From Nitrospira sp. (lineage in GTDB: Bacteria > Nitrospirota > Nitrospiria > Nitrospirales > Nitrospiraceae): a DNA stretch of 64,000 bases. The stretch covers positions 2,439,501-2,503,500 of the forward strand of contig BQWY01000001.1 of assembly GCA_036984305.1 (NCBI GenBank), written 5' to 3'. Made by a program: the position numbers and the translations under genes. Under the pieces are notes generated by a model. The model was not told where the DNA came from. It worked only from the letters and a program-made list of their open reading frames with translations, and made no database searches. Position 1 is the first letter of the stretch; each line of letters opens with the position of its first letter. This document shows, in pieces, positions 1 to 64,000 of the stretch.

Positions 1-162
1 ACCGATCACACCGAGTATTTCACCGGAGTGAATAGAAAACGAAACGTCGCGGAAGATCCACCTCGATTCGTTCTGACTGCCTCGAAAGACCGACCGTTCA
101 TGGTATCGAAAACCGACACCGTCCAGACGGTACGCCGCATCCGGCTCCCGCGCCAAACTCAT
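1..162 (-). CDS. ABC transporter ATP-binding protein, N-terminal part (BtuD-like)
   Basis: The reading frame runs off the left edge; about 54 residues are visible. It starts MSLAREPDAAYRLDGVGFRY and continues with the typical pre-Walker A stretch (FRDVSFSIHSGEILGVIG), so the nucleotide-binding loop itself lies outside the window. Its ATG overlaps the TGA of the upstream btuC in an ATGA junction, so it is translationally coupled to the permease. From context it is the ATPase that powers cobalamin import by the BtuF-BtuC system. It is assigned from the N-terminus and the neighbours only. Confidence 0.8.
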   Translation of the reverse strand, partial: MSLAREPDAAYRLDGVGFRYHERSVFRGSQNESRWIFRDVSFSIHSGEILGVIG

Positions 163-1277
163 GGCCGCGCTCCAATGGTTTCACGGTGACGATGCGTGAG
201 CAGAATGTGAACGAAGAGCGGCCCTCCAAGAAGCGCGGTCACCACACCGACGGGAAGCTCAGAAGGAGCCAGCATCGTTCGGGCCATCGTATCCGCGCAC
301 ATGAGAAATCCACCGCCGGCCAGCACGACTGCCGGCAGGAGCAGTCGATGGTCCGAGCCGATAAGGAGGCGCACCGCGTGCGGGACAACCATGCCGACGA
401 ATCCAACCATCCCGCTGACGGCCACGGCCACGCCCGTGAGCGTGGCACACGTGAGAAAGAGCGTACGCTTGACACGCTCGACCGGAATGCCGATCGCCTG
501 AGCGGTCTCGTCTCCGACCAATAGCCCGTTCAAATGGCGCGCATGGTGCATCGCGATTCCCATGCCGACCAGCAAGGACGCCGCGGTCAAAACCAGCCGC
601 CATGAGTCTATGGCGGCAAGACTTCCCATTAACCAGGACAAGACACGCGCCAAATGCTCCGGAGAAAGAATGGAGGTGACAAACATGGCCATCGCCGAGA
701 GGATCGCATTGATGACGACACCCAGGAGCAGCACGGTTGGCAGAGGCAACCGCCCATCTGAGGACGAAAGGCGATAGAGGACAATCATGACCGCAAGCCC
801 CCCTCCCAACGCGCACAGCGTGACACCGAGCCCTCCCAGCACAGCGGACACCCCGCCTACAGTCAAGGCGAGCGTCGCCCCCAACGTCGCCCCACTGGAA
901 ATACCAAGAACGTAGGGATCAGCGAGGGGGTTGCGCAGCAATCCTTGGAGGCAGGCTCCGACGAGGCTCAGAATTCCACCGACGCACAGTGCAAGGATGA
1001 GCCGCGGCACGCGGAGATGCACGACAATGAACGTGTCGGTATCGACCATGCGATCGATGACAACTCCTGGGTAGACTGCGTCGCCAAGGGCTCGCATCGT
1101 GCGGATAAACCCGATGGGCTCGGCGCCGAACTGCAGGCAGGTCACAAACGCGAGAACAACGGCGCCGGCGAGCCCGACCAGTACCAGAGCAGCGCGTTGG
1201 CGTTGCAGGCCACAATCGTGACGCCGAACGTCCGGTGACGGGATCGCGCTCTGCACCAGCAAATTCACGTCCGTCAT
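159..1277 (-). CDS. btuC: FecCD/BtuC-family ABC transporter permease
   Basis: This 372-residue inner-membrane permease moves a corrinoid or iron complex across the cytoplasmic membrane. It is strongly hydrophobic with about ten predicted helices. FecCD signatures are present: NPLADPYVLGISSGATLGA around residue 115, VGDETAQAIGIP around residue 255 and GFVGMVVPHAVRLLIG around residue 290. It overlaps btuF upstream and the ATPase gene downstream by ATGA junctions, so the three form a tightly coupled operon. The substrate is inferred from the cobalamin riboswitch upstream; on sequence alone a siderophore permease would look similar. Confidence 0.9.
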   Translation of the reverse strand: MTDVNLLVQSAIPSPDVRRHDCGLQRQRAALVLVGLAGAVVLAFVTCLQFGAEPIGFIRTMRALGDAVYPGVVIDRMVDTDTFIVVHLRVPRLILALCVGGILSLVGACLQGLLRNPLADPYVLGISSGATLGATLALTVGGVSAVLGGLGVTLCALGGGLAVMIVLYRLSSSDGRLPLPTVLLLGVVINAILSAMAMFVTSILSPEHLARVLSWLMGSLAAIDSWRLVLTAASLLVGMGIAMHHARHLNGLLVGDETAQAIGIPVERVKRTLFLTCATLTGVAVAVSGMVGFVGMVVPHAVRLLIGSDHRLLLPAVVLAGGGFLMCADTMARTMLAPSELPVGVVTALLGGPLFVHILLTHRHRETIGARP

Positions 1278-2269
1278 GGTTGTCCAGACAAGGTCGCCTC
1301 GGGGAACGCGTCGGGGTGCAGTGCCCGAGCCAGTCGTTCGAGCCCGTCCAACAGGCGTGGACCGGGCCGATCCAGCAGTACGCTCGGAATATCAATGAAC
1401 CGGCCGGATTGGACGGCACTCAGCGTGGGCCACCGGCGCCATGCAAGCCGATCACTCTCGGGAATGCCTTCGGTCTCTCCTGTTGGAAATACCAGCACGT
1501 CGGGGTTCCTGGCCAACACGGTTTCCATGGAGAGTCGAGGGTATTCCGTGACGGCATCACGCGCAATGTTGGAACCACCGGCCATTTCGATGACGTGTTG
1601 GATGAAGGTCCCCGGGCCAACCGTGATCAGTGGCTCCATATTGAGCACATAGAGCACCCGAGGGCTCGGTCGTCCTTGGGTGTTGGCCTTGATCCGTTTG
1701 AGCCGCGCGCGAAGCTCCGCGGCCAGTTCATTGGCCATTTTGGATTGATTTAAGAGGCGGCCGAGGGTGGTGATATGCCGAAAGATATCATCGACGCTTT
1801 GAGCTCGAAGGAGGAGGAGTGGCAGCTTCAAACGCTCAAACTGTTCAAGGACCTCCGCGCTGAGGAATCCATGCGGCGCGATGACGAGATCGGGCTGTAA
1901 CGCGACCAAGGTCTCGAGATTGGCCGAAAGCTGTCCGACCTTCGGTTTGGACGAAACTTCCAGAGGGAAATCGCAGAGGCCCGTGACCGCAACGACCTGA
2001 TTACCTGCCCCGATGGCGTACAGCATCTCCGTGACGCTGGGTGCCAGCGATACGATTCGGCGAGGAGCCTGAGACAGAAAGAGCTTCCGTCCCATGTCGT
2101 CCACAAACGTCCGCGCGGCCAAGTTGGCCATGAATGGCATCCCCGTCAGGATTCCGGGTTGGCGGCGTGTCGTCATCGTCGGCTCATATGCACAAACCAT
2201 CTGGACAACGCAGCAGCAAGCTAGCCCAGCGACAACAGCAAGCCACCTTCGTCGCCTAAGGGCAGCCAC
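1274..2269 (-). CDS. btuF: Periplasmic cobalamin-binding protein (BtuF-like)
   Basis: This is a type III periplasmic binding protein. It shows RRIVSLAPSVTEMLYAIGAG, then GLCDFPLEV and LETLVALQPDLVIA, the BtuF/FhuD/TroA pattern. An ATG at 2347 would place the first 25 residues across the intrinsic terminator at 2284-2321, which is implausible. I chose the GTG at 2269, 15 bases past the terminator. It follows a GGAAGAGAGGG stretch and opens a normal signal peptide (VAALRRRRWLAVVAGLACCC), giving 331 residues. The protein would capture B12 in the periplasm and deliver it to BtuC. Expression should fall when B12 is plentiful, through the riboswitch. Confidence 0.87.
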   Translation of the reverse strand: MAALRRRRWLAVVAGLACCCVVQMVCAYEPTMTTRRQPGILTGMPFMANLAARTFVDDMGRKLFLSQAPRRIVSLAPSVTEMLYAIGAGNQVVAVTGLCDFPLEVSSKPKVGQLSANLETLVALQPDLVIAPHGFLSAEVLEQFERLKLPLLLLRAQSVDDIFRHITTLGRLLNQSKMANELAAELRARLKRIKANTQGRPSPRVLYVLNMEPLITVGPGTFIQHVIEMAGGSNIARDAVTEYPRLSMETVLARNPDVLVFPTGETEGIPESDRLAWRRWPTLSAVQSGRFIDIPSVLLDRPGPRLLDGLERLARALHPDAFPEATLSGQP

Positions 2270-2283
2270 CCCTCTCTTCCGCA

Positions 2284-2321
2284 AATAAAAAATCCCCAAG
2301 GCCGTGACAGACCTTGAGGAT
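2284..2321 (-). terminator. Rho-independent terminator of the cobalamin riboswitch
   Basis: On the minus strand a 10-bp stem (positions 2312-2321 pairing with 2292-2301, one G-U pair) closes a 10-base loop and is followed at once by six U residues. It sits between the riboswitch aptamer and the btuF start, as expected for the expression platform of a transcription-terminating riboswitch. Confidence 0.85.
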
Positions 2322-2383
2322 CGCTCCCGCATCGTCATCCTCAACATTCCCCAATCCTCGAGGGAATGACCGTATTGGACTTG

Positions 2384-2549
2384 GGCAGGTCTTCTGGCTT
2401 CCGGGCGGCATACACGCTCGCCTATGCTCCGCTCCTTCCCGCTCTCAACGAGCAGTGGCTTCAGCGGAGTTCGTTCCCGGTCACAGCGGCGGGACCACGA
2501 GGGATTCTCACCCTCTTCCCTTACCCCAAGTCGCCGCTACTCTCTGAGA
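2384..2549 (-). ncRNA. Cobalamin (B12) riboswitch
   Basis: The minus strand carries the conserved core of the B12 aptamer. In order there is a GGTGAGAATCCC block (about 2501-2512), the GCTGTGACCGG block (about 2477-2487), a GCCACTG block (about 2453-2459) and the B12 box AAGCCAGAAGACCTGCC at 2384-2400. A promoter lies directly upstream and a terminator directly downstream. The regulated genes are btuF, btuC and the ATPase. The exact ends are estimates from the predicted transcription start and the B12 box. Confidence 0.93.
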
Positions 2550-2555
2550 GGATGC

Positions 2556-2585
2556 ACAATAGGTGAGGGCTCAAAATCTTGTCAA
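2556..2585 (-). promoter_or_regulatory. Sigma70-like promoter of the B12 riboswitch operon
   Basis: On the minus strand a perfect -35 box TTGACA (2580-2585) is separated by 18 bases from TATTGT (2556-2561, four of six matches). The predicted start at about 2549 lies just before the aptamer. The region from 2586 to 2888, up to the next gene on the plus strand, shows no other feature that I can support. Confidence 0.6.
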
Positions 2586-2888
2586 GTTCAATTTTGTGCC
2601 GGAGACCGAACGGACATCGACAACGACGACTCGCGTAAACCGTCAACCGGCGCCGTTTCCCGCCGCCCATTTTGCAACTGCCTCATACATCGTCACTTCT
2701 ACGTGCACGTTTTTGCACGACTCGGCACATTAAAACCGGCACGGCGATTGCTCCGCTTCCCGTCCGACACCGGTGCGCGTGCAGGCGGGACGGCTTCGTG
2801 TGTGTTGTGTTCAGGCGGGCCCAGCGGACGCACAGCACTGACGAATCTCGACGCCATGACGTATTGTCCACCCCTGAGGCATCGTCTC

Positions 2889-4304
2889 ATGAAGAACTTG
2901 TTGATCACGGTCTGTCTCTTGGCGGTCTTCGTCGAGGTGTCCGGTCTCGTGTGGTCGGGGAAGCGCGAGGCTCCCAACGAGGCCTTCGAGCATCTGAGTC
3001 GTCCCCCAGACGTGCGCATCGACACGCCACTGAGCAACGGCTACTTCTTGTTGCTCGGAATCGCCGCTGAACCTTCTGCTGACCCGGTTCAGATTGGGTA
3101 CGAAATCTGGTTGGAGGCCGAGTCGCACAGGGGACATCGATTCTACGACCTCGAGAGGGGCAATCGGGCAACGCTCCGTGTCCCCCTTCAGCCTGGAGAG
3201 GTTGTGCCTGAGTGGTCTGCGGTGGGCCCCATTGCGGCATTTGGACGGCGCGACGCGACGTTTCGCGTTTCGATGGAGCGGTATGGAGTGCTGACAACAC
3301 GCTATGAGCGATGGTTGACCATGCCGTTTGAAGATTGGGGCTACGGACATCCGGGAAGCCCCCGTGCGAAGGAAATTCTCGTTGCCCACCGGCTGTATGT
3401 CGCCGGGGCCTTCACGAAAAACGCCAAGCTCGGATTCGAGCGCTTGCATCAGGACACCCTCGCGTGGCGACGTGTGCTCGCCGAAGCCAAGACCCCCTCG
3501 CTCAAATTGTTGGCCGTGACGATCGTGGATGAGAATGTGCGTCTTCTGTCGCACGCGCTCTCCCAACCCTCCGACGACAGGCACCTCCTAGCGGCCGCTC
3601 GCCTGGTGGCCCATGGGCTGACGACCGAGGAATCGAGTTTACGCTGGCCGGTGCATCACGAATTTGCGCTTGGACTCGCGAGGCGAGAGAACGTGCTCTC
3701 CGTGGATCATTATGTCGGGGCGCACGACGCCCAGACCGTACACAGGGAAATCGCTTCGCTTGCCGGTCTCCGTCCCGACACCCTCGAAAAAGTGGCACAT
3801 CCGCGCCCGCGCACGGTGTTTGGCATGGCGGTCGATTCACAACGCACCTGGGATGCGTACGCGACATTCTACGAAGCCACGATCAAAGCTTCTGAACTCG
3901 TCCATTCGCCCATGCCTCGTTGGTCCGACATCAGCCGTACAACGTCACGTTCCCTTCTCGAATCCGTCTTCACCGCCACCGAATTCGAGCCTTCTTGGGA
4001 GCCAATGACGCAGCGCATCCTAGAGGCGGACGCCCATTTGCGGTTGGCCGGGCTCCAAGTCGCATTGCGCCCCTACGGCGCCCACGACAAAATTGGTGAG
4101 CGCATCAGCCTTGCGGGGCCCGAGTTCTTCGATCCTTTCTCCGGACTTCCGATGCTTTGGAGCTCAAGTCAGAACCGGCTGTACAGTGTCGGAAAGGACG
4201 GGTTAGACGACGGCGGTGACCCGACCTTCGACTTAGTTGTCCCGCTGACCTTCGAACCCAACGCACCGGTTCACTCAAAACAGTCGTCCCGCGGAAGGAC
4301 CTAG
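2889..4304 (+). CDS. Secreted or membrane-anchored protein of unknown function
   Basis: I do not recognise a family for this 471-residue protein. The ATG at 2889 has a TGAGG ribosome site nine bases upstream and opens an N-terminal hydrophobic segment (MKNLLITVCLLAVFVEVSGL); the frame is open for 465 bases further upstream but without a plausible start. The middle is mixed alpha/beta without visible motifs. The last 60 residues (FDPFSGLPMLWSSSQNRLYS, then VGKDGLDDGGDP) resemble the C-terminal calcium-loop region of type II secretion pseudopilin-like proteins. It is most likely periplasmic and attached by its N-terminal helix. It stands alone, divergent from the B12 operon. Confidence 0.75.
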   Translation: MKNLLITVCLLAVFVEVSGLVWSGKREAPNEAFEHLSRPPDVRIDTPLSNGYFLLLGIAAEPSADPVQIGYEIWLEAESHRGHRFYDLERGNRATLRVPLQPGEVVPEWSAVGPIAAFGRRDATFRVSMERYGVLTTRYERWLTMPFEDWGYGHPGSPRAKEILVAHRLYVAGAFTKNAKLGFERLHQDTLAWRRVLAEAKTPSLKLLAVTIVDENVRLLSHALSQPSDDRHLLAAARLVAHGLTTEESSLRWPVHHEFALGLARRENVLSVDHYVGAHDAQTVHREIASLAGLRPDTLEKVAHPRPRTVFGMAVDSQRTWDAYATFYEATIKASELVHSPMPRWSDISRTTSRSLLESVFTATEFEPSWEPMTQRILEADAHLRLAGLQVALRPYGAHDKIGERISLAGPEFFDPFSGLPMLWSSSQNRLYSVGKDGLDDGGDPTFDLVVPLTFEPNAPVHSKQSSRGRT

Positions 4305-4529
4305 AAGGAAGTGCCCCGGGACTACGACCGATTGATGCAACCCGGGCAATCTGCCAGAAGTGGCTACGGCAAATGGAATCGCTACCTAGGTGGGTACTGC
4401 CGACTCCATCACACTCCTTCTTGGAACGGCTCCCCCCGCTTCGCGAACGGACCTTGTTCGAGGGTGAAGGCCTGTGGTAGTATCTCAGCTTCTCTTGCAA
4501 TCTTGGTGGAATTAACAAGGAGTCCTATC

Positions 4530-4721
4530 GTGGCTTATCGGTGCGATCTCTGTGGCAAAGGACATCGGTCGGGTCATAATGTCAGCCACGCGAATAACAA
4601 GACCAAGCGAGTCTTCAACCCGAATCTCCAGCGCGTGCACGCCGTCGTGAACGGCTCGCGGAAGCACATCCGCGTGTGCACTCGATGCCTCCGTTCCGGA
4701 GTGGTCAAGAAGGCCGTCTAG
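4530..4721 (+). CDS. rpmB: 50S ribosomal protein L28
   Basis: This 63-residue protein starts at GTG 4530 behind an AAGGAG ribosome site (4517-4522). It has the L28 pattern: [20 protein letters not shown], then [20 protein letters not shown] and CTRCLRSG near the end. The two CxxC pairs mark the zinc-binding form of L28. It is a structural part of the large ribosomal subunit. A weak promoter candidate (TTGTTC at 4454, TAGTAT at 4478, spacing 18) lies upstream. The gene is monocistronic. Confidence 0.96.
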
Positions 4722-4907
4722 CAAGATCCTCTTTCCCGCCCCGCCAAGCGCTAGCCCTCATCAGGGCGTCCGTCTCGCCAGAGTTCGCGTCCCGCTCACG
4801 GCGCGCAGGCGCGCTTTCTCTGTGAAGTTTCGGCTCGTCTCTGTCGTGGAAGAGAGCGCAAGGTCGATCCCGGATGATGAGGTCCGGGACGAGCGGATAT
4901 TCGGCAG

Positions 4908-5264
4908 TCACATTGAGGAAGGGTCTGCCGGCGTATCGACCGGTTGGCGTTCCAAGTCTTTTACCAAGTGTTGGAGGCGGGCCCATTCCTCCGGTTCGAG
5001 GCCTACAAATTCTACGCCGAAATGCCTGCCCCGCGTCCATCGAACGACAGCCTGCGCGACATCGAGCGGCGGCTCATCCTTCGAAAGATAGAGCCGCAAT
5101 TCGAGTACGGTTCCTGTATGGACCTGTACTGTCGTCTCTATCCGGCACCCGCGTATCGAGACGTCGACGACGCTCCCTTCTCCGCCGATGACGTTCGTGG
5201 ACGTGAAGGAACTGCGAAAGCGGACCGAAAAGCGTGCGGTTGTTCGTTGTTCTTGTGTGCGCAT
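4908..5264 (-). CDS. PilZ-domain protein
   Basis: A 118-residue, single-domain PilZ protein, probably a cyclic di-GMP receptor. The N-terminus RTTARFSVRF supplies the arginine arm, followed about 20 residues later by the D/NxSxxG core (VDVSIRGCRI) and the beta-barrel strands (VLELRLYL, AVVRWTRGRHFGVEFVGL). The first arginine motif is looser than the consensus RxxxR, so nucleotide binding is likely but not certain. It lies 19 bases downstream of rtcB on the same strand and may be the last gene of that transcript. No output domain is attached. Confidence 0.82.
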   Translation of the reverse strand: MRTQEQRTTARFSVRFRSSFTSTNVIGGEGSVVDVSIRGCRIETTVQVHTGTVLELRLYLSKDEPPLDVAQAVVRWTRGRHFGVEFVGLEPEEWARLQHLVKDLERQPVDTPADPSSM

Positions 5265-5283
5265 CGATCGTGAGAAAAATGAG

Positions 5284-6735
5284 CTATCCCTTTATATTGC
5301 CGATCGGGTGCAATTCCGCCACCTTTTTTGTAATTCCGGCCCGCTCTACGGTCTCTACCACCTCGGAAATATTCTTATAGGCAAGCCCTGCTTCCTCCGC
5401 CAATCCGGACATGGACACGGCCTTGACGATGATCCCGCGTTCCGCCATGGCCCGTCGGAGGGCGTCGCCGCGCACCATCCGTTTTGCCTGTGCCCGTGAC
5501 ATGGTCCGACCGGAGCCATGCATCGTCGACCCAAATGTGTCAGCCATAGCCCGGTCGGTGCCGGCAAGCACATAGGAGCCCGTTTCCATCGAACCGCCAC
5601 AGATAACCGGCTGACCCACCTCGCGATACCGCTCCGGCAGCTCCGGGTTTCGTGGCCCGAAGGCACGCGTCGACCCCTTCCGATGCACGAGCAGCTCCCC
5701 TTCCGGAAATCGTTCGACCTTTGCGATGTTGTGCGCGACATCGTAAACCAGGCGCATACCCATTGCCTCTGCAGAGGTCCCGAACACCCTCTCGAACGCC
5801 GTTCGCACCATGTGCGTAATGACCTGACGATTCGCGAACGCCGTATTTCCGGCACAATTCATGGCCGCAAAATAGTTCTGGGCTTCCGCACACCGGAACG
5901 GTGCGCAGGCCAGTTGCGGATCTTTCACGTTCATGCGATGTCGACGCATCACCTTCTCGAATACCTTGAGGTAGTCGGTTGCCACTTGATGACCGAACCC
6001 TCTCGACCCGCAATGCACCATCACCACGATCTGATCGTGGCCGGTCAAGCCGAACACCGCCGCCTTCTCGCGATCGAAGATGCGCGTATCCGAGACAACC
6101 TGAACCTCGAGATAGTGGTTTCCGGAGCCGAGCGTCCCAAGTTGGCCGATGCCGCGCTGGATCGCATAATCACTGACCACGGCTGGATCGGCGCCGGATA
6201 GGGTCCCTCGCTGCTCGATGCACTCCAGATCGCTCTCCCACCCGAATCCGTGATCGACACACCACCGCGCGCCCTGCCGCATCACTTGCTCGAACTCCTG
6301 CCGATTGACCGACACGAACCCACGCGCCCCGACCCCGGCGGGTACATTGCGGAACAATTCCGTCATGAGTGCATCCAGCTTGGGCCGCACCTCCTCCAAG
6401 CTGAGATCGGTGCGAATAAGGCGCATGCCGCAATTGATGTCGTATCCGACTCCTCCAGGAGAGATGACGCCCTCCTCGGTATCAAATGCCGCCACGCCGC
6501 CAATCGGGAACCCGTAGCCCCAGTGCCCATCCGGCATACACAAGGCATAGCGGCGGATACCGGGCAAGCACGCCACGTTGGTCACCTGTTCGAAAACTCC
6601 TTCGTCCATGGTCGTGAGGATCGACTCGGATGCGTAAATGCGCGCGGGTACCAACATCCCCGCCTTGGCTGAGGGTGGGATTTCCCAGAGTTCATCCGTG
6701 ACACGATGGACGGGAAGAGAGGTCTGCAGCTTCAT
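5284..6735 (-). CDS. rtcB: RNA-splicing ligase RtcB
   Basis: RtcB joins RNA 2',3'-cyclic phosphate and 5'-OH ends in a GTP- and Mn-dependent reaction. The 483-residue protein has GGVGYDINCGMR (metal-binding Cys102), GSGNHYLEVQ, VMVHCGSRGFGHQ and HRKGSTRAFGP, whose His is the guanylylated residue in the family. I used the second Met (6735): its ATG overlaps the archease stop as ATGA, and MKLQTS is a normal RtcB start. It is co-transcribed with its activator archease, the usual partner. In bacteria it serves RNA repair; no RtcR regulator is seen here. Confidence 0.96.
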   Translation of the reverse strand: MKLQTSLPVHRVTDELWEIPPSAKAGMLVPARIYASESILTTMDEGVFEQVTNVACLPGIRRYALCMPDGHWGYGFPIGGVAAFDTEEGVISPGGVGYDINCGMRLIRTDLSLEEVRPKLDALMTELFRNVPAGVGARGFVSVNRQEFEQVMRQGARWCVDHGFGWESDLECIEQRGTLSGADPAVVSDYAIQRGIGQLGTLGSGNHYLEVQVVSDTRIFDREKAAVFGLTGHDQIVVMVHCGSRGFGHQVATDYLKVFEKVMRRHRMNVKDPQLACAPFRCAEAQNYFAAMNCAGNTAFANRQVITHMVRTAFERVFGTSAEAMGMRLVYDVAHNIAKVERFPEGELLVHRKGSTRAFGPRNPELPERYREVGQPVICGGSMETGSYVLAGTDRAMADTFGSTMHGSGRTMSRAQAKRMVRGDALRRAMAERGIIVKAVSMSGLAEEAGLAYKNISEVVETVERAGITKKVAELHPIGNIKG

Positions 6736-7172
6736 ACGTCCAACACAACACGGGCGCACCACTGACTACCAACGTGGTCAACCGTATAGAGGTGCTTGGT
6801 GACGGCCTTGACGTCCGCGCAGAGTTCCTGCCGAGCCGGATCTACGGATGCGCCGAAGACAGTCGCATGCAGGTGCCAGGATGGCGGCTTCGGGCGTTCG
6901 GAGACGACCACATCCGCATGATGGAACACGACGCTATGGGCATCTTTCAGGAAAACCAATCGATTGAGCCAGTCAAACAGAAGATCGCTCAAGGTCTCAG
7001 CCTCGCAGTCCACTGTCATGGTCCAATTTGTCCCGATCGTGGCCGGATTCGCCAGGATTTCCATCAGCGCACGACCGGCGGTGTCGCACAGTTCGCTGGG
7101 TGTTGCTCCGACAGCCTCGAATGCAGCATCGGCAAGCGCAATTTTTTCGAGAATGCGGTAGGTACCGGTCAT
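6732..7172 (-). CDS. Archease, RtcB activator
   Basis: A 146-residue protein of the archease family, which speeds multiple turnover of RtcB. The start at 7172 overlaps the SdhB-like gene stop (ATGA), and its own stop overlaps rtcB. The C-terminal half is typical: VKAVTKHLYTVDHVG and a final ARVVLDV that keeps the conserved aspartate. The N-terminal HTAD motif is changed to ALAD (residues 12-15): the metal-site Asp15 remains but the preceding His is lost. Identity is supported by the rtcB context as well as by sequence. Confidence 0.88.
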   Translation of the reverse strand: MTGTYRILEKIALADAAFEAVGATPSELCDTAGRALMEILANPATIGTNWTMTVDCEAETLSDLLFDWLNRLVFLKDAHSVVFHHADVVVSERPKPPSWHLHATVFGASVDPARQELCADVKAVTKHLYTVDHVGSQWCARVVLDV

Positions 7173-8152
7173 CCGGTCGGCCTTCTCGCAGCATGATGCG
7201 AACGCGCGGCGGCAAAAATGGCCTGTACCTGATGGTGACCGGGGATCGCATGCCCAAAGGGATTGGGTACCTTGCCATTGAGCATCATGCGGAAGCCGAG
7301 CGGCAGGACGGCCACGATTCGCCGGAGTTCGAATCCCACGACCTTGAGCGGCATCAACGCCTCGTTGAGTCGCCCGTGACGCTCGATGAGTTGCACAAAG
7401 CCCCGAATATGCCGAGCACCGCCCGTCTCCAGCATGCCTCGCTCCAGTGTTGCCCGTCGCAAGCGAATGATGGCCTCCAAAGGGCGGACGTCCTTGGGGC
7501 ACACCTGGACGCAGAAGTTGCACCTCGTGCAGTCCCAGATCCCGTTCGCATCCTGCAGGTGGCGAAGCCGGAATGTTTTCGTGACCTCGGATTCACGCGG
7601 GTCTTCCACAAATCGATCGGCCTTCGCCAGTGCAGCCGGTCCCAGGAATCCTGGCGAGACCTCACGGGTGGTACAGGCCGCGACGCAAGCCCCGCACATG
7701 ATACAGGCGTCCACGTTGTGAAACCGGGACTGATCCCGAGAGATCGTCAGTTGCCCGCTGGCCGGATCCGTTGGTACGGCAGCGTGCTTCGAGAGCCAGG
7801 GGGTCACTCCCTGCATCGCATGCCAGAACGCGCCCATATCGACTACGAGATCCTTGATCACCCGCATATTTTTGAGAGGGCCCACGTGAATGCGTCCGTG
7901 ACGTTCGAACTCCTGTCGAACCGAGGTGCGGCAGGCCAGTTTTTCGCTCCCGTTGATCGACATGGCACACGAACCACAGATCGCGGACCGACAGGAATAC
8001 CGGATGCTCAGGCTTCCATCCACCTCGTTCTTGATGCGGATGAGCGCCTCGAGAACCGTCAGGCCTCTATTGAAATCGAGCCGGTAATCTTGGTCGTGTG
8101 GAGCTCGACCGATTTCGGGAATGCTTCGTTGAACGGTGATGGTGAGGCGCAT
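7169..8152 (-). CDS. SdhB/FrdB-like iron-sulfur protein with an extra cysteine
   Basis: This resembles the iron-sulfur subunit of succinate dehydrogenase or fumarate reductase. A plant-type ferredoxin domain holds Cys54, 59, 62 and 74 for a [2Fe-2S] cluster. The second domain has CxxCxxCxxxC twice: Cys150/153/156/160 and Cys208/211/214/218. In classical SdhB the second motif lacks the equivalent of Cys211 and one cluster is [3Fe-4S]; here two [4Fe-4S] clusters are predicted. The flavoprotein and membrane subunits are not adjacent. The start is uncertain: ATG 8152 is used, while an in-frame TTG at 8167 would add five residues. It is coupled to archease by an ATGA overlap. Confidence 0.86.
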   Translation of the reverse strand: MRLTITVQRSIPEIGRAPHDQDYRLDFNRGLTVLEALIRIKNEVDGSLSIRYSCRSAICGSCAMSINGSEKLACRTSVRQEFERHGRIHVGPLKNMRVIKDLVVDMGAFWHAMQGVTPWLSKHAAVPTDPASGQLTISRDQSRFHNVDACIMCGACVAACTTREVSPGFLGPAALAKADRFVEDPRESEVTKTFRLRHLQDANGIWDCTRCNFCVQVCPKDVRPLEAIIRLRRATLERGMLETGGARHIRGFVQLIERHGRLNEALMPLKVVGFELRRIVAVLPLGFRMMLNGKVPNPFGHAIPGHHQVQAIFAAARSHHAARRPTG

Positions 8153-8192
8153 GAGGGCAAACGACAAATCGGCGCGGGAGACCTCGCGGCCA

Positions 8193-9326
8193 CTACTCCA
8201 ATTCGAACGCCTTCGGGAATTGCGTCAGATTTCGACAACCATCTTTGGTGACCAATACCATGTCCTCGATTCGCACGGCGCCTAACCCAGGATAGTAGAG
8301 GCCGGGTTCCACGGTTACGACTTGTCCTTCTTGTAAGACAGATCCTTGCCGGCTAATCCGAGGTGCCTCGTGGATGTCCAGTCCCACCCCATGGCCGGTG
8401 CCGTGGAAATACCCTTGCATGCGGCCGTTCACAAGTCCCGTCCGATAGCCCGCGCGTTCGAACCGTTCGCAAATCCCTTGATGGATCTTGGCACCGTCTG
8501 CACCATCATGAATCTGCTCGATCGCCGCCTCTTGAGCGTCTTTGACAGTTTGATAGAGGCGCGCGAGTTCCGGAGAGGCCGTCCCGCGGATCACCGTCCT
8601 GGACATGTCGGCGAAGTATCGGCTGCTGCCAGACCGTGGAAAGACATCGAAGATGATGCTGCGATCAGCGGGCAGCGGCCCGGAGCCTTCGTGGTGAGGA
8701 TCGCAGGCCTGTTCACCTCCGGCCACGATCGTATGCTGCGCGACACAGTCTTCCTCCATCAAAGCGACGTTGATCAGCTTCTTGATGCCTTCGGACGTCA
8801 CCGGTGTCCCGTCCGACCACAATCGCCCGTCTTGCACCGCGGTACGGCGCAGCAGGTCGTGTGCCAGTGCAACGGCCCGCTCCGTCGCGCGCTGGGCGGC
8901 CTCGATGTGTGCCACTTCTTCGGCGGACTTGACCACCCGCTGTTCATAGAATGGATCCCTCTTACAGACCACGGTATAGCGTAGCTCCTGTAAGCGCGCC
9001 GCCGCCGCGAAGGGGAAATTCGCCGCCACGACAATCGACGTGATGCCTGCCGCGGACAAAAAGGCGTGCACGATGTCCATCGGCCCTGGTCGTTCGGAAC
9101 CTGCCCTTTTCGCGTGCTGCTCCCATTCCGAATACGAAAGCACTCGATCGACCGAGGCCTCGCTGCGCGCCCGATCCATCTCCAGATCGCTCATGATCAC
9201 GATCCGCTCCCCCTTCAACTCCACATACAGGAACGGATCCGGGGCGAGAAAGCGGGTCGCATAATACAGATTGGAGTCCTGCTCGCTGGCCGCGTAGAAC
9301 AGCACTGCGCGATCAGTGGATGACAC
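8193..9326 (-). CDS. M24 family Xaa-Pro aminopeptidase
   Basis: A 377-residue cytoplasmic metallopeptidase predicted to remove N-terminal residues before proline. The creatinase-like N-terminal domain is followed by the pita-bread domain with the five metal ligands in order: the Asp in IIFDVFPRSG, the Asp in YFADMSRT, the His in GTGHGVGLDIHE, the Glu in VEPGLYYPG and the Glu in RIEDMVLV. Translation starts at GTG 9326 behind an AGGAG site. It is first in a run with the SdhB-like, archease and rtcB genes, with a 40-base gap to the next. Confidence 0.9.
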   Translation of the reverse strand: MSSTDRAVLFYAASEQDSNLYYATRFLAPDPFLYVELKGERIVIMSDLEMDRARSEASVDRVLSYSEWEQHAKRAGSERPGPMDIVHAFLSAAGITSIVVAANFPFAAAARLQELRYTVVCKRDPFYEQRVVKSAEEVAHIEAAQRATERAVALAHDLLRRTAVQDGRLWSDGTPVTSEGIKKLINVALMEEDCVAQHTIVAGGEQACDPHHEGSGPLPADRSIIFDVFPRSGSSRYFADMSRTVIRGTASPELARLYQTVKDAQEAAIEQIHDGADGAKIHQGICERFERAGYRTGLVNGRMQGYFHGTGHGVGLDIHEAPRISRQGSVLQEGQVVTVEPGLYYPGLGAVRIEDMVLVTKDGCRNLTQFPKAFELE

Positions 9327-9399
9327 GATGAAACTCCTGGGCTAGATGGATAGGGCAGGAATGGTGAAGCTGGGCGATCATGCTAGCATCCACGCTCAC

Positions 9400-12300
9400 T
9401 CAATACAAGTTGTTGGGTTGGTTCGCCAGCGGCGTCTCATGCTCACCTGATGCCGGTTTGTCCGAGTCGGTCGTGAGAAAGTCAGTCGGCATTCGGAATG
9501 TATTCCGCAGTACGTCGTAAGCCAACGTGGCGATGCTATTGAGCCCCTCTGCAAACGACTTCATGGGCATATAGGTCACCTCCGGGTCATCGAGCGCGCC
9601 CTTGGCTTGAAAGAAGGCCGTCGCGACGCCCGTCCGGTCGCCCGCAAAAAAACGTCCGAACAGCGGCACATTTTGAATCAGCTTGCTATACGAGCCGAAC
9701 GGGCTGACGGCGTAGACCATGTCGAGTTGATCGGTTGGCAGATCATAGGTCCCCGCAACGCTCAGCTTGACCACCGGACTGTCGATCACGATCCGCTGCG
9801 CATCGAGCAAACCGTTGCGCATGACGAACGTTGCCGTTAACTTGTCATAGGGCAGCCCATCCTTTTCCAAGTCAATCTGACTTTGCAGCACGGCGGGCAG
9901 ATTCAGTATGCCGAGTACTTTCCAAATCGCTCGCTTCTGCGACTTAAAGATATGCCCGTTGGTAATCGAAACTTCGGCGTCTCCCGACAGCGTCGGAAAC
10001 ACACCATGCGGGTTTCGGCCATGCCCACGAATGGTACCGGTCAGATGCACGTCGCCGGTCATGAAATGTTCGCGTGTGCCACTCAAACGTGACAACTCCT
10101 CGAACGGCACACCAGCCAACCGGATCGTCGCCTCGGTCTCAGCCGGTTGGTCCTTCGGCAGCTGCACGACCAGTCGACCGGATACGTGGCCACCTTCAGC
10201 CCGAGCATTGATACGATCGACGTCAAGGACACCGTTTTCGATATTGATTCGGGCCGTCAACCCCACGAGGCGTGTCTGCCGATACGCTCCGCGCTCAATC
10301 GCGGCCGTCGCCGTGGTCTGCGTTTTGTCAGCCAGAAATTCAATAAACTCCCGGACAGGGGACCGGCCCTCTTTAGGGATCAACAGCTCCAGATCCAACC
10401 GCGATGACTCGATTTTCGCGGACAGCGCCGGCTTGGTGTCCCAATTGCGGACGGTGCCGGACACCGTCACATCGCTGTCGGCAACTTTAAAGGTCAGCTG
10501 TTTCAGCTCGGCCCCATGCCGCACGAGTTTCAGGCGCAGGTACAGGTCGTGGATTTGGCCGTCGACGCCCTTCATCGTCATCAAGCCATTGGTCAACGCG
10601 ACCCAGCCGGAGGTTGTCCAGCTGGTCCATTCCGGCCGCGATCCCTTGATATCCACCGAGACTTCCAAATTGCCCGCCTCGAGCCCGCCGCGATTCAGCC
10701 ACTCCGGAAGACCGGACAGAGAGACGACGCCCGTCGCGAGCGACGCATCAATCGCAAACCGATCCCCGAGCACGATCTTTCCCTTCATCCCGAGCCGGAT
10801 CGCATTCAGGACGATATCGAGCTGCTTAATGATCAGACCTTTTGACGTGACATCTCCTTCCGCTTCGAGTTGAGCCGGCAAATCCGCGTGCTTCTCGCCG
10901 ATCCACGGTAATGCGAGGGTCGCATCGGTCAGGCGCGCCTCGGCGCGCACATGAGGCGCCTCCGCCAAGCCGGACAGTTTCAACAGCATCGCGACCGGGC
11001 CTTGCACGAAGGAGGATACGGTCGAGGCCGCCGATTTGGGAAGAAATTGGAGGAGATGTGAGGTATCACCCGTCATCTGGACGGTGAAGTCCTGAAACGT
11101 GCTCGCGCTGCCCGCCGTGACCTTTCCGTTGATACGAAAACGGCTCGACCCGAGCCGTCCGCCAATCTCCTCGAACATCGTCCCATTTTGGGAAAATCCG
11201 AGCCGACCGTCCACACCCTCCACGCGCCCGGGCAGGGTCGACGTATCGAAACTCAAATCCTGAGCCTGAACTTCCCCGCCGACGAACGTGATCCCCCCCG
11301 GCTGATTCAACGCACCGACCAACCGAAACGTCGGGACGGCGATTCCCTCGACGTTTCGGATGGACGCCAGAAACCGCGATACGCGAGGCGATTGAATGGA
11401 CTGGGCCAGGTACGTGACCAAGTCGGCGGCCGTCATGTCGCCTGTCAAATCGAGTTCCAACCATGGACCGGCCTCGAGAAAGGATACGAGGACTTTCGCC
11501 TGTCCGATGTGGAGCGTTCCGTAATCACCGCTAAAAGCCGGGATCCGAATCCGTCCCGGTTCGACGAAGACCGTCCCGGCCAGATTCCTTGAGCGCACCA
11601 TCCCGTCACCCAAGAGCGCCTGTCCGTCGCTGACGAGAAACTCTCCCGTGACGCCGAACTGCGTGTGAGGCTCAGTGGAAGCCGTCAGGGTGGCATTGGC
11701 CACCTCCACGATTCCGGCGATCTGCCGCTCCGCGATGAGCCCCGGAAGCGACGGATGGACCCATTTGGCTGGTATATACGTCAATAGATCATCCAAGCTG
11801 ACCGGCGAGGTCCTGAACGTGACGGAGAGCGTCGGCTGAGATGAGAGTATTCCTGAGAGATTGGCCTTGGCCTGAACGGCCAGCTTTTCGAGCCGGCCCA
11901 CCATATCCTGGAAAACAAGGTCGTACCCGACGACGCCCGGTACAGCATGCACCTGTCCTTTGAGGTCGAAATGACCTTGCACTTCGTCGGGGAGTGGACG
12001 AGGGCCGAGAAAATCAGCCACATGTCGGATGGACACATTCGTCGCCTCGATGACACCATCGAATTGGAGAACCGACTCCACCTGCGTGGGGTCGTCCGAA
12101 GAAAAGCGGGCGGGGTTGGCAACTTGCACGGCTGCCCCGGTCAACGACAACGCGGACGACCCGGGCTCGCTGGGCATGGTGGCCGTAACCGAAACCTCGC
12201 CTCGCGCGGACTTGGCATCGACCACGACCTTCGCGTTCACGTTATGAAACTGCGTCGAACGAAGTCCGTCCGGTCGACCTTCATCGACGACCCGAACCGT

Positions 12301-12771
12301 TCCATTCTCGATCGTCGTCTCTTTCATGTACATCAGCCAATCGGTTGGGCGATTCGAGGAAGTGGTCCGACTGGACGATGGGGTGATCGCGGCGATGTTC
12401 CACGTTCCCGTAGAGTTGCGGCGCAGATCGATGGTAGGCCGTTGGACGAGGAGGCGTTTTCCGACGACTTGGCGACGCAGCAGCGGCCAGAAGCGCAGCA
12501 CCGTGTCAATTCGCTCGGCCTTCACAAAGACGGTTCGACCGTCTGCCTCATAGACCACAGCGTCCTTCAGCTCCAACCGGATGCTCGGGAAAATCACAAG
12601 CCGCACGACCCGCACGTCGAGTTTTCGACCGATGTTTTGTTCGATCTGATACAGAAAAAATTCTTTGATGTAATCCTGGCCCGTCAGCGGCCGAGCGAGC
12701 AGGACCGCCGCCGTGGCCACGGCCAGAATCGCAAAACAGGCGAGCAAAAACATACGAACCCGTCGACGCAC
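9400..12771 (-). CDS. AsmA-like outer-membrane biogenesis protein
   Basis: This 1123-residue protein has one N-terminal membrane helix (about residues 6-27) and a long, repetitive beta-rich body typical of AsmA/YhdP/TamB-type proteins. These are now seen as periplasmic bridges that carry phospholipid between membranes. The N-terminus (KEFFLYQIEQNIGRKLDVRV, then RLVIFPSIRLELKDA) is the AsmA start pattern. The C-terminus (SVAGTYDLPTDQLDMVYAVS, then VPLFGRFFAGDRTGVATAFF) matches the AsmA-like C-terminal domain. Length is close to YhdP (about 1270). It is divergent from the MFS gene and lies 73 bases before the M24 peptidase gene on the same strand. Confidence 0.88.
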   Translation of the reverse strand: MRRRVRMFLLACFAILAVATAAVLLARPLTGQDYIKEFFLYQIEQNIGRKLDVRVVRLVIFPSIRLELKDAVVYEADGRTVFVKAERIDTVLRFWPLLRRQVVGKRLLVQRPTIDLRRNSTGTWNIAAITPSSSRTTSSNRPTDWLMYMKETTIENGTVRVVDEGRPDGLRSTQFHNVNAKVVVDAKSARGEVSVTATMPSEPGSSALSLTGAAVQVANPARFSSDDPTQVESVLQFDGVIEATNVSIRHVADFLGPRPLPDEVQGHFDLKGQVHAVPGVVGYDLVFQDMVGRLEKLAVQAKANLSGILSSQPTLSVTFRTSPVSLDDLLTYIPAKWVHPSLPGLIAERQIAGIVEVANATLTASTEPHTQFGVTGEFLVSDGQALLGDGMVRSRNLAGTVFVEPGRIRIPAFSGDYGTLHIGQAKVLVSFLEAGPWLELDLTGDMTAADLVTYLAQSIQSPRVSRFLASIRNVEGIAVPTFRLVGALNQPGGITFVGGEVQAQDLSFDTSTLPGRVEGVDGRLGFSQNGTMFEEIGGRLGSSRFRINGKVTAGSASTFQDFTVQMTGDTSHLLQFLPKSAASTVSSFVQGPVAMLLKLSGLAEAPHVRAEARLTDATLALPWIGEKHADLPAQLEAEGDVTSKGLIIKQLDIVLNAIRLGMKGKIVLGDRFAIDASLATGVVSLSGLPEWLNRGGLEAGNLEVSVDIKGSRPEWTSWTTSGWVALTNGLMTMKGVDGQIHDLYLRLKLVRHGAELKQLTFKVADSDVTVSGTVRNWDTKPALSAKIESSRLDLELLIPKEGRSPVREFIEFLADKTQTTATAAIERGAYRQTRLVGLTARINIENGVLDVDRINARAEGGHVSGRLVVQLPKDQPAETEATIRLAGVPFEELSRLSGTREHFMTGDVHLTGTIRGHGRNPHGVFPTLSGDAEVSITNGHIFKSQKRAIWKVLGILNLPAVLQSQIDLEKDGLPYDKLTATFVMRNGLLDAQRIVIDSPVVKLSVAGTYDLPTDQLDMVYAVSPFGSYSKLIQNVPLFGRFFAGDRTGVATAFFQAKGALDDPEVTYMPMKSFAEGLNSIATLAYDVLRNTFRMPTDFLTTDSDKPASGEHETPLANQPNNLY

Positions 12772-12918
12772 ACCCCCTCCTTGTGTCCATACGCCCGCAC
12801 GGATCGCGGGGAGTCGACAAGTGCATGGTACTCAATACCCGACGGGAAATCCAACGTCCCACGGAAAATCTCTCACTGTTTCCACACGATGCAAGTAGAT
12901 ACGGTGCAGCTTGATCGG

Positions 12919-12924
12919 TATAAT
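12919..12924 (+). promoter_or_regulatory. Possible -10 box (TATAAT) of the MFS gene
   Basis: A perfect TATAAT ends 14 bases before the ATG at 12939, and no ribosome binding site lies between them. No good -35 hexamer is seen at 16-18 bases upstream. If it is used, the mRNA leader would be about eight bases. Confidence 0.35.
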
Positions 12925-12938
12925 TCCGCCGTCACAGC

Positions 12939-14297
12939 ATGAAGACTTCCCTCCCCGACTCTCGCTCGCTCCTCCCGCTGGGTTCCTTGGCCCGAACTGG
13001 CACCGTGCGCTGGCGCATTCTGGGCTTGCTGTTCGCGATCAGCGTCATCACCTATGTCGATCGGGTCAATATTTCGGTGGCAGCGCGGCAGATGATGCCC
13101 GCTCTCGGTCTCACCGACCAACAGATGGGATACGTGTTTTCGGCATTCGTGGCCGGTTACGCCCTCTGTCAGATACCGGGAGGATGGCTGGGGGATCGCT
13201 GGGGAGCGCGCCGTGTCCTCACGGCGGCGATCGTATGGTGGTCCTTCTGCACGGCCGCGACCGCGACCGCCGCGACCGGCTCGCTGGCTGCGCTCGTCGG
13301 TGTCGTGGGGGCCCTCGCGACAACGCGATTCTTTCTCGGTGTCGGAGAATCGCTCGCTCTGCCCAACATGAACCGTGCGGTGGCCGACTGGTTGCCACCT
13401 CGAGAACAGTCGCTTGGTATCGGATTGGCGATCAGCGGGGTGGGGCTCGGCGCTGCGATCACACCGCCCCTCACGGCGTGGATCATGGTCAATTTCGGAT
13501 GGCAAACCGCGTTCTACGTCGCGGCAGCCGCAGGACTGATGGTGGCAGCGGTCTGGCACTGGTATGCCACCGACGGACCGCGCACCCACCCGGGGATCCA
13601 GGATTTTGAGCTGGCTCATATCGAATCCGGGAAGGAGACCAACTCCGGCCCTCTCCGCACACCGTGGCGTCGTTTTGTGGCGACGAAAACAGTCTGGTGG
13701 CTGCTCGCGAGCTATGCCTGTCTCGGGTACGTGGCCTATGTGTACATGTCGTGGTTTTACCTGTACCTGGTGAATGTCCGGGGATTCGGCGACCTGCGGG
13801 GGGCCTGGTTCGCCGCTGCGCCGTTTCTTGCCATGCTCGTGGGGTGTCCCCTGGGCGGATGGTTGACCGATCGATTGACCCAGTCGCTGGGAGTGTCGGC
13901 GGCCAGGCAACGCGTCGGGATGGGCGGGATGATCGCGTCAGGTGTGGCCATCGCCGCGGGAGCGTGGGCGCCGCAGCCCTCGCTGGCGGTTCTTCTGCTC
14001 TCGCTCGGCGCAGGAAGCCTGTATTTCACGGCCGGTGCCTACTGGTCGTCGACGGTTCACCTTTCGAAATCCCACGCAGGCACACTGTCAGGCCTCATGA
14101 ACACGAGCGGCAACATCACCGGCAGTCTTTCCCCGACGTTGACGCCGTGGCTTGCGGAACGTTTCGGGTGGGAGGGGGCACTGATCGTCGCAGCGGGTGT
14201 CGCCGTGATTGGTGGGATCATGTGGCGACGCATCGATCCGGGCGCGGGGCTCGCAAAGGAGCCGTGGACCTTGCGAAAGGCGGCGGAACTCCAGTAG
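12939..14297 (+). CDS. MFS transporter, anion:cation symporter type
   Basis: A 452-residue major facilitator with about twelve membrane helices. The first helix carries VITYVDRVNISVAA, common in the anion:cation symporter group (sugar acids, tartrate, glucarate). Motif A appears as GGWLGDRWGARRVL in the loop after helix 2 and again, weaker, as GGWLTDRLTQSLG in the second half. The substrate cannot be told from sequence. No Shine-Dalgarno sequence precedes the ATG. The cyclophilin gene follows after nine bases. Confidence 0.88.
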   Translation: MKTSLPDSRSLLPLGSLARTGTVRWRILGLLFAISVITYVDRVNISVAARQMMPALGLTDQQMGYVFSAFVAGYALCQIPGGWLGDRWGARRVLTAAIVWWSFCTAATATAATGSLAALVGVVGALATTRFFLGVGESLALPNMNRAVADWLPPREQSLGIGLAISGVGLGAAITPPLTAWIMVNFGWQTAFYVAAAAGLMVAAVWHWYATDGPRTHPGIQDFELAHIESGKETNSGPLRTPWRRFVATKTVWWLLASYACLGYVAYVYMSWFYLYLVNVRGFGDLRGAWFAAAPFLAMLVGCPLGGWLTDRLTQSLGVSAARQRVGMGGMIASGVAIAAGAWAPQPSLAVLLLSLGAGSLYFTAGAYWSSTVHLSKSHAGTLSGLMNTSGNITGSLSPTLTPWLAERFGWEGALIVAAGVAVIGGIMWRRIDPGAGLAKEPWTLRKAAELQ

Positions 14298-14306
14298 AGT
14301 CAGCCC

Positions 14307-14834
14307 ATGGAGATTCTCGGCTTCAAGAAAATCGATCCGCGCGTCACGATCGTCACAAAGTTCGGCGAGATCAAAATCCGATTCTATCCCGACGATGCCC
14401 CTCGGCATGTCGAAAATTTTCTCAACCTCGTGAAGCTCGGGTTTTACAATGGGACCAGGTTTCACCGCGTCGTACCTGGGTTCATAGTCCAAGGCGGAGA
14501 CCCATTGAGCCGCACCCCGGATCGACAATTGCACGGCACCGGGGGCCCCGGGTACTTCCTGACACCCGAACCGAACGACCGCCCGCACAAGCGTGGGGCC
14601 GTGGCCATGGCCAAGGTGCCTCGGGAGAGCAACAGCACGCGCGACTTCAACGACAGCGGGTCGCAATTTTATATCTCGGTCGTGCCGAACGGTGGGTTGG
14701 ATCGAACGTATACCGTCTTCGGAGAAATCTTTCGGGGGATGGACGTCGTCGATCAGATCGTGAAGGTCGAACGCGATGAGGCCGACAACCCGCTCGAACC
14801 CATCGAGATGTTGTCGGTCACGGTGAAGGAGTAG
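14307..14834 (+). CDS. Peptidyl-prolyl cis-trans isomerase, cyclophilin type
   Basis: A 175-residue cyclophilin that speeds prolyl bond isomerisation in protein folding. Core motifs are FHRVVPGFIVQGGDP (the catalytic Arg sits in FHRVV), SGSQFYISVVPNGGLDRTYT and VFGEIFRGMDVVDQI. No signal peptide is present, so it is cytoplasmic. It starts nine bases after the MFS gene, probably in one transcript, though no functional link is obvious. Confidence 0.94.
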   Translation: MEILGFKKIDPRVTIVTKFGEIKIRFYPDDAPRHVENFLNLVKLGFYNGTRFHRVVPGFIVQGGDPLSRTPDRQLHGTGGPGYFLTPEPNDRPHKRGAVAMAKVPRESNSTRDFNDSGSQFYISVVPNGGLDRTYTVFGEIFRGMDVVDQIVKVERDEADNPLEPIEMLSVTVKE

Positions 14835-14881
14835 CCCCGTCTAAGCTCCAGAGAAAACGCTCGATAATTTTCGAAAGCGGC

Positions 14882-15181
14882 TCAGACTGCCTGGCCCTGA
14901 AAGCCCGCCAGGAAAAGTACATCGACATTATTATCATACCGACTACGGGTGATAGTGCCCGTGGCGAATGAAAGAATACCTCCCAGCATCAGCATCTTCC
15001 CAACTTTCATCTTCTTTCTAAGTTGGGCTTCCTGCGCAGCAACCTTGTCCATTGTGTGAGCGGGATGGTCAAAATGGCCGTCCAGCGAGGCCGCAGCAAG
15101 CGAGGGACCGCGACGTACGTTTCTCAGTACGTTGAAGTGCTGAGCGATTGCGAGAACAAAGCTGGCGGGCATTTTCACCAT
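14882..15181 (-). CDS. Small hypothetical protein
   Basis: I do not recognise this 99-residue protein. It begins five bases after the stop of the MEMO-like gene on the same strand, which suggests coupled translation. A charged helical middle (MDKVAAQEAQLRKKMKVGK) leads into a short hydrophobic segment (MLMLGGILSFATGTI) and a C-terminal tail. There is no strong ribosome site. It could be a real small membrane-associated protein or a chance frame; position is the main support. Confidence 0.45.
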   Translation of the reverse strand: MVKMPASFVLAIAQHFNVLRNVRRGPSLAAASLDGHFDHPAHTMDKVAAQEAQLRKKMKVGKMLMLGGILSFATGTITRSRYDNNVDVLFLAGFQGQAV

Positions 15182-15185
15182 CCCG

Positions 15186-16433
15186 CTAAAAGAAGACGAT
15201 GCTGGCATAGGTAACCGTTGAATTGAACTGGTCGGTAATCCCGCGATCGTACCGCAACACCTCGCCCCTTTCCGCCGACATCAACCGCAACAACGTATAC
15301 ATCGGGGCGAAGCCGCTGATCCGGCGGCTGTCATTTTCCGTCTGGATGAATTGGGAAAAGTCCTCCGGCTTCAACTCTTCCACGTACTTGAGCATCGCAA
15401 GATCGTTCTGCATACAGCGGTGAAACGAAAAGTCTGTCGGCGGCGCCGAATCGCCGTATCGCATGCCGATATGGCCGAGATCACCGCTCGCAATGAAACA
15501 GGGAGCTACGCCGACAGCCTCGCAGGCGCCTTTGAGTGCGTCCACAAACCGATCGATCTCGCCCCGCACGTCGGGCTCGTGGAGCGACAGCGCGGAAAAG
15601 TTGCAAAGTATGGGAAGCATGGAAAACTTCTTCTGGCTGCCCACGGCATCCTGCAGAAACGGCATCTGAAATTCGAGACAGTGTTCCTGTTGATGTGCGA
15701 GATCGTCTCGAAACCAGTCGGCGCCGGCTGAGCGAACGGCCTCCGCGAGCCCTTGATGGACAGGGACGACCCCAAGCGGGGTCTGAAAGTCTCGATCCGT
15801 CACCGCGAAGAGTGAGTCCATCCCGGCATGGCACGTGCCCAACAGAACATAGACGTCCGGACTTTCCGCTTGATTCAGCTCCTTGTAGGCCCACGCGTAA
15901 ATCGGTCCTGACTGTTTCACGTCGTAGGCCGGCGCCACAAGTCCTTTGATCCTCTTCCCCCTGTTGAGGGAGGGCTTCTGGTCAGGTCCTTCGTTGGACG
16001 CGTAGAACCCTTCCAGTTGTCGACGAAGCCTAAATCCGTCGGACTCATAACTCTTTCCGGCAAAGACAGCCGGCCGCAGCGGAGCCTGTCGATAGGCCGC
16101 TTGCCGTTGAGCCCTGATCGCTTCTACCTTAGGCCCTTCGAGAAACAGCTTGCCCTCCAATTCGGAGAGCAATCGGCGGAGATTATCGGGCATGAGAAAC
16201 TCGCCAAAACGTCGCAGGTACAGTGCCCCGATTTGCTCCAGCGAATGCTGTCCGTCCAGATGCTGAATGATGAAAAAATAGTTCAAGGGAAGGATCAGTT
16301 TTTCACTGCTAAGCCCAGATGGATCCCACAAAACCATATACTGCTCGTCCTGCTCCTTGATTGGGGAATACTGAAGATTTCTGAGAACGGGGTTGGTCGG
16401 AATTTCGCTGGTGGTCGGTGCCGTGGATGTCAT
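15186..16433 (-). CDS. MEMO-family (AmmeMemoRadiSam B) protein with lost metal ligands
   Basis: This 415-residue protein has two parts. Residues 1-115 look like a PqqD-like winged helix (LPLNYFFIIQHLDGQHSLEQ). Residues 160-415 are a MEMO/class III dioxygenase-like domain. EHCLEFQMPFLQ (His251) and SGDLGHIG (His321) are kept. The first conserved His (usually APHxD/G) is replaced in LVAPAYDV, and the usual Cys in ICGF is Ser373 (RISGFAP). Two of three presumed metal ligands are thus missing. The start at 16433 has a GAGGAAC site. It lies 70 bases after the membrane-protein genes of the MutL cluster. The radical SAM and AMMECR1 partners are not nearby. Confidence 0.82.
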   Translation of the reverse strand: MTSTAPTTSEIPTNPVLRNLQYSPIKEQDEQYMVLWDPSGLSSEKLILPLNYFFIIQHLDGQHSLEQIGALYLRRFGEFLMPDNLRRLLSELEGKLFLEGPKVEAIRAQRQAAYRQAPLRPAVFAGKSYESDGFRLRRQLEGFYASNEGPDQKPSLNRGKRIKGLVAPAYDVKQSGPIYAWAYKELNQAESPDVYVLLGTCHAGMDSLFAVTDRDFQTPLGVVPVHQGLAEAVRSAGADWFRDDLAHQQEHCLEFQMPFLQDAVGSQKKFSMLPILCNFSALSLHEPDVRGEIDRFVDALKGACEAVGVAPCFIASGDLGHIGMRYGDSAPPTDFSFHRCMQNDLAMLKYVEELKPEDFSQFIQTENDSRRISGFAPMYTLLRLMSAERGEVLRYDRGITDQFNSTVTYASIVFF

Positions 16434-16503
16434 AATGTTCCTCAAAACTGGGATTGTACCCAAGCCACCTTCCATGCTGCAACCACACTGCACGTGAATT
16501 CGT

Positions 16504-17292
16504 TCAAGGTGACGGAGGGGCCTTTCGCCCGAACGACCACGCCCCCAGACTCAACAAAGTCAGCGCCGCCAACCACAGGGTGGCATGGTGATACGACGGA
16601 CCCGCAAAATCGATCAGGTCCGTCAGCCGCCCGATGAGCAGGGACATGCGTGCCATGACGGTATAGCCGAACGCCGCTCCAAATGAGATCATGAGGAAAA
16701 CAATCCCCGTGCGGGCGATGGATCGCCCAAAGCCCGAGTGCTCGATGGTAAACAGGAAATAAAACAGCACCGAGGCCACACCTGCCAGAATGACGACCGC
16801 ATTCAGATTGCTCGCTGGGTTGAGTAGATCGACGGTAAATGCAACACCTTGGCCGGGCCCGATCGACAAGAGCGGGCGCACGGTGTCCTCAATCTGTTTG
16901 AGAATGAAAGAGGAAATGGTTCGGGGAATCGCCAACCCGGCACCGGTTCCCACCAAGAATGCGAACGCATAGCGGGACAGCCACGCAATTCTCGGTACAT
17001 ACCGGGTTAACATCAACAAACCGATACCCACAGGGATTAACAATACCCACTGATCATCTTTAGAGATCGGCTCGTAGATCAGGCGCACGACCACTGTATC
17101 GAACACTTTCACGATTTCGTAACCGACGGATACGCCTACGTACAGATGCTCCGCCCCCTTGAAGAGCGGGTTGTCGGCATACAGAAAAGTCATAATGAAT
17201 AGCGTCAGGCCGGTAGCGACCCAGGCTCCGAAGATTACCTCAACGGGCATGACGGCCATCCGTTCGCCCAGGGTGAATCCGTCGCGAGACAC
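16504..17292 (-). CDS. Polytopic membrane protein of the MutL cluster
   Basis: I do not recognise a family. The 262-residue protein has about six predicted membrane helices (for example VEVIFGAWVATGLTLFIMTF and LNAVVILAGVASVLFYFLF). The start is uncertain: GTG 17292 is listed, but ATG 17259 or 17250 would also give a full first helix. It lies 24 bases after the previous gene and belongs to the same minus-strand transcript. It probably forms a membrane complex with the two genes upstream. Confidence 0.75.
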   Translation of the reverse strand: MSRDGFTLGERMAVMPVEVIFGAWVATGLTLFIMTFLYADNPLFKGAEHLYVGVSVGYEIVKVFDTVVVRLIYEPISKDDQWVLLIPVGIGLLMLTRYVPRIAWLSRYAFAFLVGTGAGLAIPRTISSFILKQIEDTVRPLLSIGPGQGVAFTVDLLNPASNLNAVVILAGVASVLFYFLFTIEHSGFGRSIARTGIVFLMISFGAAFGYTVMARMSLLIGRLTDLIDFAGPSYHHATLWLAALTLLSLGAWSFGRKAPPSP

Positions 17293-17316
17293 ACCGTCGC
17301 GTAGCCGCGTTCACGG

Positions 17317-18162
17317 TCATGTGTGGCCTTCCTCTTCCAACCTTCGCTGACGGCGCGACCAGAAATAGAAGCCGTTGCACAGTGCGACCAATACGATGAT
17401 CGCCATGTGCGTGGCCGACTGCGCATCCATTCCGGCGACGGCGGATCCCTTTTGCCCAATGAGCGTTTCGTATTCCGCGGCTCCGCGGAGACCACCTATC
17501 AGCCCATTGAGCTGACCGCTCCGGAGCAAGGGGTATAATCCTGGAGCCATGACTCCGGTCGAACCGCCGCCCAACTCGAACTTGTGTTTGTCACGGCCGA
17601 ACACATACCAGGCTTCCACTCCGGGGTTCCCGGCACCGAGACAGATGGCATAGTCGAGGTCCCGCAAACTTCGCAAGCCGCTCATGACCGGAAGGGACTG
17701 GACTGATCGCCCCACGTAGTCGGTGGGGAAGGTCGTGTACAGATCCTGCCCGAGATTGATGATGACGGCCGGCCCACCCGGACTCCATCCCAAAAACACA
17801 TAATCCGTGCCGGAGATCTTTCCTTCCTCTCGTGCAATCCGCTCCACCACTTGCTCCGCCATCCCGGTGCCAGTGACCCACAGGGTCATGGCAATCACGC
17901 GCAGATCATTCCGAAACGCGTGCCGGAGGATGGCGACTGCCTGTGGATACAACTCGGGTTTCGAGGCCGGATCAAAATCCAGCGACAAGAGCAGCGTCGA
18001 GCGTGGCGGCAATCGCTCGATGAAGTCGTAGACTCCGCGTACCTCCGGCGAAATTTTAATCGGCAAGCCGACCGGATAGAGCAGCGGTAAGAGGGTACAA
18101 ATGCCGATCAAGAAAAAAATGAGACGGCGATCGAGGCCCAACATGCGATCGGCGAAGTTCAT
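17317..18162 (-). CDS. Membrane protein with extracytoplasmic domain, MutL cluster
   Basis: A 281-residue protein of unknown family with one hydrophobic segment at each end (RLIFFLIGICTLLPLLYPVG near residue 15 and MAIIVLVALCNGFYFW near residue 250). The domain between has the look of an alpha/beta Rossmann-like fold (STLLLSLDFDPASKPELYPQ, DYVFLGWSPGGPAVIINLG, DYAICLGAGNPG). I chose ATG 18162 because a GAGGTGG site sits six bases upstream; a GTG three codons earlier overlaps that site. It is conserved in place between the 6-helix protein and the next membrane gene. Confidence 0.77.
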   Translation of the reverse strand: MNFADRMLGLDRRLIFFLIGICTLLPLLYPVGLPIKISPEVRGVYDFIERLPPRSTLLLSLDFDPASKPELYPQAVAILRHAFRNDLRVIAMTLWVTGTGMAEQVVERIAREEGKISGTDYVFLGWSPGGPAVIINLGQDLYTTFPTDYVGRSVQSLPVMSGLRSLRDLDYAICLGAGNPGVEAWYVFGRDKHKFELGGGSTGVMAPGLYPLLRSGQLNGLIGGLRGAAEYETLIGQKGSAVAGMDAQSATHMAIIVLVALCNGFYFWSRRQRRLEEEGHT

Positions 18163-18227
18163 GTCGACCACCTCGGTGAAAGGTGAGACGCGTGGGGTGA
18201 GGGGAATAATCGCCTACGTTCAAGGGG

Positions 18228-18280
18228 CTCGCTTCTCACTCCTTCCTCCTCACTACTGAGCCCTTTCTCGCTGTTCACTC
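18228..18280 (-). repeat. Imperfect short direct repeats between two cluster genes
   Basis: The 14-mers at 18228-18241 and 18267-18280 match at 12 of 14 bases (on the minus strand GAGTGAGAAGCGAG and GAGTGAACAGCGAG), with purine-rich sequence between them (GTGAGGAGGAAGG). They lie in the only sizeable gap inside the MutL cluster (18163-18274). Confidence 0.5.
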
Positions 18281-18925
18281 TTTGCCACCCCCGAGATACG
18301 AGCGTTCGATACCGAAGATGATCTTGAAGGACAGTGCCACGGCGCCCAAACTGATACCGATCAAGATCGCTCGCCGCACCGACGCGTTGAGGACGTTGAG
18401 AATCCACTGCGACAGGTCGCCGCTGATCGGCAGGAGATACTCTCCCAACGGCACTCGACCCATCATGACAATGACGGCGGCGGTGAGCAGCACGGCAGCT
18501 TCTCGACTCCGTGCACGAAACGACCGGTAGGCAGCTGAGGCAATGAAGAAGGCCAGCAGTGCGAACATGGTTCCCTGGAGCGGAACCATGACAAAACTGT
18601 AGACCCACCCGAATGCCGTCATGGCGCCCTCGACCGATTCCTTGCCACGCGCCACCAGCCCGGCGATGATCGTACCGACGACCCCGGCATACAGAATGAG
18701 GCTGTATGCCCATCCGGCTTCTTGTCTTCGGATCTTGACCGCATGGACGTGAAAGAGGCTGGTGATGCCGAGAATCAATGCAAAGCCTCCGATGATTTGC
18801 ATCCACTTTGTGACGTTGGTCAGCATGGCCTCGGAAGCCGGGTGCGGTACATAATATTGAGCCGCAAACACCGACCCGGTGAGCATGGCGATCAACAGGG
18901 GTAGTTGTCGGCGCAGAAAGATCAT
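18275..18925 (-). CDS. Polytopic membrane protein of the MutL cluster
   Basis: A 216-residue protein with about six membrane helices, of no family I can name. The ATG at 18925 overlaps the TGA of the upstream FN3/DUF6754 gene (ATGA), which fixes the start. Segments such as WMQIIGGFALILGITSLFHV and WAYSLILYAGVVGTIIAGLV are clearly transmembrane. A loop (RVPLGEYLLPISGDLSQWIL) lies between the last two helices. It is probably a partner of the DUF6754 protein with which it is translationally coupled. Confidence 0.8.
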   Translation of the reverse strand: MIFLRRQLPLLIAMLTGSVFAAQYYVPHPASEAMLTNVTKWMQIIGGFALILGITSLFHVHAVKIRRQEAGWAYSLILYAGVVGTIIAGLVARGKESVEGAMTAFGWVYSFVMVPLQGTMFALLAFFIASAAYRSFRARSREAAVLLTAAVIVMMGRVPLGEYLLPISGDLSQWILNVLNASVRRAILIGISLGAVALSFKIIFGIERSYLGGGKE

Positions 18926-20181
18926 TTGACGTCCCGAATCATGTCCAAGAAGAGGCGCGGCCAATCATAGTCGAACCCAGCCGCGACGGTTGCGGCGATC
19001 GAGCCCCAGGCGATGAGGGTTAACACGGTTAGCTTCCCAAGATCCTGCCCCAACAGAGTCCCCACCTGCACCGGCTCCCGTGACAGATACGCACTCGCCG
19101 CATACAGCTCCTCTCCGATCAGCGTGTAGTCACAGGTCGTCACGAAAAACGGAAGTTGGTGATCGGAGTCGGTCCCCGCAATCTGGATGGCTCCCGTGCT
19201 CGCGCCGGTTTCCGTCAAGAGCAGGGCCTCGGCAAAATACGCACCCATAAAAAAATTCGCCGCCGGCTTAGTCCGGAGCATGATGCCGTCAACCGAGGCG
19301 GTGTAACTGAACTGATCCGAAGTGATGAAGAAGTTGGCGTCCTCGCGGAACAGATCTGGCTTCCCTGCCTCGTAATAGGCCTGGCGCGTGATCTCTTGGC
19401 AGACGGCCATGGTAATGGGGTTGCGATGGGGCACCATCAGATCCGTTTCGTACGCCGCCGTTCGTTTGGCCACGCGTCCGAGAATCACCGCAGCGGCCAC
19501 CGTGGAGGGATCGCTCATGTCATGGGCGCCCGTCAGATACATGACCGGTTTGCCAAGTTCCGTGGACCGACCGATGGCTTCATCCACGGCATCGAGGCCG
19601 GGAATGTACCGGAGAAATACCGGACCGCGCTGCGCCCGGCGGATCGAGAGCAGCACGGCCACACCGAACGCGATCCCGAAGAGAAGATTGTTCAGGGCAT
19701 TCCAGTTGAACCAATTCGGGACCGCAATAGCTTGCTTCGAGTCCCCGACGGCCTGTTCACCGTCCCGCACCGAGGCGATCGTCACCGTGTACGGCACGCC
19801 GCTCTTCACCTCGATTGACTTCCCGCTCCGGAGATAATACACGTGCGTGTCCGGATCCGCGGGGCTGGTCCACCACGGTCGCTTCACGTCAGCCACGGTA
19901 TGGGAGGTGGACGGAAATTCGTCGATGATCTTTAAGGAACTCTGCGAAAGGCTCGAACCTTCAGCGGCCAACACTCGGTAGCGAAGCTCTGGACCTTCAT
20001 CCTCAGCTCGATCCCAGAGGATGGAGATCGTTCCTCCCGAATCATTCGGTGTGTCAAGCGCGCGGACGTTGCTGGGCGGGGCAGGGGGCCGGGCAAACGC
20101 CTCGCCCGCCACTGCAAGCGCCACCGCGAGGAGCAGCGCGGTCTGAGGGTGGGCCCTGAACCGATCCGTGCCGGGCTTCAT
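18922..20181 (-). CDS. FN3 plus DUF6754-type membrane protein
   Basis: This 419-residue protein starts with a signal peptide (ALLLAVALAVAGEAFA). A fibronectin type III-like domain follows (PPAPPSNVRALDTPNDSGGT to VPYTVTIASVRDG, about residues 30-145). Next comes a membrane helix (LLFGIAFGVAVLLSI) and a cytoplasmic domain of about 200 residues (RYIPGLDAVDEAIGRSTELG, ADANFFITSDQF-like core) that I assign to DUF6754. It ends with another hydrophobic segment. It is coupled by ATGA overlaps on both sides. The domain layout suggests a sensor or scaffold spanning the inner membrane; the function is unknown. The DUF number is from memory of the family and should be confirmed by a profile search. Confidence 0.78.
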   Translation of the reverse strand: MKPGTDRFRAHPQTALLLAVALAVAGEAFARPPAPPSNVRALDTPNDSGGTISILWDRAEDEGPELRYRVLAAEGSSLSQSSLKIIDEFPSTSHTVADVKRPWWTSPADPDTHVYYLRSGKSIEVKSGVPYTVTIASVRDGEQAVGDSKQAIAVPNWFNWNALNNLLFGIAFGVAVLLSIRRAQRGPVFLRYIPGLDAVDEAIGRSTELGKPVMYLTGAHDMSDPSTVAAAVILGRVAKRTAAYETDLMVPHRNPITMAVCQEITRQAYYEAGKPDLFREDANFFITSDQFSYTASVDGIMLRTKPAANFFMGAYFAEALLLTETGASTGAIQIAGTDSDHQLPFFVTTCDYTLIGEELYAASAYLSREPVQVGTLLGQDLGKLTVLTLIAWGSIAATVAAGFDYDWPRLFLDMIRDVK

Positions 20182-21308
20182 CCTTCGATCGCCTCGACAT
20201 TACTGCGTGGAACGACCGCCCGGCTCCCATCATGAAAGCTCACCACGAGCACCCGTGCCAGACTTTCGGTCGCAATCGGCCTCGCATCGGAAGGGAGCTC
20301 GGCCACCCGGCCAATCTTCCCGAACCATGGATCGCGGATAATCCGCACCTGGTCGCCGATGGTCAAACCCTCTTTCGCGATGAGGGCCTGCGTTCCCACC
20401 CCGCTCGCCACAGAGCCCGGATGGGGAATAATGACCTCGGGTCGCATCACGCCTGCACGGATTTGGGTGGCCCCGGACACCGAGGCATGTGCGCCCACCA
20501 AACGGCTCAACAATCCAAACGTCCGATCGGCCATGGGGATATGGCCGAAGCCTTCCGTCAGCACCAGGGTAAATCCCACCGGCTCGTTCCCAGTAATCGC
20601 CACACCGAGATCGTAACCGAGCAAGGCACGAATATCCTGATCGTGAACGCCCCCGACGATGAGCGCCTGCACACCCAGATCTTTTGCGAGTTGCATGGTC
20701 TCGAAGGAGACAAACGCACCGCCGACCACGACGCAGCCTCGCATGTCGGCCGTCAAACGATCCGGCGTAAGAGGTTCGTCAGGCGCAGACACGCCGAGCG
20801 CAATGGTCCCCCACCGTTCTCCTCCCAATCCAAAGATCCCTTGGACCAGCGCGCAAGAGGTTTCAACCGTCACCCCTTCGCATCCGTGAATCTCCGCGAT
20901 ACGCCCGTCCACATAGGCCAAGAGATCCAGTACGAGAGGGGGTTCACGAATCAGCATTTGGCCGGTAAGGCTTGAGATGGACTCTACCGTGCCGCGAATC
21001 GGCGACGTGATTTCGGTCTTGAGCCATCGGAACAGCGGCTTGTTTTCCGCAATAACCGCCTCCCGTTCAACCGCCTCCCCGATTCGTCGGGTCACGTAGT
21101 CGGGAATCTCGTCGGGCACGATACCCAATTGATTGGCCACATTGATCGGGTAGACCTTCCCGGGGAGGCTCGTTTGCGCAACCACTTGGCGGGCCGCCAC
21201 CTCTTCTCCCAGCTGAACCCTGACAGTACCCGACAGCGGCAGCATGCGCCGGCGTCTCACGATGGTCTGTCCCGTGACAGTCAGCCCCGGGGTATAGGAA
21301 TGTCCCAT
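20178..21308 (-). CDS. Conserved protein with barrel-sandwich and KOW-like ends, MutL cluster
   Basis: A soluble 376-residue protein without a signal peptide. Residues 20-125 contain two pieces like a split biotinyl/lipoyl barrel-sandwich hybrid (LSGTVRVQLGEEVAARQVVA and ITSPIRGTVESISSLTGQML). The middle is an alpha/beta domain with GCVVVGGAFVSFETMQLAKD. The last 60 residues (LTIGDQVRIIRDPWFGKIG) look like a KOW/SH3-like barrel. There is no lysine in an MKM context, so it is not a biotin carrier. It sits 24 bases after the MutL-like gene and overlaps the next gene, so it is probably a soluble partner of the ATPase. Confidence 0.75.
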   Translation of the reverse strand: MGHSYTPGLTVTGQTIVRRRRMLPLSGTVRVQLGEEVAARQVVAQTSLPGKVYPINVANQLGIVPDEIPDYVTRRIGEAVEREAVIAENKPLFRWLKTEITSPIRGTVESISSLTGQMLIREPPLVLDLLAYVDGRIAEIHGCEGVTVETSCALVQGIFGLGGERWGTIALGVSAPDEPLTPDRLTADMRGCVVVGGAFVSFETMQLAKDLGVQALIVGGVHDQDIRALLGYDLGVAITGNEPVGFTLVLTEGFGHIPMADRTFGLLSRLVGAHASVSGATQIRAGVMRPEVIIPHPGSVASGVGTQALIAKEGLTIGDQVRIIRDPWFGKIGRVAELPSDARPIATESLARVLVVSFHDGSRAVVPRSNVEAIEG

Positions 21309-21332
21309 GCAGTGGCCGGTGATTGCGGTTCG

Positions 21333-23225
21333 CTAGCGTTGTGCCCCACTTGCGGCCGACGTCTGACCGACCGCAGCCGCCTTCTCCTCAGGATAGGCAT
21401 TCAGTGCGCGGAACCATCGACGCAACTGTGCCTTCCTATCCGTGGTCTCGGCAGCAAGCCGCAGCGGCCGACCCCGGCCGTCCAGCAGGATCCCGACGAC
21501 GCCCCCTCGAACCTCTCGGGTCAGCGGTTCGCCTCGCCCGGCTCCGACATCCACGCTCTTGGCTGGCCGGAGAGTGATCGTCACAGGCTGATCGTAGTCC
21601 ACAGGAACGAGCATTAACTCTCCGAAGGCCAAGGACGCCGAGAGGGGCTGGCGTCCATCCGTGAACGCCAGGTCATAACTGAGACACGGATCGCCCGGTT
21701 TGCCGGTGCCGATGGGCGCGACACACGTCCCGAGATAGATCAGGCAATCCCGAAGGAAGACGTCGGTCGCGGCTTGTTCGCTGACGGTGGACAACACGCC
21801 CAGATGCGGCATCATGAAGATGCTGTCCACCGAGCACATCGTGAGACCCAGCGGCTCGTAGGCATCGACCATCATCAGCATCGACTGCACGCGCCGGGGC
21901 GCATGCGATAGGATGCCACCACTCCCCACGATGAGGTCGAGCCGTCGCATATCGATGAGCGAACGCCCCGTTTGCCCCTGTTCGAAGATATCGGAGATCG
22001 TTCGCTGCTGACGCACACCCTTGAGACCAGTCGCCAGCGACTTGTGGTGGATCAGGGCCAACCGTAGCGCCTCGCGCGCGATCGCATGTTCGATCATGAG
22101 TTCGTCGAGTGTCTGGGGGATCGTCGTCGGCCGGATCATCTTGTTCTTGATCCGATTGCGCAGCGTGTGTTCGTCGAGATCGAACGGGACCCATCGCAGA
22201 ATGTTCGGTAAGCCGGCTTCGACCAATACGTTGGAGATACTGTACGACATTCCAAGATTGGCACTGACGGTCCGATTGAACCTCCCGTCGAAAACGGAAA
22301 AGACGTCCGTGGTGGCACCGCCAATATCCACGCCCAAGAGATTGATCTCCTCGCGTTTGGAGATCTTCTCCATGATCAGACCGACCGCTCCTGGCGTAGG
22401 CATGATCGGAGCCCCCGCCATCTCGATCAATTTTCGGTAGCCCGGGGCCTCGGCCATGACATGTTCGAGGAACAATTCGTGGATCTTGTCGCGGGCGGGG
22501 GCCAAATTTTCCACTTCCAAGGACGGTCGCACGTTGGGCGCCAGCACGAGCGCCGTCTTCTCTCCCAGTATCTCCTGGACCTGCGGTTGCACATCCTTGT
22601 TGCCCGCATACACAACGGGCAACGTGTACCCAGTGCCAAATCGAGGCCGTGGCTCGGCGGCCGAAATATACTGAGCCATCTCCACCACATGTTTGACGGT
22701 GCCGCCATCGGTGCCTCCAGCCATCAAGATCATGTCGGGACGGAGCGCACGGATGCGTTCGATCTTCTCGTGCGCCAGCCGTCCGTCGTTGGAGGCCATG
22801 AGGTCGATGACGATGGCGCCGGCACCCAACGCGCAACGTTGCGCACTCTCCCCTGTCATGTTGCGTACGACTCCGGTGACGACCATCTGCAGCCCACCGC
22901 CCGCGCTACTGGTCGACACGTAGAGATCCACCCCGACCGGCCGGCCGTCGGCCTCGATCCGGCTGGGAGTCAGAATCCGGTCGCCGTCCAAAATCTTTCG
23001 CCCGGAGAGTTCTTCGACCTCGGCGAAGGCGTTCAGGACGCCTCGCGTCACGTCCTCGAACGGGGCCTCCACCGTCGTCGGGGCTTCCCCGCGATAGGTT
23101 TGCCGATATTCATCGCCGATCTTTTCGATCAGAATCGCTTTGGTCGTCGTACTTCCGCAATCAGTCGCGATAATCACGGACAGCGGCGGCAGATGTGGAC
23201 GCGTGACCGCCGCCGTCTCCGTCAT
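21333..23225 (-). CDS. MutL/GlmL-type actin-fold ATPase
   Basis: This 630-residue protein belongs to the glutamate mutase MutL family (ASKHA fold), not to the mismatch repair MutL. Phosphate-1 is ATDCGSTTTKAIL (20-32), phosphate-2 is GVDIGGATTDVFS (298-310) and the adenosine motif is IVGSGGILSHAP (432-442). Family members are known as reactivating factors or chaperones for B12-dependent mutases. No glutamate mutase or other B12 enzyme is in the window. Here it is coupled by ATGA to a 123-residue protein upstream and followed by membrane proteins, so it may drive a membrane complex instead. The start at 23225 is fixed by that overlap; the open frame extends much further upstream. Confidence 0.88.
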   Translation of the reverse strand: MTETAAVTRPHLPPLSVIIATDCGSTTTKAILIEKIGDEYRQTYRGEAPTTVEAPFEDVTRGVLNAFAEVEELSGRKILDGDRILTPSRIEADGRPVGVDLYVSTSSAGGGLQMVVTGVVRNMTGESAQRCALGAGAIVIDLMASNDGRLAHEKIERIRALRPDMILMAGGTDGGTVKHVVEMAQYISAAEPRPRFGTGYTLPVVYAGNKDVQPQVQEILGEKTALVLAPNVRPSLEVENLAPARDKIHELFLEHVMAEAPGYRKLIEMAGAPIMPTPGAVGLIMEKISKREEINLLGVDIGGATTDVFSVFDGRFNRTVSANLGMSYSISNVLVEAGLPNILRWVPFDLDEHTLRNRIKNKMIRPTTIPQTLDELMIEHAIAREALRLALIHHKSLATGLKGVRQQRTISDIFEQGQTGRSLIDMRRLDLIVGSGGILSHAPRRVQSMLMMVDAYEPLGLTMCSVDSIFMMPHLGVLSTVSEQAATDVFLRDCLIYLGTCVAPIGTGKPGDPCLSYDLAFTDGRQPLSASLAFGELMLVPVDYDQPVTITLRPAKSVDVGAGRGEPLTREVRGGVVGILLDGRGRPLRLAAETTDRKAQLRRWFRALNAYPEEKAAAVGQTSAASGAQR

Positions 23226-23593
23226 CGTCGGGGAGCCGCTTTCGCCTCGATGAGCTTCACGAGGCGCGGGATGGAATCTCGCCGCTCGAGCAGCCGTGCC
23301 GCACGATCGAACTCGGACGCGCGGCACGCCAGATTGAGCAGGGGGGACAGGGCATGGAGCACTTGACTGCCAAGAAAGTTCAGCGGGGCGACCGACTCGA
23401 GAAAAAGCGTCGCCGGGGCGGCCATGTCTTTCCTCACGACGGTCTCGGCCATGCGATCCAGGAGTTCGAGGTCGCCAATAGACAGAGAATCGTCTTGAAC
23501 CGGCATCGCAAAGGCATGCGCAACTCGACCTGAAAAACGAGTCCGGAGTCGCTGGATGGTTTGGCCGAGAGTGAACTTGGATTGTGCGGGCAT
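23222..23593 (-). CDS. Hypothetical protein, first gene of the MutL cluster
   Basis: A 123-residue, mostly helical protein with no family I recognise (FTLGQTIQRLRTRFSGRVAH, then a leucine-rich stretch LNFLGSQVLHALSPLLNLAC). ATG 23593 is used because the predicted transcription start is near 23622, which rules out the GTG at 23626; a GTG at 23617 would give an almost leaderless mRNA. Its stop overlaps the MutL-like start. No ribosome site precedes either start. Confidence 0.65.
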   Translation of the reverse strand: MPAQSKFTLGQTIQRLRTRFSGRVAHAFAMPVQDDSLSIGDLELLDRMAETVVRKDMAAPATLFLESVAPLNFLGSQVLHALSPLLNLACRASEFDRAARLLERRDSIPRLVKLIEAKAAPRR

Positions 23594-23628
23594 GGAGCGC
23601 GAAGGAGGCGTCACGAAACGTGCCACGA

Positions 23629-23657
23629 ATTATAGTGAGGGGGACAGAGAGAGTCAA
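23629..23657 (-). promoter_or_regulatory. Strong sigma70-like promoter of the MutL cluster
   Basis: On the minus strand TTGACT (23652-23657, five of six matches), a 17-base spacer and a perfect TATAAT (23629-23634). The predicted start is near 23622, about 29 bases before the first gene. The rest of the 23658-23965 intergenic stretch, up to the end of lipA, shows no other feature I can support. Confidence 0.75.
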
Positions 23658-23965
23658 TTTTGGTCGTGGGTCTACCCACTACCTCAATTTTCGCGCACGT
23701 GCTTTGTATTCGGATCGGCAGAGGTATGGTGAGGTAGGTCTCAAGTCGGAAAGAGCAAGGTGGCGTCGATCGGCCACACACCCTGCTGTAACGGCGGCAA
23801 GTGCTGGTGGACAGATTGGTCTTCAATGACCCTGTGCGTCGAATCAGTTCACTCTTTCAAAATACGATGTCGGCACGTCGGTGAAGCGTAGGCTCATGAC
23901 AAAAGCCACCGAGTACTATCATATCGAGGAGGGAGGCAAGATATCTTCCGGAAGCGTTCTTGGGC

Positions 23966-24844
23966 CTACTGCGCAACCTGTTGCTCCGCGTGATACGAAC
24001 TGCGGACGAGGGGACCGGATTCGACATGGGCAAACCCGAGGGCGAGACCCTCTGCCTTGAAAGCCGCAAATTCGTCCGGATGATAGAAACGCGATACCGG
24101 TAGGTGCGCCTTGGTGGGTTGAAGATATTGTCCGATCGTCATGACGTCACATCCGCTCGCTCGAAGATCCCGCATGACCTGCCGGATCTCGTCCTCCGTT
24201 TCCCCCATTCCGACGATCAACCCTGATTTGGTGCGTGCACCCATCCGGGAAGCCTTCGCCAAGAGTTGGATGGAGCGGTCGTATTTGCCCTGCGGTCGAA
24301 TGACGGGAAAGAGTCGAGGAACCGTCTCGATGTTGTGATTCAATATATCCGGATGCTCATGCAGCACCGTACCAAGAGCCGCCTCGTCGCCTTCGAAGTC
24401 CGGTATGAGGACCTCGATGGTACAGCCGGCAGCCACTCGCCGAATCTGGCGGATCGTCTCCGCAAATATCGCCGATCCTCCGCCCCGCAGTTCGTCACGA
24501 TTGACGGACGTGATCACTGCATGGCGCAGGCCCATGGCTTGGACGGCTTCTGCCACCCGTACCGGCTCGCCCTCATCGACCGGACCAGGCCGCCCGGTGG
24601 CTACGGAGCAGTAGTGGCAGCGCCGGGTGCAGATATCGCCAAGAATCAGAAACGTCGCCGTGCGGCTGTTCCAGCACTCCCAGCGATTTGGGCAGCGCGC
24701 TTCCTGGCATATCGTGTGGAGACCAAGCCGATCAACGACCTGTTGGACGTCCCGATAGTCGGGACCTTGGTGCAAGCGTACCCGAAACCATTCGGGTAAT
24801 CGACGTACCGGCTTGTCCGGCATGAGTAACGGCAGGTCCCTCAT
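23966..24844 (-). CDS. lipA: Lipoyl synthase
   Basis: LipA is a radical SAM enzyme that inserts two sulfur atoms into protein-bound octanoyl groups. The 292-residue protein has both [4Fe-4S] motifs: [12 protein letters not shown] for the auxiliary cluster and CTRRCHYC for the SAM cluster. Other family marks are [29 protein letters not shown] and the C-terminal RSSYHAEQ, whose RSSY binds the auxiliary cluster. ATG 24844 overlaps the stop of the 135-residue gene upstream (ATGA), which supports it over the longer frame. LipB is not in the window. Confidence 0.96.
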
Positions 24845-25248
24845 GGTTGCGGATCTCCCGACACTGCATGGTCGCCCCTCGTCAACCAGCGGGTCAAGCG
24901 CGCCCACCAACTTTGGGGAACGGGCATAGGGTCGGGATATTCGATCCACGGTTCACGATTGCCCAAATATTGCCCCTCACGAAAGCTCCATTGCGTGCGG
25001 AGTTGCCGATAGCCTTGTTCGTGCAGGAGACCAACCAGAGATCGGAGCGCCTCATCGGACGTGGGGACGGGGGTTGCCGCGATGCGAAAGGCTTCATACC
25101 GAAGGCGGGCCCGACAGCCCCCCTCGACATACTCGAATTCGACCGGCCGGTTGAAACCACGCTCTCGCGGGTCCAGCCCAGCCAACTGGTGCTGCTCCTT
25201 CGGTGGGTGCGCGGCACCGGGCTTGGATACGGACGACTCAGCCGACAT
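24841..25248 (-). CDS. Hypothetical protein coupled to lipA
   Basis: A 135-residue soluble protein of no family I know. The middle ([20 protein letters not shown], then [20 protein letters not shown]) suggests a small alpha/beta domain. The C-terminus is tryptophan-rich ([20 protein letters not shown]). It is joined to lipA by an ATGA overlap and sits 12 bases after the helical 120-residue gene, so it may relate to lipoate or Fe-S metabolism; that is inference from position. Confidence 0.7.
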
Positions 25249-25260
25249 GCTCGACCTCGG

Positions 25261-25623
25261 TCACTGTGCCCGGAACACCGCCAGCAGATCGCTGAGGGCG
25301 ATCGTCTTGTTGCGCAAGATTTCGCGCTCCGTGCTCAAGGATTCCAAGGCAGCCGCCTTATTGCCTTCCCCCTTCAAGCAGGACGTGCCGAGCGTCAGGA
25401 TACGGTTACACTCCTCGGCCACTTTGGCTTTCACAACCGGATTGACGGACAAGATATCGAGTAACTGCCCTCTGGTGGCGGCCAAATGAGTCTGCAATTG
25501 CTCCTCCGGATATGTCGCCCTCGCCGATTCATTCACGCAACGATCCAGGTATTGGGCCAGGAACACATACAGACGCACCATCGTCGCGGTGGTCTCGACA
25601 TGGTCTGTTGCGGTCGCTGTCAT
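25261..25623 (-). CDS. Small helical hypothetical protein
   Basis: A 120-residue protein predicted to be almost all alpha helix. It has an unusually good ribosome site (AAGGAGGTGAAGC before ATG 25623), so it is very likely translated well. No known motif is visible; two cysteines (in CVNES and TSCLKG) are not arranged as a cluster site. It lies between the Rieske and lipA-linked genes on the same strand. Confidence 0.72.
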   Translation of the reverse strand: MTATATDHVETTATMVRLYVFLAQYLDRCVNESARATYPEEQLQTHLAATRGQLLDILSVNPVVKAKVAEECNRILTLGTSCLKGEGNKAAALESLSTEREILRNKTIALSDLLAVFRAQ

Positions 25624-25676
25624 GCTTCACCTCCTTTCGGCTGTCGATTTGAGCACGACTCCCGCTGCCGTGAGGG

Positions 25677-25982
25677 CTACAGTTTTGCCTTGATGTCGGT
25701 CCCGTCCACAGTCGTATCGTAAACGGTGACTTTGGCCGCTGGATTGCCGAGACAGACGCCGGTCTTCACATTGTATTGCCACCCGTGCCATGGGCACGAT
25801 ACCGCGTCCCCTTCCAACTCACCCTCTCCGAGGGGTCCGCCACGGTGTATACAGGTATTGTCGATCACATGGTATGCGCCATCGACATTGAAGACAGCGA
25901 GTGCCTTGCCCGCTACTTCGACGACAATCCCAGTGCCCGGTTTCACATCCGCCGTTTTCGCCACTGTTACAAAGTCGGCCAT
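25677..25982 (-). CDS. Rieske [2Fe-2S] ferredoxin
   Basis: A 101-residue soluble Rieske protein. The cluster ligands are in CIHRGGPLGEG (Cys, His) and CPWHGWQYN (Cys, His), 17 residues apart as in small Rieske ferredoxins such as NirD or BphA3 types. It starts at 25982 behind AGAGGA. No oxygenase gene is adjacent, so its electron acceptor is unknown. Co-location with Mrp and LipA places it in an Fe-S-rich neighbourhood. Confidence 0.93.
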   Translation of the reverse strand: MADFVTVAKTADVKPGTGIVVEVAGKALAVFNVDGAYHVIDNTCIHRGGPLGEGELEGDAVSCPWHGWQYNVKTGVCLGNPAAKVTVYDTTVDGTDIKAKL

Positions 25983-26104
25983 GGATTTCCTCTATTACGG
26001 TGAGGCCAGAGAGTGAACACGATCGATACGTGAAGTCACGTATTGTACGCCAGGGCGAAACCTCACTGTCCCGCGACCGACTGCCTCCCCTCTGGGCCTC
26101 TGTG

Positions 26105-26992
26105 CTAATTGCTCGCCGTGAACGGCGCTTTGATCTTTTTCAGCAGGCTGTCGATCGACGGGCCCCCGTCGCCGCCACGCTCCACGCTCTGGCGCAGTCG
26201 CTCTGCTATCTCGCGGAAAGCGGCCGCCTGCGGAGAGCCCGGGTCCGACACGACGATGGGTTTGCCAGTGTCCCCACCGCTCCGAATGGCCGGATCGATC
26301 GGGATACGTCCCAGAAACGGAATGCCCATCTTCTGCGCCGCGCGCTCGCCGCCGCCGTACGAAAAAATGTCGGTCTGATGTCCGCAATGTCCGCACACGA
26401 AATGGCTCATATTCTCGACCAGCCCCAGGACCGGCACGTTGACCTTCTGGAACATCATGATGCCTTTGCGGACGTCGTACAGCGCGACATCCTGCGGGGT
26501 GGTCACCGTTACGGCACCCCGCAAGGGGACAAGTTGGGACAAGGTCAGCTGTGCGTCCCCGGTACCCGGAGGAAGATCGATGATGAGATAATCCAATTCC
26601 CCCCAGAGGACGTCCCGAAAAAACTGCTGGATGGCCGTATGCACCATCGGACCCCGCCATACCACCGCAGTGTCATCCGGGACAAAGAATGCCATCGAAA
26701 TCAGTTTGACCCCATGGTTTTCAGCCGGAACAATCTTGCCATCCTTCTGCTCGGGGGTTTTACCCACTCCCATCATCATGGGGATGTTCGGACCGTAAAT
26801 GTCGGCGTCGAGAAGACCGACACGAGCGCCAGCCTGGCCGAGAGCGACCGCGAGGTTGACAGAAACCGTGGATTTACCCACACCGCCTTTGCCGCTACTG
26901 ACCGCAATGGCGTACTTGACGCCCGGAATCAGATCCGGGCGTTGAGCGCCGGGATCCTGGGCCCCCTGAGCATGTGCCTGTTCATCCGCCAT
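26105..26992 (-). CDS. mrp: Mrp/ApbC-type Fe-S cluster carrier ATPase
   Basis: A 295-residue P-loop NTPase of the Mrp/NBP35 group, which carries and delivers Fe-S clusters. The deviant Walker A is SSGKGGVGKSTVSVNLA (residues about 33-49), and LLDADIYGPNIPMMMG and DYLIIDLPPGTGD follow. The CxxC that binds the bridging cluster is FVCGHCGHQ. It lacks the N-terminal DUF59 domain of longer Mrp proteins. The start at 26992 follows a GGAGGGGAGG site. It supplies clusters to apoproteins such as LipA nearby. Confidence 0.94.
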   Translation of the reverse strand: MADEQAHAQGAQDPGAQRPDLIPGVKYAIAVSSGKGGVGKSTVSVNLAVALGQAGARVGLLDADIYGPNIPMMMGVGKTPEQKDGKIVPAENHGVKLISMAFFVPDDTAVVWRGPMVHTAIQQFFRDVLWGELDYLIIDLPPGTGDAQLTLSQLVPLRGAVTVTTPQDVALYDVRKGIMMFQKVNVPVLGLVENMSHFVCGHCGHQTDIFSYGGGERAAQKMGIPFLGRIPIDPAIRSGGDTGKPIVVSDPGSPQAAAFREIAERLRQSVERGGDGGPSIDSLLKKIKAPFTASN

Positions 26993-27251
26993 GCATGCCT
27001 CCCCTCCTATTCATGTCCTGCCGATCGATCGCTTCCATCCGCCCGATCGATGTGAGTCGAAGTGTGTGTCCCTCCCGCCATCATATGCGATCTTCCGCGT
27101 TAATTGGAATGGGGAAGAGGTCGCAGGGTGCTGCCCGAATGGCCTACGTGCCACGCAGGGGTCTCCTGGTCTCTGCGTAGATCCAGGCATGGGATTTTCT
27201 TCGCTCCGGTGTATACTACATCCAGGTTCTTCTTCCCCTCAGGAGCACGCG

Positions 27252-30215
27252 ATGGCCCTGCGCCACTCCTCCCTGGAACACTCAATCCACGAAATCGGAC
27301 GCGCATTGGTCCGCGCCTCCGCGGGAGAGGCTCCCGCCCTGTTCGACCACCGACGCTGGTCGCAAACATTGCTCGATTGGGCAATGAAAGACGCCCGGTT
27401 CAAGGTCCAACTGTTCCGGTTTGTCGACGTCCTCCCGTCTCTGACCACGGACGAGCAAGTGGCCCGTCTGATTGAAGAATATTTTGGCCAGGACGTCCCC
27501 CTCGCCGCGACGTTGAAGTGGGGCATGCGAGTCATGACCCGTACCGCGTTGACGGCCAAGGTCGGTGCACGGTCGATTCGCCATCAAGTCGAGCAGATGG
27601 CCAAAACCTTTATCGCGGGCCCAACCGTCTCGGAAGGAGGAACAGTCCTCGCCCAGTTGTGGAAGGCCGGGCGGGCTTCTTCGGTGGATCTGCTGGGAGA
27701 GGCCAGCGTATCCGAGCTCGAAGCAGACCGCTATCTTCACCGCTGCCTCGCGGCGCTCGAGGACCTCGCGGGCATGGAGTCCGCATGGGAATCTCAGCCT
27801 GTTCTGGAACGTGATCATCTCGGCACCTTGCCGCGCGTGCAGCTGTCCGTCAAACTGTCGGCGCTCTACTCGCAACTCGATCCCATCGACCCGGAGGGCA
27901 GCTACGAGGCTGTCGCCGAGCGGTTACGGATGCTGGTACGGCGCGCGCAGGCCGTACGCGCTTCGATCATTTTCGATATGGAACAGGCCGAATTGAAAGA
28001 GCTCACGATCACCATCTTTACGCGGCTGTTCTCGGAACCGGACTTTCGGACGTTCCCCTTCGCGGGACTCGCCATCCAGGCCTATCTGCGTGAAACCACC
28101 CGTGATGTGGACATGCTTTTGCAATGGGTCAAACAGCGCGGCACGCCCATCACGATCCGTCTTGTGAAGGGCGCGTACTGGGATTCGGACTGCATCCGAT
28201 ATCGGCAACGCGGATGGCCCGTGCCGGCGTTCGAACAGAAGTGGGAAACCGACGCACAGTACGAAGCGCTTACGAAAACGTTGCTCGACCATGCCCGCTG
28301 GATTCGCCCCGCGTTCGGCACGCACAATCTCCGCTCATTGGCCCATGCGGAGGCCTATGCCGCATCGTTGAAGCTTCCGCCTGAATCCCTGGAATACCAG
28401 ATGATCTTTGGAATGGCCGAACCCCTACAGGATGCGGTCGTGCAGCGATCGCGTCGCCTGCGTCTCTACACCCCTGTGGGTGCCCTGCTCCCGGGGATGG
28501 CCTACCTCGTGCGACGCTTGCTCGAAAACACCTCCAACGACTCTTTCTTACGCAAGGAGTACGTCGAGTCCACGCCGTTGGACGAGCTGTTGGCCATTCC
28601 AGGCCCATCGAAGCATCAAACCGCCAATCAGGGAGCCGCGGACGAGCACAGGGAAGAGTTTCGAAACGAGCCCCTCTCAGATTTTTCACGCGAGATCGTC
28701 CGTACGACCATGGCCGAGGCGATCGTCGCGGTGCGGGCCAATTATGGACAGCAGATCTTTTATGATGTCGGCAAACATGTGCGGCCCTCCGGACGAGTCA
28801 TGGTCTCCCGCAATCCAAGCCAGCCGGACGAGATGCTGGGCGTGCTGACCAGCTGTGCACCGTCCGACGTGGTACCCGCCGTCGCCGCAGCACGAGCAGC
28901 CATGGCGGACTGGGCAGCCGTCCCACCACGTGCGCGGGCGGACATCCTGAAAAAGGCAGCCGCCTTGATCCGTGAACGACGCTATGACCTAGCCGCGTGG
29001 GAGGTCCTTGAGGAGGGCAAGCCCTGGCGCGAGGCGGACGCCGATATCGCCGAGGCCGTCGACTTCCTCGCCTATTATGCAGCTGAAATGCGGCGACTCG
29101 GTTCACCGCGTCGTCTCGGCCACGCACCCGGCGAGGACAACGTTCTCATGTACGAGCCGCGTGGCGTCGCGGCGGTCATTGCTCCGTGGAATTTCCCATT
29201 GGCTATCCCGACCGGCATGGTGTCGGCCGCACTAGTTGCGGGAAATTCCGTTCTGTTTAAGCCGTCGGAGCGGGCGCCCCTCATCGGCTGCTTGATGGCT
29301 GAACTGCTGGCAGAAGCAGGGGTGCCCAAGGGCGCGCTCCAAGTCCTGCCGGGGGGCCCGGAGGTCGGACGAGCGCTGGTGGAGCATGAGGATGTAGACC
29401 TGGTGGCCTTTACCGGATCCAAGGAAGTCGGGCTGTGGATCATCAACGAAGCCGCGCGCATCCGGAAGAACCAGCGTCGGGTCAAGCGCGTGATCGCGGA
29501 AATGGGAGGCAAGAACGCCATCATCATCGACGATACCGCTGATCTGGATGAGGCAGTGATCGGCGTGGTGAGTTCGTTTACCGGCTATCAAGGGCAGAAG
29601 TGCTCGGCTTGTAGCCGAGCCATCGTGCACACAGCTGTATACGATCTCTTTCTCGAACGCCTCATCGAAGCCGTCCGCTCGCTACCCATCGGCAACCCGG
29701 AACAGCCGGGAGTTCGTATGGGGCCGATGATCGACGAGCGGGCGCGGTCCAAAGTGCGCGAATACGTCGACATCGGTCGGCGCGAGGGCCGCGTTGCCAT
29801 CGAGCGAACGGTCGAAGGGCCGGGATACTTTCAGGGACCCGTCGTGGTGGCCGATATCAAACCGGAGCATCGACTGGCCCAAGAGGAGATTTTCGGACCA
29901 GTCCTGGCGGTCATGCGTGCCCGGACGTTTGAGGAAGCGCTGGAGATGGCCAACGGCACCGACTATGCGCTGACCGGAGGCGTCTATTCACGCAGCCCGG
30001 CGAACCTGCTCGCAGCGCGGAACCGATTCGACGTGGGGAACCTCTATCTCAACCGGCCCATTACCGGAGCGCTGGTCGGGCGGCAGCCGTTCGGTGGGCA
30101 CCGGCTCTCAGGGGTCGGAACCAAGGCAGGCGGCAGCGACTATCTGTTACAGTTTTTGGTCGCCCGCGTGGTGAGTGAGAATACCCTCCGGCGAGGATTC
30201 GCTCCGTTCGAGTGA
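27252..30215 (+). CDS. putA: Bifunctional proline dehydrogenase / P5C dehydrogenase (PutA)
   Basis: PutA oxidises proline to glutamate in two steps. The 987-residue protein has a PRODH barrel in the first half (LSVKLSALYSQLDPIDPEG, RLVKGAYWDSD, FGTHN) and an aldehyde dehydrogenase domain in the second (PWNFPLAIPTGM, general base in AEMGGKNA near Glu750, catalytic Cys784 in GQKCSACSR). It lacks the N-terminal ribbon-helix-helix repressor domain of enterobacterial PutA. ATG 27252 has AGGAG at the right distance; the frame is open for 261 bases further upstream but without a good start. Its 3' end overlaps the next, convergent gene. Confidence 0.95.
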   Translation: MALRHSSLEHSIHEIGRALVRASAGEAPALFDHRRWSQTLLDWAMKDARFKVQLFRFVDVLPSLTTDEQVARLIEEYFGQDVPLAATLKWGMRVMTRTALTAKVGARSIRHQVEQMAKTFIAGPTVSEGGTVLAQLWKAGRASSVDLLGEASVSELEADRYLHRCLAALEDLAGMESAWESQPVLERDHLGTLPRVQLSVKLSALYSQLDPIDPEGSYEAVAERLRMLVRRAQAVRASIIFDMEQAELKELTITIFTRLFSEPDFRTFPFAGLAIQAYLRETTRDVDMLLQWVKQRGTPITIRLVKGAYWDSDCIRYRQRGWPVPAFEQKWETDAQYEALTKTLLDHARWIRPAFGTHNLRSLAHAEAYAASLKLPPESLEYQMIFGMAEPLQDAVVQRSRRLRLYTPVGALLPGMAYLVRRLLENTSNDSFLRKEYVESTPLDELLAIPGPSKHQTANQGAADEHREEFRNEPLSDFSREIVRTTMAEAIVAVRANYGQQIFYDVGKHVRPSGRVMVSRNPSQPDEMLGVLTSCAPSDVVPAVAAARAAMADWAAVPPRARADILKKAAALIRERRYDLAAWEVLEEGKPWREADADIAEAVDFLAYYAAEMRRLGSPRRLGHAPGEDNVLMYEPRGVAAVIAPWNFPLAIPTGMVSAALVAGNSVLFKPSERAPLIGCLMAELLAEAGVPKGALQVLPGGPEVGRALVEHEDVDLVAFTGSKEVGLWIINEAARIRKNQRRVKRVIAEMGGKNAIIIDDTADLDEAVIGVVSSFTGYQGQKCSACSRAIVHTAVYDLFLERLIEAVRSLPIGNPEQPGVRMGPMIDERARSKVREYVDIGRREGRVAIERTVEGPGYFQGPVVVADIKPEHRLAQEEIFGPVLAVMRARTFEEALEMANGTDYALTGGVYSRSPANLLAARNRFDVGNLYLNRPITGALVGRQPFGGHRLSGVGTKAGGSDYLLQFLVARVVSENTLRRGFAPFE

Positions 30216-30986
30216 GCGCGCCTGAGCCCCGTGCTCGAACTCGAGCAATTCCTCCGAAATTTCGCTCGTGATCCCACGATCATTCCGAATCGCAGGCAAC
30301 TCTTGCCGCTCCACATACTTGACCAACCCGATGCCCTTGACGAACCAGGCGTTCATCACGTCGGTGCCGACGGCCACACGCCGGTCGGCTGAAAACGTAA
30401 TCCGTAACGTCATGCGTGCATCAATCCGTACCGCATCCGGATAGGAACCGGCGGGCACCGTCACGGATTCACGCCCGACGACGGTCACGGTCCCCACGAC
30501 GTCGGCGTGTTCGTTGACCCCGTCCCGATCCAAGTCACTCCCGAAATCCAAGTCGCGGCGGTCGAACTGCTGAAACGTCGAGCCCGGACGTAAGGGAAAC
30601 TGGACGATTTGGTACGGCACCAGCTGTTTTTCCAGTGTTGTGCCGGGCTCCGACCCGTAATACACGACTCCTGCAGCATCGCGACGGTAGAAACTGGTCG
30701 ACGGCCCGTGGTTCCCGGCATTCGTGTCGTGCAACACTTTGACCTGCACGTTTTGCCGCACGTCTGCGCCGGTCACCTTCGATTCATTGACAAACATTTT
30801 GCGTTCGATCGTTTGAATCGGGCCCTCGGTCACTTCCCCTCTATAGGACCACCGATTGCCCACGTCATCGGGGAAGTAAGCATCCGAATCCTCGATGCCC
30901 TCTGGCTCCATCGCATGAAGAGAAGCTGCCACCGAGAGCAGGAGAAGCCCTGCCAACATTCCACACCGATTCCAAAGTCGTCTCAT
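30147..30986 (-). CDS. Secreted hypothetical protein
   Basis: A 279-residue protein with a signal peptide (MRRLWNRCGMLAGLLLLSVA, cleavage near SLHA). The body is beta-rich (YFPDDVGNRWSYRGEVTEG, VTVVGRESVTVPAGSYPDAV, GIGLVKYVERQ), a pattern found in small periplasmic proteins that I recall only as uncharacterised. ATG 30986 is used; ATG 30998 directly abuts the GGGAGG site and would add four residues. The last 23 codons overlap the end of putA tail to tail. Confidence 0.75.
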   Translation of the reverse strand: MRRLWNRCGMLAGLLLLSVAASLHAMEPEGIEDSDAYFPDDVGNRWSYRGEVTEGPIQTIERKMFVNESKVTGADVRQNVQVKVLHDTNAGNHGPSTSFYRRDAAGVVYYGSEPGTTLEKQLVPYQIVQFPLRPGSTFQQFDRRDLDFGSDLDRDGVNEHADVVGTVTVVGRESVTVPAGSYPDAVRIDARMTLRITFSADRRVAVGTDVMNAWFVKGIGLVKYVERQELPAIRNDRGITSEISEELLEFEHGAQARSLERSESSPEGILTHHAGDQKL

Positions 30987-31110
30987 AGCCGTGCGCATCC
31001 TCCCTGCTAAGCGGGCACCGTACCATACCGGTAGCAGGGCAGCAATATTGCGGTGATGGCACAGACCGGACATTGCGTTTCGACCCTGGGATTTCCATAA
31101 TGCGAACCGC

Positions 31111-31881
31111 ATGGAGGAAGACCAACTACATCCGGATGCACAACGCGACGCAGACAGTCGCAACACCAACGTGGTGTGGGTCACCGGCGGCTCACGTGGG
31201 ATCGGTCGTGCAATCGCGTTGGCCTTCGGCCATGCCCAGTGGCGCGTGGCCGTGCACTACCGCGAGCGGGAAAGAGACGCTCGGCAGGTTGTCGAGGAGA
31301 TCAGAGAGCGTGGCGGAGATGCGGAGGTCTACCAAGGTGAGGTGCGCGACAGCGGACAGATGTGTAAGGCCGCGACGGCTATCGTGGAGCGATGGCATCG
31401 CCTCGATGCGGTCATCTGCAACGCAGGCATGGCGACGAGCCGACTCCTCGCCAAAACGGATGAGGATGCCTGGGACCGAATCATCGGCACCAACCTGACG
31501 GGCGTGTTCTATACCATGCGGGCCGCCGCCCCGCTCATGATTCCGTCCGGCGGCGGACATATTATCGTCGTCGGCTCTCTGGCCGGATTTCAGGGACAAG
31601 CAGGGCAGGCAGCCTATGCAACGTCAAAATCGGGACTGGTAGGCCTGGCGCGCACAGCCGCGCGTGAATGGGGCCCGGCCAACCTTCGGGTTAACCTCGT
31701 CTTGCCAGGGTGGCAACCGACGCATCTTGCCGGTGAGGCGTTCCCCGAACACGCCGGAGCGGAGCATCTCCTTGGTCGCACGCCGGATATCAACGAAGTG
31801 GTGCGCACGGTTTTCCACCTTGCGCGCTGCCGAGACATATCCGGTCAAATCTGGAATCTCGACAATCGGCCCTTCTACTGA
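31111..31881 (+). CDS. Short-chain dehydrogenase/reductase (FabG-like)
   Basis: A 256-residue classical SDR. The NAD(P) site is TGGSRGIGRAIA, the NAG motif is in ICNAGMATSRLL, and the catalytic residues are Ser in VVGSLAGF and Tyr/Lys in AAYATSKSG. The C-terminus ends DISGQIWNLDNRPFY, unlike the usual TGQxxxVDGG. The gene lies 12 bases before bioD. That context would suit a pimeloyl or fatty acyl ketoreductase feeding biotin synthesis, but this is a guess. No ribosome site is seen before ATG 31111, so the start is tentative. Confidence 0.87.
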   Translation: MEEDQLHPDAQRDADSRNTNVVWVTGGSRGIGRAIALAFGHAQWRVAVHYRERERDARQVVEEIRERGGDAEVYQGEVRDSGQMCKAATAIVERWHRLDAVICNAGMATSRLLAKTDEDAWDRIIGTNLTGVFYTMRAAAPLMIPSGGGHIIVVGSLAGFQGQAGQAAYATSKSGLVGLARTAAREWGPANLRVNLVLPGWQPTHLAGEAFPEHAGAEHLLGRTPDINEVVRTVFHLARCRDISGQIWNLDNRPFY

Positions 31882-31893
31882 CCTCCCGCGTGC

Positions 31894-32625
31894 ATGATGA
31901 CACGATCTCCGCAAGGCATCATGATCACCGGCACCGACACAGGCGTCGGCAAGACGCTCGTGACGGCGGCACTCGCCCGCTGTCTCCATGAGCGCGGGAA
32001 CGCGGTCGGCGTCATGAAACCGGTCGAAACGGGATACCCGGGTGACGATCCCAGTCAGTCCGACTCAGCCAAGCTGCAGGTGGCGGCCCAGACATCGGAT
32101 CCGATTGAGGTGGTCAGCCCCTATCGATTTGCAGCACCGCTCGCACCACGGCACGCCGGAGAATTGGAGGGCAGAACGATTTCATTCGATACCATCGTGG
32201 AGGCCTATCAAAGGTTGGCGAGTGGCCGCGACTTCATTCTGGTCGAGGGTGTGGGCGGCGTGATGGTGCCGTTGGGACCTGGGCAAGACGTACGGGATCT
32301 CATGGTGAGACTGCAACTTCCCGTCCTGGTCGTGGGCCGAGTGGCGCTAGGCGGCGTGAATCACGCGCGTTTGACGGTTGAGGCGCTCTCTTCGGTGGGG
32401 ATGCGAATCATGGCATTGGTACTGAACCAGACACGACGGCCGACGAAAGACACTGAACGAGAACAGGAGCGCTCAACGGTCCAGTTGCTTCGCGGCACTC
32501 TGTCGTTGCCGGTCCTTGATCCGCTTCGCTTCTGTGGTCTCGATTCAAATGATTGGGAACGCGCCGTCGCAATCACAGCTGCCGAACCGGCCATCACCGG
32601 CCTTGCAAACCTGCTCGCGCCGTGA
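31894..32625 (+). CDS. bioD: Dethiobiotin synthetase
   Basis: BioD closes the ureido ring of dethiobiotin with ATP and CO2. The 243-residue protein has the P-loop GTDTGVGKTLVTAAL near residue 13, the substrate lysine in VMKPVETG and VEGVGGVMVPLG. It starts 12 bases after the SDR gene. BioA is also in the window but 30 kb away; bioB and bioF are not seen. After the gene (32626-32780) I see nothing certain. Confidence 0.95.
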   Translation: MMTRSPQGIMITGTDTGVGKTLVTAALARCLHERGNAVGVMKPVETGYPGDDPSQSDSAKLQVAAQTSDPIEVVSPYRFAAPLAPRHAGELEGRTISFDTIVEAYQRLASGRDFILVEGVGGVMVPLGPGQDVRDLMVRLQLPVLVVGRVALGGVNHARLTVEALSSVGMRIMALVLNQTRRPTKDTEREQERSTVQLLRGTLSLPVLDPLRFCGLDSNDWERAVAITAAEPAITGLANLLAP

Positions 32626-32780
32626 GATTCACGCGAACAGTCTCCAGCAAGAAGATCTCATAGATTGTTTCTTCGTCCTCCAACAGCGATCTTCTGCCAT
32701 TGGCAAGGGATGACGGTATAGTTCTCTTTGGCCGGGTTGGGCCGCAGTTGGCATCCTCCCTGGCCGGAGCGTCTCCTAAT

Positions 32781-33419
32781 TCACATGGGCCTGTAGCTGG
32801 ACAGAAATGTTTGCACTGCCCCTGCGATATCCCGTGCCGACAGGATAGCCGAGATGACGGCGGCGCCGTTGGCGCCGGCCTTGAGCACGTCTGGGTAGCG
32901 TTCGGCGGTAAGGCCGCCGATGGCAAAAATCGGAAGCTTGGTCAGTGATCGGACCGCGCGGAGCCCTTCCAATCCCACGACCGGATCGGGATTCTCCTTG
33001 CTGCTCGTGAGATAGATGGGGCCAAAACCAATGTAGTCCACGTCGGTCTGGGCGGCGGCCGTAACCTGTGAGGCATTATGCGTAGACAGTCCGATGAGCC
33101 TGTTGGTCCCGAGCAACCGCCGAGCGTGGTGCACCGGGAGATCGTCTTGACCGAGATGGATCCCGTCCGCGTCCACGGCCAGCGCAAGGTCACAGCGATC
33201 GTTGACAAGGAAAGTCACACCCAATTCACGCGCCAGCACCCGTAACGGCAGTACACGTTCATATGCCTCCCGCATTGACGCCTGCTTATCCCGATACTGG
33301 AACAACCGTACTCCGGCGGCGGCCGCTTCCCGCAGTACAGACGCGAGACCTTTTGATGGGGCGACGGAGGGGTCGAGGATGAGGTAGAGACCGGCGAGTT
33401 TTTGGCCGCTTTCTTTCAC
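32781..33419 (-). CDS. thiE: Thiamine-phosphate synthase
   Basis: ThiE couples the pyrimidine and thiazole halves of thiamine. The 212-residue TIM barrel has LFQYRDKQAS, FLVNDRCDLALAVDADGIHL with the GQDD loop, GFGPIYLTSSKENPDPVVGL and FAIGGLTAERYPDVLKAGAN. It starts with GTG at 33419. It lies 45 bases after accC and is likely the last gene of that transcript. No TPP riboswitch is seen in front of it. Confidence 0.95.
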   Translation of the reverse strand: MKESGQKLAGLYLILDPSVAPSKGLASVLREAAAAGVRLFQYRDKQASMREAYERVLPLRVLARELGVTFLVNDRCDLALAVDADGIHLGQDDLPVHHARRLLGTNRLIGLSTHNASQVTAAAQTDVDYIGFGPIYLTSSKENPDPVVGLEGLRAVRSLTKLPIFAIGGLTAERYPDVLKAGANGAAVISAILSARDIAGAVQTFLSSYRPM

Positions 33420-33464
33420 GGAGCCAACACTGCAGTTTGACTCAGCACTCAGAACTTTCGCCTG

Positions 33465-34814
33465 CTAGGGAGATTGCTGGGCTAAGAAGCGCTCGAGGAA
33501 GGTCGTCGAGACATGGCCCTTTTCAAAATCCGGATCGCGCATGATCTTCTGATGCAGCGGGATCGTCGTTTTGATTCCCTCAATGACGAATTCATCCAAC
33601 GCGCGCCGCATGCGTCCCAAAGCCTCGGCGCGGTCCCGTCCATGCACGATAAGCTTGGCGATCATGGAATCGTAAAACGGCACCACCATCGAGTGAGATT
33701 CCATGGCTGAATCGACCCGCACGCCAAAACCACCCGCCGGTCGATAGCGGGTGATCACGCCAGGGGACGGCGTAAACTTCTCAGGATCTTCCGCGTTGAT
33801 ACGACATTCGATGCTGTGGCCGTCGATGCGAATGTCCTGCTGTTTGAAGGTCAACGGAAGGCCCGCGGCGATGCGGATCTGCTCCTTGATCAAATCGACT
33901 CCCGTGACCATCTCCGTGATGGGATGTTCAACCTGTATGCGAGTATTGACTTCCATGAAATAGAAGTTTCGGTCCTTGTCCAGCAAAAACTCCACGGTGC
34001 CGGCGTTACGATAATGGATGGCCCGCATGGCTTCCATCGCCACTCGGCCAAGTTCGCGCCGAAGCGGCTCATCAACGGCGGGAGACGGTGTCTCCTCCAC
34101 CAGCTTCTGATGCCGCCGCTGGATCGAACAGTCGCGCTCCCCCAGATACACCATGCGCCCCTTATTGTCCGCCAGAATCTGAACTTCGATGTGACGCGGT
34201 TCGAGGAAGTAGCGCTCTAAGTACACCCCATCGTTGCCGAAGGTCGATTTGGCTTCCGTTTGCGCCGCTTGAAACGCACGCTCCAATTCATCGGGCTTGT
34301 TGACGACGCGCATCCCGCGCCCACCACCGCCGGCGGCCGCCTTGATGATGACCGGATACCCAATCTTCTTGGCCGCAGCCAGGGCCTCGTCATCACTGGT
34401 CAGGATACCCGGACTGCCCGGGGTCACCGGCAACCCCTTCTTGGCAACAATCTCGCGCGCCTTCGCCTTATCGCCCATCAACGCGATGTTTTCCGAACTG
34501 GGACCGACGAACTTGACGCCGACGGATTCGCACACCTCCGCAAAGTGGGCGTTTTCGGACAGAAAGCCATAGCCCGGATGAATCGCGTCGGCACCGGAAA
34601 TGTCCGCTGCGCTCAGCACATTGGGAATATTGCGGTAACTAAGTGAATCTTCCGGAGGACCGACGCAGATCCGCTCATCGGCCAAACGCGTATGCAACGC
34701 GCCGCTGTCGGCCTCGGAAAAGATCGCCACGGTCTTGATGCCGAGCTCCTTGCAGGCTCGAATCACGCGGACGGCGATTTCACCACGATTGGCAATCAGT
34801 ATCTTCTTGAACAC
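33465..34814 (-). CDS. accC: Biotin carboxylase subunit of acetyl-CoA carboxylase
   Basis: AccC carboxylates biotin on AccB using ATP and bicarbonate. The 449-residue protein has the family start [19 protein letters not shown], the glycine-rich loop [29 protein letters not shown] and [19 protein letters not shown]. Length is exactly as usual. It follows accB by 27 bases. The carboxyltransferase genes accA and accD are not in the window. Confidence 0.98.
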
Positions 34815-34841
34815 GGTGGCGTCCGTTTCGGCCCGATTCGG

Positions 34842-35393
34842 TTAGGCTGCGGACGAAGGCTCGATCAGAAACAGTGGTTGCCCATATTCGACGGGCTTTG
34901 CGCTTTCAACGAGAATCTTCACCACACGGCCGTCGACTTCCGATTCGATCTCGTTCATGAGCTTCATGGCTTCGACGATGCAAAGGACCTGCCCCTTTCG
35001 GACCGAGTCCCCTTCTTCCACGTATGGATCAGCATCGGGCGAGGGAGAGCGATAGAAGGTCCCCACGATCGGAGAGGTAATGGTCACCAGGCCGTTGGTT
35101 TCAGCCGCGGCGGGGGCCGCCGACGCGCCTGGGGCGACCGGCGCAACCGCCGGCACGTCGTGGGCAACACTCGCGGTGTGCCGTCCTCCAAGCTCCTGGC
35201 GTAGCCTGACTCGGACCCCGTCCCGTTCGAACTCCAGTTCGGCAAGGTTATTTTTCCGCAATAGATCGGCCAGCTCTTGAATGAGCTTGGTACGCGCTTC
35301 GGCCTCGGTTGCGTCTCTCTGCGCAGCACCGACCGGGAGCAGGATCGGATTGGATTTTCCCTTTGTGGCTGATGAGCGACTGGACTTTTTCAC
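34842..35393 (-). CDS. accB: Biotin carboxyl carrier protein
   Basis: The 183-residue AccB carries biotin on the lysine of [12 protein letters not shown] near the C-terminus. An N-terminal dimer part, an Ala/Pro-rich linker ([16 protein letters not shown]) and the biotinyl domain follow in order. The N-terminus has a basic, low-complexity extension ([13 protein letters not shown]). The GTG at 35393 overlaps the stop of efp (GTGA), so translation is coupled. Biotinylation would be done by a BirA not seen here. Confidence 0.96.
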
Positions 35394-35959
35394 CGGACTC
35401 TTTCCACGTAGGCGCGCGTTCTGGTATCGATTTTAATGGTTTCTCCGACCTCCAGATACAGCGGCACTTTTATGACAGCGCCCGTCTCCACCGTGGCCGG
35501 CTTATTGCCGCCGGACGCCGTATCGCCGCGAATGCCGGGGTCGGCGTCGACAACCTTCAATTCGATGAAAATCGGTAGTTCCACCGTAATGGGTTGGTGC
35601 TCGTACACCAAAATCTTGACGTTCATCTCTTCTTTGAGAAGGTCGGCATTCTCCCCGAGCTGTTTCTTTTCGTACGTGAACTGCTCGAACGTCTCGGTAT
35701 CCATGAACGTATACTGGTCGCCCGTGGCATAAAGAAATTGCATGTCGCGCTCTTCGAGATCCGGCTCGTCGAACTTCTCGCCGGATCGGAAGGTACGATC
35801 GAGGACGTTGCCGGTAATGTAACTTTTGAGTTTGGTGCGCACAAATGCGCCGCCCTTCCCCGGTTTCACGTGCTGGAACTCCACGATATAGAATGGTTGG
35901 CCCTCCACTAATAACCGCGCTCCGTTTCGAAATTCAGCCGTCGAAATCACGTGGTGCAC
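35390..35959 (-). CDS. efp: Elongation factor P
   Basis: EF-P rescues ribosomes stalled at polyproline stretches. The 189-residue protein has three beta-barrel domains with [20 protein letters not shown] at the tip loop (Lys in PGKGG is the usual modification site), and the C-terminal signature [20 protein letters not shown]. The arrangement efp-accB-accC is a common bacterial gene order. No EpmA or EpmB gene is present here. Confidence 0.97.
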
Positions 35960-35995
35960 TCCCCTTGATGAAACAAAATAAGAAATTGGGACGAT

Positions 35996-36502
35996 CTAGG
36001 TACGCGGTCTCCGCAGCGGGCTTCGTGGACGCCCGCCTCGCCTTGTCCGGCCCCGGCGCCTGCTCTGGCCTGCCAAATGATCGAGGAGTCCGTGGAGACC
36101 AAGGATATAGCTGGCCGGGCCAAATCCCGTGATTTGGCCTATCGCCACTCCGGCCACATACGAACGATGCCGAAATTCTTCCCGCTGATGAATATTCGAC
36201 AGGTGTACCTCGACCGTCGGCACCTGGACCGCCGCGATCGCATCACGAATCGCCACGCTCGTGTGGGTGTAGGCGGCAGGGTTGATGACGAGACCGTCGA
36301 ACCGGTTTCGAGCTTCCTGGATCCACGTGACCAACTCCCCTTCGATATTCGATTGCCGGCATTCCAGTTCGGCGCCGCGTTCCGCCGCCACCTGCCCCAA
36401 AGCGGTGTCGATCGCCTTGAGGTCGGCTTTGCCGTAGAGAGATGGTTCGCGGGTTCCGAGCATGTTCAGGTTGGGCCCATGCAGAACTAGCACTCGTGGC
36501 AT
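35996..36502 (-). CDS. aroQ: 3-dehydroquinate dehydratase, type II
   Basis: AroQ converts 3-dehydroquinate to 3-dehydroshikimate. It has [19 protein letters not shown] with the catalytic Tyr, [19 protein letters not shown] and [20 protein letters not shown] with the catalytic His. ATG 36502 gives the normal start [11 protein letters not shown]. The 168-residue protein is about 20 residues longer than usual because of an Arg-rich tail ([20 protein letters not shown]), which may be a low-complexity extension. It lies 36 bases before efp. Confidence 0.94.
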
Positions 36503-36859
36503 GCACACTCCGCCGGCGTTGGGAACGGGAGACACACGAAGCGCAGTCCCGCACGGTCACTCGAAGGCGGGCGTATTGTAACAATCCGTCTCCAAGGGGT
36601 CAAACTGCGTCGCCACCGACGGTGTGGGGCATCAGCGTGTTTGGGCAACCGCTTGTGAGCATGCGCGTCGACCCAACATACACCCATACACCGATTGGAG
36701 GATTGACGTCGGTCGCCTCCGGACCGTCGAACAACCGTGAACTGATTTCGCATCGGTCCACCAAGGTGTGGAATGCGATCGGAGCGGAGACCGATATGGG
36801 TCGAGAACGATCCCACGGTCACGCCGAAAGAGTCAGCCGTAAGAGCACGGCGCAGTGGC
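36503..36859. other. Intergenic region without a recognised feature
   Basis: About 357 bases lie between the aroQ start and the end of the 64-residue gene. Open frames here on both strands have no family-like composition and no ribosome site. It probably holds the promoter of the aroQ-efp-accB-accC-thiE transcript, but I could not find a convincing -35/-10 pair. Confidence 0.4.
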
Positions 36860-37054
36860 TCAGCCCGGCTTTTTGGTCGAGAAGACAGTGGCGTCGCACG
36901 AGACGTATTTGATCTGCTTCATGGGAATGATCGTCACTTCCCGGGCCGTGTCGATTTCCAGCACTTCCATGTCGTCGCTAATCGTGTGGCGGATCGCATC
37001 CTTGACCATGAGTTCCTGATTGTCCGTGAAGACCACTTTAACCCAGTATTGCAC
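36860..37054 (-). CDS. Small conserved-looking protein
   Basis: A 64-residue acidic-basic mixed protein of unknown family (VKVVFTDNQELMVKDAIRHT, then MEVLEIDTAREVTIIPMKQI). The pattern of short strands suggests a small beta barrel. It has a good AAGGAG site seven bases before GTG 37054, so it is probably a real gene. It follows proC by 163 bases on the same strand. Confidence 0.65.
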   Translation of the reverse strand: MQYWVKVVFTDNQELMVKDAIRHTISDDMEVLEIDTAREVTIIPMKQIKYVSCDATVFSTKKPG

Positions 37055-37217
37055 GACGTCTCCTTCCGCATGATGCCAACACGAATGCCCGTACCTTGCT
37101 CATGTCTCTCGCCGACTTTATCGTCCGCCTCGTGCAGGCCGTCGCTTTCTGTAGGCTGTGCCGGCGACGATGGGACGTGCCGGGCGTCTCGTTCGAGCTC
37201 GCACGTGCGCCTGAGCG

Positions 37218-38051
37218 TCAGGACGAATTCTCGTCCCCAAGCCCCAGCTCGGCAGAACGCTTCGCCGCTGCTTCGACCGCCGACATCAGGGTGGCCCGCA
37301 CACGCCCCTGTTCGAGCACGTGGAGACCGGCAATGGTGGTCCCGCCGGGAGAAGCCACGCGGTCCTTGAGACGAGCCGGATGTTCGCCGGTATCCTGAAC
37401 CATTTTGGCCGCGCCCAAAACCGTCTGCGCGGCGAGCACCTCGGCGATGGGCCTCGGCAAGCCCGCCTTCACCCCACCATCGGCCAACGCCTCGATCAAG
37501 ACAAAGATGTATGCGGGACCGCTTCCGCTCAATCCGGTCACCGCATCCATCAACCGCTCTTCAACCGTCACGACTTGTCCGACGCATTCGAACAACGCGC
37601 GCGCACGTTGCGCATTTTGCTCGCCGAGGTCGGCCGAAAAAGCCAGCGCCGTAACTCCCGCTCGGACGCTCGACGGCGTGTTCGGCATCGCCCGCACCAG
37701 GGACCCCGCATGATTGGGGAGGCCTTTCGCTAACCGGGATATCGGGTAGCCAGCCGCGACCGAGATGATCACGGCATGCGAGGGAACCGATGTGGCAATT
37801 TCAGCAAGCACCTCATCCAACACTTGAGGTTCCACCGACAACACCAGCAGACTGGAGCGCGATGCGACCTCGCGATTGTCGGCCGTGACATGAAGGCCAT
37901 ACCGACGCTTGAGACCATCCCGACGGTCCACCCTCGGATCCGACGCAAATAATTGCGCGGCCGTGGCATGCCCGCCATGGAGCACTCCGCCGATCAGCGC
38001 CTCGGTCATATTGCCGGCGCCGATAAAGCCTGTTGTCTGATCCGTGAGCAT
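37218..38051 (-). CDS. proC: Pyrroline-5-carboxylate reductase
   Basis: ProC reduces P5C to proline, the last step of proline synthesis. The 277-residue protein has the NAD(P)-binding start GFIGAGNMTEALIGGVL, RAMPNTPSSVRAGVTAL, SGSGPAYIFVLIEALADGG and RVASPGGTTIAGLHVLE. The start codon at 38051 lies only about two bases after the predicted transcription start, so the mRNA may be leaderless. The opposing pathway enzyme putA is also in the window. Confidence 0.96.
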   Translation of the reverse strand: MLTDQTTGFIGAGNMTEALIGGVLHGGHATAAQLFASDPRVDRRDGLKRRYGLHVTADNREVASRSSLLVLSVEPQVLDEVLAEIATSVPSHAVIISVAAGYPISRLAKGLPNHAGSLVRAMPNTPSSVRAGVTALAFSADLGEQNAQRARALFECVGQVVTVEERLMDAVTGLSGSGPAYIFVLIEALADGGVKAGLPRPIAEVLAAQTVLGAAKMVQDTGEHPARLKDRVASPGGTTIAGLHVLEQGRVRATLMSAVEAAAKRSAELGLGDENSS

Positions 38052-38059
38052 GCCGCGCG

Positions 38060-38088
38060 ATTATACTGGGCGCTGGAAGGGTCTTCAA
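38060..38088 (-). promoter_or_regulatory. Sigma70-like promoter of proC
   Basis: On the minus strand TTGAAG (38083-38088, four of six matches), a 17-base spacer and a perfect TATAAT (38060-38065). The -10 box ends nine bases before the proC ATG, so the predicted transcript begins almost at the start codon. Confidence 0.65.
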
Positions 38089-38162
38089 CTTGAACCCCCG
38101 TCTCGCTGGGGCGTACAGTAGTCAGAGCGGACTGTCACTCAGACGGACAGGAGGAGCATCCG

Positions 38163-39281
38163 ATGCTGCGCATATTACCGTACCTTACACGACGCTATCC
38201 CCAACCCCGGCACGCAGCCTTCGCCGTGATTGCCCTGGGACTTTTCCTGGGGAACGAGACCAGCGAGGCACGGCGCGAAAGTTTCAGCGATAATCAGAGA
38301 GCGGCTCTCGCCAAGATCGATCGCGTCTTGGTCGAGACACTCGCATTGACTGATAGAGGCGAGGTCGACGCCGGTGACATCGCCACCCTAACGGCGAAGC
38401 GGCTGGGTGAATTAGGCTATACGGCGGTGCTCGACCCGGCTCAGCCCTACGACGCCGTGCTGCGAGTGAAATGCGAACAACGAAAGGTGTGGCAGGGGAC
38501 GATTCGCTCAGGCGGCGATGCAGACCTGCCGGACTCCCCGTCCCGAACCTGGAAAGGTCCAGCATGCCAACTTCGGTACTCACTCGGCGACAAACCGATG
38601 ACCTGGGCCAAGGAAGTACGCACAGACTTTTCCGATGCCATGACGGCTGCCGCCGAGGCCAAGGCAGACGATGCCGGCGTCTTTGCGCTCGCCCGTCTCC
38701 AGGAACGCCTCGCGGTCTACGATTTCCCGATCTATCTGGCGACCGAATGGGGACAGGATGACCGACTACTGAAGCATGTGGACGATTCGGGCATTCCACC
38801 CGCGCGCAAGGCAAAGATGGTGTGGGCACTTGGCCAGATGTTCTCCGAGCAGGCCATCCCCCGCTTACAGGAGCTCGTGAAAGACCCGAATCAGGAGATC
38901 GCCACGGCAGCCGTGATTGCCCTTGGCAATATCGGGCATCAGGGCAGCATCACCACACTCCTCGACGTGCTGGAGCACGGAAGTCCCGAACTCCGGGTGG
39001 CGGCCGCGCGAGGCCTCGGCAAGGTCGGCGCCCTGCACGGCAATCCGACGATCGTCCCGCCTCTGATCGCCGCGCTGGACACGGACGACGTCAAACTCCA
39101 AACCGAAGTCGTCTGGGCGCTCGGACAGATTCCAGACCGCCGATCTTACGAGCCGTTGCTGAAGCTTCAACGGTCGCTGCGTAACGTGCGGACGAGCGAC
39201 CGAAACTCTCCAGAAGGAAAACTGTGGGACGCCGTGAACTACAGCATGAAGCAGCTCGATGGCTTCGATCAAATCAATTAA
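38163..39281 (+). CDS. Secreted HEAT-repeat protein
   Basis: A 372-residue protein with a signal peptide-like N-terminus (AAFAVIALGLFLGNETSEA). Residues 200-345 form HEAT repeats (ARKAKMVWALGQMFSEQAIP, NQEIATAAVIALGNIGHQGS, SPELRVAAARGLGKVGALHG, VKLQTEVVWALGQIPDRRSY), a scaffold for protein contacts. The first part (about 45-195) is of unknown fold. The start at 38163 follows a GGAGGAGC site. It probably acts in the periplasm. Confidence 0.85.
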   Translation: MLRILPYLTRRYPQPRHAAFAVIALGLFLGNETSEARRESFSDNQRAALAKIDRVLVETLALTDRGEVDAGDIATLTAKRLGELGYTAVLDPAQPYDAVLRVKCEQRKVWQGTIRSGGDADLPDSPSRTWKGPACQLRYSLGDKPMTWAKEVRTDFSDAMTAAAEAKADDAGVFALARLQERLAVYDFPIYLATEWGQDDRLLKHVDDSGIPPARKAKMVWALGQMFSEQAIPRLQELVKDPNQEIATAAVIALGNIGHQGSITTLLDVLEHGSPELRVAAARGLGKVGALHGNPTIVPPLIAALDTDDVKLQTEVVWALGQIPDRRSYEPLLKLQRSLRNVRTSDRNSPEGKLWDAVNYSMKQLDGFDQIN

Positions 39282-39840
39282 CTCGACCGCACCGCTCCGC
39301 CGACCACCTCACTTCCACGGGGGGATGGCGTGCGCCTGGATGCACGCCGTCATGCTGGGTGCTCTTCTCGTCGCGCCACCGTCGATTGCGGCCCAGGTGA
39401 CGGGCGACGAGGCCGAAATGGATCGACTTCAGGCACGAGCTGAAGAACTGATGGCGAACGAGGATCCAGAGGGAGCGGCCATGAGCATGGGGCGCGCGGC
39501 ACTCATGGCGACCCATCTCGCGAAGAAGGCTGGGGCACAACCGAGTGCGGCGGTCTATCGCGGTGCCGAACAATTGTTTCGCGCACAGGAGCACGCCTAT
39601 CGAGCTCTGGCGCTGTATCGCCGGGCCGGAGGACAGCCACCTGCCTCGACAGGAGTGTGCCACACGTTACAGGCGGCCCGTGCCGGCATCAGACACGCAG
39701 ACCAGACGCTCGATCTCGAACCGGCCATCCGAGAGCACTTGCTTTCCGGCGACGCAGTCCGCCTCGACACGTTGCGCGCCGCGACGGAGGATTGGACCAC
39801 GGTGGTGGCGTCCATGGCCAGCGACTTCCAATGCCCGTGA
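39259..39840 (+). CDS. Secreted hypothetical protein
   Basis: A 193-residue helical protein with a signal peptide (MLGALLVAPPSIAAQVTG) and a mature part with Ala-rich helices (ARAEELMANEDPEGAAMSMG). The start is open: ATG 39259 overlaps the HEAT gene by 23 bases, while ATG 39325 lies just after a GGGGGG stretch and gives a more typical signal peptide. Two cysteines near the end (VCHTLQ and FQCP) could form a disulfide. It is likely co-transcribed with the HEAT-repeat gene. Confidence 0.68.
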   Translation: MASIKSINSTAPLRRPPHFHGGMACAWMHAVMLGALLVAPPSIAAQVTGDEAEMDRLQARAEELMANEDPEGAAMSMGRAALMATHLAKKAGAQPSAAVYRGAEQLFRAQEHAYRALALYRRAGGQPPASTGVCHTLQAARAGIRHADQTLDLEPAIREHLLSGDAVRLDTLRAATEDWTTVVASMASDFQCP

Positions 39841-40050
39841 TAGGCCGCGGAGCAGGGCCGGTCTCGTCATGCTGGTATCCACTGCGGCACCACGTGCGGA
39901 CAATCGTCCACCGTCTCTACTCACAGAAGACGCCGCCACCACCGTTCATTCGGGAGAACGGGCACGATCTATAACACGCCTCAACGCGCCTCTCCGCCCA
40001 CCTCGCACGAACGTCCCTGTCCAGCTCGCAGACCCGGACCTCAGCCCGAG

Positions 40051-40497
40051 CTACTGGTCGTCCTCCGGGTTGACCTGTTTGATGCCGTAGGGGCGGCACG
40101 CATCCAGGAGTTCCTTGTCCGTGCTCACCATCGTCAGTCTGAGCGGTTTCAGCTCGACCGCAAGAGCCAAATGCAGCAATTGAGACGCCCGCAGGTGCGG
40201 ATGGTGCAGCGACAACTCTTTCGCCGACGAAAACGTATCGTGCGTCGGCGCCACAAAATGATACAGGCCTTGCGACGCTTCGAGCTCGAATCGAAACACG
40301 ACGGAATACCAATCGTCGCGCGTGAGCTGTTCCTTCTTCGCACAGTTCGCAAGCACCGCGTTGAGTTCGACGACGCTTTGCGCAGGGACCAGTGCGACCT
40401 TTCCGCGCTTGACCAGGAGCTTGTTCACGATCCGAGTGCCCCGCTCGCGACTGTATCGCTTGATGAGCGCTGTGGAATCGAAATAGAAGTAGGGCAT
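40051..40497 (-). CDS. PIN-domain protein, toxin-like
   Basis: A 148-residue PIN domain, a Mg-dependent ribonuclease fold common in VapC-type toxins. It has FYFDSTALIKRY with the first acidic residue, ALVPAQSVVELNAVL with the second, and STDKELLDACRPYGI with the third near the end, as in VapC. The gene starts three bases after the stop of a 93-residue partner, the usual toxin-antitoxin layout. No ribonuclease target can be inferred. Confidence 0.8.
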   Translation of the reverse strand: MPYFYFDSTALIKRYSRERGTRIVNKLLVKRGKVALVPAQSVVELNAVLANCAKKEQLTRDDWYSVVFRFELEASQGLYHFVAPTHDTFSSAKELSLHHPHLRASQLLHLALAVELKPLRLTMVSTDKELLDACRPYGIKQVNPEDDQ

Positions 40498-40500
40498 GGG

Positions 40501-40782
40501 CTATTTTCTCCCGGCCACCATGACGGGGCCCAATTCGTCCGGAAGTTTGGAGAGCCGGTCTTGCAGTTCTTCGAGCGGAACCTCCTCGTAGCCCTGCGAT
40601 TTCAACATGACCAGCAACGTGCTGCGACGCATGGTTGCGGTGTCCTGTACGATACGTTCTCGCAGATTGGCCTTCGCGGCGCGACTGGGCCCCCGCCGGC
40701 GGGTGGCGGTGATCACGCCGAGACGCGGATCTCGCACGCTGCTGTGCGTGGTGCTCCGCGAACTGTTTGTGCGTTTCCCCAT
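40501..40782 (-). CDS. Possible antitoxin of the PIN pair
   Basis: A 93-residue basic protein with a disordered, Ser/Arg-rich first half and a helical second half (RERIVQDTATMRRSTLLVML, then EVPLEELQDRLSKLPDE). No AbrB, RHH or Phd motif is clear. It has a near-perfect ribosome site (AAGGAGGTAGC before ATG 40782) and lies immediately upstream of the PIN gene. Antitoxin function is inferred from position only. Confidence 0.6.
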   Translation of the reverse strand: MGKRTNSSRSTTHSSVRDPRLGVITATRRRGPSRAAKANLRERIVQDTATMRRSTLLVMLKSQGYEEVPLEELQDRLSKLPDELGPVMVAGRK

Positions 40783-40814
40783 GCTACCTCCTTCGTGTGT
40801 GGGTGAAACCTTCG

Positions 40815-41951
40815 TTACATTGGTACCGTGCGAGCGTCCGGTTCTCTGGGACAGGCGCCTGAAACCGGCTCGCTCGTGGCCTCCACGTCCCCATAGACAT
40901 ACGCGGCCACGTTCTTGGAGACCTCCGACGCAAACTCCAATTGAATGGACCGAAGCGCCTTTCCCGTCGCCTCAGGAACCGACAGGTGCCCGACCTTGTC
41001 ACCGCGGGCGAACGCGCCGACCACTCGTTGTGTCGCCGACTCGACGAGCACGAAATCGCTGCACCAGCGGACGAACCGAAATTGAGGATCTCGGACATCG
41101 ATCGGCCAGATCCGTACGAGGCCTTTGAGGGCGAGCACGGGGGGCGGTCCTTCCGTCATGCCCTTCCCGGACCCCGCTCCGACAACTGCGAGCCCTTCAC
41201 GCACCAGACCTTCGCTCAGCGCACGCGCGATCGCTTCGCGATGATCGCCCGACAGCTCTAATCCGATGGGCACTGCCGCGACGAGGCGCTCCAACTCAGC
41301 GGTCAGTTCGGCGACGCGATAACGCGGTGCAACCCCTTGCCCATTGAGACGGAGGACTCGAAGGTCGGAATTATGCGCCTCGCGGATCACGAGCGCGTTC
41401 GTGGCTCGCTTCAGTAGCCGTAGGCGAGTGAGCGGGTTACGAGCGTCCCGCGATTCCGCGACTTGAGTTTCGATGCTCTGATCGAGTTCGACAAGCCTTG
41501 CGAGCGTGGCCGTTTCAGCGGCTCCACGCGACAACCCGGCGAGGACCCAATGCAACCGGCGCGGCTCGTCGTACCATTGATCGAGCACGGAGACGTTTTC
41601 CAGCACCTTGTCCGTCGTCACGTTCGTCACATGATCCAATGTCAAGCGTCGTTCATCGCGACTCTTCCCGCGATTTTCCACCAACAGGTAGGATTCCCAC
41701 TCCCGAGCCTCTGACGAGACGTTGGCTTTGAATACCTTGGCGACCGAGGCATACGCCTTCTCCGTGGCAGAGGCGACAGTCTCCGCTTCGCCTAAGCCGG
41801 TGATGTATCGGTCCGAAGGAAAGGCCCGGCTGGTGCCGGTCACCCAATCGGGTTTCGTCGCCCCATCGAACACGCTGCATCCTGCGAGGAGGAAGGGGAT
41901 CGTGCTGAGAACGAATCGGACTCCGTTCGCGGCGCCGTGGGTGGACGTCAT
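40815..41951 (-). CDS. LPP20-family lipoprotein, long form
   Basis: A 378-residue protein with a lipobox (TIPFLLAGCSVFD), so it is anchored in a membrane by lipid. Residues 30-150 match the LPP20 pattern (GLGEAETVASATEKAYASVA with KVFKANVSSEAREWE, like the family's GxAxG.. A..A.A.AELA). ATG 41951 overlaps the stop of the upstream COG3014 gene (ATGA), which fixes the start; the longer frame is not used. It is the last gene of a four-gene lipoprotein cluster. Confidence 0.83.
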   Translation of the reverse strand: MTSTHGAANGVRFVLSTIPFLLAGCSVFDGATKPDWVTGTSRAFPSDRYITGLGEAETVASATEKAYASVAKVFKANVSSEAREWESYLLVENRGKSRDERRLTLDHVTNVTTDKVLENVSVLDQWYDEPRRLHWVLAGLSRGAAETATLARLVELDQSIETQVAESRDARNPLTRLRLLKRATNALVIREAHNSDLRVLRLNGQGVAPRYRVAELTAELERLVAAVPIGLELSGDHREAIARALSEGLVREGLAVVGAGSGKGMTEGPPPVLALKGLVRIWPIDVRDPQFRFVRWCSDFVLVESATQRVVGAFARGDKVGHLSVPEATGKALRSIQLEFASEVSKNVAAYVYGDVEATSEPVSGACPREPDARTVPM

Positions 41952-43462
41952 TGGATGGCACGCTCCAGCAGAAACCGCATTTCGCCCTCCCGGAGCGCGA
42001 CTCGTCGAGGAGACGATGGGCGCAGAGAACGTTGTGATCCACCCAAGGCCTGCACGTGGACATCGTATTCCCCCGCTGGAACCCAAAGACGCGCGACCTG
42101 GATCTCGTCAGGCAGGGTCCGCCACGAGCGCTTGTCGGATTCCTCCGTTGCCAGTGCTGCCGTTTTCAGTAAGGCCCCCGCCACAAAGGCCACCCACTCC
42201 AAGTCATTTCGTTGCCCATCGTGCCGGCTCATTGCCGACTGCATCCCCCGTTCAGCGGCCTCGGCCAACCCATATTTGATTGCCGCGCGGGCGGCCGCCC
42301 GCGCGGCAATACCGGGCATGCGCTCCGACAGGCGTTTGTCCGCCAACGCCGTAATACTGTGCATCGGTTCCGTCTGCCCTTCGTAGGTACCGTACGCCCC
42401 GGAGATGACGACGTGTGATGAGACGATCGAACTCCGCTGCGGGACCAATCGCGGCAAGGCGATGCGTACAATCTTGCCATTCAGTCCATACAACAGACTC
42501 TCTGCAGTTCGCGTCCGATTGGTGCCGCCACCGATTCCTCGACTCAACAGCACGAGCTGCGCCGCATCCATGCCGAGGGGAACATCGACAAATTGATCGA
42601 CGCGGGCGGGGGCTCGACCATTATAGCTAATGAGGACCACCTGCGCGAGCCTGCGTTGCTCGCTGTGCGATCGCCACGTCGTGTTGGGGAAAGCCCGTCG
42701 GTACTCTTGAAATTCGTCGGTCAGCCCCAGTGCATTCGAGACCCGAAGGAGATCGGCCCGCAATGCCACCGGCACGCCGATACGCTTTCCCAACATGCTT
42801 CTGCGATAGGCATCGTAGGCGCGTCGATAGGCAACCAGGGCGTTATTCAAATCCTCTGCGGCCTCGTATAGAATGCCGGTGAGATATCGCGCAAATCCAT
42901 CGTCGCGATAGCCGTCTTTATCCGTTTCCCGGTCCGCGATGACGTTCAGGCGATGGTCAAGCCGGCGCGCCTCGACCAGCGCCTCCTGCCAATTCTGCTG
43001 CAAGGCGTAGTTGATGGCCTTCATCACGTTGATCATGACCTGTTCGTATGGGTCGCCTTCGAACGGCAATTCATTGTCATTCACGAGGAAGGACAGCGCT
43101 TCATTCCTGATTTTCCGAGTGAAGAGACGATCAACCTCATCTTCGGCTGCGCTCAAGACTTCGTTGCTGGCTTCGTACTGGCCGGAGAGTTGAAGGGTGA
43201 AACCACGATCCATGCCGTATAGCACCCGCGCCTTCGTCCCATAGTCCGATTCGGCCTTGGCGACGATTGAGTCCGCGGCCTGGTAGTTTCCGGCACGGAG
43301 ACTATCCTCAATTCGCAGGTAGTGACCCTGGCCGAGGGAACAGGCCGAGAGCAGCGCCCATACCACCAAGACGAGCAGTCGGCACGAACGCGCACGAGGA
43401 GATCCCGGACGGCAGATCGGGTGGCAGGGGGATACCGCGGGGGAATTCGATGGCGGCGGCAA
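41948..43462 (-). CDS. COG3014-type lipoprotein
   Basis: A 504-residue protein with a lipobox LLSACSLGQ after a hydrophobic stretch. The body has TPR-like helices (GNYQAADSIVAKAESDYGTK, LNNALVAYRRAYDAYRRSML) and a C-terminal region with AARAAARAAIKYGLAEAAER. I assign it to COG3014 from memory of such proteins in clusters with LpoB. The TTG start at 43462 directly follows the TAA of lpoB and is uncertain; no better start lies before the lipobox. Confidence 0.75.
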   Translation of the reverse strand: MPPPSNSPAVSPCHPICRPGSPRARSCRLLVLVVWALLSACSLGQGHYLRIEDSLRAGNYQAADSIVAKAESDYGTKARVLYGMDRGFTLQLSGQYEASNEVLSAAEDEVDRLFTRKIRNEALSFLVNDNELPFEGDPYEQVMINVMKAINYALQQNWQEALVEARRLDHRLNVIADRETDKDGYRDDGFARYLTGILYEAAEDLNNALVAYRRAYDAYRRSMLGKRIGVPVALRADLLRVSNALGLTDEFQEYRRAFPNTTWRSHSEQRRLAQVVLISYNGRAPARVDQFVDVPLGMDAAQLVLLSRGIGGGTNRTRTAESLLYGLNGKIVRIALPRLVPQRSSIVSSHVVISGAYGTYEGQTEPMHSITALADKRLSERMPGIAARAAARAAIKYGLAEAAERGMQSAMSRHDGQRNDLEWVAFVAGALLKTAALATEESDKRSWRTLPDEIQVARLWVPAGEYDVHVQALGGSQRSLRPSSPRRVALREGEMRFLLERAIQ

Positions 43463-44083
43463 TTAGAACACGGACCGTTTGCGTTCGATGACCTTCTTGA
43501 TCTTCTTTTGTCCGACCCAAGATTTCTCGTTGCTTTCAAGATCCACCAACTCGAGGTCCACTTGGTAGTAGGTGGCTCGGGTCTTGTCCTGCTCGTCGAG
43601 GATCGTGGAGATGTAGCCCTTCATCATGTAATCGGCCCCGGTCTCACGGCCGGGTCCTTTCTGTGTGTTTTCCCGTGCATGAATAGCTTGATCGCGACGC
43701 TCTTCACGCAATTCGTCACGCTCGCCCTTCGTGGCTACAAATCTGACCTTGCCGCTATTGATGAGTTCTCGGGACAGATCGCTCACAAAGGTCTGAATAT
43801 CGATGTGCTCGTGGCTGCGGTTGACGACGGTCCCGACAATGACAACGGGTTGTCGGTGTGTCTCTTTGGTGTAGGTGCCCAGCCAGGTGCTGGAAAGCGC
43901 GGCCGTGACCATTTCCTCCGCAACCAATCGCGAGTCTGTATCGTTCCATCGACCACTGAGATCCGTCACCGTCCCGCTATCGACGCGGGTCACCTTGGTC
44001 TCATGGCTACATCCGGAGAACAGTATGGCAAGGGGGATCGGCAGAAGAGCGAACAGATGACGGCCTCTTAAGCAAACCTTCAC
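43463..44083 (-). CDS. lpoB: LpoB-like lipoprotein (penicillin-binding protein activator)
   Basis: A 206-residue lipoprotein. The GTG at 44083 has GGAGG eight bases upstream, and the lipobox is LAILFSGCSHET. The family motifs VVIVGTVVNRSHEHIDIQTF, INSGKVRFVATKGERDELRE and ADYMMKGYISTI match LpoB, which activates class A PBPs from the outer membrane. The family also occurs beside LPP20 and COG3014 genes outside enterobacteria, where the partner enzyme is unknown; so the PBP role here is inference. Confidence 0.85.
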   Translation of the reverse strand: MKVCLRGRHLFALLPIPLAILFSGCSHETKVTRVDSGTVTDLSGRWNDTDSRLVAEEMVTAALSSTWLGTYTKETHRQPVVIVGTVVNRSHEHIDIQTFVSDLSRELINSGKVRFVATKGERDELREERRDQAIHARENTQKGPGRETGADYMMKGYISTILDEQDKTRATYYQVDLELVDLESNEKSWVGQKKIKKVIERKRSVF

Positions 44084-44123
44084 TCCCGGCACCTCCACGG
44101 GTGAATTCGACAACGGCTGAGCG

Positions 44124-44681
44124 CTATCTGATCCCGCGTTTTTCTTCCTCTTTCTCGAGGCGCTCGAAGAGCTTATCGGCGTTTTTTCTCACAAAATCAC
44201 GCACTTCGCTATTCAGTTCCCTGGCCTTCATCATGTTTTCCTTCATCTCGTCCAGACTCAACTTCGTCAGCACGTAATACGTGTTGGCCTTTTCGTCCTT
44301 CCACCGGTCGACCGACTTCACGCCGCTGAGTGTCGTCGTCGAGATGGTCTTGATAGCCCGCTCGACATTCTGTTCCTCGCTGTTGCGGGAGAAATCACCG
44401 GCGGTGGTGGAGGCAGCGTAATCGCGCATCAGGTATCCCGTATATGTCTCGAAGGTTTTTGCGATTTCGGCACGGGCACGATTTTCGGCCGTATCCCACG
44501 CGAGCGGCTCGTTCTTGACGCCGGTCACGGATCCAACGCCATAGAAATTCTTGTCATCGTATGCGCCCGACCCCTTCTTGACCCACTTGGGTGGACCTCC
44601 GCACGCGGCCAGCGTGCAAGCGAACGCGACGACTACACCCAGGTGGGCCCATCGTGCGATGCGGTTCGGTTGTGCTACCAT
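44124..44681 (-). CDS. LPP20-family lipoprotein, short form
   Basis: A 185-residue lipoprotein. ATG 44681 has GGAGGAG at the right spacing. A hydrophobic segment ends in the lipobox TLAACGGPP, and the mature protein has PKWVKKGSGAYDDKNFYGVG and AWDTAENRARAEIAKTFETY, typical of LPP20. It heads the lipoprotein cluster behind a promoter at 44763-44791. Confidence 0.87.
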   Translation of the reverse strand: MVAQPNRIARWAHLGVVVAFACTLAACGGPPKWVKKGSGAYDDKNFYGVGSVTGVKNEPLAWDTAENRARAEIAKTFETYTGYLMRDYAASTTAGDFSRNSEEQNVERAIKTISTTTLSGVKSVDRWKDEKANTYYVLTKLSLDEMKENMMKARELNSEVRDFVRKNADKLFERLEKEEEKRGIR

Positions 44682-44762
44682 CTGACTCCTCCTTGATGGT
44701 GTCCGAAGTGGCCTGATGACCGACGAACGGCGCATCCGTATAAGCACTAGATTGTGCAAGGG

Positions 44763-44791
44763 ATGCTAACACGCACTTCCAGGGTAGTCAA
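44763..44791 (-). promoter_or_regulatory. Promoter of the lipoprotein cluster
   Basis: On the minus strand TTGACT (44786-44791), a 17-base spacer and TAGCAT (44763-44768, four of six matches). The predicted start near 44756 gives a leader of about 75 bases before the LPP20 gene. Confidence 0.5.
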
Positions 44792-44860
44792 ACGAGCGCG
44801 CGATTCATGCGTCGACCGCTGAAAAGACAGACTGGAAGCGCCTTTGAAAGGGGTACACAC

Positions 44861-45031
44861 GTGGCAGAAATTAAACTCGAGGACGGAATCATTCGGATTG
44901 CGGAACTAGACATTCAGGACATGAAAGCGGCAGCGATCCTGCAGGAATATCCACCGTCCCGATGGGCCGAAATTACCCGCCGCGCCGTGAAGATCGGGCT
45001 AGGCTACCTCAAGGGTGGCGCAGAATCCTAA
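44861..45031 (+). CDS. Small hypothetical protein
   Basis: A 56-residue protein (VAEIKLEDGIIRIAELDIQD) of unknown family. GTG 44861 has an AAAGGGG site nine bases upstream; an ATG at 44807 would add 18 residues without a ribosome site. It lies between the divergent lipoprotein cluster and the convergent caspase-fold gene. Confidence 0.55.
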   Translation: MAEIKLEDGIIRIAELDIQDMKAAAILQEYPPSRWAEITRRAVKIGLGYLKGGAES

Positions 45032-45119
45032 AGTTGAACGGGTGAAAGAGGGGGTCGTCGTACGCAAGGAACGGGCTGTTTGCGCGCTGGGCGGACCAGC
45101 GATCGCAGGACGCGTTGAG

Positions 45120-46532
45120 TCACGGTGCAGGAGGAGAAGCGGCCTGTTTACGGAAGAAGAGCGTGGCACGACTGTTGGTCCCTCCCAATTCTTGGTAACG
45201 CTTGTAGGCGCCGGCAGCTTTCTCGTTGTCGTTCAAGCTGTCCTCGTACAGCATCCCCAACGACAAGTAGACGTCCGCGTATTCGGGGTTCGCCTTCACT
45301 GCATTCAAGAATGCCGCTTCGGCCTGCGTAAAGGCGCGCCGCTTTTCTTGGACCAGACCCAACGTATAATGGGAATCGGGGTTGTTCGGGGCATACTTGA
45401 CGGCAAGCTGAGCCTCGGACAACGCGTCATCCAGACTTGGACGAATCTCCAGATGGACATAACTCTTCAGCACATAGGCATCGCCCAGCGTGGGATCCAG
45501 CGCGAGCGCCTTATCGAGTCGTGCAAGCGCTTCATCGGGAGACTGCTGAGTTTGGAGCAACTTGAAGGCTTCATCATACTGATGCTTGGCCGCAGCCGCC
45601 TTTTCCTCCTGCGAGGTCGGCTTCGGTCCCATGGCAAAATCCGACGGTTTGCCCTCGATCATGACGGTGTCGCCGTCTCCGTCGAGACGGGCATACTGAG
45701 GATGCTGCGCACCGTTTGATCGCGCCTCAATCGTATCCTTCACGAAACGACCGAGTTCCGATGCCATCAACCATCCATTGTTGTTCAAGTCGGCCGCGCC
45801 GCTTAATCCTTCAGTGACGGCCCCAACAAACGGACTGTGTCCATCGACCCATCCGGAGGGCTCGCCGAATTTCCGTGCCGACAAGACTTGAAGCACCCGC
45901 TTGTCGGTATCCTGTTCGGGAGTCGTTCGCCCCTCGAGAGAAAGCTGCTGCGATGGTGTCACGTCCCACCCGCTGACCTCGGCATCCAGGAGCAGCAAGA
46001 CGTGCTTGGCCATCACCCGATGCCCTACTTCCTTGAGCTGGTCGAGACTCACGGCCTTGGTTGCCCCTTGCACCTGCGCGTCCCACGGGACGAGATACCC
46101 GAGTGGATGGCCGTTCAGATCCATCGTTTCACCGGCGTGCCCTGCGAAGTAGATGACGAGCCGATCCGCTCGGCCTAATTTCCTCGTCAGGACGTCATCG
46201 AGAATATGATGGAGATTCTTGGAGGATGCTTTCTTATTGTAGACCTCGACCACTTCGTCGAAGTCGAGTTTCCGCAACGTTTCGGCGACCTGCTTGGCAT
46301 TCTTGACGGCGCCCGGCAGTGGAGGCGCGACCAAATACTCGTCGATCCCGATGACCAAACCCCACGACTTGTAATAGAGCCCCTCGGGTTTACCCAACTG
46401 CCCCTGGCTCGCCGTCGGAGCGGCACACAGCGCCAGAACGAGCACACACACGGCAATCGTGCGCGGGGCGATAAGGATGTGGGGTGAGTAAAAACGAAAT
46501 GGATTTCGCAGCAAGGAGGACCGGCTCCGCAT
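45120..46532 (-). CDS. Caspase-fold (C14) protein with TPR repeats, catalytic Cys missing
   Basis: A 470-residue secreted protein. A signal peptide (TIAVCVLVLALCAAPTASQ) precedes a caspase-like domain (about 50-310). GLVIGIDEYLVAPPLPGAVK and VIYFAGHAGE (His132) match orthocaspases, but the usual DACxSG is DAEVSG, with Glu185 (codon 45978-45980) in place of the nucleophile Cys. An EF-hand-like loop DLNNNGWLMASE follows. Residues 330-455 are TPR repeats (AYVLKSYVHLEIRPSLDDAL, DSHYTLGLVQEKRRAFTQAE, DVYLSLGMLYEDSLNDNEKA). It is thus probably a non-catalytic binding protein. ATG 46532 is the best start; no strong ribosome site is seen. Confidence 0.85.
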   Translation of the reverse strand: MRSRSSLLRNPFRFYSPHILIAPRTIAVCVLVLALCAAPTASQGQLGKPEGLYYKSWGLVIGIDEYLVAPPLPGAVKNAKQVAETLRKLDFDEVVEVYNKKASSKNLHHILDDVLTRKLGRADRLVIYFAGHAGETMDLNGHPLGYLVPWDAQVQGATKAVSLDQLKEVGHRVMAKHVLLLLDAEVSGWDVTPSQQLSLEGRTTPEQDTDKRVLQVLSARKFGEPSGWVDGHSPFVGAVTEGLSGAADLNNNGWLMASELGRFVKDTIEARSNGAQHPQYARLDGDGDTVMIEGKPSDFAMGPKPTSQEEKAAAAKHQYDEAFKLLQTQQSPDEALARLDKALALDPTLGDAYVLKSYVHLEIRPSLDDALSEAQLAVKYAPNNPDSHYTLGLVQEKRRAFTQAEAAFLNAVKANPEYADVYLSLGMLYEDSLNDNEKAAGAYKRYQELGGTNSRATLFFRKQAASPPAP

Positions 46533-46625
46533 TTGGTCTAACCCTACCCTCGCCTCAATACGACTGTCAAGGAAGCCCCCAGGCCCTCCGCCGCGCATGC
46601 AGCCGTCGTCCGTCACCGGTTGGGG

Positions 46626-46654
46626 TTGCCTCCCCGAGATGGCTTGCGCATAAT
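46626..46654 (+). promoter_or_regulatory. Possible promoter of acs
   Basis: TTGCCT (46626-46631, four of six matches), a 17-base spacer and CATAAT (46649-46654, five of six matches). The predicted start near 46661 gives a leader of about 49 bases with AAGGAG before ATG 46710. Confidence 0.4.
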
Positions 46655-46709
46655 GTCGCGCCAGTGCGATACGCCCCCTGCGTCCGCGCCATCACCAAGG
46701 AGCATTTGT

Positions 46710-48602
46710 ATGACCGAGGAGAAACTGGATACGCTGTTAAAGGAATCCCGTGTCTATCGCCCCGCGGCGGAAACCATGGCCGCCTCTCACGTCCCTGATT
46801 ACGAGGAGGCCTATCGCCGGTCCATCGAAAACCCGGAGCAGTTTTGGGACCAGGCGGCCAAAGAACTCGACTGGTTTACTCCCTGGAGCAAGGTATTGGA
46901 ATGGGATTATCCCTGGGCCAAGTGGTTCCTTGGTGGTACCTGTAACATTTCCTACAACTGTCTCGACCGTCACGTCAAAACGTGGCGCCGCAACAAGGTT
47001 GCCGTCATCTGGGTCGGCGAGCACGGCGAGGAACGCATTTTCACCTATGCGGAACTCTATCGTCAGGTTTGCCGCTGCGCGAACGCGCTCAAAGCATTGG
47101 GCCTCAAGCAGGGTGATCGCGTCACGATTTACCTGCCGAAGATACCCGAGCAAATGATCGCGATGCTGGCCTGCGCCCGACTGGGCCTCATCCATAGCGT
47201 CGTCTATAGCGGGTTCAGCGCCCCGGCACTCGAGAGTCGAATCCAAGATGCCGAATCTCGGCTCGTCATCACCGCTGACGTCGGCTACGACCGCGCCAAG
47301 ACCATTCAGTTGAAGCCCGTCGTCGACCAGGCTGTGGGGAACTGTCCGACCGTCGAACATGTCGTCGTGGTTCGACGCGAGAAGCCCGGGGTCCCGTTGG
47401 CCTCCCCCAAGGAAATCGACTGGGAAGCGTGGCTCAAGGATCAGAAGACCACGTGCGAGCCAGTGCGGCTCGACGCCGAAGCCCCCCTGTACATTCTCTA
47501 TACGTCCGGGACCACCGGTAAGCCGAAGGGGGTCGTGCACGTCCACGGCGGCTACATGGTCGGCACCTATCTCACAACAAAGTATGTCTTCAATTTGAAA
47601 GAAGACGACATCTACTTCTGCGTCGCCGATCCGGGCTGGGTCACGGGGCACAGCTACATCGTCTATGGGCCGCTGCTCAACGGCGCCACGATTTTAACGG
47701 CCGAAGGCAAACCCGACTATCCGAATCCGGGCCGCTGGTGGAGCATTATTGAGCACTATGGGGTGACCGTGTTCTATACGACTCCGACCGCGATTCGACT
47801 ACTCATGCGCTATGGGGAGGAATGGCCGGCCAAATACGATCTCTCGTGCCTTCGAGTCCTCGGAAGCGTTGGCGAGCCGATCAATCCGGAGGCCTGGGAA
47901 TGGTTGTATCGCGTCACGGGCAGCCACAAGCCGATCATGGATACCTGGTGGCAAACGGAGACCGGCATGATCCTCGTCACTCCCCTCCCCTCCGTGCCCC
48001 TCAAACCGGGTTCGGCGACCCGCCCCTTTCTCGGCGTCGAAGCCGACGTGGTCGATCGTGAGGGGAAGAGCCTGCCCGCCAACGCGGGGGGCTTCGCCGT
48101 GATCAAGAAGCCGTGGCCGTCCATGATGCGAACGATTTACAAGGATCCTGATCGGTACAAGGTCTATTGGAATACGATCCCAAACTGCTATACGGCGGGA
48201 GACGTCTGTCGCAAGGACGACGACGGGTACATGTGGTTCATGGGACGCGCCGACGACGTCATCAAGGTGGCCGGCAATCGCATCGGCACGGCGGAGGTCG
48301 AGAGCGCGCTCGTGAGCCATCCTGCCGTTGCCGAAGCGGCAGTGATCGGCAAGCCACACGCGACTGTGGGCGAGTCGATCAAGGCGTTCGTCATTTTGAA
48401 ACAAGGCCACCAACACACCCACGAACTGGTACAGGCCCTGAAGCAGCACGTGCACGCCGAATTGGGTAAGATCGCAGTACCAGCTGAGATCGACATCGTC
48501 TCGTCGCTGCCCAAAACCCGGTCGGGGAAGATCATGCGCCGCGTGTTGAAGGCTAAGGAATTGGGACAGGACGTCGGGGACGTCTCCACACTGGAAGATT
48601 GA
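46710..48602 (+). CDS. acs: Acetyl-CoA synthetase
   Basis: Acs makes acetyl-CoA from acetate, ATP and CoA. The 630-residue protein has the AMP-binding motif LYTSGTTGKPKGVVHVHGGY, then DTWWQTETGMI, the YTAGDVCRKDDDGYMWFMGR hinge and the C-terminal KTRSGKIMRRVLKA whose last Lys is the usual acetylation site. ATG 46710 has AAGGAG upstream. Length is typical (about 640). The discoidin-like gene follows 50 bases later. Confidence 0.97.
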   Translation: MTEEKLDTLLKESRVYRPAAETMAASHVPDYEEAYRRSIENPEQFWDQAAKELDWFTPWSKVLEWDYPWAKWFLGGTCNISYNCLDRHVKTWRRNKVAVIWVGEHGEERIFTYAELYRQVCRCANALKALGLKQGDRVTIYLPKIPEQMIAMLACARLGLIHSVVYSGFSAPALESRIQDAESRLVITADVGYDRAKTIQLKPVVDQAVGNCPTVEHVVVVRREKPGVPLASPKEIDWEAWLKDQKTTCEPVRLDAEAPLYILYTSGTTGKPKGVVHVHGGYMVGTYLTTKYVFNLKEDDIYFCVADPGWVTGHSYIVYGPLLNGATILTAEGKPDYPNPGRWWSIIEHYGVTVFYTTPTAIRLLMRYGEEWPAKYDLSCLRVLGSVGEPINPEAWEWLYRVTGSHKPIMDTWWQTETGMILVTPLPSVPLKPGSATRPFLGVEADVVDREGKSLPANAGGFAVIKKPWPSMMRTIYKDPDRYKVYWNTIPNCYTAGDVCRKDDDGYMWFMGRADDVIKVAGNRIGTAEVESALVSHPAVAEAAVIGKPHATVGESIKAFVILKQGHQHTHELVQALKQHVHAELGKIAVPAEIDIVSSLPKTRSGKIMRRVLKAKELGQDVGDVSTLED

Positions 48603-48652
48603 CACCGCCTTGCGCACCGTTCGTACTCGTCGGAAAAACCGGGAGGTGCTCC

Positions 48653-49126
48653 ATGCAGAAACGAATCACTCCGAGCGACCGTGTGGGAGATGGGGTGCCG
48701 GACGATCAATGGTTGGACTTGGACCGACTAGCCGAGGTGGAACTCACGTCTGAGGATGCCTCATGCCCCATTGAGGACGCTCTGGTTACCGGGAAAGGGC
48801 CGGGATGGCGCGCTGCAGATAGAGGGACTCAGACCATTCGCCTCCGATTCGGCACACCGCAGCGGATACGGAGAATCTGGCTGAAGTTTGAGGAATCCGA
48901 AAGGACCCGATCCCAGGAATACGTCGTGCGATGGTCGTCCGACTCCGGTCGCACCTACCGTGATCTGTTCCGTCAACAATGGAACTTCAGTCCGCAGGGA
49001 GCCAGCCGGGAAATTGAGGATCACCGAACCGAGCTCCACAATGTCACGACCCTTGAACTGGTCATCAACCCCGACATCAGTGGCGGCGACTCACTCGCAT
49101 CGCTCGCGCGGATGCGTCTGGCATGA
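48653..49126 (+). CDS. Discoidin (F5/8 C)-like protein
   Basis: A 157-residue cytoplasmic protein with a jelly-roll pattern (TIRLRFGTPQRIRRIWLKFE, QEYVVRWSSDSGRTYRDLFR, QQWNFSPQGASREIEDHRTE, LELVINPDISGG). It resembles single-domain F5/8 type C or carbohydrate-binding-like proteins that I know only as uncharacterised. It has a GGGAGG ribosome site and no signal peptide. It may be read with acs. Confidence 0.75.
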   Translation: MQKRITPSDRVGDGVPDDQWLDLDRLAEVELTSEDASCPIEDALVTGKGPGWRAADRGTQTIRLRFGTPQRIRRIWLKFEESERTRSQEYVVRWSSDSGRTYRDLFRQQWNFSPQGASREIEDHRTELHNVTTLELVINPDISGGDSLASLARMRLA

Positions 49127-49239
49127 TCAGCCGTTTATGACCAAATCCAGAACCCTACCCGTTCAGTCACATGCGTCCGGCAGGATATCTCGCCTCGCTG
49201 TGTTTCGTTGATCCTGGACTTCCGCGATGCACGCACGAT

Positions 49240-49758
49240 CTATCCGGACGGTGCGCTGCGTACCAGGTATGACCCGATATGAGGGGCTTTCGAGTCCAAG
49301 GAGTTCAGAGGGTTGACCTCCGTATGCGAGTTAGCATGGCGCGTTATGTTGAGTGACAAGTACCGCACGAACCACGCGGGGTCTCCTCCATTCATTCCGT
49401 GAGTCATGATCCTCGACTGTGTCGAACTATCTGGAGCGGGGAGAAATTGCTTCCCGTTCATGAGATCCTGGAGGATTTCGACCCCCGTGTGGTTTCGGTC
49501 GTCATTTGGTGAGGGTTGAAAAGCTGGTTCCGACAGCCCCTTCGTAATACCGGCATGAGCATACAGAGTTCCGAGATCCGCACCGATCGCATACCGAAAA
49601 CCATGCGTCGTCACGAATCCGCCGAAGCCACCGAGCACCTCATTGACCGAACGATTTGCCGTTGCGGTCAGATTCAGCCATTCGAGATTGGTATCGGTAT
49701 CGAGCGTGAGGAGTTGGTCACCACTACCGGAGACGAGATCCTTTTGGATGAAGGCCAT
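49240..49758 (-). CDS. PEP-CTERM-family surface domain without export signals
   Basis: A 172-residue protein. Its core (LLTLDTDTNLEWLNLTATAN, RSVNEVLGGFGGF, GFRYAIGADLGTLYAHAGIT) matches the domain found in many PEP-CTERM sorted surface proteins, which ends just before the sorting signal (here IGSYLVRSAPSG). It has neither a signal peptide nor a C-terminal PEP-CTERM hydrophobic helix. A good ribosome site (TAAGGAGAACGTC before ATG 49758) argues that the short form is translated. It may be a truncated remnant or a cytoplasmic version. Confidence 0.72.
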   Translation of the reverse strand: MAFIQKDLVSGSGDQLLTLDTDTNLEWLNLTATANRSVNEVLGGFGGFVTTHGFRYAIGADLGTLYAHAGITKGLSEPAFQPSPNDDRNHTGVEILQDLMNGKQFLPAPDSSTQSRIMTHGMNGGDPAWFVRYLSLNITRHANSHTEVNPLNSLDSKAPHIGSYLVRSAPSG

Positions 49759-50426
49759 GACGTTCTCCTTACTGTAATCAGGGTATGCGGCATCCTGTTT
49801 TCGTACGAAACGAGGATTTCAATCCCGCGAGACGCGAGCTGCCCGCTTCTTTATCACACCGATCTCTGTGAATGCCAATTGCAGGCATAGGCCGACGTTC
49901 TCGCACTGGGAACGAAGAGAGCACCCTGAACAGCGTTTCTCGGCTAGACATCAACAGCGACGGTCACAAACGAGAGAGCCGAATGATTGGCTCTGGCTTG
50001 GCGTAGTGACCGTCTGGTATAGCCTGCATCCCTTCTACTGCAGTCCCTCTCATTAGACTACCCTAGACTACCCCTCCAGCACCGACGCGACCTTCTCACC
50101 GCATCGGCCTGATCCTGACCATGACTCGACCATTACCAGCGCGCCGACTGCAGACCGCCTCGCTATCCTTTTGGCACGTTTATTCAATCGCTTAAATACC
50201 TCCTGCGACCTGCGTGCAAGGCATGCTATGCCCTAGCTGCAATAGCAAGCCGTTCACCTTCACACGAGTTGAAACAGCGGTGTCGTCGCTTGTCACCTGG
50301 CACAATTCTTGATCGATTTCCATTGCACCCATTGCCGGCTAGCGAAAGACGACAGCCTCACGGGGTCCCCAAACAATGGAACATTGCGTCGAGAACGACC
50401 GCCTTTTACAGCTGAACGGAGCCGAT
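49759..50426. other. Long intergenic region
   Basis: About 670 bases of lower-GC sequence between two divergent genes. It holds a tandem repeat tagactaccc (50054-50063 and 50064-50073), an inverted repeat ggcat-gct-atgcc (50220-50232) and a TTGGCACG element (50171-50178) like half of a sigma54 promoter but without the GC at -12. No gene is supported. Confidence 0.5.
50054..50073 (+). repeat. Tandem duplication of 10 bases
   Basis: Two perfect adjacent copies of tagactaccc. It is short and may be a replication slip. Confidence 0.7.
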
Positions 50427-51950
50427 ATGAGACGGGCATCCCACCTTCCTCTCGTCACCCGAGTACGTCAACCGTACACGGCGTATTACGTCACATTGAT
50501 GTTAGTCACCATCCTCCAGCTCTGTCCGATCTGGTTCACGGCGTACCCTCCCATGCACGACTATCCCAATCATCTCGCTCGAGCCCACATCCTGTATCAC
50601 TATGATCAGTTCGACTCCTATCAAGCGACCTACGAGCGAGATTGGCACTTGGTCCCCAATCTCGCCATCGACGTAATCGTACCCTTACTCCTTCATGTCG
50701 TCAGTATTGAAACGGCGAGTAAGATTTTCCTCTCGCTCATGCTCATTTTGTTTAACCTGGGTCTCCACCTACTGGGCACAGCCGTCGCAGGACAACCCCA
50801 TTGGAGCGCTCTCGCCGCCACGTTTTTCACCTTTAACTACGCCGTTGCGTACGGCTTCGTGAATTACGTGTTTGGCCTCGGCCTCTTTTTCATTACATTG
50901 GCCGTATGGATGCGAGCACGGTCCGCATGGACCATGGGCCGAGTGGTGTCCCTGGTGCTACTGACGGCCATGTGCTATTTTTCTCATCTTTCGGCCTTCG
51001 TATTTTTGGCCATCACGGTGACGGGACTCACCATCCTCGACATGGCCAAGACTCGTGTGATTGGGTGGCAACATGGTCTGGGAATCCTCCCACTCATACC
51101 TGTCACCGTCATCTATCTCCTGTATTCCGCTGGGATCCAGCATCGAGCCCCTCTTGTCTGGCTGCAGCCGGTCCTGACGACCAAATTAACCGGTTTCCTG
51201 TATCCATTCGCAAGTTACAATGTACCGGTCGAACTGGCGCTGAGCACGGTCTTCGGTGCCATCATGGCGATCGGGTTGTGTTGGCGCTTTACGCGCGCTC
51301 GTTACCACGAGGATCCGCTGATTCTTGGAGCCTTGCTGGTGGGACTGTATCTGATTGCGCCGTTCAGTGCGGCCGAATCGCATTATGTCGATCGCCGGTT
51401 CATCATCCCGGCGGCGGTATTGGGGGTCTTGGCCGTAAAGCTGAATCCAGCCAAACTCATCGGCCGATATCTCGTGATTGTCCTCGTCTTATTGTCGTTC
51501 GGGCGCGCCGCCGTTATCTGGCACTCTTGGACGCATATCAGCAGGGACATCGAGACTCAGGTGCAGGTCCTGGACCTGTTGCCGCATGAACCGCGTGTCT
51601 ATCCGATGTTGATGGTCGAGGGCCAGGGACGAACCGATTGGCTGTCTGATATGCACTCGTATTTTGCGTTTCACTACGCCACGATCTATCGGCACGCCTT
51701 CCTGCCCACGATTTATGCGTGGAAGTCAGTGAACCCGATCCACCTCAGGAGCACCGAACCGGATGAAACCCGAATGTCGCCAGACGTGCCCGATGAACGC
51801 ATCGATTGGAGAAGAATTTTAGCGACATACGATTATGTGTGGGGCTATAGGCTGTCGGACCGATTCCGGAGCAAGTTGATGGAACACGCGCATCTGGTTG
51901 GGCAAGCCGGGAAGGCCAGCTTGTATAAGCTTCGCAGACCGTTTCCATGA
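50427..51950 (+). CDS. GT-C-like polytopic membrane protein
   Basis: A 507-residue inner-membrane protein with about ten helices and a C-terminal soluble part (from about residue 390). The first outer loop carries MHDYPNHLARAHIL, which resembles the acidic loop motif of GT-C glycosyltransferases (lipid-linked sugar users such as ArnT and PMT). The start at 50427 has a GGAG site six bases upstream; ATG 50376 would add 17 residues. The sugar and acceptor cannot be told. No EPS genes are next to it. Confidence 0.72.
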   Translation: MRRASHLPLVTRVRQPYTAYYVTLMLVTILQLCPIWFTAYPPMHDYPNHLARAHILYHYDQFDSYQATYERDWHLVPNLAIDVIVPLLLHVVSIETASKIFLSLMLILFNLGLHLLGTAVAGQPHWSALAATFFTFNYAVAYGFVNYVFGLGLFFITLAVWMRARSAWTMGRVVSLVLLTAMCYFSHLSAFVFLAITVTGLTILDMAKTRVIGWQHGLGILPLIPVTVIYLLYSAGIQHRAPLVWLQPVLTTKLTGFLYPFASYNVPVELALSTVFGAIMAIGLCWRFTRARYHEDPLILGALLVGLYLIAPFSAAESHYVDRRFIIPAAVLGVLAVKLNPAKLIGRYLVIVLVLLSFGRAAVIWHSWTHISRDIETQVQVLDLLPHEPRVYPMLMVEGQGRTDWLSDMHSYFAFHYATIYRHAFLPTIYAWKSVNPIHLRSTEPDETRMSPDVPDERIDWRRILATYDYVWGYRLSDRFRSKLMEHAHLVGQAGKASLYKLRRPFP

Positions 51951-52198
51951 GCAACGGCGTTGAGCGATACCGTGATCTCGCTTGTTAGGTTGGACCTACC
52001 GCATCCACCGCAGTCGAAACTGTCAGCCGTGAATGATCGCTGACCACTGGTGGGCATCTGCCAATAGTCTTTCCCGAATCACGTTCGAATCTCTCCCCGT
52101 ACGCTGTTTTCAGGTGCGGTAAGCGCACACTTTGGCCTCGGTTCCGCCTCGGACTCTTCCCAGTGTGACGGACGGGTGGTTGGCGTACGCTCAAGGCC

Positions 52199-52814
52199 AT
52201 GGACACGGCTTCCATGGATCCAGCCTATCTCGTTCGATACTACTTGCTCTGCTTTGTTCTTCCCTTATGGCTGGGTTCCAGTGATCTTAGGATTGATGCT
52301 CGACATCAATGCCCTGGTCATCCTCGTCATGCTCTGTGCCCTGGCCCTTCCCCTATGGGATGTACGCTACGCCCACACGCGGCGGTACATCGGGCCATTC
52401 GAACAGCACGTGCACAGCTTTCTCCAAGTGTTGCCGGTCATGGCGGTCTCGTTCGTAAGCCTGCTGTATTGGGGACAGTTCCTGGCGCTGTTCGGACTTG
52501 GTCCGGAACCGACCCGCTTTGAATTCACATCGAAGCCCGACCCGCTCTCTTCGACCTACTTACTCGGACTGTTTTTCTCCATCGTCTGCTTCGTCGTGAT
52601 TCCTTATGCCGAGGAGCTGCGGCGGTGTATCGTGACCGCAAGAAAACCTACCAGGGCTGCGCCCCTCTCTCTTCCAGGAGGTGAGGATTTGGTTTGGAAG
52701 CCACGCGTTCCGAGAACGGGTGGGAAGGGAGGCTTGTGCAGAGGATCAAGTGATGTACGGCCACGCCACTGGGGAGGGCATCAGGGCGAGGACTGCGGAG
52801 TGGTGTCCGGCTGA
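52199..52814 (+). pseudogene. Broken polytopic membrane protein gene (deletion plus frameshift)
   Basis: Two frames together give one conserved protein. The frame starting at ATG 52199 gives MDTASMDPAYLVRYYLLCFV and LPLWL and then loses homology at about 52280. A second frame picks up as VPVILGLMLDINALVILVML and continues WDVRYAHTRRYIGPFEQHVH and LLYWGQFLALFGLGPEPTRF. In intact relatives that I recall, roughly 40 residues with a transmembrane loop lie between these parts. The simplest reading is a deletion that also shifted the frame. The 3' end overlaps the plsY stop region by 34 bases, so the true end may be earlier. Confidence 0.65.
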
Positions 52815-53416
52815 CTCGTTGCGCGAGCCCCGATTTTGGGTTCCGTTCCGGCTAGGAGTCTGGTCATATTGCTCCGGTGGCGCGAAAGAATCATGACACT
52901 GACGCAAAGGCCGAACACGAGAAACGGCACGTTGCCGTTCCACAGCGCAATGATTGGCAGCGCTGCAAAGGCTGCAATGGCCGCACCGGACGAATAGCGC
53001 CAGACAGCCGCAACGAAGAGCCAGGTACCAACGAGCACGCCCCCAATGGTCGGTGCCACACCCAAGACGGCGCCAAGTGCGGTGGCCACGCCCTTACCCC
53101 CCTTGAAGGCGAGAAACACCGGGAAGAGGTGTCCGAGGACCGAGGCAAAGGCGACGGCCAACACCCACCAGGGTTCGCTCAGCCACAGACCAGCGGACCA
53201 GCCCGTCACCCACCCCTTGCCCATGTCTCCGATGAGAGTCAGGACACCGGCCGGCTTACCGGCGATGCGGAGCACATTGGTGAAGCCGATGTTTTTGCTG
53301 CCTGCCGTGCGAGGATCGGGCATTCCCATCGCCCGGCACACAACGATCCCGAACGGGATGGATCCGAGCAGATAGCCGCCGCTGAACAGCACGACACAAT
53401 AAGCCAGTCCATCCAT
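52781..53416 (-). CDS. plsY: Glycerol-3-phosphate acyltransferase PlsY
   Basis: PlsY acylates glycerol-3-phosphate using acyl-phosphate, the first step of phospholipid synthesis. The 211-residue membrane protein has GGYLLGSIPFG, GSKNIGFTNVLR, GHLFPVFLAFKGGKGVAT and ILSRHRSNMTRLLAGTEPK, the family's conserved cytoplasmic motifs. ATG 53416 gives the normal short N-terminus. It lies 44 bases after pgsA in the envelope operon. Confidence 0.95.
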   Translation of the reverse strand: MDGLAYCVVLFSGGYLLGSIPFGIVVCRAMGMPDPRTAGSKNIGFTNVLRIAGKPAGVLTLIGDMGKGWVTGWSAGLWLSEPWWVLAVAFASVLGHLFPVFLAFKGGKGVATALGAVLGVAPTIGGVLVGTWLFVAAVWRYSSGAAIAAFAALPIIALWNGNVPFLVFGLCVSVMILSRHRSNMTRLLAGTEPKIGARATSQPDTTPQSSP

Positions 53417-53460
53417 AAGTAGAGAGGAATGTGGGGAATGAACGATTGCGCAGGCTCTGC

Positions 53461-54057
53461 CTACAGTCCCCGCACGGTCACCTGCCGCCAAAACCCAGCT
53501 AGATAATTCCCGCCCGAGACCAGTGCCAACGCCAGCGAGCCATAGAGCAAGACTGTCCCGACCTGATGCAATCCGACCGGCATGGGGAGGAAGTCGTTTT
53601 GGAGGATGAGCATGACAATGGCGATCACTTGAACAACCATCTTATATTTGCCCAGCGTTTCTGCCGCGATGACAATTCCCTGCGACGCTGCCACGGCGCG
53701 CACCCCCGTGACCGCCACCTCGCGGGCAATGATAAGAATCGCGATGACGGCCGGTACTCGATCGTACTGGACGAGGAGAATCAGCCCGGACAGCACCAGC
53801 AGCTTGTCGGCAATAGGGTCGAGCAGCTTACCCAGGCTCGTGACTTGGCCCCGTCGACGTGCGAGGTAGCCGTCAAGCAGGTCCGTGGCGGCCGCGACCA
53901 CGAACACACAGGCCGCAATCAACGATCGCGTCGGGGTCGGATCCGCAAACAACATGACGAAGACGGGGATCAACAGAATCCGACCGATTGTCACGAGGTT
54001 GGGGAGATAAACACTCTCACCCAACAGTTCACGCATCTGAAGCTCAACTGGTTTCAT
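53461..54057 (-). CDS. pgsA: CDP-diacylglycerol-glycerol-3-phosphate phosphatidyltransferase
   Basis: PgsA makes phosphatidylglycerol phosphate. The 198-residue membrane protein has NLVTIGRILLIPVFVMLF and the CDP-alcohol phosphotransferase motif in DLLDGYLARRRGQVTSLGKL followed by LDPIADK, with all Asp and Arg residues in place. It lies 60 bases after kdsD and is probably in the same transcript. Confidence 0.94.
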   Translation of the reverse strand: MKPVELQMRELLGESVYLPNLVTIGRILLIPVFVMLFADPTPTRSLIAACVFVVAAATDLLDGYLARRRGQVTSLGKLLDPIADKLLVLSGLILLVQYDRVPAVIAILIIAREVAVTGVRAVAASQGIVIAAETLGKYKMVVQVIAIVMLILQNDFLPMPVGLHQVGTVLLYGSLALALVSGGNYLAGFWRQVTVRGL

Positions 54058-54117
54058 CGATTCACACCGAGGTCAGCGGTACGGGAAGACCGCCTGGCTT
54101 CCGCAGTGATTCCTGCC

Positions 54118-55077
54118 TCATGCCACGCCGCTCTTCAACAAGTCATGCAGATGAATGACGCCGGCGATGGACCTCTTGCCTTCCACCACCACGAGTGAGG
54201 TAATCGAAAACCGCTCCATCAACTCTAACGCCGCCGTGGCCAACTCGTCAGGCGTAATCGTCTTCGGCGACCGGGTCCCGAGATCGCCGGCCTTCGCCTT
54301 GCGGAGATCGACCCCTTTTTCGAGTGCCCGTCTGAGATCGCCGTCGGTCACCACTCCGACCAGCCTGCCTGCCCCATCAACGACGGTCGTCATACCGAGC
54401 TTCTTGCCCGTCATCTGCAGAATGGCATCGCGCGCAGGAGCCGACGCCTTGACCTGGGGGACGGCTTCGCCATGGTGCATCACATCGCAGACCTTGAGCA
54501 AGAGACGACGCCCAAGGGCCCCTCCCGGATGAACTAACGCGAAGTCTTCTTCTTTGAAACCTCGTCGTTCAAGCAACGCGATGGCAAGGGCATCCCCCAT
54601 CGCCAACGTCGCCGTCGTGCTGGCCGTCGGAGCCAAACCGAGCGGACAGGCCTCTTCCTCTACAGAAACATCCAATACCGTGTCGCTGTGCTTGGCCAAT
54701 GTCGAATGCACCTTGCCGGTCAGAGCGACCACGGAGATGTTCAAGCGCTTGATGATCGGAAGTAGCTTCACGACTTCTTCGGTTTCGCCGCTGTTCGAAA
54801 TGGCCAACACCACGTCTCCCCGCGTCACCATCCCGAGATCACCATGGATCGCGTCGGCGGGGTGAAGAAAAAATGCCGGGGTCCCTGTGCTCGCGAGCGT
54901 AGCCGCGATCTTTTGTCCAACCAGTCCCGATTTCCCCATCCCCGTGACCACGACCTTGCCCTGACAGACCATCAAGATCGACACGGCACGATCGAAGCGC
55001 GCATCCAATCGATCCACCAACGCCGAAATGGCTCGGGCCTCGATTTCCAGGACGCGTTTGCCACGATCGAGACTCAT
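54118..55077 (-). CDS. kdsD: Arabinose-5-phosphate isomerase
   Basis: KdsD converts ribulose-5-phosphate to arabinose-5-phosphate, the first step to Kdo. The 319-residue protein has an N-terminal SIS domain ([36 protein letters not shown]) and two CBS domains ([20 protein letters not shown] and [20 protein letters not shown]). Its ATG overlaps the kdsA stop (ATGA), so the product and the next user of arabinose-5-phosphate are made together. Confidence 0.96.
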
Positions 55078-55931
55078 AGCGAGAACTCCGGCCCCTTCCC
55101 GGCCACCTGACAGATCCGCACCAGTCGTTCCAGTAATCGTTTGACTTCATGGAGCGGTACTTGATTGGGGCCATCAGAGAGCGCCGCCGCCGGATTGGGA
55201 TGCACTTCCATGAAGAAGCCATCGCAGCCAGCGGCGGCCGCGGCCGAGGCGAGGTGGGGCACAAACTCACGCTGGCCGCCCGACTTCGTCCCTTCGCCGC
55301 CCGGCAGTTGCACGCTATGCGTCGCATCGAAGATGACCGGATAGCCGAGGCGGCGCATCACCGGCAGCGCACGCATGTCCACCACGAGGTTGTTATAGCC
55401 GAACGTGGATCCACGCTCCGTCAACAGGATCTTGTCGCGACCGGCCTCCTCGAGCTTCTTCACAACGTTCGCCATGTCCCACGGGGACAGGAACTGCCCT
55501 TTCTTCACGTTCACCACACGCCCGGTTTCGGCGGCGGCGAGAAGGAGATCCGTTTGCCGACAGAGAAATGCGGGGATTTGCAGGACATCGACGGTCTGAC
55601 CGGCTTCGCGCGCCTCCTCCACCGTATGGACGTCCGTCAGGGCCGGTACGCCGATCTGCTCTTTGACCTTCCGAAGAATCGCCAAGCCCTCGCGAACACC
55701 CAAACCTCGAAATGAACGACTGGAGCTGCGATTGGCCTTGTCATAGGACGACTTGAAGACATACGGGACACCGAGCGCCTTCGCAATTTCCTTCAGGCGG
55801 GCCGCCGTCTCCAGCGCCATCGCCTCACCCTCGATCACGCACGGTCCCGCTATCAGCACATGCCGGTGCTCGCCGCCGACTTTCACGGATCCAATTTCCA
55901 CTTCGCGGGTCACCGGCGGGTGCTGTGACAT
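55074..55931 (-). CDS. kdsA: Kdo-8-phosphate synthase
   Basis: KdsA condenses arabinose-5-phosphate with phosphoenolpyruvate. The 285-residue TIM barrel has [60 protein letters not shown] and [12 protein letters not shown]. It keeps Cys in GPCVIE, which is not the metal-site Asn of the metal-independent class, so it may be a metal-dependent type; this needs an alignment. It lies 12 bases after pyrG. Confidence 0.96.
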
Positions 55932-55943
55932 ACTTCTGAGCTC

Positions 55944-57575
<1,632 letters not shown>

Positions 57576-58346
57576 TCAGGCCGTCCCGGCGTGCTGTCCC
57601 CGCAAGACTTCCGCCGCGTGGGCGAGATCCTCCGGAGCGTCCACTCGAAGCGAGCCGTGGACCGTTTCCCACACCCGAATGCGAATCCCGTGCTCCAGGG
57701 CGCGAAGCTGCTCGAGTTTCTCCGCGTCCTCCAGACGTCCCGTCCGCAAGGATGCCAGCTGCGCGAGCGTATCCCGCGTATAAGCGTAGAGGCCGAGGTG
57801 AATGAAGTGGAGCCCCGGCGTCAGCATCTCGGTTGTCACGCGATCGCGCACGAAAGGGATCGGGGACCGCGAAAAATACAAGGCGTCACCCTGCACATCG
57901 GTGGCGACTTTCACCACGCCAGGGTTGTGGAGGTCATCCTCTTCGGTGAGCGCGCGTTTGAGCGTCCCCATGGCGCATCCGCTGGACAGAAACGGTGCGA
58001 TCAGATCCGTTAACAAGTCGGACGACAAGACGATTTCGTCGCCCTGCAAATTCAGGAAACACTCGCCATCCACACGGCGAGCGACGTCGGCGACACGGTC
58101 GGTCCCCGTGCGCAAGGTCGTCCCCGTCATCACGACGTCGCCGCCAAACGCCTCCACGGTGTGCATGATCCGCTCATCGTCGGTCGCCACGATGACACGA
58201 TCGACCAATCGAGCCTGCTGAGCCCGCTCGTAGACGTGCTGGATCATCGGCTTGTCCAGGAGCACGGCCAACGGCTTTCCCGGAAAACGGGACGACCCAT
58301 ACCGCGCGGGGATGACCACGGTGACCCGTGGCGCGGCCTTACCCAT
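57576..58346 (-). CDS. kdsB: CMP-Kdo synthetase
   Basis: KdsB activates Kdo with CTP. The 256-residue protein has the nucleotidyltransferase start VVIPARYGSSRFPGKPLAVL, VYERAQQARLVDRVIVATDD, FLNLQGDEIVLSSDLLTDLI and FSRSPIPFVRD. It overlaps the rfaE1 stop by eight bases and is followed by pyrG after 30 bases. Confidence 0.97.
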   Translation of the reverse strand: MGKAAPRVTVVIPARYGSSRFPGKPLAVLLDKPMIQHVYERAQQARLVDRVIVATDDERIMHTVEAFGGDVVMTGTTLRTGTDRVADVARRVDGECFLNLQGDEIVLSSDLLTDLIAPFLSSGCAMGTLKRALTEEDDLHNPGVVKVATDVQGDALYFSRSPIPFVRDRVTTEMLTPGLHFIHLGLYAYTRDTLAQLASLRTGRLEDAEKLEQLRALEHGIRIRVWETVHGSLRVDAPEDLAHAAEVLRGQHAGTA

Positions 58347-59385
58347 GGAGTAAGGAGTCGCTGAGTTGCTTGCGCGTCACTGTGGCTGTTCCAACCAATC
58401 CCACGACGATACCTGCGGCCTGATTCGCAAGTAAGGCGGCATCCCGCAAATCAGTTCCTGTGGCGAGCGATAGGGCCATCGTGCCGACCACGGTATCCCC
58501 CGCGCCGGTCACATCATATACCTGTCGCGCCCGCGTGGGAACGTGCCATTGCACCCCATCCCCCTCGAACAGGCTCATGCCTTTCTCCCCGCGGGTGACG
58601 AGCACGGCGTGACAGCCAAGTCGCTGCCGGATCATGGTCCCCGCCTCGAAAATGGCTTGGTTGTCGTCACCATGAATGCCGGCCGCTTGGGTGGCCTCGA
58701 GATGGTTCGGTGTCACCAGTGTGACACCCTTGTAGTAGCTGAAATGCTCGACCTTCGGATCCACCAGGATGGGGATTCCGCGCTGACCGGCCAGCCGAGT
58801 CAGCTCGGCCATGAGGGTGGTCGTCACGACGCCCTTGGCGTAATCGGAGACGACAAGGCAGGAAATCTCACGCAGTCGAGATTCGACGTACCGCACGATC
58901 CGACGCTGCAGGACAGGCTTGAGTTCATGCCGCCGTTCGACGTCGAATCGGACCACCTGCTGATGGTGCGCCAGCACTCGCGACTTCTTGGTGGTCGGCC
59001 GGTCCGGGTCAATGATCACGCCACCCCGGCCCTTTCTTCGTAATCCCAGCTCTTGCAGCAGGCGACGCCCGCTCTCGTCCGCTCCGACGATCCCGCAAAT
59101 GTCGGCCTGCCCCCCCAGAGCATGAATGTTGTTGAACACGTTGGCCGCGCCACCGAGCTTGAATTCCTCGGACGTGACGTGCACCACCGGCACGGGCGCC
59201 TCAGGAGAAATCCGTGTCACGCGTCCCCAGACGTAATGATCCAGGATCAGGTCTCCCACGACCAGCACGGACGCCTGAGGAAACCGGTCGACATGTTGCC
59301 GCAACAGCCCGGCTCGGTGTTGCAGATCCTGTTCTTCTGAACGCGGCGATGCCGACTCCCGACCGCGCGGGCCCGTTTTTTTCAT
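58339..59385 (-). CDS. rfaE1: Heptose-7-phosphate kinase (RfaE domain I)
   Basis: This 348-residue ribokinase-fold enzyme phosphorylates D-glycero-beta-D-manno-heptose 7-phosphate at C1. It has VVGDLILDHYVWGRVTRISP, FKLGGAANVFNNIHALGG, VSDYAKGVVTTTLMAEL and the catalytic VTGAGDTVVGTMALSLA. It lacks the C-terminal nucleotidyltransferase domain of bifunctional HldE, so a separate hldC/rfaE2 is needed and is not in the window. ATG 59385 overlaps the lepB stop (ATGA). The first 25 residues are a basic, disordered tail. Confidence 0.93.
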   Translation of the reverse strand: MKKTGPRGRESASPRSEEQDLQHRAGLLRQHVDRFPQASVLVVGDLILDHYVWGRVTRISPEAPVPVVHVTSEEFKLGGAANVFNNIHALGGQADICGIVGADESGRRLLQELGLRRKGRGGVIIDPDRPTTKKSRVLAHHQQVVRFDVERRHELKPVLQRRIVRYVESRLREISCLVVSDYAKGVVTTTLMAELTRLAGQRGIPILVDPKVEHFSYYKGVTLVTPNHLEATQAAGIHGDDNQAIFEAGTMIRQRLGCHAVLVTRGEKGMSLFEGDGVQWHVPTRARQVYDVTGAGDTVVGTMALSLATGTDLRDAALLANQAAGIVVGLVGTATVTRKQLSDSLLHG

Positions 59386-60158
59386 CGAATCGCCTTTCCC
59401 AACCGATCCCATCGCACCCACTCACTCCAGTTGCCTTGCCCGCTCCACGACCAATAAATGCGGAAGGCCTTCCCCCGAATCTTGTCCCCACGCACAAACC
59501 CCCAAAACCGGCTGTCCAAACTTTGATCGCGGTTGTCACCCATGACGAAGTACGAATCATCGGGGACCGTGACGGGACCGAAGTTGTCCCGCGGGCTGAT
59601 GTGTCCGTCGATCACGCCGGGATCGACCCGCTGTGTGAATTCGTGATCGTCGAACGGCTTGCCGTTCACGTAGACGGTCTTTCCCCGCACTTCGATCGAA
59701 TCTCCCGGTGTTCCGACGATCCGCTTGATGAAATCCTTCTCTTCGTCTTCTGGGTACCGAAAGACGATCACGTCGCCCCGCTCCGGCTTGCTGAAGGCCA
59801 GCATGAACGTGCTCGAGTAACACGACACAGGCGGCAGGGCAACCTGCAGCTTGCAGTCGGTCGGCCACTGCAATCCATAGGCAAGTTTGCTCACGAGAAT
59901 GTGATCCCCGATCAGCAGCGTGGGAATCATCGACCCGGACGGAATTTTGAACGCCTGGACGACGAAGACGCGGATGGCAAAGGCGAGCACCATCGCGACC
60001 ACGATGGCTTCCGCATATTCTCGAACGATCGACTTGCGGGTGACGGCGCCCGACTCGGGCGAGGAGACCCCGACCGCCGCCTCTCCGACGGGCGAAGAGG
60101 CTCCACTCTCCAGATCGGAGGATCCAGACTCACTGCCAGTCGAATGTTTCCCGTCCAT
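59382..60158 (-). CDS. lepB: Signal peptidase I
   Basis: LepB cleaves signal peptides at the outer face of the inner membrane. The 258-residue protein has one or two helices at about 45-65 (EYAEAIVVAMVLAFAIRVFV), the catalytic Ser in IPSGSMIPTLLIGDHIL, the catalytic Lys in DFIKRIVGTPGDSIEVR and the box GDNRDQSLDSRFWGFV. A Ser/Glu/Gly-rich cytoplasmic extension precedes the helix. It lies 52 bases after lepA, as in many bacteria. Confidence 0.96.
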   Translation of the reverse strand: MDGKHSTGSESGSSDLESGASSPVGEAAVGVSSPESGAVTRKSIVREYAEAIVVAMVLAFAIRVFVVQAFKIPSGSMIPTLLIGDHILVSKLAYGLQWPTDCKLQVALPPVSCYSSTFMLAFSKPERGDVIVFRYPEDEEKDFIKRIVGTPGDSIEVRGKTVYVNGKPFDDHEFTQRVDPGVIDGHISPRDNFGPVTVPDDSYFVMGDNRDQSLDSRFWGFVRGDKIRGKAFRIYWSWSGQGNWSEWVRWDRLGKAIR

Positions 60159-60210
60159 CGAGCGTGTCCTACCCGGAGCCGCCGTCGTGGGCGCGGCTCC
60201 TCATTGAAAA

Positions 60211-62025
60211 TCACTGTTCGTCTTGCACCTTCAGCAATGCCAAAAATGCTTCTTGGGGCACCTCGACGCGGCCGACCTGCTTCATGCGCTTTTTCCCCTC
60301 TTTCTGCTTCTCCCACAATTTGCGTTTGCGCGAGATATCGCCGCCATAGCACTTGGCGGTGACGTTCTTCTTCATCGCCCCGATCGTCTCCCGCGCGATA
60401 ATCTTGCTGCCGACGGCGGCCTGGACAGCAATCTCGAACATTTGTTTCGGAATGGCCTGTTTGAGCCGCTCCGCCAGTTGTCGCCCGCGCGACTGCGCGC
60501 GATCCTTATGCGTAATGAACGAGAGCGCGTCCACCACTTCGCCATTGAGCAACATGTCCAACTTCACCAAATCGGCTTCGCGATAACCGATGAACTCGTA
60601 GTCCAGGGACGCATAACCCTGCGTCTTGGATTTGAGGCGATCATAGAAATCCAGAATGACTTCGTTCAGCGGAATCTCGTAACTCACCATCACGCGCGTG
60701 GGGTCAAGGTAATGCAGGTCCTTCTGGATTCCCCTACGATCCTGACAGAGTTGGAGTAAGCCACCAACGTATCGCTCCGGCGTGATGATCGTGGCTTGAA
60801 TAATCGGTTCTTCCCAGCCTTCGATGGAGGAGGGCGGCGGCAGCTTCGCCGGATTGTCGATCTCCAGCACGTCGCCCTTCGTGGTCATGACGCGATACAC
60901 CACGGTGGGCGCTGTCGTGATCAGCGACAGCTGGTACTCGCGCTCCAACCGCTCTTGGACGATCTCCATGTGTAACAGGCCGAGAAATCCGCAGCGAAAC
61001 CCAAACCCCAGGGCCAGAGAGGTCTCGGGCTCGAAGACGAATGACGAATCGTTCAATTGCAGTTTCTTCAAGGCCTCGCGCAAGTCCTCGAATTTGGAGG
61101 TATCGGTGGGATAGAGGCCGCAAAAGACCAGCGGCTTGACGTCCTTATACCCTGGGAACGGCGTGCCGGTCGGATTCGCCACGTCGGTCAGGGTATCCCC
61201 GATCTTGGTATCCCCGACTGCCCGCACCCCCGTGGCAACGTACCCCACTTCACCGGCTTGCAGGACAGCCATTTTCTCGCGCTTCGGTGTGAACTTGCCG
61301 ACATCGAGCACTTCGAAACTGTGCTGGTTGGACATCGTGCAGACCTTCGCACCGGGCTTGATCGAACCATCGATCACCCGGACCAGCACCACGACGCCTT
61401 GGTAGTTGTCGAACCAGGAGTCGAATACCAGGGCTTTCAACGGCTTGTCCGGATCGCCGGAAGGTGGTGGGATCCGCGTGATGACCGCATCCAGCACGTC
61501 CTGCACACCTAAGCCCGTCTTGGCACTGATGAGAAGGGCGTCCTCGGCATCGAGGGTCAGCACATCTTCGATCTGATGTTTGGTTCCGTCCACGTCCGCG
61601 CTGGGAAGATCGACTTTATTGATGACGGGAACGATGGTCAGATGATTCGCCATCGCGAGATTGGCGTTTGCAATCGTTTGCGCCTCGACCCCCTGGCTGG
61701 CGTCCACGAGCAGCAGCGCGCCTTCGCAGGCCGCCAGGCTGCGCGAAACTTCATACGTGAAATCGACGTGACCCGGCGTATCGATAATGTGCAAGGCGTA
61801 CGTCTGCCCATCCTTGGCCTGATATTTCAAGGCCACGGCGTGCGCTTTAATGGTAATCCCGCGCTCCCGTTCGAGATCCATGGCGTCCAGAATCTGGTCG
61901 CGGGACTCTCGGGAGGTGATCGCGCCGGTCAGTTCCAGGATTCGATCGGCTAGCGTCGATTTACCGTGATCGATGTGGGCGATAATGGAGAAATTTCGGA
62001 TGAAACTTTGCACATCCCCGCTCAT
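60211..62025 (-). CDS. lepA: Elongation factor 4 (LepA)
   Basis: LepA is a ribosome-associated GTPase that back-translocates or remodels stalled ribosomes. The 604-residue protein has [20 protein letters not shown] (P-loop), [28 protein letters not shown] and the C-terminal KMKQVGRV-like end [17 protein letters not shown]. It heads the envelope operon and is read from a consensus promoter at 62043-62071, with a leader of only about ten bases. Confidence 0.98.
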
Positions 62026-62042
62026 CCTTGAAGCAACGGGTT

Positions 62043-62071
62043 ATTATAGTAACGGCCCTCCACATTGTCAA
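62043..62071 (-). promoter_or_regulatory. Consensus sigma70 promoter of the lepA operon
   Basis: On the minus strand TTGACA (62066-62071), a 17-base spacer and TATAAT (62043-62048): both hexamers perfect and spacing ideal. The predicted start near 62036 is about 11 bases before the lepA ATG. The -35 box is shared, on the other strand, with the bioA promoter. Confidence 0.85.
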
Positions 62072-62094
62072 AGCAGGAGGCGGCTCACTATAAT
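62065..62094 (+). promoter_or_regulatory. Promoter of bioA, back to back with lepA
   Basis: On the plus strand TTGTCA (62065-62070, five of six matches), an 18-base spacer and a perfect TATAAT (62089-62094). The predicted start near 62101 gives a leader of about 58 bases. Its -35 box overlaps that of the lepA promoter almost exactly. Confidence 0.7.
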
Positions 62095-62158
62095 CCCACC
62101 GCACGGCGACGGCCGTCGCGCCGGCAGAATTACGCGCGGTTTCTCGCTTTAGGTTCCG

Positions 62159-63556
62159 ATGCCCTCACGCCGACCCTCCGCCGCACAACTCTCGCTCTGG
62201 GATCGACGATACGTCTGGCATCCATTCACCCAAATGCGGGATTGGATGCGTACCCCCCCGTTGATCCTTGACCGTGCGCAAGGCTCCTACGTGTACGACA
62301 TCACGGGCCGGCGATACTTGGACGGCGTTGCCTCTATCTGGGTCAACGTGCATGGACATCGCCATCCGGACTTGGACCGAGCGTTGATCCGCCAACTCAG
62401 GAAGGCCGCGCATACCACGTTGCTTGGGGCGGCAAATCCCCCATCGATCCAACTGGCACGCGCGTTGGTTCGAGTCGCCCCAAAGGGACTCACACGCGTG
62501 TTCTACTCCGACGATGGCTCCACAGCGGTCGAGGTGGCCTTAAAGATGGCCCTCCAGTACTGGCAGCAGCGTCGGCCTTCGTCCGGTTCCAAGCGCGTGT
62601 TCGTGAGATTCACCCAGGCCTATCATGGAGACACCGCGGGCGCCATGAGCATCGGAGGGATCAACCTCTTTCACGACCGGTTCCGTGGACTTCGTGTTCC
62701 TACCCTCGCGGTCGAGTCGCCCTACTGCTACCGGTGTCCTATCCAGCGCACGTACCCAGACTGCGGAATCGCCTGCCTCGATCCACTCGAAGCGCTCCTC
62801 CAAGAGCGGCATCGCGAGATTGCCGCCGTCGTCGTGGAACCGGGAATGCAGGCCGCAGCCGGAATGATCGCCGAACCGCCCGGGCATCTCTCGCGCGTGC
62901 GAGCACTGTGCACTCGGTACAACGTGCTCATGATCGCGGATGAGGTCGCAACCGGCTTCGGACGGACCGGACGCATGTTCGCGTGTGGGCACGAAGGCGT
63001 GACGCCGGACCTGATGGCCGTCAGCAAAGGCCTGACCGGGGGATATCTCCCCCTAGGAGCCACCCTGGCGACGGAGCAGATCTTCGCCGCCTTTCTGGGG
63101 CGATACGACCAATTTAAAACATTTTTCCACGGCCACAGCTATACCGGCAATCCTCTCGGCTGCGCCGTCGCATTGTCGAATTTGACTGTCTTCCGAAAGG
63201 AACACACGCTGGCTCGCGTGCGCCGGCGCGCCGGGCAACTCACCCGATTGCTTCGCCCCCTCAACCGGCTGGCTCACGTGGGCGAGGTGCGCCAGCATGG
63301 ACTGATGGTCGGTATCGAGTTAGTAAAACGCCGAGATACAAAAACTCCCTATCCGCTTACCGAACAAATCGGCAACCGCATCGCGGCGGTCGCACGCCGT
63401 CGGGGCCTGTTACTCCGTCCTTTGGGCGCCGTGATTGTGTTGCTGCCTCCACTCGCCGTAAGCGAACGGGAGCTCGCACGCATGGTTGCGATCATACGTT
63501 TGTCCATTCGTCAAGTGACAGAATCCGTCCCTAGGCGCCGCAAACCGGCACCCTGA
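62159..63556 (+). CDS. bioA: Adenosylmethionine-8-amino-7-oxononanoate aminotransferase
   Basis: BioA is a PLP enzyme that makes 7,8-diaminopelargonate, the substrate of BioD. The 465-residue protein has the N-terminal RRYVWHPFTQMRDW typical of BioA, FYSDDGSTAVEVALKMAL, ADEVATGFGRTGRMFACGHE and the PLP lysine in AVSKGLTGGYLPLGATLA. It has its own promoter at 62065-62094. The ribosome site before ATG 62159 is weak. It is not linked to bioD, which lies 30 kb away. Confidence 0.95.
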   Translation: MPSRRPSAAQLSLWDRRYVWHPFTQMRDWMRTPPLILDRAQGSYVYDITGRRYLDGVASIWVNVHGHRHPDLDRALIRQLRKAAHTTLLGAANPPSIQLARALVRVAPKGLTRVFYSDDGSTAVEVALKMALQYWQQRRPSSGSKRVFVRFTQAYHGDTAGAMSIGGINLFHDRFRGLRVPTLAVESPYCYRCPIQRTYPDCGIACLDPLEALLQERHREIAAVVVEPGMQAAAGMIAEPPGHLSRVRALCTRYNVLMIADEVATGFGRTGRMFACGHEGVTPDLMAVSKGLTGGYLPLGATLATEQIFAAFLGRYDQFKTFFHGHSYTGNPLGCAVALSNLTVFRKEHTLARVRRRAGQLTRLLRPLNRLAHVGEVRQHGLMVGIELVKRRDTKTPYPLTEQIGNRIAAVARRRGLLLRPLGAVIVLLPPLAVSERELARMVAIIRLSIRQVTESVPRRRKPAP

Positions 63557-63870
63557 CTTGATTTGCCGGTACTCTCCTAAAAGCACCGTAGTCGATTTCA
63601 CACAGTCACGCCACAAATTGCGTCTCCAGCCCGTTCTCCGCATCCACTGAATGTGGGGGTTACTTGACTCTGCATTCCGTCTGTGAATCGGACCAAAGCG
63701 ACCCTCCTCCAGATTCCTCAGCAAGTACGGTGGTTTTCGTAGCGATTTGCTGGCACGTTCGCCGCGCCTCAATTCAAGGAAACCCTTATCAGGAGCCGTT
63801 TTGAAACAGGTGCATAACTTGCTGAAGTGTAGGTTTGAAACATTAGAAACACCGCGCTCTCGGGGACGCC
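63557..63870. other. Intergenic region without a recognised feature
   Basis: About 314 bases between bioA and the gene at the right edge. A TTGAAA at 63801-63806 has no matching -10 box at normal spacing. No RNA gene or terminator hairpin with a T run is seen. Confidence 0.4.
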
Positions 63871-64000
63871 ATGCACCACCGGCTCTTCCTGGTCCTACTC
63901 AATGCCGTACTTTTTTTTGCACCCCTTGCGGTCTGGGCCGCGGACCAGGCGAACGAGCACGGCCTTCCAGCCCTCCGGTCCGTCGACCAATTGGCGGCAT
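63871..64000 (+). CDS. Secreted protein, N-terminal part
   Basis: The frame runs off the right edge; 43 residues are visible. They form a clear signal peptide (MHHRLFLVLLNAVLFFAPLA) with a cleavage site after VWA, then DQANEHGLPALRSVDQLAA. The family cannot be told from this much. A GGGGA stretch lies about four bases before the ATG. Confidence 0.7.
   Translation, partial: MHHRLFLVLLNAVLFFAPLAVWAADQANEHGLPALRSVDQLAA

Follow-up and report, generated by a model that had tools for sequence, protein, structure and literature searches.

An old, family-wide pseudo-caspase of the Nitrospiraceae that lacks the catalytic cysteine and keeps the histidine

What is a caspase fold good for once the residue that cuts has gone? 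The question is raised by one gene in a window of 64,000 nucleotides (the whole stretch of DNA analysed) from a genome deposited as Nitrospira sp. An initial annotation had described the product as an exported C14 caspase domain with Glu in place of the catalytic Cys, followed by an EF-hand-like loop and TPR repeats, and had proposed an envelope scaffold. The features of the gene, whose strand was absent from that annotation, are the following:

45120..46532, minus: gene of the predicted exported pseudo-caspase, 470 amino acids
46401..46532, minus: predicted signal peptide, residues 1-44; the mature protein would start at the invariant Gln45, and the exact start codon is putative
45693..46364, minus: caspase (C14) domain, residues 57-280, by Pfam match and structure match
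46299..46301, minus: codon of Asn78, putative equivalent of MCA2 Asp95 (S1 pocket), assigned by motif rather than by direct alignment
46137..46139, minus: codon of His132, the catalytic His in active relatives
45984..45986, minus: codon of Asp183, putative equivalent of Trypanosoma brucei MCA2 Asp211 (S1 pocket), assigned by motif
45978..45980, minus: codon of Glu185, which stands where active enzymes have the catalytic Cys
45915..45941, minus: conserved loop S198-L-E-G-R202-T-T-P-E206, directly past the dead active site, of low pLDDT
45756..45791, minus: EF-hand-like loop, residues 248-259 (D248-x-N-x-N-G-W-x-x-x-x-E259)
45180..45569, minus: TPR repeats, residues about 322-451, by several TPR models and structure match

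Both the domain and its altered active site were read correctly at the outset. PF00656 (Peptidase_C14) matches residues 57-280 with an E-value of 5e-11 and 43.2 bits, above the cut-off of 21.4, in a Pfam search that showed this one C14 match and the TPRs. His132 sits within YFAGHAGE and Glu185 within DAEVSG, where active enzymes would read DACxSG. The AlphaFold2 model of the mature protein has a mean pLDDT of 84.0, and the model of the isolated domain reaches 84.6 (pTM 0.86). In structure searches, which were based on the first (mature-protein) model only, the best solved match was MALT1 (3uo8; Z 22.0, rmsd 2.6, 204 aligned residues, 18% identity), followed by metacaspases and caspases, and the C-terminal part matched TPR superhelices. 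As modelled, the domain is thus a caspase fold, closest to the MALT1 paracaspase and metacaspases (Z about 20-22, 15-18% identity), which are active enzymes.

A single Glu codon could have been a sequencing error or a recent mutation, and this explanation falls with the comparison of 161 aligned copies from 158 Nitrospiraceae genomes. The catalytic Cys column holds no Cys in any of them (P63, A52, N26, G17, S2, E1), and the His132 column is His in 161/161; an earlier set of 93 distinct sequences, drawn mostly from these species, gives the same picture. The orthologs therefore share the loss and vary in what replaces it. Glu itself is private to the window genome (1/161), the sole genome of its genus in the set, and at one copy in 161 it cannot serve as a functional signature; the emphasis on Glu in the initial annotation stands for this copy, and the family trait is the absence of Cys. 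No replacement elsewhere came to light: both Cys residues of the window protein sit in the signal peptide, its mature part has none that could fit the active site, and the caspase domains of all 161 rows pooled contain two Cys only. Matches at E <= 1e-20 were found in 166/175 Nitrospiraceae genomes and 21/22 genera (the two weakest may be paralogs or fragments), and a few copies carry stops within the matched stretch. This is an old, family-wide pseudo-caspase, real and not an artefact. Tandem pairs of it occur at two loci (L072:7926-11459 and G076:C69:52644-56060), and N. moscoviensis has two copies (L061 and L089), one of them apart from the lipoprotein cluster described below.

The relatives that still look active show what was lost. 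Among 20 lower-scoring fetched relatives (L152-L171), His is present in 20 and Cys in 19, in 17 by alignment column and in L154 and L170 by reading the shifted sequence. These Nitrospirota paralogs share with the pseudo-caspases the fold, the context of the Cys strand, the His, D123, R124, H177 and the EF-hand-like loop, and differ in keeping the Cys and, in 18 of the 19 active relatives L152-L170, a Gly after the His. This Gly contributes to the oxyanion hole; in the 161 copies the same position reads A139, T11, S6, V4 and G1. The one relative without Cys, L171 (G405:C1:1091691-1096434), is a caspase homologue that lies outside the family, has Phe there (DAFLSG) and probably represents an independent pseudo-caspase; every other outside-family locus fetched has the Cys. 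The window genome itself encodes further C14 proteins, of which 6/7 fetched loci carry both the His and the Cys motifs. The seventh, a large C14 protein (L008, G000:C1:3556454-3557179), has DACHSA but no GH motif of the usual kind ahead of it, and a second match close to it carries an identical score.

In a tree of 56 domains, made with a quick method and with some paralogs on long branches, the pseudo copies form one side of a branch with an SH-aLRT of 98 and a length of 0.95. Since they form one clade, the Cys was probably lost once and early in the Nitrospiraceae. Beyond the family, the strongest match reaches an E-value of 1.1e-36, against ~1e-125 or better for the listed full pseudo domains, and among 395 sampled genomes of the phylum no clade member was found beyond the Nitrospiraceae.

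Pseudo-orthocaspases of bacteria have already been published (Klemencic et al. 2019, PMC6426788), and the Nitrospiraceae clade is new among them. Like those proteins it has a caspase p20 fold and a broken His-Cys dyad, with an acidic S1 pocket largely kept in the published cases, and it lacks the catalytic Cys of an active orthocaspase. As described in the main text of that paper, pseudo-orthocaspases occur mostly in Alphaproteobacteria and Cyanobacteria and are linked to photosynthesis, the dyads most named are YS, YA, FS and YN, and for Rhizobiales the paper mentions His-Ala dyads as well as variants that bear TPRs (FS); the word Nitrospira is absent from its main text. The present clade differs in belonging to nitrite oxidisers, in never having lost the His and in its predicted export. 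SyOC of Synechocystis, according to the available text of PMC7889975, is also a prokaryotic pseudo-orthocaspase, cyanobacterial in this case, whose knockout leads to more tolerance to oxidative stress. For the phylum, Asplund-Samuelsson et al. (2012, PMC3501461) reported that the dyad is kept in only 57% of Nitrospirae caspase homologues; this figure is an aggregate over Nitrospirae, and the available text of the paper does not describe the clade. Among the papers listed by literature searches on caspases, metacaspases, orthocaspases and peptidase C14 of Nitrospira and Nitrospirae, none described it either.

Where, then, does the constraint on this protein lie? Entropy is zero in 28/238 domain columns, His132 included, and 40 of the 238 columns vary more than position 185 (rank 41). 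Directly past it, E200 is kept in 159 and G201, R202 and E206 in 160 of 160 readable rows, and none of these four residues is conserved among active relatives. The stretch E200-E206 falls in or beside a low-confidence loop of both AlphaFold2 models, and a loop that is frozen and yet flexible, next to an active site gone dead, would fit a place of contact or of processing. The best reading of the alignment is that constraint centres around His132 and the invariant loop E200-G-R202...E206. Further invariant polar residues of the clade are D123, R124 and H177.

The S1 pocket gives a more mixed picture. The T. brucei MCA2 residues Asp95 and Asp211 are named in PMC6426788 as S1-pocket residues, and with columns matched to them by motif only, both positions are acidic in 93/165 rows by the direct count (D/D, E/D and D/E together; D/D 87), the co-occurrence table summing to 98/165 with E/N and D/N left uncounted, and at least one is acidic in every row with both columns readable. 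The window copy carries N78, where most relatives have D or E, together with D183, and the Asp183-equivalent is Asn in 36/161 copies. That R202 stays invariant despite those Asn residues speaks against the idea that it fills the S1 pocket as a pseudosubstrate. The EF-hand-like loop was correctly noticed: its positions 1, 6 and 12 are conserved in the clade, its key positions being invariant or nearly so, and, being common to active relatives, it is inherited rather than new.

Export, claimed from the start, is supported by the alignment. Of 93 aligned copies, 89 could be scored, and Gln45 is preceded by A in 80 of these and by G in 9, with A or V at most -3 positions. The most hydrophobic 12-residue stretch ahead of Gln45 has a median hydropathy of 2.6, compared with 0.86 in random domain stretches; the residues around Gln45 thus resemble a signal peptidase I site. 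The TPR repeats also occur where they had been placed, after the caspase domain, and their role is less secure. They are missing in 28/164 rows (which include three second reads of the same gene), where the protein ends soon after the caspase domain and the dead domain is kept; all 28 rows have Pro at the Cys position. The downstream DNA of 30 loci contained no TPR match except remnants in L274 and L120. Those short copies that are in the 56-domain tree sit in two places, so the TPR part may have been lost more than once. Judged from these rows, the part kept by selection is the dead caspase domain, and the TPR as an essential part, and with it the proposed TPR scaffold, is weakened because so many copies do without it; the envelope half of that proposal is still suggested by the signal peptide and by the lipoprotein genes nearby.

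The neighbourhood of the gene comprises the following, with conservation counted among those of 80 loci (L042-L121) that have enough sequence on the given side:

46620..48602 (from the first possible start), plus: acetate-CoA ligase, upstream and divergent (TIGR02188, 874 bits); 70/73 loci
44807..45031, plus: small conserved ORF (about 57 amino acids in its core), convergent with the pseudo-caspase gene; no Pfam or NCBIfam match; 65/74 loci
44124..44759, minus: LPP20-type lipoprotein gene (PF02169, 6.7e-8); 65/72 loci
43463..44113, minus: LpoB-like gene (PF13036, 3.8e-41; TIGR02722 94.4 bits, under its cut-off of 110.55); 64/71 loci
41948..43462, minus: predicted lipoprotein, lipobox by eye, no Pfam match; 63/69 loci
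40815..42086, minus: second LPP20-type lipoprotein gene (PF02169, 9.7e-9); 58/64 loci

Genes further out fall to 27/57 and 18/56 loci. The minus-strand run from 40815 to 44759 thus holds four predicted lipoprotein genes in a row (LPP20, LpoB-like, no match, LPP20), conserved across the Nitrospiraceae. This synteny, with the LpoB-like gene in 64/71 loci, suggests a link of the pseudo-caspase to the LpoB/LPP20 genes as a lead (LpoB is covered in the available text of PMC11394524). A simple operon with them is out, since the small conserved ORF, which is read from the other strand, separates the pseudo-caspase gene from them. Among loci with enough downstream sequence, the lipoprotein genes are missing from that side at six (L073, L089, L090, L103, L107 and L114), and L082 is without LPP20 and LpoB; the ligase is absent beside L089, L091 and L114 and still adjacent in L073, L090, L103 and L107, L090 having its lipoprotein genes on the far side of the ligase. 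With four of the six loci keeping it, the acetate-CoA ligase is tied to the pseudo-caspase gene no less strongly than LpoB.

We therefore return to the opening question with a reading to which we would give a probability of roughly 0.6: the protein is a periplasmic, catalytically dead member of the pseudo-orthocaspase kind that works by binding. The cutting cysteine was lost and its partner histidine never, which points to binding rather than cutting. The former substrate cleft would still serve as a docking site whose partner is probably a peptide segment or protein loop, with His132 and the loop bearing E200-G-R202 and E206 as the contact surface; the TPR repeats, where present, would add a second docking surface, and Ca2+ probably still binds at the EF-hand-like loop. 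The likeliest setting would be the cell envelope, perhaps together with the LpoB/LPP20 lipoproteins encoded next to it; gene order prompts this guess, and the intervening opposite-strand ORF and the six loci without these genes speak against it. Against binding itself, the invariance of His132 may be structural, and many copies, the window copy (N78) included, lack one of the two S1 acids.

Pseudo-caspases in animals and trypanosomes regulate active homologues, and the Nitrospiraceae protein could do likewise, binding the same substrates or pairing with an active orthocaspase in order to shield or tune it. The largely kept S1 acids and the C14 paralogs with both motifs in the same genome would fit such a role, but no active paralog adjoins the pseudo-caspase gene, and we regard it as unlikely. 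A different chemistry, in which His132 would act without Cys in metal binding or general acid-base action, could draw on its complete conservation and on the invariant polar residues D123, R124, H177, E200, R202 and E206. Of these, however, the first three are also common in active paralogs and need not mark a new site, and position 185 has settled on no family-wide residue (P, A, N, G, S, E), which makes this chemistry decidedly improbable. The variable Cys position, the lost TPRs and the few copies with internal stops might also be signs of a leftover protease decaying towards loss, an idea already disfavoured and very hard to reconcile with the 28 invariant columns, the presence in 166/175 genomes and the intact export signals. 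That the protein is still an active protease, its nucleophile displaced, could be argued from the retained His and from what is kept of the S1 pocket; it is scarcely credible when the two Cys in all domains together leave no shared replacement and the residue after the His is changed in 160/161 copies.

In its boldest form, quite unlikely as it stands, the binding reading would make the protein a periplasmic receptor, near-core in the Nitrospiraceae and derived from a caspase disarmed once, whose cleft around His132 and EGR loop recognise a dedicated envelope partner, possibly an LpoB-type synthase activator; if true, this would be a bacterial caspase-fold regulator of peptidoglycan growth. 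Whatever the partner, a dead caspase is near-universal in a major nitrite-oxidising family, with its His frozen and its Cys position free, and the clade offers a clean natural experiment on the role of a caspase fold that is unable to cut.
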